From Methanosaeta sp. PtaU1.Bin060 (GTDB taxonomy: Archaea > Halobacteriota > Methanosarcinia > Methanotrichales > Methanotrichaceae): a stretch of 54,017 nt of DNA. The stretch lies in the NCBI GenBank assembly GCA_002067365.1, contig MVRK01000046.1, positions 1-54,017 on the forward strand, given 5' to 3'. Below are positions 1 to 54,017 of the stretch, piece by piece (the first letter of the stretch is position 1; every line of letters begins with the position of its first letter). The translations under genes were made by a program, and so were the position numbers. A model generated the notes under the pieces. It had not been told where the DNA came from. It searched no databases and worked only from the letters and a program-made list of their open reading frames with translations.

Positions 1-669
1 AGCGCGGCCATCGAACCAGGTGATGGCTCCGCACAAGGACGGCCTGTCGGGTGTGACGACGCAGGCGCTTGTGGGAGCGAAGGCCTGACAGAGGGTGCAG
101 CCGTAGAAGACATCTACATCCTCGTCATGCAGTCCCTTGGCGCGATCATCGCGGGCCTTGTAGACCGCCATGGCCTTGGCCAGCTGCTCCTTAACGGCTG
201 CGGGATCTGTGTAGATGGTGATCTCCATCTTCTCGATGAATGGCATCTCCGCCTTGTACAGATCGATGACGGGCCTGAATACCTGGGCCCAGGAGGTTAC
301 GCCCTTCTTCTGGAGGCTCTTGCCTGCCCTCATCCAGATGTCGTACCTCTGGTTGAGATGCATGAGGCCGCTGATATAGGAGAGCAGGGCGTGGTTGCGC
401 CTCTCGATGATGGACTCGAGATCCTTCTCGATCTTCTCGCCGCCGACCTTGAAGACCATGCCGAAGGGAATCGTGGATCCTTCCGTGGCATCCTTCAGGT
501 CAGGTCCTACGACTGTGACCTTTCCATCCTCTATCTGGTCCATGGGGGTGGCAAGGGACAGCTCAAAGCCATCTGCCTTGGGGCCGCCCATCTCTACCCA
601 TAGATCGCCCTTCCTGATGCGCTCGCCCTCATACATGGGCGATATGTCCAACTTAACCTCTTCTGCCAT
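1..669 (-). CDS. cdhC: Acetyl-CoA decarbonylase/synthase beta subunit, 5' part only
   Basis: This is the acetyl-CoA synthase subunit of the ACDS complex. It carries the nickel/iron-sulfur A-cluster and cleaves or makes acetyl-CoA from CO, a corrinoid-bound methyl group and CoA in the cytoplasm. The first 223 codons are in the window and the gene runs off the left edge. The N-terminus MAEEVKLDISPMYEGERI and the cysteine motif FYGCTLCQ followed by CVVTPDRPSLCG near the edge match the family. The start is the ATG at 669, with a GAGGTG ribosome-binding site about 10 nt upstream. It lies 33 nt after cdhB on the same strand, so it is probably the third gene of a cdhABC operon. The identification is firm; the active-site C-terminal half cannot be examined. 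Confidence 0.95.
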   Translation of the reverse strand, partial: MAEEVKLDISPMYEGERIRKGDLWVEMGGPKADGFELSLATPMDQIEDGKVTVVGPDLKDATEGSTIPFGMVFKVGGEKIEKDLESIIERRNHALLSYISGLMHLNQRYDIWMRAGKSLQKKGVTSWAQVFRPVIDLYKAEMPFIEKMEITIYTDPAAVKEQLAKAMAVYKARDDRAKGLHDEDVDVFYGCTLCQAFAPTSACVVTPDRPSLCGAITWFDGRA

Positions 670-702
670 TTATATATACACCTCTTCTGTTATGGGATGA
701 AC

Positions 703-1269
703 TTACTTCTTCATTGCTGCTATCAATTCGTCTATCGCTGCGTGGTAGTCGTCCGGGGTGAAAGCCATGTTCCCGAAGGTCATATTCGCATTGACATGGT
801 AGTACCTGTCAATGGAGATGCGCCTGATGTCCCTGTTGAAGTTCTTGAGGGTCGACAACATGCCGTTGGCGAATTTGTAGAAGATGCCCATGAAGATAAC
901 GGTATCGTACTGACCCTGGCCGTCCAGCCCCATCCAGTCGGAGAAGCGGAGGTTATTGGTCAGGGGATGCAGGCCGATCTGGTAGACGTTATTCAGATAG
1001 CCTCTCTCCACGAAGCCCTTCACGCTGTGCGCCGTGGCGGCGATGGGCACTCCCATCTTGCCGATCTCAATCATCTTGTCGAACATCACTGGGTCGTCGA
1101 AGAGCTCTGCTCCGACAACGAGCAGGGGCCTCTTGGACTTCTTAATGATGGCTCCAATCACCTTCGGCATATAAGTCTTGGCCATCTCCGGCCCGGGGAT
1201 CTGGGCCATCTCGAAGGGAATGGGGTTCTTAGTGGTATCAACACCCTTGGGTTTTGCTTCAGCAGCCAT
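703..1269 (-). CDS. cdhB: CO dehydrogenase/ACDS epsilon subunit
   Basis: The 188-aa product matches the epsilon subunit that binds CdhA in the alpha2-epsilon2 CO dehydrogenase component of ACDS. It has the expected DHS-like fold elements, including VIGAIIKKSKRPLLVVGAEL and the C-terminal DRYYHVNANMTFGNM with FTPDDYHAAIDELI. It has no iron-sulfur motif, as is usual for this subunit. The ATG at 1269 has GGAGG about 9 nt upstream. The gene sits 20 nt after cdhA and 33 nt before cdhC, so the three are probably cotranscribed. The length is normal for the family. Confidence 0.95.
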   Translation of the reverse strand: MAAEAKPKGVDTTKNPIPFEMAQIPGPEMAKTYMPKVIGAIIKKSKRPLLVVGAELFDDPVMFDKMIEIGKMGVPIAATAHSVKGFVERGYLNNVYQIGLHPLTNNLRFSDWMGLDGQGQYDTVIFMGIFYKFANGMLSTLKNFNRDIRRISIDRYYHVNANMTFGNMAFTPDDYHAAIDELIAAMKK

Positions 1270-1289
1270 TTTCTATTTCCTCCTTGTCC

Positions 1290-3707
1290 TCATTTCTTAG
1301 CCCTTATCTTCCTCGGCAGATTGGTCGGATCGAAGCTCACATCTGCGGGCCTCAATGGACCGGAGATGAACTTCTTGGCCTTCCAGTCGATCTTCCAGCC
1401 GTGCTTCTCCTCAAGCTCCTTCATCATCTGCTGCTGGAAGGTCAGAGGCAGATCCTTGACGTCTCTCACGAAGAGATGCCAGTCATCGGGTAGCTTGCCG
1501 AAGTACTTCATGGAGATGTCACAGTAGTGAGTCAGCTTGATCGACCTGCCCTGGGTGTTATCGGATGGTCGGAAGCAGAGTTTTGCCATCTCCAACATGG
1601 CCTCTTCCTTGGTCTCAGCTATATAGAGCATGGCCTCGGGCGCAGGCTCAATCTGTTGCATCTTGCCATCCCTGGCATCGATGACCATCCAGTCCTCTGG
1701 CTTGTCCGTCCTGCCCATAAATGTCCTGCGGTAGATGATTGAGCTGGGCTGAACGACCACGGGTATGCCGAGCCTGTTTACGCCGGTGGCAATGGATGCT
1801 GCCTTCTGGGAATATGCTCCCCAGGCCACACCACATGCTCCTACCTTTGACATAATGTAGTCTGCAATATCGTCGTAGTTGGCGCGCTCGTTTCTGTGAG
1901 CGAAGATGGTTGCTACCTTTATGGCTGCTCCGTGGATGTGTGCATTGGCAACGCATGAGCCTATGTTGCAGATATTCCTGCCGTCAAAGGCTCCTCCGTA
2001 CTGCTCCCAGATGGTCTTGCCATCGGCGTCCTTGTAGAGGGACATATCCATGGCCATACAGCCTGTGGCCACCACTATGTATCCTCTGTCCACGAACTCC
2101 TTGGCTATGTCGTAGCACTCCTTGGTGCCATTGGGATAGTTGGAGCATCCTACCAGCGCTATGACTCCTGGGATCTGGCCGAGCACAAGGGGTGCACCAA
2201 CCCTGCGGATCTCGGTATCGAGCACTGGGCCCCTTCCAGCCCTCATCTTGAACTTCTGGTTCTTTACATATTCGCGGTTGGCATACTCATAGAGCTTCAG
2301 GATCGGTATGTCCTGCGGGCACGTCTGCTCGCATCTCTGGCAGCCCACGCAGATCTCATATGTAGTGGAGAACGGCTCCAGATTGCCCTTGATCGCCTCT
2401 GCAATCATCTCGCTGATCCTGATGTGGGGCGGACAGACGAAGGCGCACTGATTGCACTGTGTGCATTTCGCCAGGGTATCCTTGAATTGCTGCTCGTCGA
2501 AGACGCTCTCCTTCTTGAACTGAGCGCGCTTTGGCTTGACGGCGACAGCGGTCCTGATGGCGACCTCGCCTGCTTTGACTGGATCGAGGATAGCGACGCC
2601 AGGCATCTTGAAACTTACCAGATCCTCCACAATGGCATCGGCTGAATCATTGGTCCTGTCAGGAAGCCCGAGCATGATCTTGTCATTGCTGGCGATGACT
2701 GGGATATGTCTCTGCTGACAGTCCTCAAGCACATCGCAGAAGACGCACTGCTCGTCCACAATAACTGCGTCCATGATTCCGGCGCGAACCATCTTTCTCC
2801 ACCAGCCCATGGCACCTGCCACCTTTGCCTTGGGCCCCAGGTTAGCCGGGACCTTTGATTGTCCGCCAGCCTCAGTGATCCTTGTGAGATCAATGGCAGT
2901 GCAGCATACGCCGCCGATATCGACCTTTTCCCAGAGGTTATTGTTCTCTGTGTATATCATGGCCTCGGCACCAGCAGCCAGGTTGTGGCCGTAGGCGATG
3001 AGAACAGCCTTGTTCTGATCCAGGGTACCCATGCCGATCTCAACCAGTGGAGCATCGGCTGCGCCGCGGGGCATGTCGTAGGCCACAATCTGCAACATAT
3101 CGCAGATCTCTTTGCCCAGGGAGTCTATCATGCCGCCGTGCAGGGACTTGGACTCGAAGTCCATGTAGTAGCCTTCCTGGCCTGTATGAGTAGCAGCCAG
3201 AAGCTGCACTATCTGCTCCTCGCAGTACTCCAATGCCTCGCCGAAGTCCTTCAGGGTCTTGGGCTTCGTTCCCAGGATGGTACGTGTGAGGGGCGCATTC
3301 ACCAGGATCTCGCTACCCATATCGAACTTCATGTCTCCGAACTTGTCCAGGCACCAGTGGTACAGATGTCTGCCGTGGGCGGTGTGGGCGCAGGTTCCCA
3401 TGAGGACTGCAACCAGAACGATCTTACCGCAGGCGGCGGCCATGTTAATGCCGCAGGCACCCTTCTTGTCGCCGGTCAGATCGCACGGCCCGTATGTACA
3501 GAGCGTGCATGTATCATCCGCGGGGGAGTACATGATCTTATATCGGTTGCAAATCTTGAAGTCCCAATCGCGCAGCGTTGCAACATTGGGCTTAGGATAG
3601 GGCCCCATCGGTTGGTCCCACTCTTCTTCCTCTTTGATGACAGCTCCTATGTTGATCTGGACGTTCTTCATGTCCTCAACAGTGAAGCTGCCCTTGCTTG
3701 TTGCCAT
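1290..3707 (-). CDS. cdhA: CO dehydrogenase/ACDS alpha subunit
   Basis: This is the nickel CO dehydrogenase subunit of ACDS, which oxidises CO released from acetyl-CoA to CO2 and passes electrons to ferredoxin. The product from the chosen start is 805 aa, typical for archaeal CdhA. An N-terminal cysteine cluster (C67, C70, C75, C85, in TCTLCTYGPCDLTGDKKGAC) fits the B/D clusters. Two ferredoxin-type 4Fe-4S motifs (CTQCNQCAFVCPP and CVGCQRCEQTCP) lie mid-protein. I chose the ATG at 3707 (MATSKGSFTVEDMKN) because the family begins there and a GAGGAGG stands about 12 nt upstream. The frame stays open to 3806, but that extension (YIMRYPKVFYVF...) looks like leader. It is the first gene of the cdhABC operon. 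Confidence 0.95.
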   Translation of the reverse strand: MATSKGSFTVEDMKNVQINIGAVIKEEEEWDQPMGPYPKPNVATLRDWDFKICNRYKIMYSPADDTCTLCTYGPCDLTGDKKGACGINMAAACGKIVLVAVLMGTCAHTAHGRHLYHWCLDKFGDMKFDMGSEILVNAPLTRTILGTKPKTLKDFGEALEYCEEQIVQLLAATHTGQEGYYMDFESKSLHGGMIDSLGKEICDMLQIVAYDMPRGAADAPLVEIGMGTLDQNKAVLIAYGHNLAAGAEAMIYTENNNLWEKVDIGGVCCTAIDLTRITEAGGQSKVPANLGPKAKVAGAMGWWRKMVRAGIMDAVIVDEQCVFCDVLEDCQQRHIPVIASNDKIMLGLPDRTNDSADAIVEDLVSFKMPGVAILDPVKAGEVAIRTAVAVKPKRAQFKKESVFDEQQFKDTLAKCTQCNQCAFVCPPHIRISEMIAEAIKGNLEPFSTTYEICVGCQRCEQTCPQDIPILKLYEYANREYVKNQKFKMRAGRGPVLDTEIRRVGAPLVLGQIPGVIALVGCSNYPNGTKECYDIAKEFVDRGYIVVATGCMAMDMSLYKDADGKTIWEQYGGAFDGRNICNIGSCVANAHIHGAAIKVATIFAHRNERANYDDIADYIMSKVGACGVAWGAYSQKAASIATGVNRLGIPVVVQPSSIIYRRTFMGRTDKPEDWMVIDARDGKMQQIEPAPEAMLYIAETKEEAMLEMAKLCFRPSDNTQGRSIKLTHYCDISMKYFGKLPDDWHLFVRDVKDLPLTFQQQMMKELEEKHGWKIDWKAKKFISGPLRPADVSFDPTNLPRKIRAKK

Positions 3708-3790
3708 CGGGTTCTTAAGCCTCCTCTTCCTTTGATATATGCGGCTTCGGTTGGCTGAAAATACATAAAACACTTTCGGATACCTCATAA

Positions 3791-3839
3791 TATAAAATCT
3801 GACCAATTTTTATCATTTCCTTTGTTAAAGATTTATACA
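3791..3839 (-). promoter_or_regulatory. Probable promoter region of the cdhABC operon
   Basis: Reading the minus strand, two TATA-like boxes precede cdhA: ATTTTATA (3798-3791) and TGTATAAAT (3839-3831). They would put transcription starts about 60 or about 100 nt before the ATG at 3707, giving a long leader. The same AT-rich segment could serve the divergent cobalamin cluster at 3948. I cannot decide which box is used. Confidence 0.4.
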
Positions 3840-3947
3840 ACAGTCATCAGACGTTATGCAGAGATCTGATCACGATAGTTAATGCAGATTTTGGGCTCTC
3901 GACTGTCCACAAGCTTGAAATGCCTTCACGCAGAGGGCAGTGAATCT

Positions 3948-5042
3948 ATGATGGACCGGGTTCGGAGGAGCTTTGCCTCTGCGAGAGAGTGCAAGCACGG
4001 CGGCAAAGTACGTGAGGCGGCAGCGATCCTGGGAAAGGAGCCGCTGGACTTCTCCGCCAACATCAACCCTCTGGGATCGCCTCCCCTGGAGGATGTGGTC
4101 CTGCGGGAGCTGCAGAAAATTGGCCACTACCCGGATAACAGCTATGCTGGTTTCCGGCAGGCTGCGGCATCCTTTGTCGGCGTGGATGCCGAGAGCATAG
4201 TTCCGGGCAATGGCTCATCGGAGCTTATCCGGCTCTTCGCAGAGGCAGCGCTGGATGAGGGCGACCTGGCTCTGATACCCTCGCCCACCTTCAGCGAGTA
4301 TGAGAATCAATCCCTCCTCGCAGGAGCCAGGACAAGGAGGATCAAAATCGGCCAGAGCGGCCTTCCTTTGCTCAGCGATTCAGATCTAGCGGAGGCCAAG
4401 GCGCTCTTCTTATGCAACCCGAACAACCCCACGGGCAAGCTTCTCTCAAGGGGGCTGGTGATCGATCTTGCAGATAGGTGTGAGAAGTGCGGAGTATTTC
4501 TCCTGGTGGATGAGGCATTCATAGAGCTCTCAGATCCGGAGCAAAGCGTCGCCTGCCTGGCCCCCGAGCGCGAGTTCCTGTTCGTGATGAGATCTCTGAC
4601 TAAGTCCTTCGGAGTTCCAGGGCTGCGCCTCGGCTTCGGGGTCACAAATCTGAAGCTGGCGAGGATCATGAACAGGGCGAGGATACCCTGGTCTGTTGGG
4701 TCCATTGCAGCCGCAGCGGCGGAGTACCTTCTGGGATGCGAGGATCATCTGAAGAGGTCCAGGGCGCTGATAGATGAGGAGCGCGCCTGGCTGACATCGG
4801 CCCTGCGGGGTCTGGGCCTGGTGCCTCAAGAGAGCAGCGTCAACTTCATCCTGGTGAATATCGAGCCCACAGGTCTCGAATCGGATCAGCTGGCAGAGCG
4901 CATCATGGCAGAAGGAGTCCTCGTGAGGGATTGCCAGTCTTTCGGCCTGGGAAAGGGCTACATACGAGTTGCAGTGCGAAATAGGGAGGAGAACAAGCGT
5001 CTCATCGCAGCCCTCGGGAGCGTCCTGACATGGGGAGAGTGA
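3948..5042 (+). CDS. cobD: PLP-dependent L-threonine-O-3-phosphate decarboxylase / histidinol-phosphate aminotransferase-like
   Basis: This is a fold-type I PLP enzyme of the CobD/HisC family. CobD decarboxylates threonine phosphate to aminopropanol phosphate for the cobalamin nucleotide loop. The 364-aa product shows the substrate-side motif LDFSANINPLGSPP, the NPNNPTG motif, LLVDEAF, and the PLP lysine in SLTKSFGVPGLRLGFG. CobD is preferred over HisC because cbiB, whose substrate is the CobD product, follows in the same overlapping cluster. The ATG at 3948 has GAGGG 10 nt upstream; an in-frame ATG at 3882 has no ribosome-binding site. The gene end overlaps the next start by 13 nt. The enzyme is likely cytoplasmic. 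Confidence 0.85.
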   Translation: MMDRVRRSFASARECKHGGKVREAAAILGKEPLDFSANINPLGSPPLEDVVLRELQKIGHYPDNSYAGFRQAAASFVGVDAESIVPGNGSSELIRLFAEAALDEGDLALIPSPTFSEYENQSLLAGARTRRIKIGQSGLPLLSDSDLAEAKALFLCNPNNPTGKLLSRGLVIDLADRCEKCGVFLLVDEAFIELSDPEQSVACLAPEREFLFVMRSLTKSFGVPGLRLGFGVTNLKLARIMNRARIPWSVGSIAAAAAEYLLGCEDHLKRSRALIDEERAWLTSALRGLGLVPQESSVNFILVNIEPTGLESDQLAERIMAEGVLVRDCQSFGLGKGYIRVAVRNREENKRLIAALGSVLTWGE

Positions 5043-5272
5043 ACTGCGAGAGGTATCCCTGCCACTTCCCGGAGCAGGATTGCACCTTCTGCTTCTGTCC
5101 CTTTTATCCATGCCGCGACTCAAGAACAGGCGGGCGCGACGACTGCGGGGTCTGGGTCTGCGATGCCTGCCACCTGATCCACCGCCGGGATGTGGCGGAG
5201 ATGGTCATGGATGCTCTTATGAAGGATGAGGCAGTGGCAGCCGCCTGGAAGAGGCTTGAGGCTCTGCTATGA
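5030..5272 (+). CDS. Cysteine-rich small protein in the cobalamin cluster
   Basis: The 80-aa protein has about ten cysteines in its first 47 residues (CERYPCHFPEQDCTFCFCP, then CR, CG and CDAC), followed by a helical tail. This matches the cysteine-rich small domain family (PF04071, a suspected metal-binding domain), which I recall as associated with archaeal cobalamin genes. Its biochemical role is unknown; metal handling or scaffolding is a guess. It overlaps cobD by 13 nt and cbiB by 4 nt, so translation is probably coupled to both, which supports a role in corrinoid synthesis or salvage. No frame damage is seen. Confidence 0.8.
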   Translation: MGRVNCERYPCHFPEQDCTFCFCPFYPCRDSRTGGRDDCGVWVCDACHLIHRRDVAEMVMDALMKDEAVAAAWKRLEALL

Positions 5273-6165
5273 GCCCCGATGCATTGCAGGTCTTTCTCCT
5301 GGCAGTGGCCTTCGACCTGATCCTCGGAGAGCCGCCCTCGATGATTCACCCCGTGGTTTGGATCGGCAAGCTCATCTCGATCCTTCGCGCCCGTGCGCGA
5401 CCGATTCGCGCATATGGCTTCGTACTAGTCGCTGCAGTAGTATTAACCACAGTCCTGGCGGGAAGGCTGCTCGTATGGGCTGCGGGATTGATTCCGATCC
5501 CGTCCATTCCCCTTCCATCGGATCTTCTTCCCTCGATCCCCATTTTGACGCCGTCGAGCAATGTTCCCCTTCTATCCGTCCTGGTATCTGCCTACCTCCT
5601 CAAGTCCACCTTTGCTGTGAGATGCCTCCTGCAGGTATCCGCAGATATCGGCAGGCTGATCGACAAGGACATCGAAGAGGCGAAGAAGATGCTTCCTGCC
5701 CTCGTGGGCCGCGAGACATCGGGGCTCACGCGCTCCCAGGCAGCCTCTGCAGTCATCGAGTCGCTCTCAGAGAACTATGTCGACTCCATCCTCTCGCCCA
5801 TCTTCTACTTCCTGCTCTTCGCCCCCTTCGGCCTCGGACTGGAGGCAGCCTTGGCCTTCAAGGCTATGAGCACCATGGACTCCATGCTCGGCTACAAGAC
5901 CAAGGGTCTGAAGGATCTGGGGTTCGCTGCTGCCAGGTCCGACGACTTGGCCAACTTCATTCCGGCTCGCCTGAGCATCCTTTTAATGGCCCTCGCCAGG
6001 CCAACGAGGGCTGGGGAGACGCTGAGGGCTGCCTTCCGCGATCACAGCAAGACGCCCAGCCCCAACTCCGGATGGCCCATGGCGGCCTGTGCGGGGGCTC
6101 TTGGAGTCAGGCTGGAGAAGGTTGGGTACTATGTCCTAATGGACGATGGAAAGCAGCCCGAGACC

Positions 6166-8391
<2,226 letters not shown>

Positions 8392-8409
8392 GGTGAACCC
8401 TCTTCGTTT

Positions 8410-8435
8410 GATGCATCTCTATGATGCATCTCTAT
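8410..8435. repeat. Two tandem copies of a 13-bp motif in a divergent promoter region
   Basis: GATGCATCTCTAT occurs at 8410-8422 and immediately again at 8423-8435, between the divergent YyaL-type and DUF99 genes. A tandem direct repeat 20-45 nt upstream of the YyaL-type start could be an operator. There is no evidence for the binding protein. Confidence 0.6.
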
Positions 8436-8508
8436 ATTGCTCATTTGCATTGATACTTTTGCACCGCATCAAAAATTATTTTTCCTCTGATAGTAGTAAT
8501 ATATCTTG

Positions 8509-9081
8509 ATGACTCATCTACGCCTCAGCAAGCCCGCGCTTCGCGTTCTAGGTTTTGCCGAGAGCTTCGTGCGAGTGCGTCAGAGATCCAAGATCGCGGG
8601 CGCCGTCATGCGTATGGATCTGCGCCTGGACGGCCTGGCCTATGCGAGCGCCACAGTGGGCGGGGATGATGCTACAGAGGCGGTCCTTCAGATCTACAAG
8701 CGCCTCGACCGCGCGGATATCAATGCCCTTCTCCTGAGCGGCGCAGTGATCAGCTGGTTCAACATCATCGACCTGCCTCGGGTCTATGAAGAGATCCAAA
8801 GGCCTCTGGTCTGTCTTACCTATGAGGAATCCCCTGGCCTTGAGAGGTACCTTCGCGAATACTTTCCCGACTCGGTGGAGAAGCTTCGCCTGTATCAGCG
8901 CCTGGGCCAGCGCGAGATTATACGGCTGAAGACCGGCTATGAGGTTTATATCCGCACCCTCGGAGCCAGCGTCGATGAGGCCAGGATACTGCTTAACAGG
9001 TTCACCCTCGACGGCCGGGTTCCCGAGCCAGTGCGCGTGGCCCGCCTGGCTGCGAGGGCTGCGCTTAGGGCGGAGGATTGA
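8509..9081 (+). CDS. DUF99 (UPF0215) family protein, endonuclease V-like fold
   Basis: The 190-aa product matches archaeal DUF99/UPF0215: LSKPALRVLGFAESFVR at the N-terminus, then MRMDLRLDGLAYASATVGGDD, VLQIYKRLDRADINALLLSG, ISWFNIIDLPRVYE and PLVCLTYEESPGLE. The family is related in fold to endonuclease V, and a role in repair of deaminated DNA has been suggested. I did not verify the catalytic residues. The ATG at 8509 directly follows an in-frame TTG. There is no ribosome-binding site, and an AT-rich segment (8471-8484) lies about 25-38 nt upstream, so a leaderless transcript is likely. It stands alone before a non-coding region. Confidence 0.85.
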   Translation: MTHLRLSKPALRVLGFAESFVRVRQRSKIAGAVMRMDLRLDGLAYASATVGGDDATEAVLQIYKRLDRADINALLLSGAVISWFNIIDLPRVYEEIQRPLVCLTYEESPGLERYLREYFPDSVEKLRLYQRLGQREIIRLKTGYEVYIRTLGASVDEARILLNRFTLDGRVPEPVRVARLAARAALRAED

Positions 9082-9104
9082 TGTGCATGATGGCAGACAT
9101 CGAC

Positions 9105-9140
9105 CGAAAACTACAAATACATATGAAGTGTATATAGATA
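9105..9140 (+). promoter_or_regulatory. Probable promoter of the structured RNA region
   Basis: CGAAAACTACAAATACATA resembles an archaeal BRE plus TATA box at about 9105-9120, and a second TATA-like TGTATATAGATAG lies at 9128-9140. Either would start transcription at about 9140-9165, where a strong hairpin begins (9162). The AT-rich box in front of GC-rich structured DNA is what archaeal stable-RNA genes look like. Confidence 0.5.
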
Positions 9141-9159
9141 GTTTGCCGCGTTATGCGCC

Positions 9160-9600
9160 ATAAGAGCGAGGTGAGCTTCACCGGCTGAGCTCTTTAGGCT
9201 GGGATATTTCGATGTTTGCGCCAGCAGCGCCGTCGATCATCCCTAAATACCTAAAAGAGGTGCTGTCTAAAAAACAGCATTCGGGAAGCACCAGAGACGG
9301 CTGAAGACCAAAGGGTCAGAGATATGCACGCCCTAACAGGCGTAGCATGCCTTAAAACAGCCTGTCTGGAAGCTCGCCCGGGCAGCAGGCGCGGCACAAA
9401 GCTGTGACAGAAGCGAGAGCAGGCCCCCACCAACGGGTTCCCGTGAGACGGACGCTGTGTAAAGTCCAGTGCTGTGCTCGCAGTCCTGCCCGGCTTTGAG
9501 TCGGGCTCGGGGCGGGATCAGGCCGTCATACTGTGACTGGCTCCTCCGAGGAGGGCGCTGTGGCTCGGCGCTGGTCCGCCTGAGACTCGATTATATCTGT
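9160..9600 (+). ncRNA. Candidate structured non-coding RNA, family not recognised
   Basis: About 440 nt without a convincing reading frame, GC-rich between AT-rich flanks. Successive hairpins can be drawn by eye. AAGAGC (9162-9167) pairs with GCTCTT (9189-9194) around GGTGA/TCACC. GGGAT (9201-9205) pairs with ATCCC (9239-9243), enclosing TCGA/TCGA and GCGC/GCGC. GCTGT (9262-9266) pairs with ACAGC (9274-9278). GACC pairs with GGTC near 9306-9317. ATGC-A-CGCC (9324-9332) pairs with GGCG-TA-GCAT (9339-9348). ACGGG/CCCGT and CTCC/GGAG hairpins occur further on. I looked for the RNase P RNA cores and the SRP helix-8 core and found neither in order, though a divergent RNase P RNA is not excluded. 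The boundaries are approximate and the strand is inferred from the promoter. Confidence 0.5.
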
Positions 9601-10001
9601 TCTATTGGTTTTTAGGTCGCCTACGGTAATTGGGCTGAGAATCTTGCCTCGTCTTTGTGTCCATCGACTCATCGCATGAGGCTTTGCCGCAATTCTCCTC
9701 GATCAATCAAATTCGCGAGATCCCCATGCAATCCGCCGACGTAGGTATCTTTTTTAGTCAAAAAAGCAGAGATAAGCCACTAAAATGCAATAAGGAACGA
9801 AAAAGGGCAGAAATATTCAATTATGAACGGTTAGACCAAGTATCTGCCTGTATTTGGAGATCAGTTACAGGGAATGTTCGTTCGGTTATACTTTTATCAA
9901 TCGTTCAAACCTGACTGATCTCTGCTGGAAAGGCACCGATCACATCGCTCATTCGAAGTTGCTCAAAGGCTTGCGGTGCCCAGAAAGAAGAGTTACAAGC
10001 T
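9601..10001. other. AT-rich intergenic region without a supported gene
   Basis: There are open frames here (for example 9657-9914) but no family resemblance, ribosome-binding site or plausible protein composition. The stretch separates the structured RNA candidate from the secreted-protein gene at 10090. I see no RNA gene or mobile-element signature in it. Confidence 0.5.
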
Positions 10002-10028
10002 AAAAAGTATAGCACAAAAAGTATAGCA
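10002..10028. repeat. 13-bp direct repeat upstream of a secreted-protein gene
   Basis: AAAAAGTATAGCA occurs at 10002-10014 and 10016-10028, one 14-nt step apart. The segment is AT-rich and 60-90 nt before the start at 10090, so it may include the promoter or an operator. The function is not known. Confidence 0.5.
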
Positions 10029-10089
10029 TAAAGAGACCCATAGCATCAATGAAGTGTTGGAGTCGAATGCATCAAATAAGGTGAATCAG

Positions 10090-10659
10090 ATGAAGGTATT
10101 ATGCCAATTAGCAGCTCTTTGCCTGATATGCTCCATAGCAGCCATATCCTTGGCATCCGGTGAGACCCTCGATCTTGGTCCTGCTCAGATTTCAGTGGAC
10201 CTGACGGGCCTTGGCTCTTACTCTGTAGAGAAGGGCTCATCCTCTTCCCTGGACCACCAGGAGAAAGAAGCCGAATTCGAATATAGCCTCTATCCGGCCA
10301 AAGTAACCGCCGAAGGCACCTCTAGCCAGGTGAATATAGAGGTACATGAGATGAGCACATCCATGCCCCTCGATACATCCATATCGAGAAAGGATACATC
10401 CATCGGCCTTGAGCATTGCATAGAGCAATCTGGAATTGTGGCTGGCAGAATGGACCTGCAGACAGAGCCGTATCAGATTGACGGCCATGATGGGGTGCTG
10501 GCCCAGATCGATAAGTCTGGTAAGGACCCTATGTACATCATAGCCTACAGCCCCGACCAGAAAGATGGCTCTGGGATGGTGGTATGCATTGTAGGTTCGG
10601 ATTTCCCATGGGAAACCACGAAGGCGATATTCGATTCCCTTGAGGTGAAAATCGCTTAA
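10090..10659 (+). CDS. Secreted protein of unknown function
   Basis: The 189-aa product starts MKVLCQLAALCLICSIAAI, a clear signal peptide ending near ASG. A mature domain of mixed beta character follows (LDLGPAQISVDLTGLGSYSVE, then VNIEVHEMSTSM, YIIAYSPDQ and MVVCIVGSDFPWETTKAIFDSLEV). The last part resembles the end of small exported domains in which a residual is tested against a fitted standard deviation or load; I do not recognise a family. The ATG at 10090 has AGGTG about 6 nt upstream; a longer frame from 10054 lacks one. It is followed 11 nt later by a small membrane protein and may be cotranscribed with it. Confidence 0.7.
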   Translation: MKVLCQLAALCLICSIAAISLASGETLDLGPAQISVDLTGLGSYSVEKGSSSSLDHQEKEAEFEYSLYPAKVTAEGTSSQVNIEVHEMSTSMPLDTSISRKDTSIGLEHCIEQSGIVAGRMDLQTEPYQIDGHDGVLAQIDKSGKDPMYIIAYSPDQKDGSGMVVCIVGSDFPWETTKAIFDSLEVKIA

Positions 10660-10670
10660 GAATCAAGGCC

Positions 10671-10973
10671 ATGAATTCGAATAGATATCTGCTCAAACTT
10701 GGCCGGATCAGCGCCTGGATTCTCCTGGTCCTGATGGTCCTCTTCATAATCTCGGGCTACGCCTGGGAGGAGAGGATAATCATGCCTCTGCAGCAGGCCA
10801 GGTGGATTCATACGCAGCTGGATACGTGCCTGGTATTTTTCTTCCTGGTGCATGCATTGATCAGTGCGAAGTTCACCCTGCGACGATGGAAGGTGGGCAA
10901 TGAGGGGCTGATCAATGCGTCCCTGCTGCTCATCGGGGCCATCAGCTTCCTCTTGACCCTCTCAATAAAATGA
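10671..10973 (+). CDS. Small membrane protein with three hydrophobic segments
   Basis: The 100-aa product has hydrophobic stretches at about residues 13-30 (ISAWILLVLMVLFIISGYAW), 50-68 and 80-97. Histidines in RWIHTQLD and LVHALISAKF lie at the ends of the second segment, an arrangement seen in small cytochrome b-like or DUF4405-like membrane proteins; heme binding is only a possibility. It lies 11 nt after the secreted-protein gene on the same strand. No strong ribosome-binding site is seen. Confidence 0.65.
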   Translation: MNSNRYLLKLGRISAWILLVLMVLFIISGYAWEERIIMPLQQARWIHTQLDTCLVFFFLVHALISAKFTLRRWKVGNEGLINASLLLIGAISFLLTLSIK

Positions 10974-11159
10974 CATGTTACTCCATAGTGCATGCGAAGG
11001 CAAGAGGGCCGCCTGCTGAATACAAGACACCACAAGGAGTGCATTGACATCAGCCTGATGGACCATATAATGAAGATCGTGGTTAAGACTATCTCAAACC
11101 CGGCTCTCTTCACCGACGAGGCGACAGCAGGCAGTGATGCATCTCCATAGGCACCTTTT

Positions 11160-11711
11160 TTAGCTCTGGCGATCGAAGTAGATGCTTTTTCCTGATGCTT
11201 TGAGGGGAATGCCGTAGGCAACGCTGCATCCTTCCAGCAATCCCAGGGAGAGCGCGCCCACTCCAGCTGAGAACATGATGCGGTTATCGACGTTGTGCAG
11301 GCTCGCGGTCTTCGCCGCTGATCCAAGCGCTATGCCGATGTCCGTCATCTTGATGGCGCAGTTCGGGCCCAAAAAAGGTTTTTTTGTTTCCTTGGTCTCT
11401 TTCTGAGCTGCGGCCATCTCCTTGCACGTCTCGTAGCCGCAGCCGTCGCAGTTCAATCCCGCGAAGGCCGCCTTCTCGCAACCTATCAGGACGCACGCGT
11501 CGCTCTTCTCCAGGTTCCCGGCATCCCTCAGCAGAAATTTCATGCCCAGAGCATCACCAAGTCTGCGCATCTCCCCTGCAAGCCTGGCGAGATCCTCACA
11601 GTATATCGCTCTTATCACTATCGAATCAGATCCGCGTGCCTTCGGAGCAGTGCGGGCTGAGAGTGCCATAAGCTCTGCCACGATCTCAACAGCATTGGAT
11701 ATTCCTGTCAT
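11160..11711 (-). CDS. DUF2148 family ferredoxin-like iron-sulfur protein
   Basis: The 183-aa protein matches the DUF2148 family of methanogens and anaerobes: GSDSIVIRAIYCEDLARLA near the N-terminus, a cysteine cluster CVLIGCEKAAFAGLNCDGCG plus CKEM around residues 73-97, and FLGPNCAIKMTDIGIALGSA. The cysteine spacing suits a 4Fe-4S cluster. The C-terminal GALSLGLLEGCSVAYGIPL is family-typical. Its partner and reaction are unknown. It is transcribed alone, divergently from the winged-helix gene at 11903. Confidence 0.85.
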   Translation of the reverse strand: MTGISNAVEIVAELMALSARTAPKARGSDSIVIRAIYCEDLARLAGEMRRLGDALGMKFLLRDAGNLEKSDACVLIGCEKAAFAGLNCDGCGYETCKEMAAAQKETKETKKPFLGPNCAIKMTDIGIALGSAAKTASLHNVDNRIMFSAGVGALSLGLLEGCSVAYGIPLKASGKSIYFDRQS

Positions 11712-11902
11712 GCTCCGGGCGTAAGTTCTCCGGATTTATAGAGCGATCGAAGGGAATGAAGATGAGGAAATGAAGAGATGTGAAAGAATATACTGAAGTT
11801 CCCTTTTTCTGGCCAAATGCATCTGATTTTACTTTTTCGCCAAAACATTTATATTCTGTGCTGTAGTAGTTAAGTCTGTCACTTAAGTATTCAAGGAAAA
11901 TC

Positions 11903-12226
11903 ATGTGCAAAGGTCGTAACCTGCCGGAGCGGATGAGGCGCATTCACGGCTACATCCGTGCGCTGCACTGCCCCACGCGATGGAAGATCATCGATTGCAT
12001 TGGCACAGGCCAGAAAAGCTCCAAGGAGATATTCGAGGAGCTTGGGCTGGGCGAGGCGGGGATGACCATTGCAGGGCTATACTACCACCTTTCAGCCTTG
12101 AAAGGAGCCGGAATCATCGAGGTGGCATCCTTTCGGGAGACGAAGGGCGCGATACCCGAAAAGGTATGGAGACTGAAGACTACAAAGATAGTAATCGATC
12201 TATTGAAGGAAGAAGAGGTGAAATAG
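11903..12226 (+). CDS. ArsR-like winged-helix transcription regulator
   Basis: The 107-aa product is a small winged-helix protein: ALHCPTRWKIIDCIGTGQKS, KEIFEELGL, IAGLYYHLSALKGAGIIEVAS and a wing with PEKVWRLK. The YYHLSALK segment is the recognition helix of ArsR-type regulators. There are two cysteines (in LHCPTRWKIIDCIG) at the N-terminal helix. Metal or redox sensing is possible but not shown. The ATG at 11903 follows AGGA; a TATA-like TTTATATT (11848-11855) lies about 50 nt upstream. The stop at 12226 is followed after one base by the Cys/His-rich peptide gene, strongly suggesting coexpression. Confidence 0.85.
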   Translation: MCKGRNLPERMRRIHGYIRALHCPTRWKIIDCIGTGQKSSKEIFEELGLGEAGMTIAGLYYHLSALKGAGIIEVASFRETKGAIPEKVWRLKTTKIVIDLLKEEEVK

Positions 12227-12227
12227 G

Positions 12228-12452
12228 ATGTGTTGTGGAGATGAAATGCATGGCCGTCACAGCGGACAGATGGGTCATAAGGGGCATCAAGGGATGGATG
12301 CTGCGGCCCACGGCACGTGCGGCTGCGGGTGTGGAGAACGAAGATTCCTGAGCAAAAAAGAAAAAATCGAGATGCTCGAGGAGTATAAAGAGGCTCTGAA
12401 GTGCGAGCTGGAAGGCGTCGAGGAGAAGCTGAGAGATCTTAGCAAGGAGTAG
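12228..12452 (+). CDS. Small Cys/His-rich protein with a C-terminal helix
   Basis: The 74-aa product has an N-terminal half rich in Cys, His, Met and Gly (MCCGDEMHGRHSGQMGHKGH, then CGCGCGE) and a charged coiled C-terminal half (KKEKIEMLEEYKEALKCELE). This resembles archaeal DUF5320-like small proteins. Metal binding is inferred from composition only. The GAGGTG ribosome-binding site is inside the end of the preceding regulator gene, 8 nt from the ATG. The pairing with an ArsR-like gene suggests metal-responsive control. Confidence 0.75.
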   Translation: MCCGDEMHGRHSGQMGHKGHQGMDAAAHGTCGCGCGERRFLSKKEKIEMLEEYKEALKCELEGVEEKLRDLSKE

Positions 12453-12555
12453 CCAGGAAAAGAGGCTGCATCGCTTTTGGGGTTGAAGAAGGCAGTGACA
12501 TATCAAGATCGCGATCGATAGACAGCCGTTTCAGTTATCCCTTTTTCTTCATAAC

Positions 12556-13146
12556 ATGACGAAGGAGATCATCCTCATCGGCAGGTCCAATGTCGGCAAA
12601 TCGACCCTCTTTCGAGAGCTGACGGGAAAAAAAGTCAGGATAGGCAAGCGGCCTGGCATCACCCAGCATCCTTTCAGGGCCAAGGTCGGCGAGATATTCT
12701 ATGTGGACATGCCCGGATACGGCTTCATGCTCAATGTCTCCCGGGCTGAGCAGGAGAAGACGAAGGACTCCATAGTCAGATACATCGAAGAGCATTCAGG
12801 CGAGATAATCCTCGCGATTCAGGTCATCGATGCAGCTTCCTTCCTCGACATCGCCGATCGCTGGGAGGCGCGGGGCGAAGTGCCCTTTGAGATAGAGCTC
12901 TGGGAGTTCATGGCAGATCAGGGCCTCGATGTGCTCCTCGCAGCGAACAAGATGGACCGCCTCGCCCGCCTCGACCGCGACAAGGCTCTGGACCTGATCT
13001 GCGAGCGCCTCGGCATGCTCCCGCCTTGGAGCCAGTGGATCGATAGGGTCGCGCCCATAAGCGCAAAGCGCTGCCAGATCGAGCCCCTGAGGGCCGCCAT
13101 TCTGAAAAGGCTGGGCGAAAAGGCGCGCGAAGCTCCAGATATTTAA
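12556..13146 (+). CDS. engB: EngB/YihA family GTP-binding protein
   Basis: The 196-aa P-loop GTPase has G1 GRSNVGKST, a G2-region threonine in PGITQHP, G3 DMPGYGFM, G4 NKMD and a G5-like PISAK. It matches EngB (YihA), whose bacterial members act in large-subunit ribosome assembly; the archaeal role is presumed similar. The N-terminus MTKEIILIGRSNVGK starts at an ATG without an obvious ribosome-binding site. It is followed by an AT-rich intergenic region. Confidence 0.92.
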   Translation: MTKEIILIGRSNVGKSTLFRELTGKKVRIGKRPGITQHPFRAKVGEIFYVDMPGYGFMLNVSRAEQEKTKDSIVRYIEEHSGEIILAIQVIDAASFLDIADRWEARGEVPFEIELWEFMADQGLDVLLAANKMDRLARLDRDKALDLICERLGMLPPWSQWIDRVAPISAKRCQIEPLRAAILKRLGEKAREAPDI

Positions 13147-13254
13147 CACGCAGATTAGCCGGGGACGAATTAGAACCAAATCATCAAATCCGATCTCTGC
13201 GATAGTCGGGATCTCTCTTTCTCAACATTAAGCCCTCGTAGTATTCGTGAAGAT

Positions 13255-13305
13255 AAAATAATAATATAATAATATAATACTATAATAATATTATTATATA
13301 CAGTC
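13255..13305. repeat. AT-only low-complexity stretch
   Basis: A nearly pure A/T run (repeated ATAATATAATA units) lies between engB and the vWA gene. It may hold a promoter, but no unambiguous box can be chosen. Similar tracts occur near 30250-30360 and 36480-36545. Confidence 0.6.
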
Positions 13306-13389
13306 ATTTTGCCAGGGATACAGGTGGGTTTATAGGAATCCTCCCCGGATAAATTCGTTGAGTTCAGCCAGCGGGAAAAGTACCGAGCA

Positions 13390-14043
13390 TTGGCTATCAA
13401 GTATGGTTTTAACGTCCTTGATGACTACCAGTCCGATGCGAAAGCCGTCAGCGGCGATGAGATCATCCAGGCCCAAAAGATCTGGAAAGAGGCAAAAAAC
13501 ACCATTTGCGCAGTCTTTGTGGCCGATGTATCCGGCAGCATGGACGGCGAACCACTGAATAAATTGAGACGCTCATTGATAGATGGTCAATACCATATCG
13601 GTGAGGACAATCTGGTTGGACTGGTATCACATTCCAACGATGTCAACATCGATCTGCCGATCGCCAAATTCGATGCGAAGCAGAGGGCCAAGTTTGCCGG
13701 AGCTGTTCGTGATCTGAAGGCAGGCGGCAGCACTGCAACCTTCGATGCGATCGCCGTTGCCATGCAGATGCTCGCAGATCATAAGGCAGTAGGCGACGAT
13801 GCAGACCCCAATCTGAGACCTATGATCTTCGTTCTCAGCGACGGCAATAGCAATAGAGGCCATTCGCTGGACGAGATTGAGGGCATCGTGAGGGAACTTG
13901 GGATGCCCATAGACACAATCGGCTACAATGCGAATATTCCTGAGCTGCAAAAGATCTCCCGCATCAATGAGGCCGTATGCATCAATGCCGATACCGAGAA
14001 TGTTACCTATAAACTGGGCCAACTCTTTAATGCAGAGATGTGA
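13390..14043 (+). CDS. von Willebrand factor A domain protein, probably 5'-damaged
   Basis: The product has a vWA domain with a complete MIDAS signature (VFVADVSGSMDG near residue 43, a threonine in GGSTATFDAI and D in VLSDGNSN). It fits the YegL/TerY-like group found beside TelA genes. The only in-frame start is a TTG at 13390 without a ribosome-binding site, yet the frame reads protein-like sequence upstream to 13336 (SSPDKFVEFSQREKYRALAI) before a TAG at 13333. That TAG is preceded by an in-frame GTG at 13324. The 5' end therefore looks truncated or mutated. The stop (ATGTGA) is 17 nt before the TelA start. The protein is cytoplasmic and has no TM segment. Confidence 0.75.
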   Translation: MAIKYGFNVLDDYQSDAKAVSGDEIIQAQKIWKEAKNTICAVFVADVSGSMDGEPLNKLRRSLIDGQYHIGEDNLVGLVSHSNDVNIDLPIAKFDAKQRAKFAGAVRDLKAGGSTATFDAIAVAMQMLADHKAVGDDADPNLRPMIFVLSDGNSNRGHSLDEIEGIVRELGMPIDTIGYNANIPELQKISRINEAVCINADTENVTYKLGQLFNAEM

Positions 14044-14060
14044 ATATTGGATGGTTTAAG

Positions 14061-15201
14061 ATGGCTTTCACGATGGAAGTGCCCAATGAAGCGGCGATCA
14101 AGAACGAGGTCCAGGAGCAGGTCAAACCTGCGCCAAATGATGTAGCCCGGCTTCAGGCTGTAGCAGAGAGCAATGTTGCTGAAATTCTGACCCTAGATAT
14201 CGATGAACTCGCCAAAAAGAAGTATATCCTCCAGTCGATCGAGTCATTTGGGGCAGCCTCGATGAAGAGATCTGCCTCTAAAAATTCGATGCTCCAGGTG
14301 ACAGTCGGGAAGCTCTCCAAAGACGGGGACGAAGGCGGCGTTGTGGCAAAGGGTTTAATGGATTTGAACAGGGAGTTAAAAGAACTGGACCCAAGCCTGA
14401 TCGATTTCACGAGGACCGGCATCTTCGGCAAGCTGTTTGATCCGATCAGGGCCTATTTTGCCAAATACCAGAACGCAGATTCTTCAATCGCGGAGATCAT
14501 CGCATCTCTTGACAAAGGGAAAACAATCCTGAAAAACGATAATATTACACTGGAGATCGAGCAGCAGGCATTGCGCGATTTGACTAAAAAGCTGATGAAA
14601 GAGATTCAGCTTGGCACCCTGATGGACGCATCGATTGAGATGCAGATCGATGCTGCCAAAGCCAGGGATGAGGCCCCGGAAAAAGTCAGATTTGTCACAG
14701 AAGAAGTCCTCTTTCCTCTGCGCCAGAGGATCATGGATATGCAGCAGATGGTCGTCGTCAATCCGCAGGGAGTGATGGCTACAGAGATTGTGATAAGAAA
14801 CAACAAGGAACTGATGCGCGGTGTGGAAAGGGCCAAAAATGTGACAGTCTCCGCTCTGAAAACCTCTGTCAATGTTGCCAGCGCTCTGTATCACCAGAAG
14901 ATAGTCCTGAAGAAGATCGAGATGCTCAATGAGACGACGAACAACCTCATCAGCATCACCTACTCAGATGCTGAGGGAGGAAGGGGCTGAGATCCAGAAA
15001 CAATCCATGGATGCCAATATCTCCGTCGAGACGCTGAGAACCGCCTTTGCCGATGCAATGGAGGCGCTGGATTCGATCAACACATATAAGCAGGAAGCCC
15101 TTCCCAAAATGCGGGATACCATAGATCAGTTCAAGGAACTGGCCGCCAGAGGTGAAGAACAGATTCAGCAGCTTGAGAAGGGCCATAAGCTGTCGCTGTA
15201 G
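14061..15201 (+). pseudogene. TelA/KlaB family (toxic anion resistance) gene split by a frameshift
   Basis: Residues from the ATG at 14061 match TelA-family proteins (LQAVAESNVAEILTLDID, FGKLFDPIRAYFAKYQNADS, VNPQGVMATEIVIRNNKEL). This frame stops at 14990 just after ETTNNLISIT. The remaining C-terminal part (QMLREEGAEIQKQSMDANIS, then ALDSINTYKQEALPKMRDTI) continues in another frame to 15201. The shift lies between about 14950 and 14972. Together the pieces make a normal-length TelA of about 380 aa. TelA is linked to tellurite and other stress resistance, but its biochemistry is unclear. Whether this is a sequencing error, a pseudogene or a programmed shift cannot be decided here. Confidence 0.85.
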
Positions 15202-15210
15202 CCTTCTGCT

Positions 15211-16233
15211 TCAGGACGCAGGATGTATCCCCTCGACCTCGAACTCCTTCATGACTGCTTCGCGTATCTCGCAGCCTATCGCCTCGGCCACATTCCTTCC
15301 AGGAACCACCATATCGAGCCTCAATCTCAGATCCGACTGTTTAGCGTCGACGAGGAGCACATATATCTTCCTATCCTTGAGCACCATCGGGTGACTCATC
15401 GCCCTCTCAAGGATAACCTCCCTCGCTCGATCGATATCCGAGGCCTTTTGCAGGTCGAAGTTCACAGTCCAGGTGATCTCAGGCTCCCTAATCGACCAGT
15501 TGATGATGGGCTCAGTGCTCATGATTCCATTTGGCACAATGATTCTGCGGTTGTCCCATGTGCGTATCACAGTGTGCCTCAATGTGAGGTCCTCGATCTG
15601 GCCGTAATCCCCTTTGAAGTCCACCGAATCGCCCACGCGGAATGGCTGGAAGATGGCGATGAAGATGCCTGATGTGAAGTTGGCAAGAGAGTCCTTGGCG
15701 GCGAAGCCTATGGCGAGACCGGCGATGCCGGCGCCCGCCAGCATGGCAGTGGCGAGGCTATGAAGCTGAGGTATCTGGAGGATGACCAGCATCAGTCCGA
15801 CGATGTAGATCGAGGCGGAGACGAGCCTTCGGATCATGAGCTGCATCGTCTCATCCAACTTCACCTCGACCTTTCCGGCAACACGGGGGATGTAGCTCAT
15901 CAGCATGCGGTCAACGATCCTGACAGCAGCACTGGTGAGGATCAATATGACGAGTATTACTATTAAATTTATTATAATAAAAGCAATATCTATGCCATCA
16001 ATGGCATTTGCCAGGAACTGCAGGGATGTCAGGTTGATGTGTCTGCCTGCCACAAGATCCACGCAGGACTGAATGTCATCGGCCAGGTTCTGAGGATTGG
16101 CCAGGTTAGGGATGACTGTGAGGCGATCCACAGTGAGGACGGATGGAGATTGAGTATTTAAGGGTATCCGGCGTGCTCTGGGGGATATAGGAGGATTCAG
16201 GATTCGAGAATCTTTCTTATCCTTCTCCTGCAC
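15211..16233 (-). CDS. MscS family mechanosensitive channel
   Basis: The product has a soluble N-terminus, hydrophobic segments at about 80-105 and 135-157, then the pore-lining helix typical of MscS (LAGAGIAGLAIGFAAKDSLA) and the beta domain (FQPFRVGDSVDFKGDYGQIE, followed by NRRIIVPNGIMSTEPIINWS). MscS channels open under membrane tension and release solutes. The longest frame starts at a GTG (16233) that overlaps the preceding gene by 37 nt and has a crowded GGAGGA. A GTG at 16131, 20 nt downstream of a TTAAATA box, is an alternative start that would give 306 residues. It is last in the tubulin-like operon. Confidence 0.88.
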   Translation of the reverse strand: MQEKDKKDSRILNPPISPRARRIPLNTQSPSVLTVDRLTVIPNLANPQNLADDIQSCVDLVAGRHINLTSLQFLANAIDGIDIAFIIINLIVILVILILTSAAVRIVDRMLMSYIPRVAGKVEVKLDETMQLMIRRLVSASIYIVGLMLVILQIPQLHSLATAMLAGAGIAGLAIGFAAKDSLANFTSGIFIAIFQPFRVGDSVDFKGDYGQIEDLTLRHTVIRTWDNRRIIVPNGIMSTEPIINWSIREPEITWTVNFDLQKASDIDRAREVILERAMSHPMVLKDRKIYVLLVDAKQSDLRLRLDMVVPGRNVAEAIGCEIREAVMKEFEVEGIHPAS

Positions 16234-17942
16234 TCCTCCGACTTCAGAATCTCCCTCAGCTCAGATTTCACCATCTCCCTCAGGTCGTACTTGTCGCCTG
16301 CCAGCATCTCAGGCCTGACCAAGCAGCTGTCTGCAGCGACGGGCGCGATAGAAGCGTTCCCGAAGATCTTGAGGGGCTTCCTGAAGATCGGGCGCTCTCC
16401 GTTTTCGAGCCGATCGAGGCAGTTGTATAGCTCATCGCTGAGGCCCCCCTTCCCGTAGAAGTAGTCTCTCAGCTTCTCCTTGGTGATCTCCTTGTAGCTC
16501 TGGAACCCAAGGATGTTCGTCTGGTTCTCGTCGATGTATTTCAGGGAGAGGGTGATGATCTCGTGAAGCCTCCACTCCAGTGTGCCCTTGCGCTTGTGCT
16601 CTCCAGGAGCGCCACCGTAGGGGTTCCGAAGGAGGATGAGGATGTCCTCATTCTTGCTCTCTCCCAGTTTCCTGTAGATCTTTATCTTGCTCTCCGGCAG
16701 GTGCGTTCTGATCGCAACGGCTTCGGAGATCTCCTCTGCGCCGAAGAAGCCGCGGGTGAAGACCAGAGCCCTGTCTGCCTTGGTCGGATCGCACGGGAAG
16801 AGGCTTCCGGCCTTGTCAAGGGCTCCCTCCACCAGGCTATTGATGTCCCCGGCAGTCTCTGACTGCGCATGGTAGCAGGGGACGAGCATCGGCGGAAGAA
16901 GCCGCATTTCGCGACCCCTATCCATCCTATCCTGGCCGTTCTCCGCGTCCACTTCCCAGATGACTCTCCTTATGGCAGGAGCATCGTCCTGGAGCTGGTC
17001 TCCCGGATAGTTTCTCAGGTCCAGGAGCGGCTTCAGTGCTCCGAAGATGGCGCTGTCCATGGCCGAGTAGTTGCCCTCGAATCTCTCCTTCAGGACCTGG
17101 TTATCCATCAGCATCAGGCAGTCGATGCCCTGGCCCGACTCCTTCGTGAGGAGATCGTACATGGCGATGACTGCTCCAAGATACCTCTGTCCCTCGACTG
17201 TATGCCTCTTATCCGCCCCCATCTCAGTCATGATCCCCAGAGCGAAGATGGGAAAGATGGCCTCTTCCGATCGAACGAAGCTGGTGATGGGATTGATAAA
17301 GCCGGTTCCTGTGCCACCACCAAGGGATGCGAGGAAGAGGATGCTGTCGCAGAGCCTGGAGGATCTCATGCCCCTGCCGTTTTCCCGCCTGATGATCCCC
17401 GTCAGGTTTTCAGGGATCGAGGGCAAACGTCCGGGACGCACTTCCATTCTCCTTTGGGCCCTGCCCTCTCTTTCGGCTGATTTGCCCATCGAGATTATGG
17501 TGAACGGCCTGATGCCGATCTTCCACATATATCCCGAGAGGGGATTCTCATAGGCTGTGAACTCCTCGGAGCATTTGGCCTTGAGCTGAGGGTCCAGCTC
17601 AAATATCTCGAAGAGGGCTTTGAGGTACTCTGCCCTCCTGTCGAAGCCCGGAGCCTTGAGGTCGAAGCCGTAGGTGCCCATCACATAGCCGCGGGTGGCA
17701 GAGCTCTCGCTTACTCCTCCGTGGCAGATGAGGTACGGTGGATAGCACCCATGAATGAGATTGCCGTAGTAATCCTGTCCCTGTGCGTCCTGAGTGGCCG
17801 ACTCCAGCCACACGCCCTTGACGTCACCGAAGGCCAGAAGCTCTCCGAACTGATGTACTATGAGGTTCGCATCCTGGCTTCTCAGGAACTGCCTGAGGAT
17901 GTTGCCACCGGCACCGCCTATTCCCACCACGCAGGGCTTCAT
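16197..17942 (-). CDS. Tubulin/FtsZ-superfamily GTPase, non-canonical
   Basis: The 581-aa protein begins with a GTP-binding loop (CVVGIGGAGGNI, residues 4-15) and carries the tubulin signature GGGTGTG at 208-214 within ILFLASLGGGTGTGFINPIT. CLMLMDN (275-281) and NYSAMDSAI (291-299) fit the later nucleotide-contacting strand and the T7 region. It is longer than FtsZ (about 350-400 aa) and unlike it elsewhere, so it belongs to a tubulin-like family (Tubulin_2, PF13809 or related) rather than the division FtsZ or CetZ. GGGAGAGG precedes the ATG at 17942. It lies between a multi-TM protein and MscS, with two secreted proteins upstream, suggesting membrane-associated filaments. Its function is not known. 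Confidence 0.85.
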   Translation of the reverse strand: MKPCVVGIGGAGGNILRQFLRSQDANLIVHQFGELLAFGDVKGVWLESATQDAQGQDYYGNLIHGCYPPYLICHGGVSESSATRGYVMGTYGFDLKAPGFDRRAEYLKALFEIFELDPQLKAKCSEEFTAYENPLSGYMWKIGIRPFTIISMGKSAEREGRAQRRMEVRPGRLPSIPENLTGIIRRENGRGMRSSRLCDSILFLASLGGGTGTGFINPITSFVRSEEAIFPIFALGIMTEMGADKRHTVEGQRYLGAVIAMYDLLTKESGQGIDCLMLMDNQVLKERFEGNYSAMDSAIFGALKPLLDLRNYPGDQLQDDAPAIRRVIWEVDAENGQDRMDRGREMRLLPPMLVPCYHAQSETAGDINSLVEGALDKAGSLFPCDPTKADRALVFTRGFFGAEEISEAVAIRTHLPESKIKIYRKLGESKNEDILILLRNPYGGAPGEHKRKGTLEWRLHEIITLSLKYIDENQTNILGFQSYKEITKEKLRDYFYGKGGLSDELYNCLDRLENGERPIFRKPLKIFGNASIAPVAADSCLVRPEMLAGDKYDLREMVKSELREILKSEECRRRIRKILES

Positions 17943-18021
17943 TTTATCCTCTCCCGCAAGGCGATTCGTATAGGCAGGACATCCGCAGATGTCAGCGAAT
18001 GGATCGAAAAGGGATTCGCAC

Positions 18022-18615
18022 TCATGTCCTCATCTCCTCTATGTAGCCCTTTATAATAGGCAGCAGCAGGAGAACCAGTGATATCAGAAGGCTTCCGTAT
18101 CCTACGTACCAGTAGAATGGATTTGTCTGTGGATAGATGGTCCCAAGGTAAACAGAACAAGCTATCGATGCCAGCAGAAATAAGGGCGCAAGAAGCGTCA
18201 ACTGCTTGAGCTGCACAGATATCTGATAATAGCTGTAGCATTGTGGCACGAAAAGCACTACGAGTATTCCGGGGATTATCACAGCCCCGCCGAAATAGAA
18301 GAGCCCGAAGCTGTCCGAGGCCACCTGAGGGACCTTGAAATAGTTCCATGTCCCCAGGACGTCAGGGGTCAGGAAGTAGAGGAAGGCGAAGGCTACCAGG
18401 AACAGCAGCCACGAGAAGAGCATCATCGTGTTGAAGTTCGATCCCTGGGGCATGCGCAGAGCTGCCATAAGATCTTTCCTCTTGAATGCGCTGTTCGATG
18501 TCTTCCTGATACGGCCTGTGACTCGCTCGAAATAATGCATGTGAATGATCAGGCCCAAGATCAGCAGCCCCACCATGATGGCGAGCAGGGGCATCCCGGG
18601 CACATCCTGGCTCAT
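18022..18615 (-). CDS. Polytopic membrane protein of unknown family
   Basis: The 197-aa product has about five hydrophobic segments: near residues 9-27 (LLAIMVGLLILGLIIHMHYF), 63-83 (MLFSWLLFLVAFAFLYFL), 100-125, 135-157 and 168-190. The loop after the first segment is basic (ERVTGRIRKTSNSAFKRKDL). It has no recognisable family. The start overlaps the end of the upstream anchored protein by 4 nt, and the tubulin-like gene follows after 79 nt. It may be the membrane partner of the surface proteins and the cytoplasmic GTPase; this is inference from gene order. Confidence 0.75.
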   Translation of the reverse strand: MSQDVPGMPLLAIMVGLLILGLIIHMHYFERVTGRIRKTSNSAFKRKDLMAALRMPQGSNFNTMMLFSWLLFLVAFAFLYFLTPDVLGTWNYFKVPQVASDSFGLFYFGGAVIIPGILVVLFVPQCYSYYQISVQLKQLTLLAPLFLLASIACSVYLGTIYPQTNPFYWYVGYGSLLISLVLLLLPIIKGYIEEMRT

Positions 18616-19997
18616 CTGTAGAACCTCCTCTCGACGAGGATGCTGGCCAGGAATGCTAATAGAAGCAGGGCGAGGATATTCCCGAGGCCGAGGCCCGAGA
18701 TCAATTCGTATCTCACGAGCTTGGCGTTGAGCGGCTTGCTCCCCTCCCCGAGAGACTGAGAGCCTTGGTTCTGGTCGTACTCCGAGTACTCGAATATGTA
18801 GCTGTAGGTCTGATTTGCGTCCTCGACGCCGAAGGGCTTGACATCGAAGGATACTGTGGATTCGTTGTTGGTCAACGTCACGACTTTTGACCCTGTCGAC
18901 TTGTGGGGATTGGCAGGCGTGGATGTGAATAGAGATACAGTCACGGGGACCGAAGGCTCCGTCGGATCCTGATTCTTCATATTCAAGCTGAAGTTATAGC
19001 TCTCCCACCAGTACTGGTTTGCATCCTCGGGGGTAACCGTCGGCTTGTCCACCCAGATTGTCACGCTCTTTCTCAGCCTCGGACCATCCTCGATTGATGT
19101 GTTGTTGACTGCAATCCCATCGCTGAATGTGTAGTAGTAGGTGAAGTTCTTGCCCGAGTCAGCCTTGTCAAAGAAGCCGTACTGGTTTGCCGCGAAGCTC
19201 ACCCCTTTGCCGGGCATGGTTATCTGGGTCTCATTCCTCAGCTCACTCTTCTTGTCGTCTAGAAGATGAAGGGTGACATTGACCAGGTCTCCGTCAGGAT
19301 CTGTCACATTGACGAAGTAGTTTATGGGATCATTGAACCTCGGGCGCTCGGGTGCCTGAAGAGTCATATTCGTGAGCTCTGGCTGCCTGTTGATTATATC
19401 CAGCGTGAGGGCTTCAGATTGCCATTCATTCTTTCCGTCGCTGACGTGCAGCCTCAAAGCCACGGGCCCCACCCTCTTCAGGTCGCTGAAGGATGTGAGC
19501 TCTGGAAATGTGGTGGAAGAGAGGTTCTTGCCGTTAACCACCTCATACTCGCCGTTCATGATCATTTGAGGAACTGAGTTCACCTTGCGAAATGCCTTCT
19601 CCCCAGGCTCCATGACCTCAAGATCTATGTACAGGACCCTTCGTATCTCAATTGGGTTCGGGTTTCCAACTGTAGCTATTATCCTGAAATTGTCATTCCT
19701 TGTCAGGGTCTTGTTATCCGGCTCTATCGCCAGGCCCATGGTGAAATTCTTCGTATCGTAATTCTTTGTGACGAAGGGCTCTATGTAGAGAAGCTTCTTC
19801 AGCTCTTCGAGCTTCGGGTTGCTCTGGCTCTTCGCATCCTTCACAGCCTTGAGAAGGTTGTCTATGCTCGTTTGCCTCGAGCCGCCACCTCCACCGCCAC
19901 CCGAACTCGCTCCGCCTCCGCCCAGGACTCCGCCGCACTGGGCCGCCATGGGAAGGATCAGCAGAAGAATCAATAGAAGGGCTAGAATCCTCTTCAT
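18612..19997 (-). CDS. Membrane-anchored extracellular beta-domain protein
   Basis: The 461-aa protein has a signal peptide (MKRILALLLILLLILPMAAQ) followed by a cysteine and a glycine/serine-rich linker (residues 22-42). A large extracellular region of Ig/cadherin-like beta repeats follows (RPRFNDPINYFVNVTDPDGD and similar), with many N-x-S/T sites. It ends with one C-terminal membrane segment and basic tail (LALLLLAFLASILVERRFYR). The cysteine after the signal resembles a lipoprotein site. It is probably exposed at the surface or within the sheath. The start overlaps the upstream gene and the end overlaps the downstream gene by 4 nt each. Confidence 0.75.
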   Translation of the reverse strand: MKRILALLLILLLILPMAAQCGGVLGGGGASSGGGGGGGSRQTSIDNLLKAVKDAKSQSNPKLEELKKLLYIEPFVTKNYDTKNFTMGLAIEPDNKTLTRNDNFRIIATVGNPNPIEIRRVLYIDLEVMEPGEKAFRKVNSVPQMIMNGEYEVVNGKNLSSTTFPELTSFSDLKRVGPVALRLHVSDGKNEWQSEALTLDIINRQPELTNMTLQAPERPRFNDPINYFVNVTDPDGDLVNVTLHLLDDKKSELRNETQITMPGKGVSFAANQYGFFDKADSGKNFTYYYTFSDGIAVNNTSIEDGPRLRKSVTIWVDKPTVTPEDANQYWWESYNFSLNMKNQDPTEPSVPVTVSLFTSTPANPHKSTGSKVVTLTNNESTVSFDVKPFGVEDANQTYSYIFEYSEYDQNQGSQSLGEGSKPLNAKLVRYELISGLGLGNILALLLLAFLASILVERRFYR

Positions 19998-21676
19998 GTC
20001 TCCTCCCTCAAGGCCTCGAACTCATAGGCGTAATACCTCGGATATGCCTTCCATGTCAGATTTGTCCAGTTTTGAGACGCAGACTCATAGATTCTCCTAT
20101 CCTGATGAAGCTGCCAATTGTTGTTGTCTTTGGTATAAGCAAGAGCTATTGTTATATTTTGAAGCGATGATCGCACCTCTACCTGGTAGGTTATCTTCGT
20201 GCCTATCTCAGTGGCGCTCTCGTTTCTCAGGTTGACATCGATGTTGGGGCCTGGAAACTCACCCAGCACTATGTCATTGGATATGAATCTGTACTTCGTC
20301 TCTCCCAGGAAGGGCCCACTGAAGAGGTTCGCCGTGTTGACTGTGTAGCTCAGATTTGCCATCCCATGCTCATAGGTTTGCAGGCCCCCATAGAGCCATC
20401 TCTTGGCCACTGGATCATACACCTCAAGCCTTATCGCCACAGGTCCATTTACCTGTGACCCATTTATCTGCACAGTGTATGTGTAGGTGTAAAGGCTTGA
20501 AATTGAGCCGCTCAGTGGATTGGTGAAATATAAAGATGCATTGAAGGGCTGGACGGTCGCGTTTTCGATCTCTATGGGTACGATCTCGGGACCTGGATAG
20601 CTATCCGACTCATCCTTCGTGGTGCTGATGGGCTTGTCGGAGCCCGGGTAATAGATGCTGAAGTAGTAGTTAGATGATCCTCTTGTGTCGGGGTTCTCTG
20701 TCAGGCGAATATTTGGCCAGGCAAGGCGCTGCCAGCTGGAGATGTTCTCGTAGGGCACGATGCCCGCAGACCTGTACGTCCTGCTGTCCAGATCCCATAC
20801 GCTCAGCTCCACATTGAGCTTCTTCTCAGCCCTGAAATCCAGAGCGTAGGCAAAGCGGCTCTCGGGCAGGCCCCTCTCAGGGCTCACGCTGGCATTCCTG
20901 TAGGTGTAGTTCGCTGGCCAGGAGGGTCCTCCATAGACATCCGACTCCTTCCTGCCTGCGAATTTGTAGTATGCCGTGTTGAAGTCGAAGCCCAGAGAGA
21001 TATTGTCCCAGACGAGCTTCTGCCAGGAGCCGACTTTGGTGTAGTTCATGCTTCCCTTTTTCGTCCAGGGGCCGCTCTTTGAAGGCGCTACCTCTATCAA
21101 TATGCTGTCATTGGAGTTGGACTGTGCCTCTACCTCGTAGGAGTAAGCTGTCTCATTGGTCCCCTTCAGAGGAGTGACGCCTTCATTCCTGAAAGCCTCG
21201 AAGGGCTTGAGTATCCTGGGATGGCCCTCGTAGTCCTCCACCACGATGGGTGATCCTATGAACTGGGTTATCCTCAGGCGGTACCATGCCTTGTCCCAGA
21301 TGCCAGTCTCATTTTTGTCCGATACCCATCTGCCGAAATCCCCCTGCTTCATCTCCGGGGACTGGAGGTTGAGATCAAAGCGGAAGTCCTTCGCTTCTCC
21401 TGGCTTCAGATAGAGGCTCTGATCCTCGACTGTGAAATCCTTGGATATTGACGCGTCTTCAACATCTGGACCGACCTCCAGTTCTATCTTCTTTATAGCC
21501 ATGGCATTGGTCGGCTGGATATGAATGACATACGAGATGGTCCTGCTCGCCTCCAGGGGTTCAGCCGCCGCTCCTCTCTGCTCGAAGAAGACAGAGGCGA
21601 CATCCTGAGACTGCGCTGTGAAGACGCTCAACATAAGTGCTATCGAGAGGCAAAAAACCACCTTTGGTAAGGCCAT
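19994..21676 (-). CDS. Secreted repeat protein, first gene of the tubulin-like operon
   Basis: The product of about 560 aa begins MALPKVVFCLSIALMLSVFT, a signal peptide cleaved near AQSQD. The mature protein holds about four repeats of a beta domain, recognisable by SWQKLVWDNISLGF, SWQRLAWPNIRLTE, a less clear copy at LSYTVNTANLFSGPF, and NWTNLTWKAYPRYYAYEFEA. Each is followed by YY- or YRF-type and PGP-type motifs. There is no C-terminal membrane segment. It has many potential N-glycosylation sites. A start at 21691 (MDVSGM...) is possible; neither start has a strong ribosome-binding site. It overlaps the next gene by 4 nt, so the two are probably a translated pair. Confidence 0.72.
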   Translation of the reverse strand: MALPKVVFCLSIALMLSVFTAQSQDVASVFFEQRGAAAEPLEASRTISYVIHIQPTNAMAIKKIELEVGPDVEDASISKDFTVEDQSLYLKPGEAKDFRFDLNLQSPEMKQGDFGRWVSDKNETGIWDKAWYRLRITQFIGSPIVVEDYEGHPRILKPFEAFRNEGVTPLKGTNETAYSYEVEAQSNSNDSILIEVAPSKSGPWTKKGSMNYTKVGSWQKLVWDNISLGFDFNTAYYKFAGRKESDVYGGPSWPANYTYRNASVSPERGLPESRFAYALDFRAEKKLNVELSVWDLDSRTYRSAGIVPYENISSWQRLAWPNIRLTENPDTRGSSNYYFSIYYPGSDKPISTTKDESDSYPGPEIVPIEIENATVQPFNASLYFTNPLSGSISSLYTYTYTVQINGSQVNGPVAIRLEVYDPVAKRWLYGGLQTYEHGMANLSYTVNTANLFSGPFLGETKYRFISNDIVLGEFPGPNIDVNLRNESATEIGTKITYQVEVRSSLQNITIALAYTKDNNNWQLHQDRRIYESASQNWTNLTWKAYPRYYAYEFEALREET

Positions 21677-21749
21677 TCCACTCACATCCACTATTCGTCC
21701 TCAATCGGTGAACATATTTAATTCTAACGTTTATGGACGAAATGATTAT

Positions 21750-21768
21750 TTAAATATAAAATATAAAA
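21750..21768 (-). promoter_or_regulatory. Probable promoter of the tubulin-like operon
   Basis: The minus strand reads TTTATATTTAAATAAT here, the only strong TATA-like element between the operon and the convergent end of the aminotransferase gene. It would start transcription near 21725, about 50 nt before the ATG at 21676. Confidence 0.45.
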
Positions 21769-21791
21769 TTAGTTTGTTTTAGTAGCTCAAA

Positions 21792-22937
21792 TCAGATCCC
21801 AAGCGCCTTGCTCGCAGCCTCGACCCCGGCGCCTCTCTGCGGCAGCCGGTCCTCCTTGGCCAGCACCAGCTCGAGGGTCTGGATGGTCTGAAGGATATCG
21901 CTCGTGGAGCAGACGCCCATGGTGCCGATCCTGAAGATCTTGCCCTTCAGCTGCTCCTGGCCCCCTGAGACGACGACGCCCTGCTTCTTCATGCCGCCGC
22001 GCAGCTTGTCATCGCTGATGCCTGTGGGCATCTTCATGGCGGTGACTGTGTTGGAGTAGTGAGTGTGCTCATTCACCTTCGGGAAAAGCTCGATCTCAAG
22101 CGCCTTGGCAGCCGCCCTGACAGCCTCAGCCTGCCTGGCAGTTCGCGCCCGCCGTGCCGCGAAGCCCTCATCTGCAGCCATGTGAAGCGCCTCCTGCAGG
22201 GCATAGAAGAGGGGAACCGCCGGTGTGTAGGGAGTCTGCGCAGGGCTCTTCCTGGCGCTCTTCAGGTGTGCCTTGAGGTCTGCATAGTAGCTGGCGCTCT
22301 TGGGCAGCATCCTCTCCTCCGCCCGAGGCGATGTTGAGACGACCGCCAGCCCCGGAGGCACAGCAAGCGCCTTCTGGGAGCCTGTGATGGCGATGTCGAT
22401 GGACCACTCATCAGTCTGGAACTCGTTGCCGCCAATCGATGAGATGCCGTCCACGATGAATATGGCGTCGTGCTTTCGGGCCAGATTGCCCACCTCCTTC
22501 GCAGGGTTGGTCAGGCCGACGGAGGTCTCGTTGTGGACCATGGCCACTGCCTTGGCCCCCTCTTCGAGGGCTGCCGCCACCTTGTCCAGGTCGAAGGGAG
22601 TGCCCCAATCGAACTTCACAGGAACCACCCGGCCGTACCTCTCGCCTATCTCGGTGAACCTCTCGCCGAACTTGCCATTGGAGATGGTGACGATGGTATC
22701 ATCCCGGCCGATGATGCCCGCCACAGCGGCGTCCATGCCCACAGTGCCGCTGCCCGTCATCACGACTATCTCGTTCTTCGTCTCGAAGAAATCCTTGAGA
22801 AGCGCCCGGCAATCGCTGTAGATGGCACCGAACTCGCCGCTCCTGTGGCTGATCATGGGCCTGGACATGGTTCGCAGCACTCGCGGCGCGACCTTGACAG
22901 GCCCTGGAATCATCAATAGTGTGTCCTCTATGTCCAT
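21792..22937 (-). CDS. Class V PLP aminotransferase (serine/alanine-glyoxylate type)
   Basis: The product (381 aa from the chosen start) matches class V aminotransferases: LLMIPGPVKVAPRVLRTMSRP, MTGSGTVGMDAAVAGII, VDGISSIGGNEF and the PLP lysine in ITGSQKALAVPPGL. Archaeal members include broad-specificity enzymes acting on Asp, Ala or phosphoserine; the substrate here cannot be told. I chose the ATG at 22937 because AAGGGA lies 5 nt upstream; an in-frame ATG at 22958 has none. It lies 40 nt after rnhB on the same strand. The C-terminal GVEAASKALGI tail looks normal. Confidence 0.88.
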   Translation of the reverse strand: MDIEDTLLMIPGPVKVAPRVLRTMSRPMISHRSGEFGAIYSDCRALLKDFFETKNEIVVMTGSGTVGMDAAVAGIIGRDDTIVTISNGKFGERFTEIGERYGRVVPVKFDWGTPFDLDKVAAALEEGAKAVAMVHNETSVGLTNPAKEVGNLARKHDAIFIVDGISSIGGNEFQTDEWSIDIAITGSQKALAVPPGLAVVSTSPRAEERMLPKSASYYADLKAHLKSARKSPAQTPYTPAVPLFYALQEALHMAADEGFAARRARTARQAEAVRAAAKALEIELFPKVNEHTHYSNTVTAMKMPTGISDDKLRGGMKKQGVVVSGGQEQLKGKIFRIGTMGVCSTSDILQTIQTLELVLAKEDRLPQRGAGVEAASKALGI

Positions 22938-22976
22938 CTGATCCCTTCTCTTAATCATTTCTAACTTCTGGGCGGC

Positions 22977-23609
22977 CTATATAAAACTAGCTTTTATACG
23001 CTGCGCCGTGGCCCATGAATGCCTGGAGCACTCAGGAAGCTCCCCCTTCTCCTTGACCCAGGAGCTGAGAAACTCGATGGTGTCTGAATCATGGGGATAA
23101 CCGCTACCGATCTTGCAGCCGAGAGAGTGTTCCAGCTCCCGCACGGATGCGTCTCTTTTCACCTTCGCCAGGATGGAGGCGGCGGATACGACCTTATGGC
23201 GCTCATCAGCCTTATGCTCGGCTATCAGGAGCATCTTGGTCTTGCTGGCGCTCCTGACACGTTCAGCGAACCTTGAGGCGTCCACGTCGGCTGCATCAAG
23301 GACTGCCCTGTCGGCCTGCAGCTTCGCCACCACCTGGGCATAGCTTTGGACCATGATATCGTTCATGGTCATCACCTGGCGCAGCTCGTCTATAACCCTC
23401 GGCGAAACCTCAAGGATGTACTGATCTGCTGCGATCGCATTGATCTTTCTCGCCAGGACCTCCCTCTTGGCGGGAGAGAGCTGCTTTGAGTCCCTGACAC
23501 CGAAGGCTGCGAGGTCGAAGAGCCTCTCCTCATCTATCACGAGGCCAGCGACAAACATCGAGCCCACGACAGGGCCTTTGCCTGCCTCATCGGCGCCAAG
23601 GAGGAGCAT
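22977..23609 (-). CDS. rnhB: Ribonuclease HII
   Basis: The 210-aa product has the RNase HII signature MLLLGADEAGKGPVVGSM, with the first catalytic Asp and Glu in GADEAGKG. DSKQLSPAKRE, VLDAADVDASRF and HKADERHKVVSAASILAKV follow. It removes RNA from RNA-DNA hybrids and single ribonucleotides during replication and repair. The C-terminus is archaeal in type (ECSRHSWATAQRIK). The ATG at 23609 has no strong ribosome-binding site. The aminotransferase gene follows 40 nt later. Confidence 0.95.
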   Translation of the reverse strand: MLLLGADEAGKGPVVGSMFVAGLVIDEERLFDLAAFGVRDSKQLSPAKREVLARKINAIAADQYILEVSPRVIDELRQVMTMNDIMVQSYAQVVAKLQADRAVLDAADVDASRFAERVRSASKTKMLLIAEHKADERHKVVSAASILAKVKRDASVRELEHSLGCKIGSGYPHDSDTIEFLSSWVKEKGELPECSRHSWATAQRIKASFI

Positions 23610-23929
23610 GAGTGCTGTTATTCAGATGGATCTATTTCTAAGTGTGGGTGGCAGTGCAGATAAAATATAGCTAGCACAGTCACCTGGCGAACCTGATATT
23701 CTTCGGATTGGCTTTCAGCTCTTCAGGCAAATCGCTCTTCCCTTATTACTTCCATGCCTGGCGGCCCCTCAATACCATGAATAGCTGCCTCTTTTCTACT
23801 AACGAGGCGAGGTCGAGCCTCGGATGAGCCCGGAGGATACGCTTAGCCGGGCGCGACTCGATAAAGCTCCTCTATATCGACTTCCTGGCGGCATGCCTGA
23901 TGGTCAGGCACAATCACCTCATATGTTCT
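23610..23929. other. Intergenic region with two strong hairpins
   Basis: No coding sequence is supported. Two adjacent hairpins stand out: CGAGGC (23803-23808) with GCCTCG (23817-23822), and GCCCGG (23828-23833) with CCGGGC (23847-23852). This could be a small RNA or a terminator of the PHP operon, which ends at 23930. I found no C/D-box or tRNA pattern. Confidence 0.4.
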
Positions 23930-24586
23930 CTAGACCCGTCTCGCCCTCTTGACCATCTTCCTGTAAAAATAGGTGAACATGTTTCCCACGAAGAACCTGG
24001 GCGGCGTTCTCTTCCCCAGGATCTGTGTCCGCCCCTTCCTGATCGCCTCCAGCACCTCCTCTGCGTCCTCTGCCTCGATCTCAGTCACACCGAGGCCCAC
24101 AGTCTCTGCGAAGTGCGAGTCGCTCCCGGCCACCATCGGCATCTTTCGCCTCTTTGCCTCGAACCTAGCCCTACCGTTGGCGAGGCCGAAGATGTGCTTG
24201 GAGTTATAAACCTCCACTGCATCGGCATCAGGAATCCTGCCGAGGGCGTGCCTGAAGGGATGGTATGGATGCGGGACGTCGGCTATTCCCCCTAGCTCGT
24301 GCGCTCTCTCTATCGTCTCCTCAGGGCTCATCCTTCTCTGCGGCGGCTCCTCGACGCCCAAGACCAGCAGATGCCCCTCAGAGGTGCTTACCTCGACCCC
24401 CGGAATGAGTATCAGGTCGAGCTTCTTGTCTCTGATGTATCTTCTCGCCGCAGGGATCCCCTTCATGGTGTCGTGATCCGTGATGGCGATGCCGTCGAGG
24501 CCTCTCCTCCTGGCCGCCTCGATGATCTCCTTCACGTCCGCGTGGCCGTCCGAGAAGTTAGAATGAATGTGGAGGTCGAACTTCAT
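23930..24586 (-). CDS. PHP-domain metal-dependent phosphoesterase
   Basis: The 218-aa protein has the PHP motifs in order: DLHIHSNFSDG, ITDHDT, GVEVSTSEGH, a later ADVPHPYHPF and GSDSHFAETVG, which supply the His/Asp/Glu metal ligands. PHP proteins hydrolyse phosphoesters; archaeal stand-alone members have uncertain substrates. The gene starts 13 nt after leuC ends and is last in what appears to be an aclB-aclA-leuC-php transcript. There is no signal peptide. Confidence 0.88.
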   Translation of the reverse strand: MKFDLHIHSNFSDGHADVKEIIEAARRRGLDGIAITDHDTMKGIPAARRYIRDKKLDLILIPGVEVSTSEGHLLVLGVEEPPQRRMSPEETIERAHELGGIADVPHPYHPFRHALGRIPDADAVEVYNSKHIFGLANGRARFEAKRRKMPMVAGSDSHFAETVGLGVTEIEAEDAEEVLEAIRKGRTQILGKRTPPRFFVGNMFTYFYRKMVKRARRV

Positions 24587-24598
24587 GTCCGTCTCCTC

Positions 24599-25843
24599 CT
24601 AATTTTTCTCCGGAGCGGTTATAAAACCTTTGACGGCCCCGGCTGCTGCCGTGGCGGGCGATGCCAGATAAACCGACCCGCCTTTGCCCATTCTTCCGGG
24701 GAAGTTGCGGTTCGATGTGGACAGACAGACCTCTCCATCCCCCAGGACGCCCATGTGCGCCCCAAGGCACGGCCCGCAGCCTGGCGGGCCGATCATAGCA
24801 CCCGCCTCGACTAGGATCGCGATGATGCCCCTCTTCAGGGCCTCCATCAGGACCTCTCTTGAGGCTGGGATGACCAGCGTTCGCACTGCGACCTTGCAGC
24901 CCTTGATGATCCGCGCTGCCATCTCCAGGTCCTCCAGACGGCCATTGGTGCATGTGCCGATGAGGACCTGGTCGATCCTCGTCCCCTCGAAATCCGAGAC
25001 GGGCCGCACATTGTCCACCCTTGTGGGAAACGCGATCTGAGGCTCAAGGTCACTTACGTCGTACTCTATATCTGAGTCGTAGGAATCGGGATCTGAGAAG
25101 GCTGGAGAGTACGCTTCCTTCGCCCTCCCCCGCAGGTAGGCGTCCGTCTTTTCATCGGGCGGGACTATGGCCGCCTTTGCCCCCATCTCGACGCCCAGGT
25201 TGCACAGCGTCATCCTGCCCGAGATGCTCAGGTTCTCGATGGCCTGTCCCGTGTACTCGACCGCCTTGTAGGTGGCACCATCTGCCCCAAGATCGCCTAT
25301 GATCTTCAGTGCGATGTCCTTGGCAGAGACACAGGGCTTGAGATCTCCCTTGACAGTTATCCCTATCGTCTGGGGAACCTTGAACCAGAGACGCCCGCAG
25401 GAGTAAACCTCCGCCATATCAGTGGCCCCAAGGCCCGTGGCGAAGGCCCCGAAGGCTCCGTATGTGCAGGAGTGCGAGTCCGCACCGACGATCAGCTTTC
25501 CAGGCAGGGCGAAACCCTGCTCGGGCAAGACCTGGTGGCAGACGCCAGTTCCGCACTCGAAGAAGTTGGAGATCCCTTGCACACTGACCCACTCCCGAAC
25601 CTCCTTCTGTAGCGTTGCAGCGACGTCGGTGTTCGCAGGAATCTGGTGGTCGAAGGGAACAATGATCCTCTCAGGGTCCCAGACCCTCTCGGAGCCCATC
25701 TCCTTGAAGGACTTGATGGCCAGGACGGATGTCCCGTCGTGGGACATCGCATAGTCAATGCTCGCCTCGACAATCTCCCCCGGCTCCAAGATCACCTCTG
25801 AGCCCGACGCCCTGGTGAAGACCTTCTGGCTTATGGTCGCCAT
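24599..25843 (-). CDS. leuC: 3-isopropylmalate dehydratase / homoaconitase large subunit (LeuC type)
   Basis: The 414-aa aconitase-superfamily large subunit has the 4Fe-4S cysteines in [14 protein letters not shown] and [13 protein letters not shown], the [20 protein letters not shown] motif and the C-terminal [12 protein letters not shown] signature. The heterodimer isomerises 2- to 3-isopropylmalate, or acts on homoaconitate or citramalate in paralogues. The small subunit that could pair with it is 25 kb away (leuD, 50142-50636). It follows ATP-citrate lyase aclA by 115 nt on the same strand. Substrate choice depends mainly on the small subunit, so it is open. Confidence 0.88.
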
Positions 25844-25957
25844 TTCTTCTCTTCTTCTCTATTTCTCCGTGGCTGATAATCCTGCCCCTTTCCTCTCTTC
25901 CCTTCGCGTGAACGAGATCCTCGCGCGAAGCCGCGAGATCAAGGCAGGCTGTTCCAG

Positions 25958-27823
25958 TTAGCTTCGCTTGCACTGGATCTCGTCGGAAGATGGCATCATG
26001 TAGGCGATATCCTCCGCGGGATGCCTGTACAGCCTCGCTCCCAGGCGCTTCTGGTCCAGGATATGCCCTATCAGGCCGATGCTCCTTCCGAGGGCGAAGA
26101 GCCCATTCAGGTAGCCGAGCCGCACGACCTCGTCTATCTCCTCCTTGGTGAAGGCCCCGCAGGACGACATCAGGTCCAGGAAGAGAATTCCAATGCAGCC
26201 GTCCACATTCAGGATCAGATTCCCCTTCTTCGCAGTCGTCAGCTGCTCTACCTGAATGGCGTAGTTCAGAAGCTCAGTGCTCGGGAAGTTCCTCTTGGCA
26301 TACCCTATCAGAAGCTGTACTCTCTTGTCAGGGTTCTTGACGCTCTTGATCTTGTGCCCGATGCCCGGGATGTTTATGCCCTTCTTCTTCATCTCATTTA
26401 CGAACTGCTCGGGCGAAAGGCCGCTCTCACGGGCGCTCTTGAACTCTCGCGCTGCGTCATCGATGGCCCCTCCGAAGCGAGGACCGATGGTCAGGAGGCC
26501 GCTGCATAGCGACGAGATGAGATCCTTCCCTGCACAGGAGGCGACGATGGCATTATGGGCTCCTGATACTGCAGGGCCGTGATCCGCCACAATCTGCAGC
26601 ACCAGCTCTATGAACTGGGCTGCGTAGTCTGGCAGCTCCTTCTTGAACCACAGAAGGCCGATGACGCCACCGATGCCCATCCTCTGATCCAGCACGTCGG
26701 ATAGCCTCTTGCCAGCGTACAGCAGCTCCTCGCCGCGGTCGTCCGTGATGGTGCAGATGAATGTGGTGGGCCTGCGGATGGCTCCTGTGGCGAGAGCCTT
26801 GCTGTAATCCAGGGGCAGGCGCGGAACCTCGGGCTCGACGACGTCCTGAACCTCACCTTTCGCCTTCAGAATCCCATAGACCTGCGCAATCACTTTGCCG
26901 TAGTCGTCGAAGGTGCATGGCACATAGGCTCCTGCCTCGCGAAATGCATCGTTTTTGGCCTGGGCGGTCTCCTTCTTAGTGTCCGCCTTCGCCCCGGCAT
27001 GCCCGAACTGCACGCTTGCAGGCAGCACAGGCGAGCAGGTGCCCGTCACCCAAGCGACGAGCGGCTTCTTGATCTTGCCCTCTTTCAGAGCCGCGATGAT
27101 CCTGTACTCATCCTCCCCGCCCAGCTCCCCGAGGCACGCTATCATCTTGATCTCGGGGTTCCTCTCGTACCTGAGGATGTGGTCCAGCATCGTCGAGCCT
27201 GGATATCTGTCCCCACCGATGGCCACACCCTCGTAGATTCCACTGGAGTTGCGGGAGATGATGTTGAATGCCTCGTTGAGCATGCCGCCTGACTTCGAGA
27301 CAAAGCCCACGCAGCCTGGGCGGTAGAGCCTGGAGGCTATGATGTTATCGATGGTGCCTGCGGTATTCCCTATCCTGAAGGCTCCTGCAGCCATGCCGCC
27401 CACTGTGGCTGGACCTAGGATCATCTTCTCAAGCTTCCTGGCAGTGGCTGCCATCACCCTTGACTGACGCTCAGGAACGCCCTCAGCGATGACTGCGACT
27501 GTGCCGATCGTAGGCACCTCCAGGGCCTCCATGGTAGTCTCGAATGCTGAGCGATGGGATGCGAAGTTTACCATCACGTCCGCCTCGGGATGCGCCTTCG
27601 CGGCCGCCGCAGTGGTCTTGTACATGGGCAGCAGGATCTCCTTCGTTCCCCAGAATGCCTTGTGGATTCCTGCTCGATTGGGGTTGATGACGGCGGAGAT
27701 GCTGGGGACCTCCCGCTTGCAGATATAATCGAAGTCGAGCATTCGCTGGATGGCATTGGTCTGGTAGCCGTAGATCAGGGCGCGGGTGTTCCTGTCGAAT
27801 AAAACATAGCCCTTCCTGCTCAT
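25958..27823 (-). CDS. aclA: ATP-citrate lyase alpha subunit
   Basis: The 621-aa product has a succinyl-CoA ligase alpha-like part with the phosphohistidine site QFGHAGAK (His275) and a C-terminal citrate synthase-like part with GPRFGGAIDDAA and GIGHKIKSV (His490). The enzyme cleaves citrate with ATP and CoA to acetyl-CoA and oxaloacetate, and may run in reverse. This architecture matches the large subunit of microbial AclBA. It overlaps aclB by 4 nt. The C-terminus IAYMMPSSDEIQCKRS is intact. It is established that Methanosaeta (Methanothrix) concilii has such an enzyme. Confidence 0.93.
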   Translation of the reverse strand: MSRKGYVLFDRNTRALIYGYQTNAIQRMLDFDYICKREVPSISAVINPNRAGIHKAFWGTKEILLPMYKTTAAAAKAHPEADVMVNFASHRSAFETTMEALEVPTIGTVAVIAEGVPERQSRVMAATARKLEKMILGPATVGGMAAGAFRIGNTAGTIDNIIASRLYRPGCVGFVSKSGGMLNEAFNIISRNSSGIYEGVAIGGDRYPGSTMLDHILRYERNPEIKMIACLGELGGEDEYRIIAALKEGKIKKPLVAWVTGTCSPVLPASVQFGHAGAKADTKKETAQAKNDAFREAGAYVPCTFDDYGKVIAQVYGILKAKGEVQDVVEPEVPRLPLDYSKALATGAIRRPTTFICTITDDRGEELLYAGKRLSDVLDQRMGIGGVIGLLWFKKELPDYAAQFIELVLQIVADHGPAVSGAHNAIVASCAGKDLISSLCSGLLTIGPRFGGAIDDAAREFKSARESGLSPEQFVNEMKKKGINIPGIGHKIKSVKNPDKRVQLLIGYAKRNFPSTELLNYAIQVEQLTTAKKGNLILNVDGCIGILFLDLMSSCGAFTKEEIDEVVRLGYLNGLFALGRSIGLIGHILDQKRLGARLYRHPAEDIAYMMPSSDEIQCKRS

Positions 27824-29145
27824 GAGGACGCACCTCCCAAGGCCAGGGGAACTATGCGAGTCATGTGCGTCTCAGGCCCGTACACCTCTATAGGAACTCC
27901 CAGCATCTCTCCCAGATCCCGCATCAGCTTCAGGCCGACCTCGTAGTTGGGGCCACCACGCCGAACATAGATCTTGACTCCCGATGCCTTCAGCTTCTCC
28001 TGGTATTCCTTGAGCGCCATGACAACGCCCTTGAAGGTGTTGGCCACGTCTGTGAAGTTGGCGATGGCACCTCCGATGAGGAGCACCTTTCCCCTCGGGT
28101 GCCTCTCGCGCGTCATCAGATCGAGAATTGTCCTTGTGTAGTGGTAGGTCTCCTCTGTGTTGGGGTCCCCGCTGTACTCGCCGTAGTTGGCCATCTCAGA
28201 GGCGTTGCCCAGATCGCAGATGGTATCTGCGAAGATGACGCTCGCGCCGCCCCCTGCCACCATAGTCCAGACCCGGCCATTGGGGTTGAGGATGGTGAGC
28301 TTCAGGGAGGCTCCCGTCTTCGAGTCGAGATCCTTGATGAACAGCTCCTCCCTGGAGAGCCTTCTGCCGAAGGGCTCGGGAAACTCGATGCCCTGCCAGC
28401 GCTTTCTCTGCCAGTACTCCTCGGCATCGTCGAGCTTTGCGACCATGTCGAGGGGAACTATGGCCCCATCCTGAAATGTGAAGGGGTTGATCTCTATGTA
28501 TGTGAAGCCCGTCTCAGCATAGAACCTGTAAAGGGCCCTGAGGAACCTCTCTATCTGGTCCAGCTTCTTCTCGCCGAGTGCCGCGGGAAGCTGGGATCTG
28601 ATGTCTGGGCTCTTTATCCCCTCCAGGATGTCCACGTGAATCTGCACGACTCTGTCCCAGCTCTCCTCGACGCCGACTCCGCCCTCTGTGGAGAAGAAGA
28701 TGTTGTCGCCGTCCCTGTCAGAGCTTATGGCCACGTAGAACTCCTCCTTGTGGGGTATGAAGCGCTCTATCAGGAAATGGGTCAGCCTGCCGCTCGTGCC
28801 TCCCACCACAACCTCTGCTCCCATATTTTCCTTGAGGTACTTCTTCACCCCTTCCCAGGAAGCATCCAGAAGCACAAGCCCGTGCTTGCCCCTCTTTCCG
28901 AAGAGCTGGTCGGGCTTGACGACAAGCCTCCCCGTCTTAAGCCAGGGGTTCGCTGCCGCAAGCGCTTCCAAATCCGTCTCGGGACCCACCAGGGCCACTT
29001 CGCCCTTATAGGAGAAATCATTGAGGTACTCGGGAAGGTATCTGGCCAGCATCCTCTTCGCATCGTATTCCCTAATGCCTCTCTGTGCCATGTCCAAAAC
29101 CACCTTCGCCGCCCTAATGCTTTTCTTATTTACAAACCTTTCCAA
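27820..29145 (-). CDS. aclB: ATP-citrate lyase beta subunit
   Basis: The 441-aa product is the ATP-grasp/succinyl-CoA ligase beta-like subunit plus citrate-binding domain: YLPEYLNDFSYKGEVALVGP, GRLVVKPDQLFGKRGKHGLV, GFTYIEINPFTF and WTMVAGGGASVIFADTI. It works with aclA (4-nt overlap) to cleave or make citrate. The order aclB-aclA is as in other prokaryotic acl operons. The start METFVNK-like MERFVNKKSIRAAKV is at an ATG at 29145. It is probably the first gene of a transcript that continues into leuC and the PHP gene. Confidence 0.93.
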   Translation of the reverse strand: MERFVNKKSIRAAKVVLDMAQRGIREYDAKRMLARYLPEYLNDFSYKGEVALVGPETDLEALAAANPWLKTGRLVVKPDQLFGKRGKHGLVLLDASWEGVKKYLKENMGAEVVVGGTSGRLTHFLIERFIPHKEEFYVAISSDRDGDNIFFSTEGGVGVEESWDRVVQIHVDILEGIKSPDIRSQLPAALGEKKLDQIERFLRALYRFYAETGFTYIEINPFTFQDGAIVPLDMVAKLDDAEEYWQRKRWQGIEFPEPFGRRLSREELFIKDLDSKTGASLKLTILNPNGRVWTMVAGGGASVIFADTICDLGNASEMANYGEYSGDPNTEETYHYTRTILDLMTRERHPRGKVLLIGGAIANFTDVANTFKGVVMALKEYQEKLKASGVKIYVRRGGPNYEVGLKLMRDLGEMLGVPIEVYGPETHMTRIVPLALGGASS

Positions 29146-29202
29146 TGGCCAAGCCTTTCATTCAAGGCAAATATAAAATAGACGAAAGGGTGCCTGGGAT
29201 TC

Positions 29203-30246
29203 ATGCAGTGTCCAGAGTGCGGAAAATGTCCCGTTCTTCCGGCAGAAGAAGTCCTGGCAGGGATGAGCGAAGTTTACATGGCCTGCCAGGACTGTTCACC
29301 TGAGCCGAATCTCGACAAGGGCAGGCCCCTGCGGGAGCTTCTGCGCGATGCAGAGCGCAGGGGCATGAGGGCAAAGGCTGAGGCACCGGGAGCAGCCAGG
29401 TGCGGCTCCTGCGGCAAGGCACCGCTGGATGCGGTGATGTTCGAGGTCATGCTTGTCCTGCAGGAATTCGGGCTGCGCAACGAGGGGGATGCCCTTCGGA
29501 GCGTCGGAACTCCCCTCATAGTCTTTGGCTATCCACTCGCCTTTCCGCCGCGCCTCGGGCCACGCAGCCTGATAATCGTTGGCGAGCAGCTCACAAAGGA
29601 GGCTGCGGAGGCGATGACGAGCCGCATCCCCGAGATCAAGGGCGTCATCCTGAGCCGCGGGGACGTGCCCGGCCTGAAGGATTATTCTGCCGGTCCGAGG
29701 GAGAACTCTCTTCTCTCAGGATGCGACCTGCGGGCGGACGTGGTCCAGAGCATCTTCGGTGAGCTGATAGTATACAAGAGCCAGGCGAAGATTCACATCG
29801 AGTTTCCAAGGCAGAACGCCCCGAAGATGATGATCCTGGAAGAGCTCTCCTTCAAGGGCAGGATCGACGAGGTCGTGGACGGGCTCGCGGGCCCTGGAAC
29901 CCTCGGGCTGATGTGCGTCCTGAGCGGCGCGCGGCGCGTTGTGCTGAACGACGCCTGGCTCCCCGCCGTGCGAAATATCCTCCTCAACCTGGAGGCCAAT
30001 CGGAAGATCCTGGGGATCGATGAGATCGAGCATCCGGAGGCACCGACAGATGCCGTGGGCCAAGATCCTGTGCTCGTCGCCCGTGCCAGTGGTGCCTGCG
30101 AGATTGAGGTCTATCATGGCGATCTGACGAGGCTCTTCACGAGGGCAAAGCCCGCCAGCCTCTGCCTGATCGACCATTTTCCCGGATCAAGGACGAAGGA
30201 GCTGGTGGACGCCTGTCGCTGCTGCGGCAATGTGGTAGTAATATAG
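29203..30246 (+). CDS. Zinc-ribbon protein with a methyltransferase-like domain
   Basis: The 347-aa product starts with cysteine pairs (CPECGKCPVL, MACQDC and later RCGSCGK around residues 67-72). The C-terminal half resembles a Rossmann SAM-dependent methyltransferase (VVDGLAGPGTLGLMCVLSGA, then RRVVLNDAWLPAVRNILLNL). It ends RTKELVDACRCCGNVVVI. I believe it is a conserved methanogen protein, but I cannot name the family or substrate. The ATG at 29203 lies about 57 nt after the divergent aclB start. No ribosome-binding site is obvious. Confidence 0.75.
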   Translation: MQCPECGKCPVLPAEEVLAGMSEVYMACQDCSPEPNLDKGRPLRELLRDAERRGMRAKAEAPGAARCGSCGKAPLDAVMFEVMLVLQEFGLRNEGDALRSVGTPLIVFGYPLAFPPRLGPRSLIIVGEQLTKEAAEAMTSRIPEIKGVILSRGDVPGLKDYSAGPRENSLLSGCDLRADVVQSIFGELIVYKSQAKIHIEFPRQNAPKMMILEELSFKGRIDEVVDGLAGPGTLGLMCVLSGARRVVLNDAWLPAVRNILLNLEANRKILGIDEIEHPEAPTDAVGQDPVLVARASGACEIEVYHGDLTRLFTRAKPASLCLIDHFPGSRTKELVDACRCCGNVVVI

Positions 30247-30257
30247 GTAAAACATAA

Positions 30258-30346
30258 AGTAATATAAGCAAAAGTAATATAAACAAAAGCAGTATAAGCA
30301 AAAGAATATAAGAAAAGAAACTATAAGCAAAAGTAATATAAATTAA
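30258..30346. repeat. Imperfect 15-bp tandem repeat, AT-rich
   Basis: About six imperfect copies of AGTAATATAAGCAAA lie in a row, the first three with an exact 15-nt period (30258, 30273, 30288) and the rest diverging. It lies between the stop at 30246 and the tRNA-Pro. It is likely a simple-sequence tract without function, possibly including terminator activity. Confidence 0.7.
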
Positions 30347-30404
30347 ATTATATAATAACATTTAATATATAAACACCGATAAAACAATGCTTAAAAGAAG
30401 CCGA

Positions 30405-30479
30405 TGGGACAGCGCGGATTCGAACCGCGGTCCAAGAGTCCCAAACCCTCGAGGATAGACCAGGCTACCCCACTGTCCC
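30405..30479 (-). tRNA. tRNA-Pro (TGG anticodon)
   Basis: A full cloverleaf folds on the minus strand: acceptor GGGACAG/CTGTCCC, D arm with GGGT/TCCT-type pairing, anticodon stem GAGGG/CTCTT around loop TTTGGGA (anticodon TGG at 30441-30443), and T arm CGCGG-TTCGAAT-CCGCG. The discriminator base is A at 30405; no CCA is encoded. No intron is seen. Confidence 0.95.
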
Positions 30480-30509
30480 AAAAGAACGCTCTCTACAGGA
30501 CCAAGGTCC

Positions 30510-31583
30510 TTAAAAGCCTTTTGCTAGGCGATTGTTCGCCACGGCTGCAAGTGAATCATGGTTTATCTTCTTGACCAGATAGGCGGTGGCAAGCCCGCCC
30601 GCAGCCGTCAGGAGCCAGAGCTGTATGAGCCTGATGAGAATCGTGGCAGCTACCGCATTTGATACTGGCACGCCGATGGCCGCAAACAGAGTGCTCATGA
30701 CTATGTCCACCAGGCCGACTCCGCCAGGCAAAAACAGCGGCAGCATCTGGAGGAATATCATGACGGCGTAGACTGCGAAGATCGCTCTCAGAGGGACCGA
30801 GAGTCCCATAGATCTGAAGACTATGACCGCGACGAGGGTCATCGAGAGCCAGCCAGCCACCGCCCAGAAGGTGCTGATGAAAAGGGTTCTCTTGTGCTCT
30901 GCCAGCATCTTCATGGACTGGCGGAAGTTGCCCATGATGCTGCCGCACTGTATTCTGTCCACATGAACGTGAAAGATACTCTCGATGTAGTCGATGAGGG
31001 TGAAGGTGATCCTCTCCAGCCAATCATCTGCAAAGCAGATCCCGAAGAATGCTGCGTTGAGGAAGAGCAGGATGAGGGTGATCGCTGAGCAGGTCGCGAG
31101 AGCCCATGCCGGGGCGTCCGTGGCGAGATCTAGATATATCAATCCTATTGCGGTGCCGAGGAAGAAGGGGATGGCGGTGATGATCCTCGTGGCCGCCACA
31201 GTGGCAGACGATCTGTCGATTCGCGAGCCACCATCCAGCTTTTCCAGGAAATAGATGCGAGCAGTCTCGCCCGAGAAGCTGCCCGAGGGTATGAGGTTGT
31301 TCATGAAGACGCAGGACATGTAGATCAGGAAGATGTCCTGGATAGGCACCTTGTAGTCGAACTTGCGGGCGATGGCCTGCCACGCCAGGGCGTCGCAGAG
31401 CACCCCTGTCAGCGCCAATCCCACCCCAAGGGAGAAGATGAGCAGATTGACGCTCTTGAGGCTGCCGACCACATCCTGAAAGCCCACATAATAGAGGTAA
31501 AGGAAATAGGCACCCATGCCCAGGACTATTAAGGCTATCGATTTTCCAGGGCGAACCGTGGGTAGCTCTATCTCGTTGGTCAC
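30510..31583 (-). CDS. UPF0104/lysylphosphatidylglycerol synthase transmembrane-region protein
   Basis: The 357-aa polytopic protein matches the UPF0104 / LPG-synthase TM family: LGVGLALTGVLCDALAWQAI, NNLIPSGSFSGETARIYFLE, AATRIITAIPFFLG and a C-terminal LPLFLPGGVGLVDIVMSTLF with AATILIRLIQLWLLTAAGG. About eight TM segments. Members are thought to flip or handle lipids or lipid-linked sugars; the substrate is unknown. It is transcribed toward the tRNA-Pro, whose 5' end lies about 30 nt beyond its stop, and divergently from the small gene at 31718. Confidence 0.85.
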   Translation of the reverse strand: MTNEIELPTVRPGKSIALIVLGMGAYFLYLYYVGFQDVVGSLKSVNLLIFSLGVGLALTGVLCDALAWQAIARKFDYKVPIQDIFLIYMSCVFMNNLIPSGSFSGETARIYFLEKLDGGSRIDRSSATVAATRIITAIPFFLGTAIGLIYLDLATDAPAWALATCSAITLILLFLNAAFFGICFADDWLERITFTLIDYIESIFHVHVDRIQCGSIMGNFRQSMKMLAEHKRTLFISTFWAVAGWLSMTLVAVIVFRSMGLSVPLRAIFAVYAVMIFLQMLPLFLPGGVGLVDIVMSTLFAAIGVPVSNAVAATILIRLIQLWLLTAAGGLATAYLVKKINHDSLAAVANNRLAKGF

Positions 31584-31717
31584 AAATTGACGAAGGCCAC
31601 AGATGGTTAAAAATATTCCGTTTGGTCGGGTTCCATCCGGCTTCAGATCCGGGCAGACAAGATCAGAGTTCGCACCGTATCACAAGCTTTTTAAATACAT
31701 CATTTGTAGGGAAGCTC

Positions 31718-31897
31718 ATGGGAAAGACAGGAAGCGTTGAATGGGTCAAGATAAGGGGAAGAAAAGGCCAGGTCAGGCAAGTGACGAAGGCCGAGACCGT
31801 TTACAAGAAGCCCGGCCCTCTGCAGAAATATACGGCAGCAGGCTCAAGGATCAAGAAGATAAAGAGATCGGCCAAGGCGACACAAGTCAGGACATGA
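31718..31897 (+). CDS. Small basic conserved archaeal protein (DUF5350-like)
   Basis: The 59-aa product (MGKTGSVEWVKIRGRKGQVR, then VTKAETVYKKPGPLQKYTAA) is strongly basic and matches my recollection of a small family in methanogens (DUF5350). The function is unknown; nucleic-acid binding is plausible from charge. The ATG at 31718 has GGGA about 5 nt upstream and a TATA-like TTTTAAATACAT (31688-31699) upstream. Upstream codons from 31622 lack a start signal, so I left them out. Confidence 0.7.
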   Translation: MGKTGSVEWVKIRGRKGQVRQVTKAETVYKKPGPLQKYTAAGSRIKKIKRSAKATQVRT

Positions 31898-31999
31898 TCG
31901 TCCTATTGTGGGAGCCGAGCAGGCTTTAGCGGCTGGTTTCTGTCTAGAGCCCTCAAGCGTGCATCAGAAATAAATAGAATAAGACTCAATAATATCATT

Positions 32000-32170
32000 G
32001 AGGTGCTGGGAAGGGAATAGCCATCACCCGTCTAAGCGGGTGTCCCATCAAAAGGGATGACCTGGGCGACCTTATCCTCGCGCCTCACCTGGAATGTTTT
32101 TCGGTGCTCAGGTCTGGTTTCTATCTCCCCTTGTAGCCATCTTTGTGGAGCACCGAAGGGAGAATCCTCT
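32000..32170 (+). ncRNA. Candidate structured RNA or terminator region between convergent genes
   Basis: A 290-nt gap between the convergent small basic gene and the AI-2E family gene holds ordered hairpins: CACCCG (32025-32030) with CGGGTG (32037-32042); GGCGA with TCGCgCC near 32065-32084; and a perfect 10-bp TTCGGTGCTC (32100-32109) with GAGCACCGAA (32148-32157). No family is recognised. It could be a small RNA, or a terminator for the convergent genes. The strand is not known. Confidence 0.35.
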
Positions 32171-32188
32171 CAGGGCTTTATGAGCCAT

Positions 32189-33229
32189 TCAGATCTCCCT
32201 GTAATGGGCCGCTGCCCTGTAGGCTGCCAGGAGAAAGCCGTAAAGCGTCGGCCCGATGAAAACTCCCATGATCCCCACCACGAATATGGGCGCTGTGTAG
32301 GCAAGGACTGTGACTATTGGGTGAATCCTTGCGCTTTTGAGGGCCAGATGTGGGCGGATCACGTTTTCCGGTATCACCATCAGGACGATCGTTCCGAATA
32401 CGAGGATCACCAGGCTCATGGTCAGTTGCCCGAGCAGCAGATAATAGATGGCCATGGGGACGAAGACGAAAGGTGGACCCACGAGAGGTATCAGAGTGAA
32501 GACGGCGACCAAGGCCCCGAGCACTAGGGGATACGGTATGCCAAGAAGGTAAAAGCCCACAGCCGCAAGAACTCCGCTGAGCATCGACGTCGTGAAGTAG
32601 ACTGTGAATAGTGTCGTGTAGATGCTGTTCAGCTCTTGAAGGAAATAATGGACAGCACTCCTTTTCGTCTCAGGCAGGAGTTCTACAGCCTTCTTCACGA
32701 AGGCACTGCCATCGATCAGGATGTAGTAGGTGAAGAAGATGGCCACTATCGCCTGGGCGAACAGGGCGGGCACATTGGAGGCGAAAGAGGCCAGCTCGCC
32801 CTCTGCGATCGGGGAGAGGTAGAAGGCGATGGTGGCAGGGATATCCCCGATCTCCTTTACGTACTGATAGATCAGACCGGGGAGGATGTTCTGAAGCCAT
32901 ATGTTGAGGTCGTTTGAGACCGTGGAGAAGCGGATCTCCGAGAGCGCCCCCGATTCGACGAGGTTTGAGATCTCCACCAGCAGAACACCTGTCAGTCCGA
33001 GGATCACAGCCAGGATTAATATCAGCATCACCATCATGGAGAGCAGGGATGAGATCTGGCCGTGTTTGGTTACCCTGAATAAGAGGGCATAGACGGGCTT
33101 CAAGAGGAAGACCAGCACTATGCTCAGGAGGATGGTGGATAGAAATTCCTTTGTCAGGTAAACTGTGACCAAAAAGACGAGAAAGACGATTGCTACGGCT
33201 GCAATGTCAAATCGTCGGCCTGAATCCAT
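32189..33229 (-). CDS. AI-2E/PerM (UPF0118) family membrane transporter
   Basis: The 346-aa protein has about eight TM segments, with the paired N-terminal ones (AAVAIVFLVFLVTVYLTKEF, LSTILLSIVLVFLLKPVYAL) and the family C-terminal GALVAVFTLIPLVGPPFVFVP, followed by GQLTMSLVILVFGTIVLMVI and ENVIRPHLALKSARIHPIVTVLAY. This is the AI-2E/PerM permease family. Members export small solutes or act in ion antiport; no substrate can be read from sequence. It starts at an ATG at 33229 and runs alone on the minus strand. Confidence 0.9.
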   Translation of the reverse strand: MDSGRRFDIAAVAIVFLVFLVTVYLTKEFLSTILLSIVLVFLLKPVYALLFRVTKHGQISSLLSMMVMLILILAVILGLTGVLLVEISNLVESGALSEIRFSTVSNDLNIWLQNILPGLIYQYVKEIGDIPATIAFYLSPIAEGELASFASNVPALFAQAIVAIFFTYYILIDGSAFVKKAVELLPETKRSAVHYFLQELNSIYTTLFTVYFTTSMLSGVLAAVGFYLLGIPYPLVLGALVAVFTLIPLVGPPFVFVPMAIYYLLLGQLTMSLVILVFGTIVLMVIPENVIRPHLALKSARIHPIVTVLAYTAPIFVVGIMGVFIGPTLYGFLLAAYRAAAHYREI

Positions 33230-33436
33230 GAGGGTGACTCATCGTGAGAGGGAAATAAACCTTTCTCCTAAAATTCAAAAGCTGAGGATCTTAACGGCTG
33301 ATGCTGCTCGATCTCGGCCACCATTCAGCATTCCCCATCTGAGCCTGCATCAGACCAGAATCAAAGGGCACCAGGAAGGCTTCTTGCCATGCAGCCGCAA
33401 AATCCATCGCATCAAAGGCAGCCAGGCTTCGCCGAT

Positions 33437-34192
33437 CTAAAACTCTGCCTGGGAGAGGGCATCCCCGCATCCGCAGGACCTCTCAGCCGGAAGGCTCTGT
33501 GCTGCTCGGGTGATCACCTCTTTCACTACTTCACCGCACTTATCCATCAGCTCTGCGATCTCAGAGACTACCAGGGGCCTCTCGCCCTCCAGACCGCAGG
33601 CAGGATTGGTGACTATGCAGAGCGATGCATAGCATACTGCAGCCTCCCTTGCCAGGACCACCTCAGGGTAGCCCGTCATGCCCACCACATCCCCGAACTG
33701 CCTCATCATCCTGATCTGGGCAGGGGACTCGAGGTGCGGCCCCTCAGAGCAGACGTAGACGCCCTCCTGGACGCTTTGGCCCAGAGTGCGCACCGCATCA
33801 GCCAGAGCGCCTCGCAGCTGTGGACAGTAGGGCCTGCTCATATCGACATGCACCGCCCTCTCCTCATAGAACGTGTTTGTCCGGGACTTGGTGAATTCGA
33901 CGAAATCCGAAGGCAAAAAGAAGCTCCCGGGGGCATGACCTGCCATGCTGCCCACTGTGTTGGTGGAGATGATCCGCTTGGCCTCGCAAGCCTTTGCGGC
34001 GGAGATTATCGCCCTGTAGTTGATCCTGTGGGGGGGAAGATGAGCATCTCCGTGGCGGGAGATGAAGACGCACCTATGTCCTTTGAGCAGGGTGAATGTC
34101 ACGGGGACCCTGCCGTAGGGGGTATCTATCTCGTCGTCCAGCCCGTCCAGGCCGAAGCCCACTCCTCCGATCACTGCAATCTCGGCGCTCAT
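33437..34192 (-). CDS. Methylthioinosine/methylthioadenosine phosphorylase family
   Basis: The 251-aa nucleoside phosphorylase shows AVIGGVGFGLD, FISRHGDAHLPPHRINYRA, NTVGSMAGH, EGPHLESPAQIRMM and VVGMTGYPEVVLAREAAVCY, ending near VTNPACGLEG. The phosphate-binding and purine-site motifs fit the MTA phosphorylase superfamily. Asn in TNPA, where adenine-specific enzymes have Asp, favours a 6-oxopurine nucleoside such as 5'-methylthioinosine, as in methanogens. It probably acts in salvage from S-adenosylmethionine by-products. I chose MSAEIAVIGG (34192) over MCIFMSAE (34204). Confidence 0.82.
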   Translation of the reverse strand: MSAEIAVIGGVGFGLDGLDDEIDTPYGRVPVTFTLLKGHRCVFISRHGDAHLPPHRINYRAIISAAKACEAKRIISTNTVGSMAGHAPGSFFLPSDFVEFTKSRTNTFYEERAVHVDMSRPYCPQLRGALADAVRTLGQSVQEGVYVCSEGPHLESPAQIRMMRQFGDVVGMTGYPEVVLAREAAVCYASLCIVTNPACGLEGERPLVVSEIAELMDKCGEVVKEVITRAAQSLPAERSCGCGDALSQAEF

Positions 34193-34269
34193 GAAAATAC
34201 ACAACCATCGATGAACATATGCCGCGCATAATCAATCCAAGCGGCAAGGTCTTGGTTTATGTGGGCCTT

Positions 34270-34626
34270 TTAGCTCCTGCCGGCCTTCATAGCCCTCTTC
34301 CAGACCTCATCATAGCCGTCCAGCGACTCGATCTGATCATGGATCTCGATGCGGTGCTGAACATTGGCAGCGCGAAGCCTCTTCTCCATGGACAGGCGCA
34401 GCATCTCCTGGCCCTCCTCGCGCAGCCGTTCCGCCTCCTGCCACAGGGTTTCCGCGAGTCCTGCATTGCTTGGCCTCTTTTCGACAGACTCCCTTCGAAG
34501 CACTGCCTCTCTCTCAAGAGCCGCATCATGCTCATCCCGCAGGCGCTTTGATTCTGCGAGAAGCTCCTCCACCTCGCGGCTCATCTCTTCCACGCTTCTC
34601 GTGACCAGGTCCTTCTCAGAGAACAT
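34270..34626 (-). CDS. Coiled-coil protein of unknown function
   Basis: The 118-aa product is almost entirely charged helix (SVEEMSREVEELLAESKRLR, then MLRLSMEKRLRAANVQHRIE) and is likely a coiled coil. It has no signal peptide or TM segment. GGAGG stands about 8 nt before the ATG, inside the end of pdxT, and the gene begins 5 nt after it, so it is probably in the pdxS-pdxT transcript. I recognise no family. Confidence 0.6.
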   Translation of the reverse strand: MFSEKDLVTRSVEEMSREVEELLAESKRLRDEHDAALEREAVLRRESVEKRPSNAGLAETLWQEAERLREEGQEMLRLSMEKRLRAANVQHRIEIHDQIESLDGYDEVWKRAMKAGRS

Positions 34627-34630
34627 CTCA

Positions 34631-35230
34631 TCATCCTCCGGAAATAGCTCTCTCCTCCAGCATCTTCAGGAAGATATCGTGGAACCTCAGATCATCTGTC
34701 AGCTCGGGATGAAATGCCAGAGCCATGATGCTATTTTGCCGGGCTGCCACGATGTTTTCACCGACGCGAGCCAGCACATCTACGCCCTCTCCGACGCGAA
34801 CTATCGCGGGTGCCCTGATGAACACAGCCCTGTAGGGTCGATCGAAGCCCTTCACATCGAGGTCCGCCTCAAAGGACTCCCTCTGGGGGCCGAAGGCGTT
34901 TCTTCCGATCCTCGTGTCCATGAGACCGAGGGGCTTTACCCTCATCTCGCCCTCGATCTCCCTTGAGACGAGCACCAGTCCCGCACAGGTCGCGAGAAGA
35001 GGCACCCCAGCATAGACCGCCTTCTTCAGCTCTTCGGCCATCTCCGAGCTGGCGAGCTGCTTTGAGATGGTGGTGCTCTCGCCTCCTGGCAGAACAAGGC
35101 CGTCGCAGCCCGGGATGATTCCGGGAGTCCTGACGGCCTGCACCTCTCCTTTGCCCTGCAGGGCCCTCTCCATCGCCAGGACGTGCTCGGAGACGTCCCC
35201 CTGAAGAGCTATGACGCCTATCCGAAGCAC
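34631..35230 (-). CDS. pdxT: Pyridoxal 5'-phosphate synthase glutaminase subunit
   Basis: The 199-aa class I amidotransferase has LPGGESTTISKQLASSEM, the nucleophile in LLATCAGLVLVSREIEG, and the C-terminal ALAFHPELTDDLRFHDIFLK with the catalytic His-Glu pair. It releases ammonia from glutamine for PdxS in PLP synthesis. It starts at the base after pdxS ends (35230/35231), so the pair is cotranscribed. Length and motifs are normal. Confidence 0.95.
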   Translation of the reverse strand: MLRIGVIALQGDVSEHVLAMERALQGKGEVQAVRTPGIIPGCDGLVLPGGESTTISKQLASSEMAEELKKAVYAGVPLLATCAGLVLVSREIEGEMRVKPLGLMDTRIGRNAFGPQRESFEADLDVKGFDRPYRAVFIRAPAIVRVGEGVDVLARVGENIVAARQNSIMALAFHPELTDDLRFHDIFLKMLEERAISGG

Positions 35231-36124
35231 TTACCAGCCCCTCGTCTGCAGCGCCTCAGCCTCCGGAATGCTGGCGGCGTCGAGGCCCTTCATGGCGGCT
35301 CCAAGGCCCTTCGAGACCCTGGCCAAAAGCTGCGGATCATCATAGTGATGAACCGCCTGAACAATGGCCTGGGCCATGGCAGCCGGGTTCTCTGACTTGA
35401 AGATCCCGGAACCGACGAAGACTCCATCTGCCCCAAGCTGCATCATGAGGGCGGCATCAGCGGGCGTGGCCACGCCACCCGCCGCGAAGTTGACGACGGG
35501 CAGGCGCTGAATCCTGGCGGACTCGGCCAGCAGATCCAGGTCCACCTCGATCTCCCGCGCTGTCTTCATGAGCTGCAGCTCGTCCATGCCCTTCAGGCTC
35601 CTGATCTGGCCCATGATCTGGCGCATGTGCAGCACTGCCTGGCTCACGTCTCCAGTGCCCGCCTCGCCCTTCGTCCTGATCATGGCAGCGCCCTCCTTGA
35701 TGCGCCGCAGAGCCTCGCCGAGGTTTCTGGCACCGCAGACGAAGGGTATCGTGAATTTCGTCTTCTCTATGTGAAACTCGTCCGCAGGAGTGAGAACCTC
35801 TGACTCGTCCACCATGTCAACTCCAACGGCCTCCAGGATCTGAGCCTCCACGAAGTGGCCGATCCTCGCCTTGGCCATGACAGGAATGGTCACCGTCTCT
35901 ATGATGGCCTCGATGACAGCAGGATCTGCCATCCTGGCTACCCCGCCCATCTTCCTGATGTCTGCAGGCACTGCGTGAAGAGCCATTACAGCTACGGCCC
36001 CTGCCTCTTCTGCGATCATAGCCTGCTCGGGGGTGGTGACGTCCATGATGACGCCGCCCTTCTGCATCTTTGCGAAACCGCGTTTGAGCAGTTCCGTACC
36101 AAATCGAAGATTTTCAAGCTCCAT
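35231..36124 (-). CDS. pdxS: Pyridoxal 5'-phosphate synthase lyase subunit
   Basis: The 297-aa product has [60 protein letters not shown] with the catalytic lysine, [20 protein letters not shown] and [20 protein letters not shown]. It condenses ribose 5-phosphate, glyceraldehyde 3-phosphate and ammonia to PLP with PdxT. The start is the ATG at 36124; four upstream codons (TTG GGG CAA TTC) precede it in frame without a ribosome-binding site. The next gene is pdxT. Confidence 0.95.
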
Positions 36125-36595
36125 GAATTGCCCCAAACATTCTTAAATGCGATGCTAATGCGCCCGAAATAAATAAACTTTGCCCCGGCGCAGTGCGATC
36201 TCCATAAGGGCAATCATCAATTCTGCTTTCCCAAGTTTCTGCTCCGCATATACATCCGGGAAAACAGCCCGAAGCACCACGAATTGGCTGACTCAAGAAG
36301 GCTTTAGCATCAATTCCGATGTCTTGAATGCTTTAGATTGAATTCGACCCGCGATCCTCCACGATGTTTCTTTTATGCGATCTATGAGGATGCCCCGGAA
36401 TCCTACAGCCAAGAGCGAGGAGCTTGTGGACGATTTTGAGGGAAATTCGGGCAAAACAAATCGCATTGCTCATATGCATTAACTATATAATATTATTCTA
36501 TATACTATTTTACATATTATTATATATTATTATTTTATATATACTTGACGGCTTCAAGACAAAGCTACTTATTCGACTGCCGCTCAATTCAAATC
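36125..36595. other. Intergenic region with AT-only tract and a small possible frame
   Basis: About 470 nt between the divergent pdxS and srp19 genes. An almost pure A/T tract (36482-36545) precedes srp19. A 35-codon frame at 36375-36482 (MRSMRMPRNPTAKSEELVDD) has no ribosome-binding site and no recognised relative, so I list it only as possible. I see no RNA gene. Confidence 0.4.
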
Positions 36596-36901
36596 ATGCC
36601 CGAGAAGGATAAGCTGGTGATATGGCCCCTCTACTTCGATGCCGGTCGCTCCAGGAGCGAGGGCAGGATGGTTGAGATCCACGACGCAATAAAGGAGCCC
36701 ACCATCGATGACGTGATGACCGCGGCTATGCGCTCCGGCCTGAAGCCCGAGATAGAGCGCGAGAAGAAACACCCCAAGACCTGGGCAGATGCCTCGGGAA
36801 GAATTCTCGTTCCCAAGAGCCATCCGAAATCAGAGATCTTGAAGAGGATATCGAAGAACCTGAAGGGCAAGAAGGAAGCTACAAGAGGAAGCCGGATCTG
36901 A
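36596..36901 (+). CDS. srp19: Signal recognition particle 19 kDa protein
   Basis: The 101-aa product matches archaeal SRP19: VIWPLYFDAGRSRSEGRMVE, IKEPTIDDVMTAAMRSGLKP and LVPKSHPKSEILKRISKNLK. It binds SRP RNA helices 6 and 8 and helps SRP54 assemble for co-translational targeting. The ATG at 36596 (MPEKDK) matches the family N-terminus; the frame upstream to 36545 is open but lacks family similarity. The gene is convergent with endA. Confidence 0.93.
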   Translation: MPEKDKLVIWPLYFDAGRSRSEGRMVEIHDAIKEPTIDDVMTAAMRSGLKPEIEREKKHPKTWADASGRILVPKSHPKSEILKRISKNLKGKKEATRGSRI

Positions 36902-36928
36902 TGAGTCTCACAGCCTTCGGACAACTCC

Positions 36929-37981
36929 TCACGGCTTCAGCCTTCTCACCTCGAGGTATCTCACGCTCTCGTTCGGGTAGGCGAAGATCATCTGCTTTCT
37001 CACAGAATGCGCCAGCCTCACGGCCCTGGATAGGACAGGCGGCAGAAAGATGTGATCCTCAGGAACTGTGTGCACCAGATACTCTGAATGAGGGACCTTT
37101 CCAAGATTCCCAACCTGCTTGTAGACTCTGAAGTGAGTCCCGAACTTGAATCCCGTCTTAACCACAAGCTTTCTCTCGCGCAGGTCTTTATAAACGCTGT
37201 ACTTCAGGTCGAAGTCGTCCTCGATCTGGCGTGCCCTGGCCTCGAAGCCCTGCAGGTCCAGAGAGGCTCCTGACCTGTCGACGATCTGGATCAGTCCCTT
37301 CTCCAGCAGATATGCCGACTCGACTAAAGAGAGCTGAAGCCTCTCGCCCACGGGCTTGCCAAAAAAGCCGTGCTCGTGCAACCGCTGCGAGGCCGCGGGG
37401 TCCCATAGCACCACGCGATCCTCCAGGAGAGTTGCTATGCCGCTTGGCTGCAGCTCATTCATCAGGCCAGAGATTGCTCTCTCCCTGGCCTCATAGAATG
37501 TGATGTCGCTCTCCTCGTCGACTATCGCCAGCATCAGCTTCTTTCGCATCTGCGCCGCCACTCGCGCAGGCTCTATGATCTCTCTGAGCGGCAGAGGCAT
37601 GCGCTCGGAGATGACGAGGACATAGAACTCAGCGGGAGACTTCCCGGGGCTGCCTCCGCGAGGGTAGACGCGAAAGTCTGGGCGGCCCGGCTGAACATAG
37701 TAGCCGCGCTCCCGCAGGTCTTTGTAGACCACATACCTGAACTCGAAGCCCTTCTCGATCGAGGAGCCAAGCTCGAAGAGCGCCTTGAAGTCCAGCTCCT
37801 CTTCTCCCGAGAAGAGCCTTATTCTCGATCTGTCGAGGAGATAGGCCGCCTCGACGAGGGAGAGTTCCAGGCCCTTGCCTCTAGGCCGTCCGAAGTAGCC
37901 CTGCTGGTAGAGGTCGGCCACCGCCCCGGGCCCGAGCCTGACCTTTCCATCCCTCAGCTGGCCTTGGATCTCCTCTTGCAT
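36929..37981 (-). CDS. endA: tRNA-splicing endonuclease, fused two-repeat type
   Basis: The 350-aa protein contains two EndA-like repeats, each with LSLVEAAYLLDRSRI-like and FEFRYVVYKDLRERGYYVQ-like segments. The C-terminal repeat has the catalytic residues: Tyr in THFRVYKQ, His in VPHSEYLVH and Lys in SVRKQMIFAY. The N-terminal repeat lacks the matching His (SPAEFYVLVI), so it is the structural half. This is the alpha2-dimer EndA type that cuts bulge-helix-bulge motifs, including the tRNA-Lys intron at 48840-48856. It follows the GAPDH-like gene by 10 nt. Confidence 0.93.
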   Translation of the reverse strand: MQEEIQGQLRDGKVRLGPGAVADLYQQGYFGRPRGKGLELSLVEAAYLLDRSRIRLFSGEEELDFKALFELGSSIEKGFEFRYVVYKDLRERGYYVQPGRPDFRVYPRGGSPGKSPAEFYVLVISERMPLPLREIIEPARVAAQMRKKLMLAIVDEESDITFYEARERAISGLMNELQPSGIATLLEDRVVLWDPAASQRLHEHGFFGKPVGERLQLSLVESAYLLEKGLIQIVDRSGASLDLQGFEARARQIEDDFDLKYSVYKDLRERKLVVKTGFKFGTHFRVYKQVGNLGKVPHSEYLVHTVPEDHIFLPPVLSRAVRLAHSVRKQMIFAYPNESVRYLEVRRLKP

Positions 37982-37991
37982 GGGTTCGGGC

Positions 37992-39146
37992 TCAAACGCT
38001 CAGCTTGTCGGGCCAGATGCCGTGCAGGGCTCCGAGAGTCTTATCCACGAGGCTGTGAACGCCCTCGGCTGGATAGCCCGCTGAGAGCAGGTAGGACTCG
38101 ACGTGGTTGGGCACTGCGATGGACATCTGCTCTACCATGGAGACCGTCTGGAGGATGGTGTAGTCTTGGAGCCGGAAGGGGATGATCGCATCGGAGACTA
38201 TCAGCTCGAAGATCTCTGGGGAGATCGGCCTCTCCAGGCCTGAGAGGAATGCTTCGAGGATCTCGCTCGTCCACTCGTGCTTCTTGCCCTCGTCCTGGTA
38301 GGGGACCACAACGACCTCGCGGGTGTTCGCAAACTGTTCGACCAGCTGGCTTGGCGCGACATCTCCCCTGAAGATCAAATTCAGGAAGTTTGTATGGGGA
38401 ACAGTTGTTGGAACCTTGCTCGCGCGGATGGAGAAATTCACATCCTTGAAGACCGTCTGCGCATCAGTGCCCTGGTGGCCTGCTCCCTTGCCGAACTGAA
38501 TGGCGCTAGGCGAGGCGCGAACCACTGTGTGGGGGTCGCCATGCCTGCGGTCGATATTGCCGAGTATCGCAGTGAGGCCCAAGGGTCTTGCGGCCAGAGC
38601 CAGCCTTGAGAGGCCCGTGGTGTTGCAGCTTGTGCACTGCACCAGCTTTGGCTTGGCCTTGAGGAACATCGCATAGTTCTCCAGGCCGAAGAAGAACTCC
38701 CTGGACAGGTCAGCCTTGAGGTCGTCAGTGACCTTCACCTTCTTTGACTCCTCCAGAGCCTTCTGGATATCCTTTCTGTCTGCGCCGCCCATCAGGGAGA
38801 TGAAACAGCCGTGGGCGAGGCCTGCCTCGACATATGGCAGCTCCTCGTCGCCGGGAGTCCCCACCATGATGAAATCCGAGGCCTCGAAGAAGTCCTCGTA
38901 GCCGCCTTCGATCTTGACGCCTGCCTTCTCCCACTTCTCCTTGTCAGCGCTCTCGCTGACGAAGGCCCTGACTCCAAAAAGGCGGTTGAACTTGGCCACA
39001 ATAGACCTGGCACGTCCGTGAGGTCGGCGCAGGAGCACATTCAGGTCTCCTCCGATTCCTGCGGCCTCTTTGACCTTCTGCAGCGCAAGAATGGTTCGCT
39101 TGTTCTCTGTACCGTCAAACCCTACAAACCCGGCATTGGACTTCAA
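37992..39146 (-). CDS. Divergent type II GAPDH homologue
   Basis: The 384-aa protein keeps the active-site cysteine (C174) in CTSCNTTGLSRLALA and other archaeal GAPDH features (NIDRRHGDPHTVVRA). At its N-terminus the usual dinucleotide-binding loop (GYGTIGKR in type II GAPDH) is replaced by VGFDGTENKRTILALQ, so NAD(P) binding is questionable. The start is TTG (39146), with GGAGTG about 9 nt upstream. It could be a GAPDH paralogue with altered cofactor use or another aldehyde or acyl-phosphate function. It is cotranscribed with endA. Confidence 0.85.
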   Translation of the reverse strand: MKSNAGFVGFDGTENKRTILALQKVKEAAGIGGDLNVLLRRPHGRARSIVAKFNRLFGVRAFVSESADKEKWEKAGVKIEGGYEDFFEASDFIMVGTPGDEELPYVEAGLAHGCFISLMGGADRKDIQKALEESKKVKVTDDLKADLSREFFFGLENYAMFLKAKPKLVQCTSCNTTGLSRLALAARPLGLTAILGNIDRRHGDPHTVVRASPSAIQFGKGAGHQGTDAQTVFKDVNFSIRASKVPTTVPHTNFLNLIFRGDVAPSQLVEQFANTREVVVVPYQDEGKKHEWTSEILEAFLSGLERPISPEIFELIVSDAIIPFRLQDYTILQTVSMVEQMSIAVPNHVESYLLSAGYPAEGVHSLVDKTLGALHGIWPDKLSV

Positions 39147-39576
39147 GAATTCATCACTCCTGAAAGAGTGTCTTCAAGTGACCTTATTTTAAGCTTTCCG
39201 GAACGGCAGTTTGCGGTGAACCACTGCAACACGAATAATCAAGCAGATATGATTCACCCGAGGCATAAAGAAGCTCTGTCGTGATCAATGGGCATCTTGC
39301 AACCAAAACGGGCATTGCGACAGAGCGTCAGCCGAAAGCACACCGCCCGCAACCAGGTGCACCTGATAGTGGCGCTCCGAGGCGGGATGTAAAATGAGAA
39401 GGCCGAATCTGTTCATACTCGCCCTGGCCATGCTGCGCTGATCTCCCTTGGGCGGCGGCTGCGCAATGGGTGCTGCCGGGACGATGTGCATCGGCTCCGA
39501 CGAGGTTGATCTACTTACCGAAGAGCTGTACAGACAGGTCGTTCATGAAGAGATGTGAGTAAAAGCGAGGAAGTGC
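39147..39576. other. Intergenic region with possible degraded coding remnants
   Basis: No intact gene is supported. The plus strand reads MRRPNLFILALAMLR (start at 39401), TGA, then a frame ending GSDEVDLLTEELYRQVVHEEM; the minus strand has a 68-codon frame (39285-39491) beginning MHIVPAAPIAQPPP. None has a recognised family. It may be a decayed gene. The GAPDH-like promoter must lie at its left end. Confidence 0.35.
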
Positions 39577-39615
39577 CCCGCAAAAAGTGGGAGAAAATAG
39601 GCGTTTACCAACGCC
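39577..39615 (-). terminator. Hairpin and T-rich run ending the rpo-rps operon
   Basis: Just beyond the rps7 stop (39633), the minus strand has GGCGTT-GGTA-AACGCC (39615-39600) followed by T-rich stretches (ATTTTC, then CTTTTTG). This looks like an intrinsic terminator for the ribosomal/RNA polymerase operon. Confidence 0.5.
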
Positions 39616-39632
39616 CAACTAATTCTCCGATT

Positions 39633-40199
39633 TTATCTAGCAGCCTTTGCCACGCGCTCCACACTGTCCTTGTGGTTTATCGCGTAGCTCTTTACGTCGT
39701 AGTTCGCCGCGGCGATGATCTCATCCGCTAGCGCGGCCCCTGCCGACTTCTTTGTCTTGAAGGACGCCTGGCGTGCGCCCTTGGTGATGAACATGAGGGC
39801 TGTGTCAACCCTTCTCTGGGGTGCTGTATCCACAGCTTTTGGGACTGTTATGCCGCCGTACTTGAGCCGCACAACCTCCTCGCGCGGGCCAGCGTTGGCC
39901 ACAGCCTTGGCCAGAACAGTGAGCGGGTTCTCCTTCGTCCTCTTCTGAACTATGTCTAGAGCCGACTCGACGATGCCATAGGCCTTCAACTTCTTGCCTG
40001 TATTCTTCTCCTTTCGCATCATCTTGTTCACGAGGCGCTCGACGATGTGCTGCTCTGACTTCTTGAACTGCTGCTTGGCATGCCTGCCGCCTGAGTGCAT
40101 GACAGCCTTCGGCGCAAGGTTCATGTAGCCCTTGACGCTCAGGTCTGCGACCTCTACCTCAGCCGGATCCCATTTGCCGAAAACCTTCATCAGGATCAC
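39633..40199 (-). CDS. rps7: 30S ribosomal protein S7
   Basis: The 188-aa product is archaeal S7: [20 protein letters not shown] at the N-terminus, [20 protein letters not shown], and the RNA-binding [20 protein letters not shown] with [11 protein letters not shown]-like sequence. It binds the 3' domain of 16S rRNA. It overlaps rps12 by 4 nt and is the last gene before a terminator-like hairpin. Confidence 0.97.
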
Positions 40200-40624
40200 C
40201 TCACCGGCTTCTCCCTTCTTCCCTTCACCAGCTCGATCAGGGAGACGTTGTTCACGGCAATGACCTTGAATCTGACCCCCGGAATGTCGCCCATGGACCT
40301 TCCCATCCTGCCGCCGATGCGATCTATGATCACCTCATCGTGCTCGTCTATGAAGCCGATGGCTCCATCGCCCGGGGTAAAGGCAGTCACTTGCCTTCCG
40401 TTCTTTATGAGCTGAATTCTCACAGCCTTCCTGATGGCCGAGTTGGGCTGCTTGGCTTCTATTCCGACCTTCTCAAGAACAATCCCCCGCCCCATCGGCG
40501 CTCCGCCCAGCGGGTCAGCCTTGATCTTGCTTCCGGACATCCTTCTGATATACTTAGGATAGCTCCACCTCAGGGTCTTCCTATCACTCTCCAGCTTCCT
40601 GGCTGCATAGATTCCCTTTCCCAT
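40196..40624 (-). CDS. rps12: 30S ribosomal protein S12
   Basis: The 142-aa archaeal S12 contains [39 protein letters not shown] and the decoding-site loop [19 protein letters not shown]. It starts 49 nt after the NusA-like gene and overlaps rps7 by 4 nt. Streptomycin-site sequence PNSAIRK is present. Normal length. Confidence 0.97.
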
Positions 40625-40673
40625 TCATTTCACCCGAGTAATCGCGATTTAATTCTCCATCTAATTTGATCCT

Positions 40674-41105
40674 TCATTGGATTATGATGTCATCTATGCC
40701 GTGATGCCTCTGCGCGAGCATCTTGGCCTTCAATATGTTGCGGCCATCCTTGCCGATGGCAATGCCTTTGTCCTTGTTCGCTACCTCTACATAAGCCAAT
40801 CGCTTATTGTTCTTGTTGACCACCATCACATTCTTTATGGCAGCCGGCTGGAAGAGGTTCTCCAGGAACTCCTTCGCGTCATCGCTGTGCTCGACGATCT
40901 CGATCTGCTTTCCCGTGGACTTCTTCACGCGGTTGATATTCGAGCCCTTTCTGCCTATGGCAGCGCCCATGTCTCCTTTTTTGATGACGAAGATGATGCG
41001 GTCGTTTCCATCATCCACTACACAGTCCCTGACCACTCCGCCGGTCAGGGACTCGAACAGCGCGATGTATCTTATTCCCTCAGTGGTGAGCTTGAACTCA
41101 CTCAT
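40674..41105 (-). CDS. nusA: Archaeal NusA-like KH-domain transcription factor
   Basis: The 143-aa product has two KH-like domains: MGAAIGRKGSNINRVKKSTG and KGIAIGKDGRNILKAKMLAQ, with GxxG loops. The archaeal NusA lacks the extra bacterial domains. It probably binds RNA to assist transcription elongation or termination. It overlaps rpl30e by 4 nt, in the classical rpo-operon order. Confidence 0.95.
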   Translation of the reverse strand: MSEFKLTTEGIRYIALFESLTGGVVRDCVVDDGNDRIIFVIKKGDMGAAIGRKGSNINRVKKSTGKQIEIVEHSDDAKEFLENLFQPAAIKNVMVVNKNNKRLAYVEVANKDKGIAIGKDGRNILKAKMLAQRHHGIDDIIIQ

Positions 41106-41410
41106 GTCTCAACACCCCGGATCTCCCGCTGCAGTGCCATGATCTCCGAGTCCCCTGGCTCGATAACTGCCAAGGTGGCTACGGAGAAGGGTTTCCCACA
41201 GGCAGATCCGAGGTCTTTGCCCATACCCTGATAGCCGTAAACCGGCACGTCCATGGTCTCAAGCTGCATCCGCACATCCTCTGGGCAGTCAGCAGCATAA
41301 ATCACAAGCTTCGCCTGCCCGCTCAAGCCTGTCTCAACTGTCCTGTTCGATCCAAGCACCACTTTTCCTGTTCTTAAGGAGCTTCTGAGAGCTCTGTCTA
41401 CGTTTATCAT
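41102..41410 (-). CDS. rpl30e: 50S ribosomal protein L30e
   Basis: The 102-aa product has MINVDRALRSSLRTGKVVLG, LVIYAADCPEDVRMQLETMD and FSVATLAVIEPGDS, all typical of L30e, an RNA-binding protein related to L7Ae. It begins 9 nt after rpoA2 and overlaps nusA by 4 nt. Normal length for archaea. Confidence 0.95.
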   Translation of the reverse strand: MINVDRALRSSLRTGKVVLGSNRTVETGLSGQAKLVIYAADCPEDVRMQLETMDVPVYGYQGMGKDLGSACGKPFSVATLAVIEPGDSEIMALQREIRGVET

Positions 41411-41419
41411 CCTATTACC

Positions 41420-45183
<3,764 letters not shown>

Positions 45184-45191
45184 GTTTCCAC

Positions 45192-47030
45192 CTAAACCGA
45201 GTCCTCCAGGATCAGCCTTGGGGCGACGCCTAGGGATTTGATCTCATCCAGCAGGAGCTTGAAGGCATAGCTCATCTCGACCTTGTAGATCTCAGTATCC
45301 GCGCCACATGTCGGGCAGAAGTCGGCATTCCGTCTCCTATCGTGAATGGCGATCATCCCGCAGTGGCTGCAGACAAGCTCCTCCACCCTGTCAGACTCAT
45401 CCACCAATCTCTCTTTCAGCGCCAGGGCTGCGCCGTGGGCGATTAAGACATCGCGCTCCATCTCTCCGAATCGCAGGCCGCCTTCTCTGGCGCGGCCCTC
45501 TGTCGGCTGGCGCGTCAGGACCTGCACCGGCCCGCGGGAGCGCGCGTGCATCTTGCCAGTGACCATGTGGTAGAGCTTCTGGTAGAGGATGACTCCTACG
45601 AAAACGTCTGCCATGACCTGCTCGCCCGTCGCCCCGTTGTAGAGGATCTCGCGGCCTGTATGGGAGAAGCCGAACTTCGTCAGGGCCGATCGCAGATCGG
45701 GCTCGTTCTCGCCCAAGAACGCAGTAGCGTCCACGAACCTCCCCTCCAGGGAGCCGACCTTTCCGCCGATCATCTCCAGGACGTGTCCGACAGTCATGCG
45801 GGAGGGGATGGCGTGGGGGTTGAGCAGCAGGTCAGGCACTATGCCCGACTCGGTGAAGGGCATGTCCTCCTGCGGCACTATCAGGCCCACCACACCTTTC
45901 TGCCCGTGCCTGGATGCGAACTTGTCGCCCAATTCTGGAACGCGCTGGTCACGGGTCTTGACCTTGGCCAGTCTGTTTCCGTCCTTGGACTCGGAGATGA
46001 TCACCAAATCGACGATGCCCTTCTCGTTGGATCGCATCCGCACAGATGTCTCTCTCCTCTGCTGGGGAGTGATCCCGAACTCGCTGGGCTCCTCCAGGAA
46101 CCTCGGGGGGCTTGTCTTGCCGATGAGCACGTCCGTCGGGCCCACATCGCAGCCAGGGTTGACGAGGCCGTCTGAGTCGAGCTGAGAGTAGGACTCAGCG
46201 CCCGTTGCGCCGCGCACATCCACGTCGGGTATCTCGAACTTGTCCTCCTGGCCGCCAGGATATTTTCTCTCCTCTGCCTCTGAGACCCTGAAGAAGTGGC
46301 TGCGCGCCAGACCTCGCTGAATAGAGCCCCTGTTCATCACCAGGGCATCCTCTATGTTGTACCCCTCGTAGGCCAGGACAGCCACGACGAAGTTCTGGCC
46401 CGCGGGCCTCTCATCGAAGCCGACAGACTTCGATGTCTTTGTCCTGACTATGCCCCTCTGGGGGCTGTTGAGATAATGACCGCGCGTGTCGGGCCGAAGC
46501 CTCATATTGGCCATGGACATCCCAAGGCACTGCTTGATCATGCCCGCGCCCATGGTGTTCCTGGGGCTGGCGTTGTGCTCTGGATAGGGCACGAGGCCAG
46601 CGGCAATCCCGAGGATGAGAGAGGGGTCCAGCTCCAGGTGGGTGTGCTCGGGGGTTATATCCTCCTCCCAGATGGCTATCAGGCTGTTCTCCTCCTCCTC
46701 GGCATCCAGGTACTCGATCAGGCCAGAGTGCACGAGGTCCTCGAAGGTCATCTCGCCGCGGGCCACGCGCGCCACATGCTCCTCTGTGACGAGGGCTCTG
46801 CCGTTCTCTACCACTATCAGCGGCCTGCGAGCACGCCCCGAGTCCGTGTTCATAAAGATATCGTTGGTATCCTCGAAGTAGGCCACATTCATCTGATTGC
46901 TTATGCTGCCAGCGCGCCTGAGGCGGCGCAGATTTTCGACCAACGCCTTCGGGTCCTCGCTATGTCCCACAATCTCGCCGTTAACATAAACCCTGGCAGC
47001 ACCACTCACCGACTCAGCCAACGTTACCAC
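45192..47030 (-). CDS. rpoB1: DNA-directed RNA polymerase subunit B'
   Basis: The 612-aa C-terminal part of the split B subunit has [60 protein letters not shown] and a zinc ribbon ([13 protein letters not shown] followed by FCPTCGAD). The B subunit split is typical of methanogens. It overlaps rpoB2 by 17 nt. The order rpoH-B''-B'-A'-A'' is complete. Confidence 0.97.
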
Positions 47031-48504
47031 CTACCGAAACCACGCCCAAATCGATTAAGATCTTCTTGATATCCTCATAATCATCCACGCCCTTGCTGAG
47101 CTCCACAGCCTGGGCGAAGTTCTTCACAAGACCGCAGTTGGGACCCTCGGGCGTCTCGCTGGGGCATATTCGTCCCCACTGGGTGGCATGCAGATCCCTC
47201 GCCTCGAAATGGGGCTGAGATCGGGATAATGGCGATATAACCCTGCGCAGGTGCGAGAGGGTTGCCATGTAGTCGGTCCTGTCAAGAAGCTGGGAGACGC
47301 CGGTTCTTCCACCGACCCAGTTTCCTGTGGCCAGGGGATGTATCATCCTCTCAGTCAGGACGTCAGCGCGAACAGTGGTCACAACATTCAGCTCCCTGTT
47401 CCTCATGCTCGCCCGCTCTAATTGGTATTTGATGTCCCTCGTCAAGCGGTTGAAGGCGACGCGGAAGAGATCCTCCATGAGATCGCCCGAGAGCTTCAGC
47501 CTCTTGTTGGAGTAGTGGTCCTTGTCATCCTCGCCTCGGCGCGCGAGCGCCAGCTCAAAGCACGCCTCTGCCATGCGGGAGAGGAAGAGGGCTTTAGCGT
47601 ACCGATCCTTCTCGTCAACGCCTATGTGAGGCAAGAGGTATCTGTCCAGGACATAGGCAGCCCTCTTCTTCTGATACTCCTTGGCCTGACCAGCGGCCAC
47701 ACGGGTGCCTATCTTCTCCAGCGCCTCCTCAGTCGTCGAGACCTCTGCCTCCTCGAGGTTCTCAAGCATGAACTTGATGATCTCTGGGTTGTCTGATACG
47801 GATTTCACTATATCCATGTCAGTCTCCAGCCCCAAGGAGCGCAGGAGAGTGATGAAGTTCAAACGGCCTGAGACCGATGGGAAGGAGACCTCGAGGATGG
47901 AGCGCCGGCCGCGTTCGACGATGACCAAGGAGCGGTAGCCCTGCCTCTGGGAGAAGACCTTTGCCACCTCGATGTTCTCGTCGTAGCGCTGGTTGTACTC
48001 CACGAGGATCTTGTTCGGGGCGAGGTCCTCCAAGGTCATGATCACGCGCTCTGAGCCGTTGACGACGAAATATCCTCCCGGGTCAGTCGGGTCCTCACCA
48101 AAGGAGATCATCTCGTCAGGCGTGAGGCCGTAGAGGTTGCACACTTTGGAGTTGAGCATTATGGGCAGCTCTCCGATCTTAGCCTCTATCGGGTCCTTCT
48201 CAGTCTCACCCTCGACGATCGTCATCTCCAGGTTGATGGGTGAGGAATATGTGAGGTTTCTCAGGCGGGCGTCATTGGGATAGAGCTTCTCGATAGAGCC
48301 ATCCGCCTCGCGTGCCACTGGTTTTTCCACACGGATCTTGCCGAGCCGAACATATGTGTTCTCTATGTTCGTCTCGATGATGCCGACCTCATCAATGACC
48401 TTCTGAAGGCCCCTGTCAATGAAATCGTTGAAGGAGTTGATGTGATGATGTACCAGCTTGTCCCTGGTAAAATAGGCGCTATAAAGAACATTCCTGTCGA
48501 GCAA
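47014..48504 (-). CDS. rpoB2: DNA-directed RNA polymerase subunit B''
   Basis: The 496-aa N-terminal part of the split B subunit includes [40 protein letters not shown] and [20 protein letters not shown]. The start is a TTG at 48504, preceded by AGGTGA about 5 nt away; there is no in-frame ATG near the conserved N-terminus. It lies 9 nt after rpoH. Confidence 0.95.
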
Positions 48505-48513
48505 AAGATCACC

Positions 48514-48750
48514 TTAGCCAATTACCAGCCTGTAAAAGATCGACTGCTTCGCCGTCGGGCTCTTTCTTATTACCTTTATGATGTCACCCACCTCTGCCCC
48601 GATCTCCTTAGCGGCTGGATCGCTGATGTGGATCTTGGGCAACTGAGGGGCCTCGATGCCGAATCTCCTGAGGACCTCCTCGCACTCTTCCGGGGCAAGG
48701 AGAATGTGCTCCGGAACCAGTTCATGATCTTTTACGGCAAACTTGGTCAC
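48514..48750 (-). CDS. rpoH: DNA-directed RNA polymerase subunit H
   Basis: The 78-aa product is archaeal RpoH (Rpb5 C-terminal homologue): HELVPEHILLAPEECEEVLR, PQLPKIHISDPAAKEIGAEV, GDIIKVIRKSPTAKQSIFYR. It is the first gene of the rpo cluster. The ATG at 48750 lies 53 nt after the tRNA-Lys on the same strand, and the promoter could be shared or lie in the short gap. Confidence 0.95.
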   Translation of the reverse strand: MTKFAVKDHELVPEHILLAPEECEEVLRRFGIEAPQLPKIHISDPAAKEIGAEVGDIIKVIRKSPTAKQSIFYRLVIG

Positions 48751-48803
48751 TCAAACCACCTTCTTTCCAGAAGAGCAGCAAACAGGCTCAAGGAAGCACC
48801 AAA

Positions 48804-48894
48804 CGGGCTTGAAGGGATTTGAACCCTCGACCACCTGGTATCTTCATACAAAAGTTTAAAAGCCAGACGCTCTGCCTAACTGAGCTACAAGCCC
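48804..48894 (-). tRNA. tRNA-Lys (TTT anticodon) with a 17-nt intron
   Basis: On the minus strand the cloverleaf folds with acceptor GGGCTTG/CAAGCCC, D arm GCTC/GAGC, anticodon stem TCTGG/CCAGG and T arm GAGGG-TTCAAAT-CCCTT. The mature form is 74 nt including the discriminator G. The anticodon TTT is at 48858-48860. A 17-nt intron (48840-48856) interrupts the anticodon loop at the canonical 37/38 position. The predicted splice motif has a central CTTT/GAAG helix flanked by 3-nt bulges TAA and ATA; the inner helix is weak. EndA encoded at 36929-37981 should remove it. Confidence 0.95.
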
Positions 48895-48981
48895 CCACGG
48901 TCTGGAACGCCTCGAGCCACTCTGACTGCACCAAACGAGAAATGAAAGCCTCCCACATAAAACTTTTTCCCTTGCACGGCC

Positions 48982-50145
48982 CTAGACAAGATGCACTAGC
49001 CGGGATATCTCCGTGCCAACCTCTGAGGTGGTTGAGCTTCCTCCCATATCGTAGGTCTTTATCCCACCTTCAAATAGGTTCCGCTCGATGGCCGCCACAA
49101 CATCCTTCGCGGCAGCCGCCTCGCCAAGGTGCTCCAGCAGCATCGCGCCCGCCCAGATGGTGGCGATGGGGTTCACCTTGTTCTGGCCTCTGTACTTGGG
49201 AGCTGAACCGTGGATGGGCTCGAACATGCTCGTGCCCTCAGGATTCAGGTTAGCGCCAGGAGCGAGGCCGAGGCCGCCCTGGATCATGGCTCCTAGATCC
49301 GTTATGATATCCCCGAACATGTTGGGAGCGACTATCACGTCGAACCACTCAGGGTTCTTGACGAACCACATTGTGATGGCGTCGACGAAGTTGAAGTCGT
49401 GCTTGACCTGCGGATATCCGGCTGCCACATCGAGAAAGACCTCTCTCCAGAAGCCGTAGATCTCGGAGAGGACATTGGCCTTGTCGACGCTGGATACCTT
49501 TTGGCCGCGCTTCATCGCGAGGTCGAAGGCGTACTTTATCACCCTGCGGCAGCCCTCCTTGCTCACCTCGCCTATCTGGTAGCCTATCTCCTCGCTGTCT
49601 GTGTCGACGTCCAGGCCGAACTTGATCTTGTAGAGGCTGCGCTTAACCTCGAAGTCGGCATGGCTTATTCCACGGCGCGCGCGGCTGCCGATGCCTATGT
49701 AGAAGTCCTCTGTGTTCTCGCGGACGACGACGAAGTCTATCTCCTTCGGACCCTTATCCTTCAGAGGAGTCCAGACTCCCTCCAGGAGCTTGACAGGGCG
49801 CAGGTTCACATACTGGTCAAGGTAAAAGCGCATGGAAAGAAGGATGCCCTTCTCAAGGACGCCCGGCTTAACACGGGGGTCGCCGATGGCTCCAAGGTAT
49901 ATGGCGCGATATTTTTCCAGCTCCTTCAGCGTCTCCTCTTCGATGACGGGCCCTTTGCTGATGTAAAACTCGCCGCTCTTGACGAGCTTTTCTTCCCTGA
50001 TCAGGGTTTCAGCGTCCAGCGGGTATTCAGTCCAATCGATGGAGAAGCCGTGTTTATCTGCGGCCGCCTCCAGAACCTTCTTGCCCTCGGCTATTATTTC
50101 AGGGCCTATGCCGTCACCTGGGATAACTGGTACTTTATAGTTCAT
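48982..50145 (-). CDS. leuB: Isopropylmalate/isocitrate dehydrogenase family (LeuB-like)
   Basis: The 387-aa decarboxylating dehydrogenase has [60 protein letters not shown] and [20 protein letters not shown]. It follows leuD by a 4-nt overlap, which points to 3-isopropylmalate dehydrogenase in leucine synthesis. Tartrate/homoisocitrate-type enzymes of the same family are alternatives. The C-terminus ([20 protein letters not shown]) is intact. NAD is the likely cofactor. Confidence 0.85.
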
Positions 50146-50636
50146 GCCAACACCTTGGCCACAGTCCGTCTGGTATATTCTACAAGGCCGCCCGCTTCGA
50201 CTATCTCCTTCAGGAAATCAGGGAGGGGCGTGGTTTTATAATATTCATCATTGGAGAGGTTGTGTATTACCCCTCTGTCCATGTCGATCTCCAGGGGATC
50301 TCCATCCCGAATCCTGTCCGTCTCGGAGCAGACGAAGAGGGGCAGACCGATATTGATGGCGTTTCTGAAGAAGATCCTGGCGAAGGACTTGGCCACAATG
50401 GCAGCCACGCCAGCGCCCTTGAGCGCCAGTGGCGCGTGCTCCCTGGAGGAGCCGCAGCCGAAGTTCTCACCGGCTACCACAAAGTCTCCTGGACGCACCT
50501 GGACAGCCATCTCCTCTCTGATCCCCTCGAAGAGATGACTTGCCAGCTCACCGGGATCGTTTATCACCAGATAGCGTCCGGGGATGATGGCATCCGTGTC
50601 AATGTCATCTCCAAATTTCCATGCTCTTCCAGCCAA
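50142..50636 (-). CDS. leuD: 3-isopropylmalate dehydratase small subunit (LeuD type)
   Basis: The 164-aa product has [40 protein letters not shown] and [20 protein letters not shown]. The specificity loop reads YLVI after GR; homoaconitase small subunits have YLRT at this place, so isopropylmalate isomerase is favoured. I chose TTG at 50636 because the family begins at [14 protein letters not shown] stands 9 nt upstream and a TATA-like box (50679-50689) would start transcription near 50653, downstream of the TTG at 50669. Its large-subunit partner is probably leuC at 24599. Confidence 0.85.
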
Positions 50637-50678
50637 AACGCTCAACTCCAAGGGTGGACTATTCTCCAATGAAGAAGG

Positions 50679-50689
50679 AATATATTAAA
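50679..50689 (-). promoter_or_regulatory. Probable promoter of the leuD-leuB pair
   Basis: The minus strand reads TTTAATATATT here. A start about 25-30 nt on (50650-50655) would give a very short leader holding the GGAG used for the TTG at 50636. Confidence 0.45.
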
Positions 50690-51205
50690 GTAATCCACGA
50701 AGGAGCGGCCATAATACCCCCTTCAGTCTTCGACAGTTCACTTCTCAGCGGTTGAGCGCAGGGAAAAATCCTCATCGCAGGCGATTGTGATCGCAGGGCT
50801 GGGCGCGAGGCCACCCTCATATGAATGATATGAATGCGCAAAGAGATTGAGATCAGCAGATGTGCAGGAGACTGCTGGGGGGGGCGCACGCATATAAGGG
50901 GAGCATTCGCGCCGCAGGCTATGGAGGGGATTTTTCCGGGCGCATCCAACTGTGGAGGCGTGCCTTCACTGGAGGCGGCACATATCTGCCGGCCGCTTGG
51001 ATGACCAAAGGGACTATAACCCTAAAGGGGGAAGGCAAGACTCCTGCCATGCTGCCAGAGATGGAGATTGCGCAGATGGAATGATCGAAGTTCAGAAAAT
51101 ACATCGGTGGCCCGATGGGGACGGCTCTTCGTCCTGGAAGGGTCATCTTGATAAATTAGGATGGAAATATGCAGTACCAATGCAATTATTTTGAGGTGCT
51201 CTGAC
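50690..51205. other. Intergenic region between leuD and the purP-like gene
   Basis: About 515 nt. The frames on either strand (for example 50860-51084) show no family resemblance and have no ribosome-binding site. The last 15 nt hold the GAGGTG ribosome-binding site (51193-51198) of the purP-like gene. I see no RNA gene. Confidence 0.45.
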
Positions 51206-52348
51206 TTGATAGATCGCAGCAAGGTTCGGGAGATTTTGGATGGGTACGACCTCGACGACCTGCGGATCGGGATGATCGCATCCCATTCTGCCCTGGACAC
51301 GGCGGACGGCGCAGTGGAGGAGGGTTTCAGGACCCTGGCTGTCTGCCAGGAGGGCAGGGAGAAGCCCTACGTCAAATACTTCAGGGCCCAGCGGTCTGGC
51401 GGAAGGATCACTGCGGGCATGATAGACGAGGTCCTGATGCTAAAACGATTCTCGGAGATCATGGAGCAGGATAACCAGGATTTTCTAAAGGATAAGAGCA
51501 CCCTCTTCGTGCCCAACAGGTCCTTCACATCCTACTGCGGCATAGATGCAGTCGAGGAGCAGTTCCTGGTTCCCCTCGTCGGCTCCAGGAACCTGCTGAG
51601 GTCCGAGGAGAGGGGCGACAAGAAGGATTATTACTGGCTTTTAGAGAAGGCGGGGCTGCCGTACCCCGAGCCGATGGAGGCTGAGGATATAGATCAGCTC
51701 GTCATGGTGAAGCTGCCGCATGCTGTCAAGACGCTCGAGCGAGGCTTCTTCACTGCTGCCTCATATGATGAGTACTGCCAGAAGGCAGACCTGCTGCTGA
51801 GGCAGAATGTGATCGACCAGGACGGCCTGGAGCTCGCGCGAATCGAGCGCTACGTCATCGGGCCGGTCTTCAACCTTGATTTCTTCTACTCTCCGATCAC
51901 TGAGCGAATAGAGCTGATCGGCATCGACTGGCGATTCGAGACCTCTTTGGACGGCCACTGCCGCCTGCCTGCGCCGCAGCAGCTGACCCTTAACGAACGC
52001 CAGATCAACCCAGAGTACACAGTCTGCGGGCACAACTCGGCGACTCTGCGCGAGTCCTTGCTTGAGAAGGCATTCGAGCTGGCTGAGAGCTATGTGGCGG
52101 CGACGCAGGAGCATTATGGTCCTGGGATCATCGGGCCCTTCTGTCTGCAGACCTGCGTGGACAAGGACCTGAACTTCTACATCTACGACGTCGCGCCGCG
52201 CATTGGCGGGGGGACGAATGTGCACATGGCCGTGGGTCATCCATACGGGAATGCGCTGTGGCGCACCAACATGTCCACGGGCCGCCGCCTCGCGCGCGAG
52301 GTGAAGATCGCCATTGAGAATGATTGCCTCGACAAGATAGTCACCTGA
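51206..52348 (+). CDS. purP: FAICAR synthetase-like ATP-grasp ligase (PurP family)
   Basis: The 380-aa product matches PurP: LIDRSKVREILDGYDLDDLR, IASHSALDTADGAVEEGFRT, FVPNRSFTSYCGIDAVEEQF, LPHAVKTLERGFFTAASYDE and FYIYDVAPRIGGGTNVHMAV. In methanogens PurP makes FAICAR from AICAR, formate and ATP without folate. Some paralogues may act on other substrates. The start is TTG at 51206 with GAGGTG 7 nt upstream; the family N-terminus (M/LIDR) begins here, and an ATG at 51161 lacks a ribosome-binding site. A PH-like gene follows after 13 nt. Confidence 0.85.
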   Translation: MIDRSKVREILDGYDLDDLRIGMIASHSALDTADGAVEEGFRTLAVCQEGREKPYVKYFRAQRSGGRITAGMIDEVLMLKRFSEIMEQDNQDFLKDKSTLFVPNRSFTSYCGIDAVEEQFLVPLVGSRNLLRSEERGDKKDYYWLLEKAGLPYPEPMEAEDIDQLVMVKLPHAVKTLERGFFTAASYDEYCQKADLLLRQNVIDQDGLELARIERYVIGPVFNLDFFYSPITERIELIGIDWRFETSLDGHCRLPAPQQLTLNERQINPEYTVCGHNSATLRESLLEKAFELAESYVAATQEHYGPGIIGPFCLQTCVDKDLNFYIYDVAPRIGGGTNVHMAVGHPYGNALWRTNMSTGRRLAREVKIAIENDCLDKIVT

Positions 52349-52361
52349 GCCCCAGACGCGA

Positions 52362-52778
52362 ATGGCAAAAGATGACGAAGGCATCAGCGCTGGAGTGCCG
52401 GTGCCAAAGAAGCTGCAGAGAACTGTGAAGAAGCTGGCTGCAGCGGGTGAGGAGCCGATCATGATCGCGCCTGCGATTCTCAAGAGCCAGGCCACAGACC
52501 AGATGCTCGCGATCGCCCGGATGGGCATGATGGACAGGGTGCTGGGCTATTTGGTCACCACCAAGAAGAGTGTGCATTTCGTGCGTCCCGGCATCGCCTG
52601 GGACAGGGTGCAGACTGTACCCCTCGAGATGATAGATGACGTGGAGTATGTGGAGGAGTTTCACTCCAACACGCTGAAGCTGAAGGTGGGCGAACGGGCG
52701 GAGAGCATAATCTTCTATGATGATAAAGACGGGATAGCTTTCTATCGATACATCAAGAGCAGGCAATGGCAGAACTGA
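52362..52778 (+). CDS. PH-like domain protein (YokE/bPH type)
   Basis: The 138-aa protein resembles bacterial/archaeal PH domain proteins: GEEPIMIAPAILKSQATDQM, GYLVTTKKSVHFVRPGIAWD, RVQTVPLEMIDDVEYVEEFH and LKLKVGERAESIIFYDDKDG. It has no TM segment. PH domains bind lipids or proteins; the partner is unknown. It lies 13 nt after purP and overlaps the TudS-like gene by 13 nt. Confidence 0.75.
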   Translation: MAKDDEGISAGVPVPKKLQRTVKKLAAAGEEPIMIAPAILKSQATDQMLAIARMGMMDRVLGYLVTTKKSVHFVRPGIAWDRVQTVPLEMIDDVEYVEEFHSNTLKLKVGERAESIIFYDDKDGIAFYRYIKSRQWQN

Positions 52779-53230
52779 GAGATGCAGAGGTCACCGTCGT
52801 GGCCCACTGCCTGCTGAACCCTTTTACGAGAGTCAAGGGGCTGCCGCAACAGTCCTTCCGGCCAAAGGGGCCTGTCGTGCAGCTGCCCTGCCCGGAGGCG
52901 CTCTACATGGGCCTGGACCGCTGGGCTGTCACAAAGAACCAGCTGGAAGTGCCGGAGTTCAGGCGATTTTGCCGAAGGCTGATCACAAGCGTCGCTGACC
53001 TGCTGGAGATGCTGGCCAGCGGCGGGGCGCTGATCAGGATCGTGGGCGTGGCGCATAGCCCGAGCTGCGGAGTTACTACTACGAGCAGCGGCTACGCGGG
53101 CGGACGGGTGGGCGAAGCCAGGCACGAGCACATCAGCGGGCAAGGCGTCTTCATGGAGGAGCTTCTGGCGGAGCTGGAGAGGCGAAAGGTGCCATTCCAG
53201 GCGTCGGAGGCAGGAGCGGTTGGCCAGTAA
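52766..53230 (+). CDS. TudS/DUF523-related putative desulfidase
   Basis: The 154-aa product has the three cysteine sites of the TudS-related family: AHCLLNPFTRVKG (C15), LPCPEALYMGLDRW (about C43) and GVAHSPSCGVTTTSSGY (about C100). In TudS these hold a 4Fe-4S cluster that takes sulfur from thio-nucleobases. The FSR-like loops differ, so the substrate is unknown; tRNA thio-base salvage or sulfur trafficking are possible. It overlaps the PH-like gene by 13 nt, so the two are coexpressed with purP. Confidence 0.8.
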   Translation: MAELRDAEVTVVAHCLLNPFTRVKGLPQQSFRPKGPVVQLPCPEALYMGLDRWAVTKNQLEVPEFRRFCRRLITSVADLLEMLASGGALIRIVGVAHSPSCGVTTTSSGYAGGRVGEARHEHISGQGVFMEELLAELERRKVPFQASEAGAVGQ

Positions 53231-53411
53231 TTTGAGCTTATGAATGCTCAGGTCTCTACTTTGCGCGTGAACTGGGTGGGCTCATGCGAGGGCTCAAAGC
53301 CGCGAAATGCTCCTTTTGTGTTCATCAGGGCGATCACTACTGAGGATGGCTGGAATGAGGCGGCAGAAGGCGATTCATGAAGGCGCAGGAGCGCCGGTCC
53401 CACGAATACCG

Positions 53412-53418
53412 TTAAATA
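53412..53418 (+). promoter_or_regulatory. TATA box of the tRNA-Leu gene
   Basis: TTAAATA lies about 32-38 nt before the 5' end of the tRNA, the right distance for a TATA box of an archaeal tRNA. Confidence 0.5.
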
Positions 53419-53449
53419 CTACTACTGCCACAGAAAAGCTGCCTCTTTT

Positions 53450-53534
53450 GCGGGGGTTGCCAAGCCAGGTCAAAGGCGCTGGATTCAGGGTCCAGTCACG
53501 AAGGTGTTCGTGGGTTCGAATCCCATCCCCCGCA
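53450..53534 (+). tRNA. tRNA-Leu (CAG anticodon)
   Basis: A class II cloverleaf: acceptor GCGGGGG/CCCCCGC, anticodon stem CTGGA/TCCAG with loop TTCAGGG (CAG at 53486-53488), a long variable arm (CACGAAGGTGTTCGTG), T arm GTGGG-TTCGAAT-CCCAT. Discriminator A at 53534. No intron and no encoded CCA. Confidence 0.95.
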
Positions 53535-53596
53535 TACGATTACCTGTAAAAGAGGCTCACCAGAAAGCGATTTAAGCTAATCGGATCACATCACGG

Positions 53597-53925
53597 TCAT
53601 TCGGTTCCACCAAAACGGAATGACTCAGAGGTTAAGCGAGGGCCTCACAAGGGTTCTCGTTTTTTCTCTCTGACTGCTTTTCCTGTGCTAATTTCTTTCC
53701 CGCTTGATCAAAAAAATGGCTTACACTCCGGTACTCACCGGTCTCTACCAGCTTAAGGGCCTCCTCGTACAGCATCGGCTCTATGCTGATATTGATTTTC
53801 TTTCTTGGAGTTCTTGGCATATGGTTATTATTCTCAAGCCTTTGTTTAAATATCTTACTACCAGGTGTTCAACAATACGCTTAAATAATAGTAGTGCTTA
53901 GTGTTCATTTGGTGGAACCGAATGA
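53597..53925. repeat. 18-bp perfect inverted repeat around a ribbon-helix-helix-like gene
   Basis: TCATTCGGTTCCACCAAA at 53597-53614 is the exact reverse complement of TTTGGTGGAACCGAATGA at 53908-53925. The 329-bp interval holds only the small gene at 53632-53820. This could be the ends of a small mobile cassette or a MITE, or a site for the encoded DNA-binding protein. I see no target-site duplication. Confidence 0.8.
53632..53820 (-). CDS. Small ribbon-helix-helix-like DNA-binding protein
   Basis: The 62-aa product begins with a basic strand-like segment (MPRTPRKKINISIEPMLYEE), then ALKLVETGEYRSVSHFFDQA, fitting a short ribbon-helix-helix (Arc/CopG-type) fold, as in antitoxins and plasmid regulators. 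ATTTAAAC lies about 30 nt upstream, suggesting a leaderless transcript. No partner toxin gene is inside the repeat-bounded interval; it may be an orphan regulator. Confidence 0.65.
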   Translation of the reverse strand: MPRTPRKKINISIEPMLYEEALKLVETGEYRSVSHFFDQAGKKLAQEKQSERKNENPCEALA

Positions 53926-54017
53926 ATGGAAAAACGATTTTGTCCGTAGCCTCTCCGACTACGCAGTCGGTCGAGGCCGTAAAGTCGTTGATCGCATACC
54001 ATCACCACGGCCAAGAG
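53912..54017 (+). CDS. Start of an unidentified gene, cut by the window edge
   Basis: A frame opens at GTG 53912 (VEPNEWKNDFVRSLSDYAVG, then RGRKVVDRIPS) and is open to the edge. A TATA-like CGCTTAAATAATAG (53879-53892) lies about 27 nt upstream, consistent with a leaderless gene. Another frame from ATG 53922 is also open. The start lies inside the right copy of the 18-bp inverted repeat. No family is recognised from 35 codons. Confidence 0.35.
   Translation, partial: MEPNEWKNDFVRSLSDYAVGRGRKVVDRIPSPRPR

Follow-up and report, generated by a model that had tools for sequence, protein, structure and literature searches.

What does a protein with tubulin-like glycine motifs do in a run of genes that otherwise encodes secreted and membrane proteins, and which of these neighbours belong with it? 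The question is raised by the genome of Methanosaeta sp. PtaU1.Bin060 (labelled G000), in which contig MVRK01000046.1 (C46) was analysed as one window, that is, the whole stretch of 54,017 nt. Between 21691 and 15211, ORF calling revealed five minus-strand reading frames of 565, 461, 197, 581 and 340 aa, which we label, in transcription order, S565, S461, TM4, TUB and MscS. A preliminary description had read them as a five-gene operon that joins a tubulin-superfamily GTPase to envelope proteins and a tension-sensing channel.

Gene layout, conservation and possible exchange of the unit

The features of the locus are as follows.

21744 to 21770, minus strand: AT-rich, TATA-like stretch 5' of S565, a possible promoter of the unit (reading of the sequence)
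19994 to 21691, minus strand: S565, secreted, with an N-terminal signal segment and no C-terminal transmembrane (TM) segment (ORF, hydropathy, sequons, position in relatives)
18612 to 19997, minus strand: S461, with a signal segment, a Gly-rich linker, a predicted all-beta ectodomain of several Ig-like units and a C-terminal TM segment (AF2, Pfam, Foldseek, alignment)
18022 to 18615, minus strand: TM4, 197 aa, five TM segments (hydropathy, alignment)
16197 to 17942, minus strand: TUB, predicted tubulin-superfamily protein of 581 aa (PF00091, AF2, Foldseek)
17904 to 17924, minus strand: T1 loop of TUB, GIGGAGG; G7, I8, G9, G10 and G12 invariant among 33 sequences
17301 to 17321, minus strand: T4 signature of TUB, GGGTGTG, invariant among 33 sequences
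16965 to 16997, minus strand: putative T7 equivalent of TUB, QLQDDAPAIRR (profile alignments to CetZ and FtsZ; column inspection, 33 sequences)
16203 to 16355, minus strand: C-terminus of TUB, with a disordered linker (530-548) followed by a helical tail (549-580) (AF2 pLDDT, DSSP; tail pattern in the alignment)
15211 to 16233, minus strand: MscS-type channel, not counted in the unit (PF00924, E 6.8e-20; adjoins the unit in the window genome only)

The genes had been described as joined throughout by 4-nt overlaps or short gaps. Such overlaps were observed in the window between S565 and S461 and between S461 and TM4 only, whereas TM4 and TUB are separated by 79 nt, where most relatives have a 4-nt overlap, and the called MscS frame reaches 37 nt into TUB, so that its true start probably lies further in. 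In the neighbourhood survey, which covered 36 other loci from related genomes (TM4 was hidden by ORF overlap in four of them and recovered by tblastn), the order S461-TM4-TUB was kept in each of the 35 on a long enough contig, the genes for the most part overlapping by 4 nt. S565 lies 5' of these three genes by sequence match in most loci, and in a few others whose contig reaches, an ORF of 1043-1377 aa occupies its position. The operon proposed earlier is thus kept together as a unit of four genes. Its last gene had been correctly named as MscS, and, in the window, its overlap with the 3' end of TUB might favour a five-gene unit in which MscS senses tension; however, no MscS adjoins the unit at any of the 36 other loci, and this reading is scarcely credible.

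The vWA, TelA and EngB genes near the unit were likewise rejected as parts of it, as they are adjacent in the window only. The vWA gene and then TelA lie at 13390-15201 on the plus strand, opposite to the unit, and the pair is specific to this locus; the C-terminal part of TelA (PF05816, 263-331) lies in another frame from about 14929, a frameshift that reflects either misassembly or a genuine break. Elsewhere in the window, ARAGORN places a tRNA-Pro at 30403-30480 and Rfam a tRNA at 48804-48894, and the tools disagree on both.

All four genes of the unit are under purifying selection, strongest in TUB (dN 0.22 vs dS 1.24 against its nearest relative) and weakest in S565. The pairwise identities of TUB, S461 and TM4 correlate with r of 0.85-0.90, which gives weak support to the unit, as common descent alone produces the same. 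Two diverged versions of the unit (TUB about 34-42% identical) share the RnhB-AGXT site in different species of the window's genus. In locus L039, which carries the window's version, part of the TUB of the other version (10411-10965, 65% identical to that of L065) lies directly behind the unit; this suggests replacement in place, whereby complete units are exchanged at a single position in the chromosome. These observations, together with the length of S565 in relatives (537 to about 1460 aa) and its position as the least conserved gene, would suit a variable surface locus for adhesion or recognition that is swapped between species and in which TUB is an accessory. Among the four genes, however, TUB is the most strongly conserved (69% vs 43% in S565), unlike an accessory part, and we regard such a locus as improbable.

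Predicted products and affiliation of TUB

S565 had been taken for a secreted repeat protein. Its hydrophobic N-terminal segment agrees with secretion, but BLASTP self-comparison gave no off-diagonal match at E<=1, so the internal repeats were dropped. It holds 16 N-glycosylation sequons, and the family median is 1.86 per 100 aa vs 0.32 in TUB. S461 agrees, by prediction, with the anchored beta-domain protein that had been described: hydropathy places a TM helix at residues 437-455, followed by a short basic cytosolic tail (ERRFYR), and the AF2 model (pLDDT 83.5) is all-beta and Ig-like. Weak matches to PF17963/PF00801 occurred in 4 of 30 members, and Foldseek returned generic multi-Ig proteins alone (TM-score about 0.2) and no specific fold relative. 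TM4, also rightly recognised as a multi-TM protein, matches no Pfam family; the motif QGSNFN is conserved in its positively charged TM1-TM2 loop. The sequon density of S565 and S461 is about four to seven times that of TUB and TM4, and this split into sequon-rich and sequon-poor proteins fits a topology with S565 and S461 outside and TUB and TM4 inside.

For TUB, the two glycine motifs were confirmed at residues 7-14 (GIGGAGGN) and 208-214 (GGGTGTG). PF00091 matched all 33 TUB members (best E 2.1e-10), the window TUB itself with E 1.7e-6 and 28.9 bits, below the gathering score of 33. Structure prediction had been set as a test, and the AF2 model (mean pLDDT 80.9, pTM 0.82, alignment of 33 sequences) displays the tubulin GTPase fold; its top Foldseek match in the PDB is CetZ2 (4b45; E 5.3e-13, TM-score 0.71 by target length), with tubulins next (E about 1e-12). 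By predicted fold TUB belongs to the tubulin/FtsZ superfamily, and with the gene order kept in the 35 loci, the earlier idea of a non-canonical member accompanied by TM and surface proteins holds. The residues of T1, T4 and T6, including the T6 'DN', are invariant across the 33 aligned members, and from its sequence TUB would be expected to bind GTP and might also polymerise.

The T7 region shows a different pattern. T7 of CetZ (TDLGDFKTVM) and of FtsZ (NLDFADVRTVM) both align on QDDAPAIRRV of the window TUB, other members having segments like PPSLAMREKF, an assignment made by alignment within a diverged region. At this place the second catalytic acid is replaced by A, G or S in 33 of 33 members, and only some members retain the first. 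Such loss of the T7 acids would suit a non-polymerising GTP switch or assembly factor that only regulates the export or assembly of S565 and S461, and the low-confidence inserts at 155-194 and 313-344 in the window TUB model could block filament contacts. The C-terminus of FtsZ, a linker and a helix, anchors the polymer, and the conserved linker-plus-helix tail of TUB resembles this design, which speaks against a mere switch. Moreover, the superfamily members studied so far make filaments, according to the authors of PMC2875224. We consider a switch unlikely, though it deserves some weight.

Profile comparison points to CetZ as the nearest relative of TUB. The hhalign match to CetZ (E 3.9e-13) covers 186 columns and runs through the T6 'DNQ', FtsZ follows with E 2e-4, and hmmsearch with the TUB profile reached the CetZ of family f7, which we take to be Methanosarcinaceae, at 40-44 bits. 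The FtsZ model TIGR00065 was not reached by the window TUB (24.3 bits vs a cut-off of 295), and a separate true FtsZ is encoded in the same genome. A 428-aa tubulin-like protein from another family of the class (L104), which carries a DNQ motif and scores 27.6 bits with the TUB profile, is possibly another unnamed paralog.

The preliminary description had also linked the locus to a published vWA-partnered family, FtsZl1, which was proposed computationally in 2010, together with partners of the vWA, GTPase and OmpA kinds (PMC2875224). As a diverged FtsZl1 (PF13809) member, TUB would remodel membrane or bud vesicles, and the common superfamily, several membrane-protein neighbours and a weak similarity to PF13809 in 27 of 33 members (best E 4e-4) agree with that. 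The window TUB, however, scores 13.2 bits against a PF13809 cut-off of 27, and the profile alignment of the TUB family to the FtsZl1 proteins of the class (E 5.8e-7) is confined mostly to the surroundings of T4 and falls short of that to CetZ. None of the 36 relatives has, beside the unit, a gene homologous to the vWA gene of the window, and no P-loop GTPase gene is conserved beside TUB among these loci. Furthermore, the T6-H7 part, reported as not identifiable in FtsZl1 (PMC2875224), is present, and TUB has 510-580 aa across relatives vs about 1050 aa. Judged by sequence, FtsZl1 membership appears largely refuted, and the corresponding function is quite unlikely.

Distribution and the division context

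With a single-sequence search, TUB was detected in 45 of the 50 genomes of the order (32 of the 33 good ones) and in no other family of the class; within Methanotrichaceae the unit is near-universal. When 392 genomes across the phylum were searched with a profile, full-length relatives turned up in Methanotrichaceae and in G213 only, the Methanocellaceae MAG UBA148 (L139, identical over 4728 bases). As the unit is intact there, it can reside outside Methanotrichaceae. S461 has the same distribution as TUB in the phylum-wide profile search, and a pattern-based scan of 84,980 species returned the same TUB carriers only. Carriers presumably include the cultured M. thermoacetophila PT and M. harundinacea. 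In the Methanocellaceae MAG (L243, 457-4272), a 1271-aa protein adjoins the unit and has a relative near the Methanothrix unit L069. A viral or mobile origin was discarded, as neither a phage record nor a related viral contig was found, and so was a defence system, for which PADLOC gave no match.

In the complete genome G016 (3,008,626 bases and one small contig), which we take to be M. soehngenii GP6, RnhB and AGXT are present, the unit is missing behind them and S461 is missing altogether; at this unoccupied site (C1 2146500-2162500, L242) unrelated genes follow AGXT. If the assignment is correct, the unit is not essential for a filamentous Methanothrix. Published work places sheath proteins in all Methanotrichales (PMC11576556), yet this Methanothrix genome cleanly lacks the unit, which weakens the sheath formation that had been suggested as its role and led us to reject sheath biogenesis as a necessary one.

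The same comparative study reports no known plug or division partner in Methanotrichales (PMC11576556). The first FtsZ is constant in every genome (434-449 bits), while the second, with more than 405 bits in every f7 genome listed, ranges in Methanotrichaceae from 398 bits down to none. It was not found in G000, G018, G037, G026 and G001, is broken in G047, and in G046, G011 and G009 has lost the T4 motif GGGTGTG and kept T7 (see also L235-L241); incomplete genomes are among those named here. Some genomes carry both the unit and a second FtsZ, and the unit is missing from one good genome only. On account of a second FtsZ that lost T4 with T7 kept, or that is missing, division might have been rebuilt around the unit. 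TUB would then be a one-faced tubulin with an intact GTP face (T1-T6) and a non-triggering T7 face, a stable membrane-bound seed or cap whose GTP face would pair with the T7 face of a partner in the same cells, be it FtsZ, CetZ or the second, degenerate FtsZ. We regard this as a long shot.

A candidate scaffold and its comparison with known systems

The reading that we favour, at a probability of about 0.45 and so somewhat below even odds, is a membrane-spanning complex in which a CetZ-like GTP-binding scaffold organises surface Ig proteins, perhaps at junctions or septa. S565 and the Ig-like stalk of S461 would lie outside, the latter anchored by its single C-terminal helix, and TM4 would form a five-helix membrane core. 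TUB would be held GTP-bound at the inner face, where its docking on cytosolic loops of TM4 or on the short tail of S461 is guesswork. TUB probably assembles into GTP-dependent scaffolds, and since conservation does not extend to the T7 acids, the trigger of hydrolysis, these may turn over slowly or not hydrolyse at all. Such scaffolds could gather S461 and S565 at envelope sites, most plausibly cell-cell junctions or division sites of the filaments. We infer the physical complex, its docking sites, its place in the cell and its role from the evidence given above; since the host family Methanotrichaceae grows as filaments (PMC11576556), a junction or septum role suggests itself, with moderate confidence at best, and the cell shape or septum remodelling proposed earlier is a possible role.

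Archaeal cytoskeletal proteins are mostly known without membrane or surface partners, and TUB comes with a small and constant set of them. With its presumed presence in cultured organisms, a connection between an inner scaffold and the surface can be tested directly. The unit is also a first candidate organiser of division or cell junctions in sheathed Methanothrix filaments, for which comparative genomics had offered none (PMC11576556).

No prior description of the unit was found in the open-access literature. Non-canonical archaeal members are included in the CetZ survey (PMC9856176) and in the superfamily survey (PMC9871819), and neither describes the TUB unit. TUB shares with CetZ (PMC9856176) the tubulin fold, the best PDB (4b45) and profile match, the T6 'DNQ' and the archaeal phylum, but CetZ has about 370 aa, its T7 is not conserved in TUB, and family-specific inserts and the C-terminal linker and helix are found in TUB alone of the two. 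TUB furthermore has fixed membrane and surface partners, whereas Methanosarcinales CetZ has none according to the survey (PMC9856176), and genomes bearing TUB encode a normal CetZ too. FtsZl1 is comparable in its divergence within the superfamily, its membrane and surface partners and its proposed envelope role (PMC2875224); TUB, however, is about half as long, its model holds no long coiled coil, its T6-H7 is identifiable, and it has no conserved vWA, GTPase or kinase partners. Halo.Tub and other CetZ-like archaeal paralogs are similar in their phylum, unique C-termini and unknown neighbours, but Halo.Tub occurs in quasi-tandem copies, a distinction drawn from the published description only (PMC9871819). 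Finally, the predicted archaeal secretion system around arCOG01314 likewise has operon-encoded membrane proteins whose Ig-like domains are extracellular; that system has an AAA+ ATPase and vWA proteins, and the present unit has a tubulin relative instead (PMC5898192).
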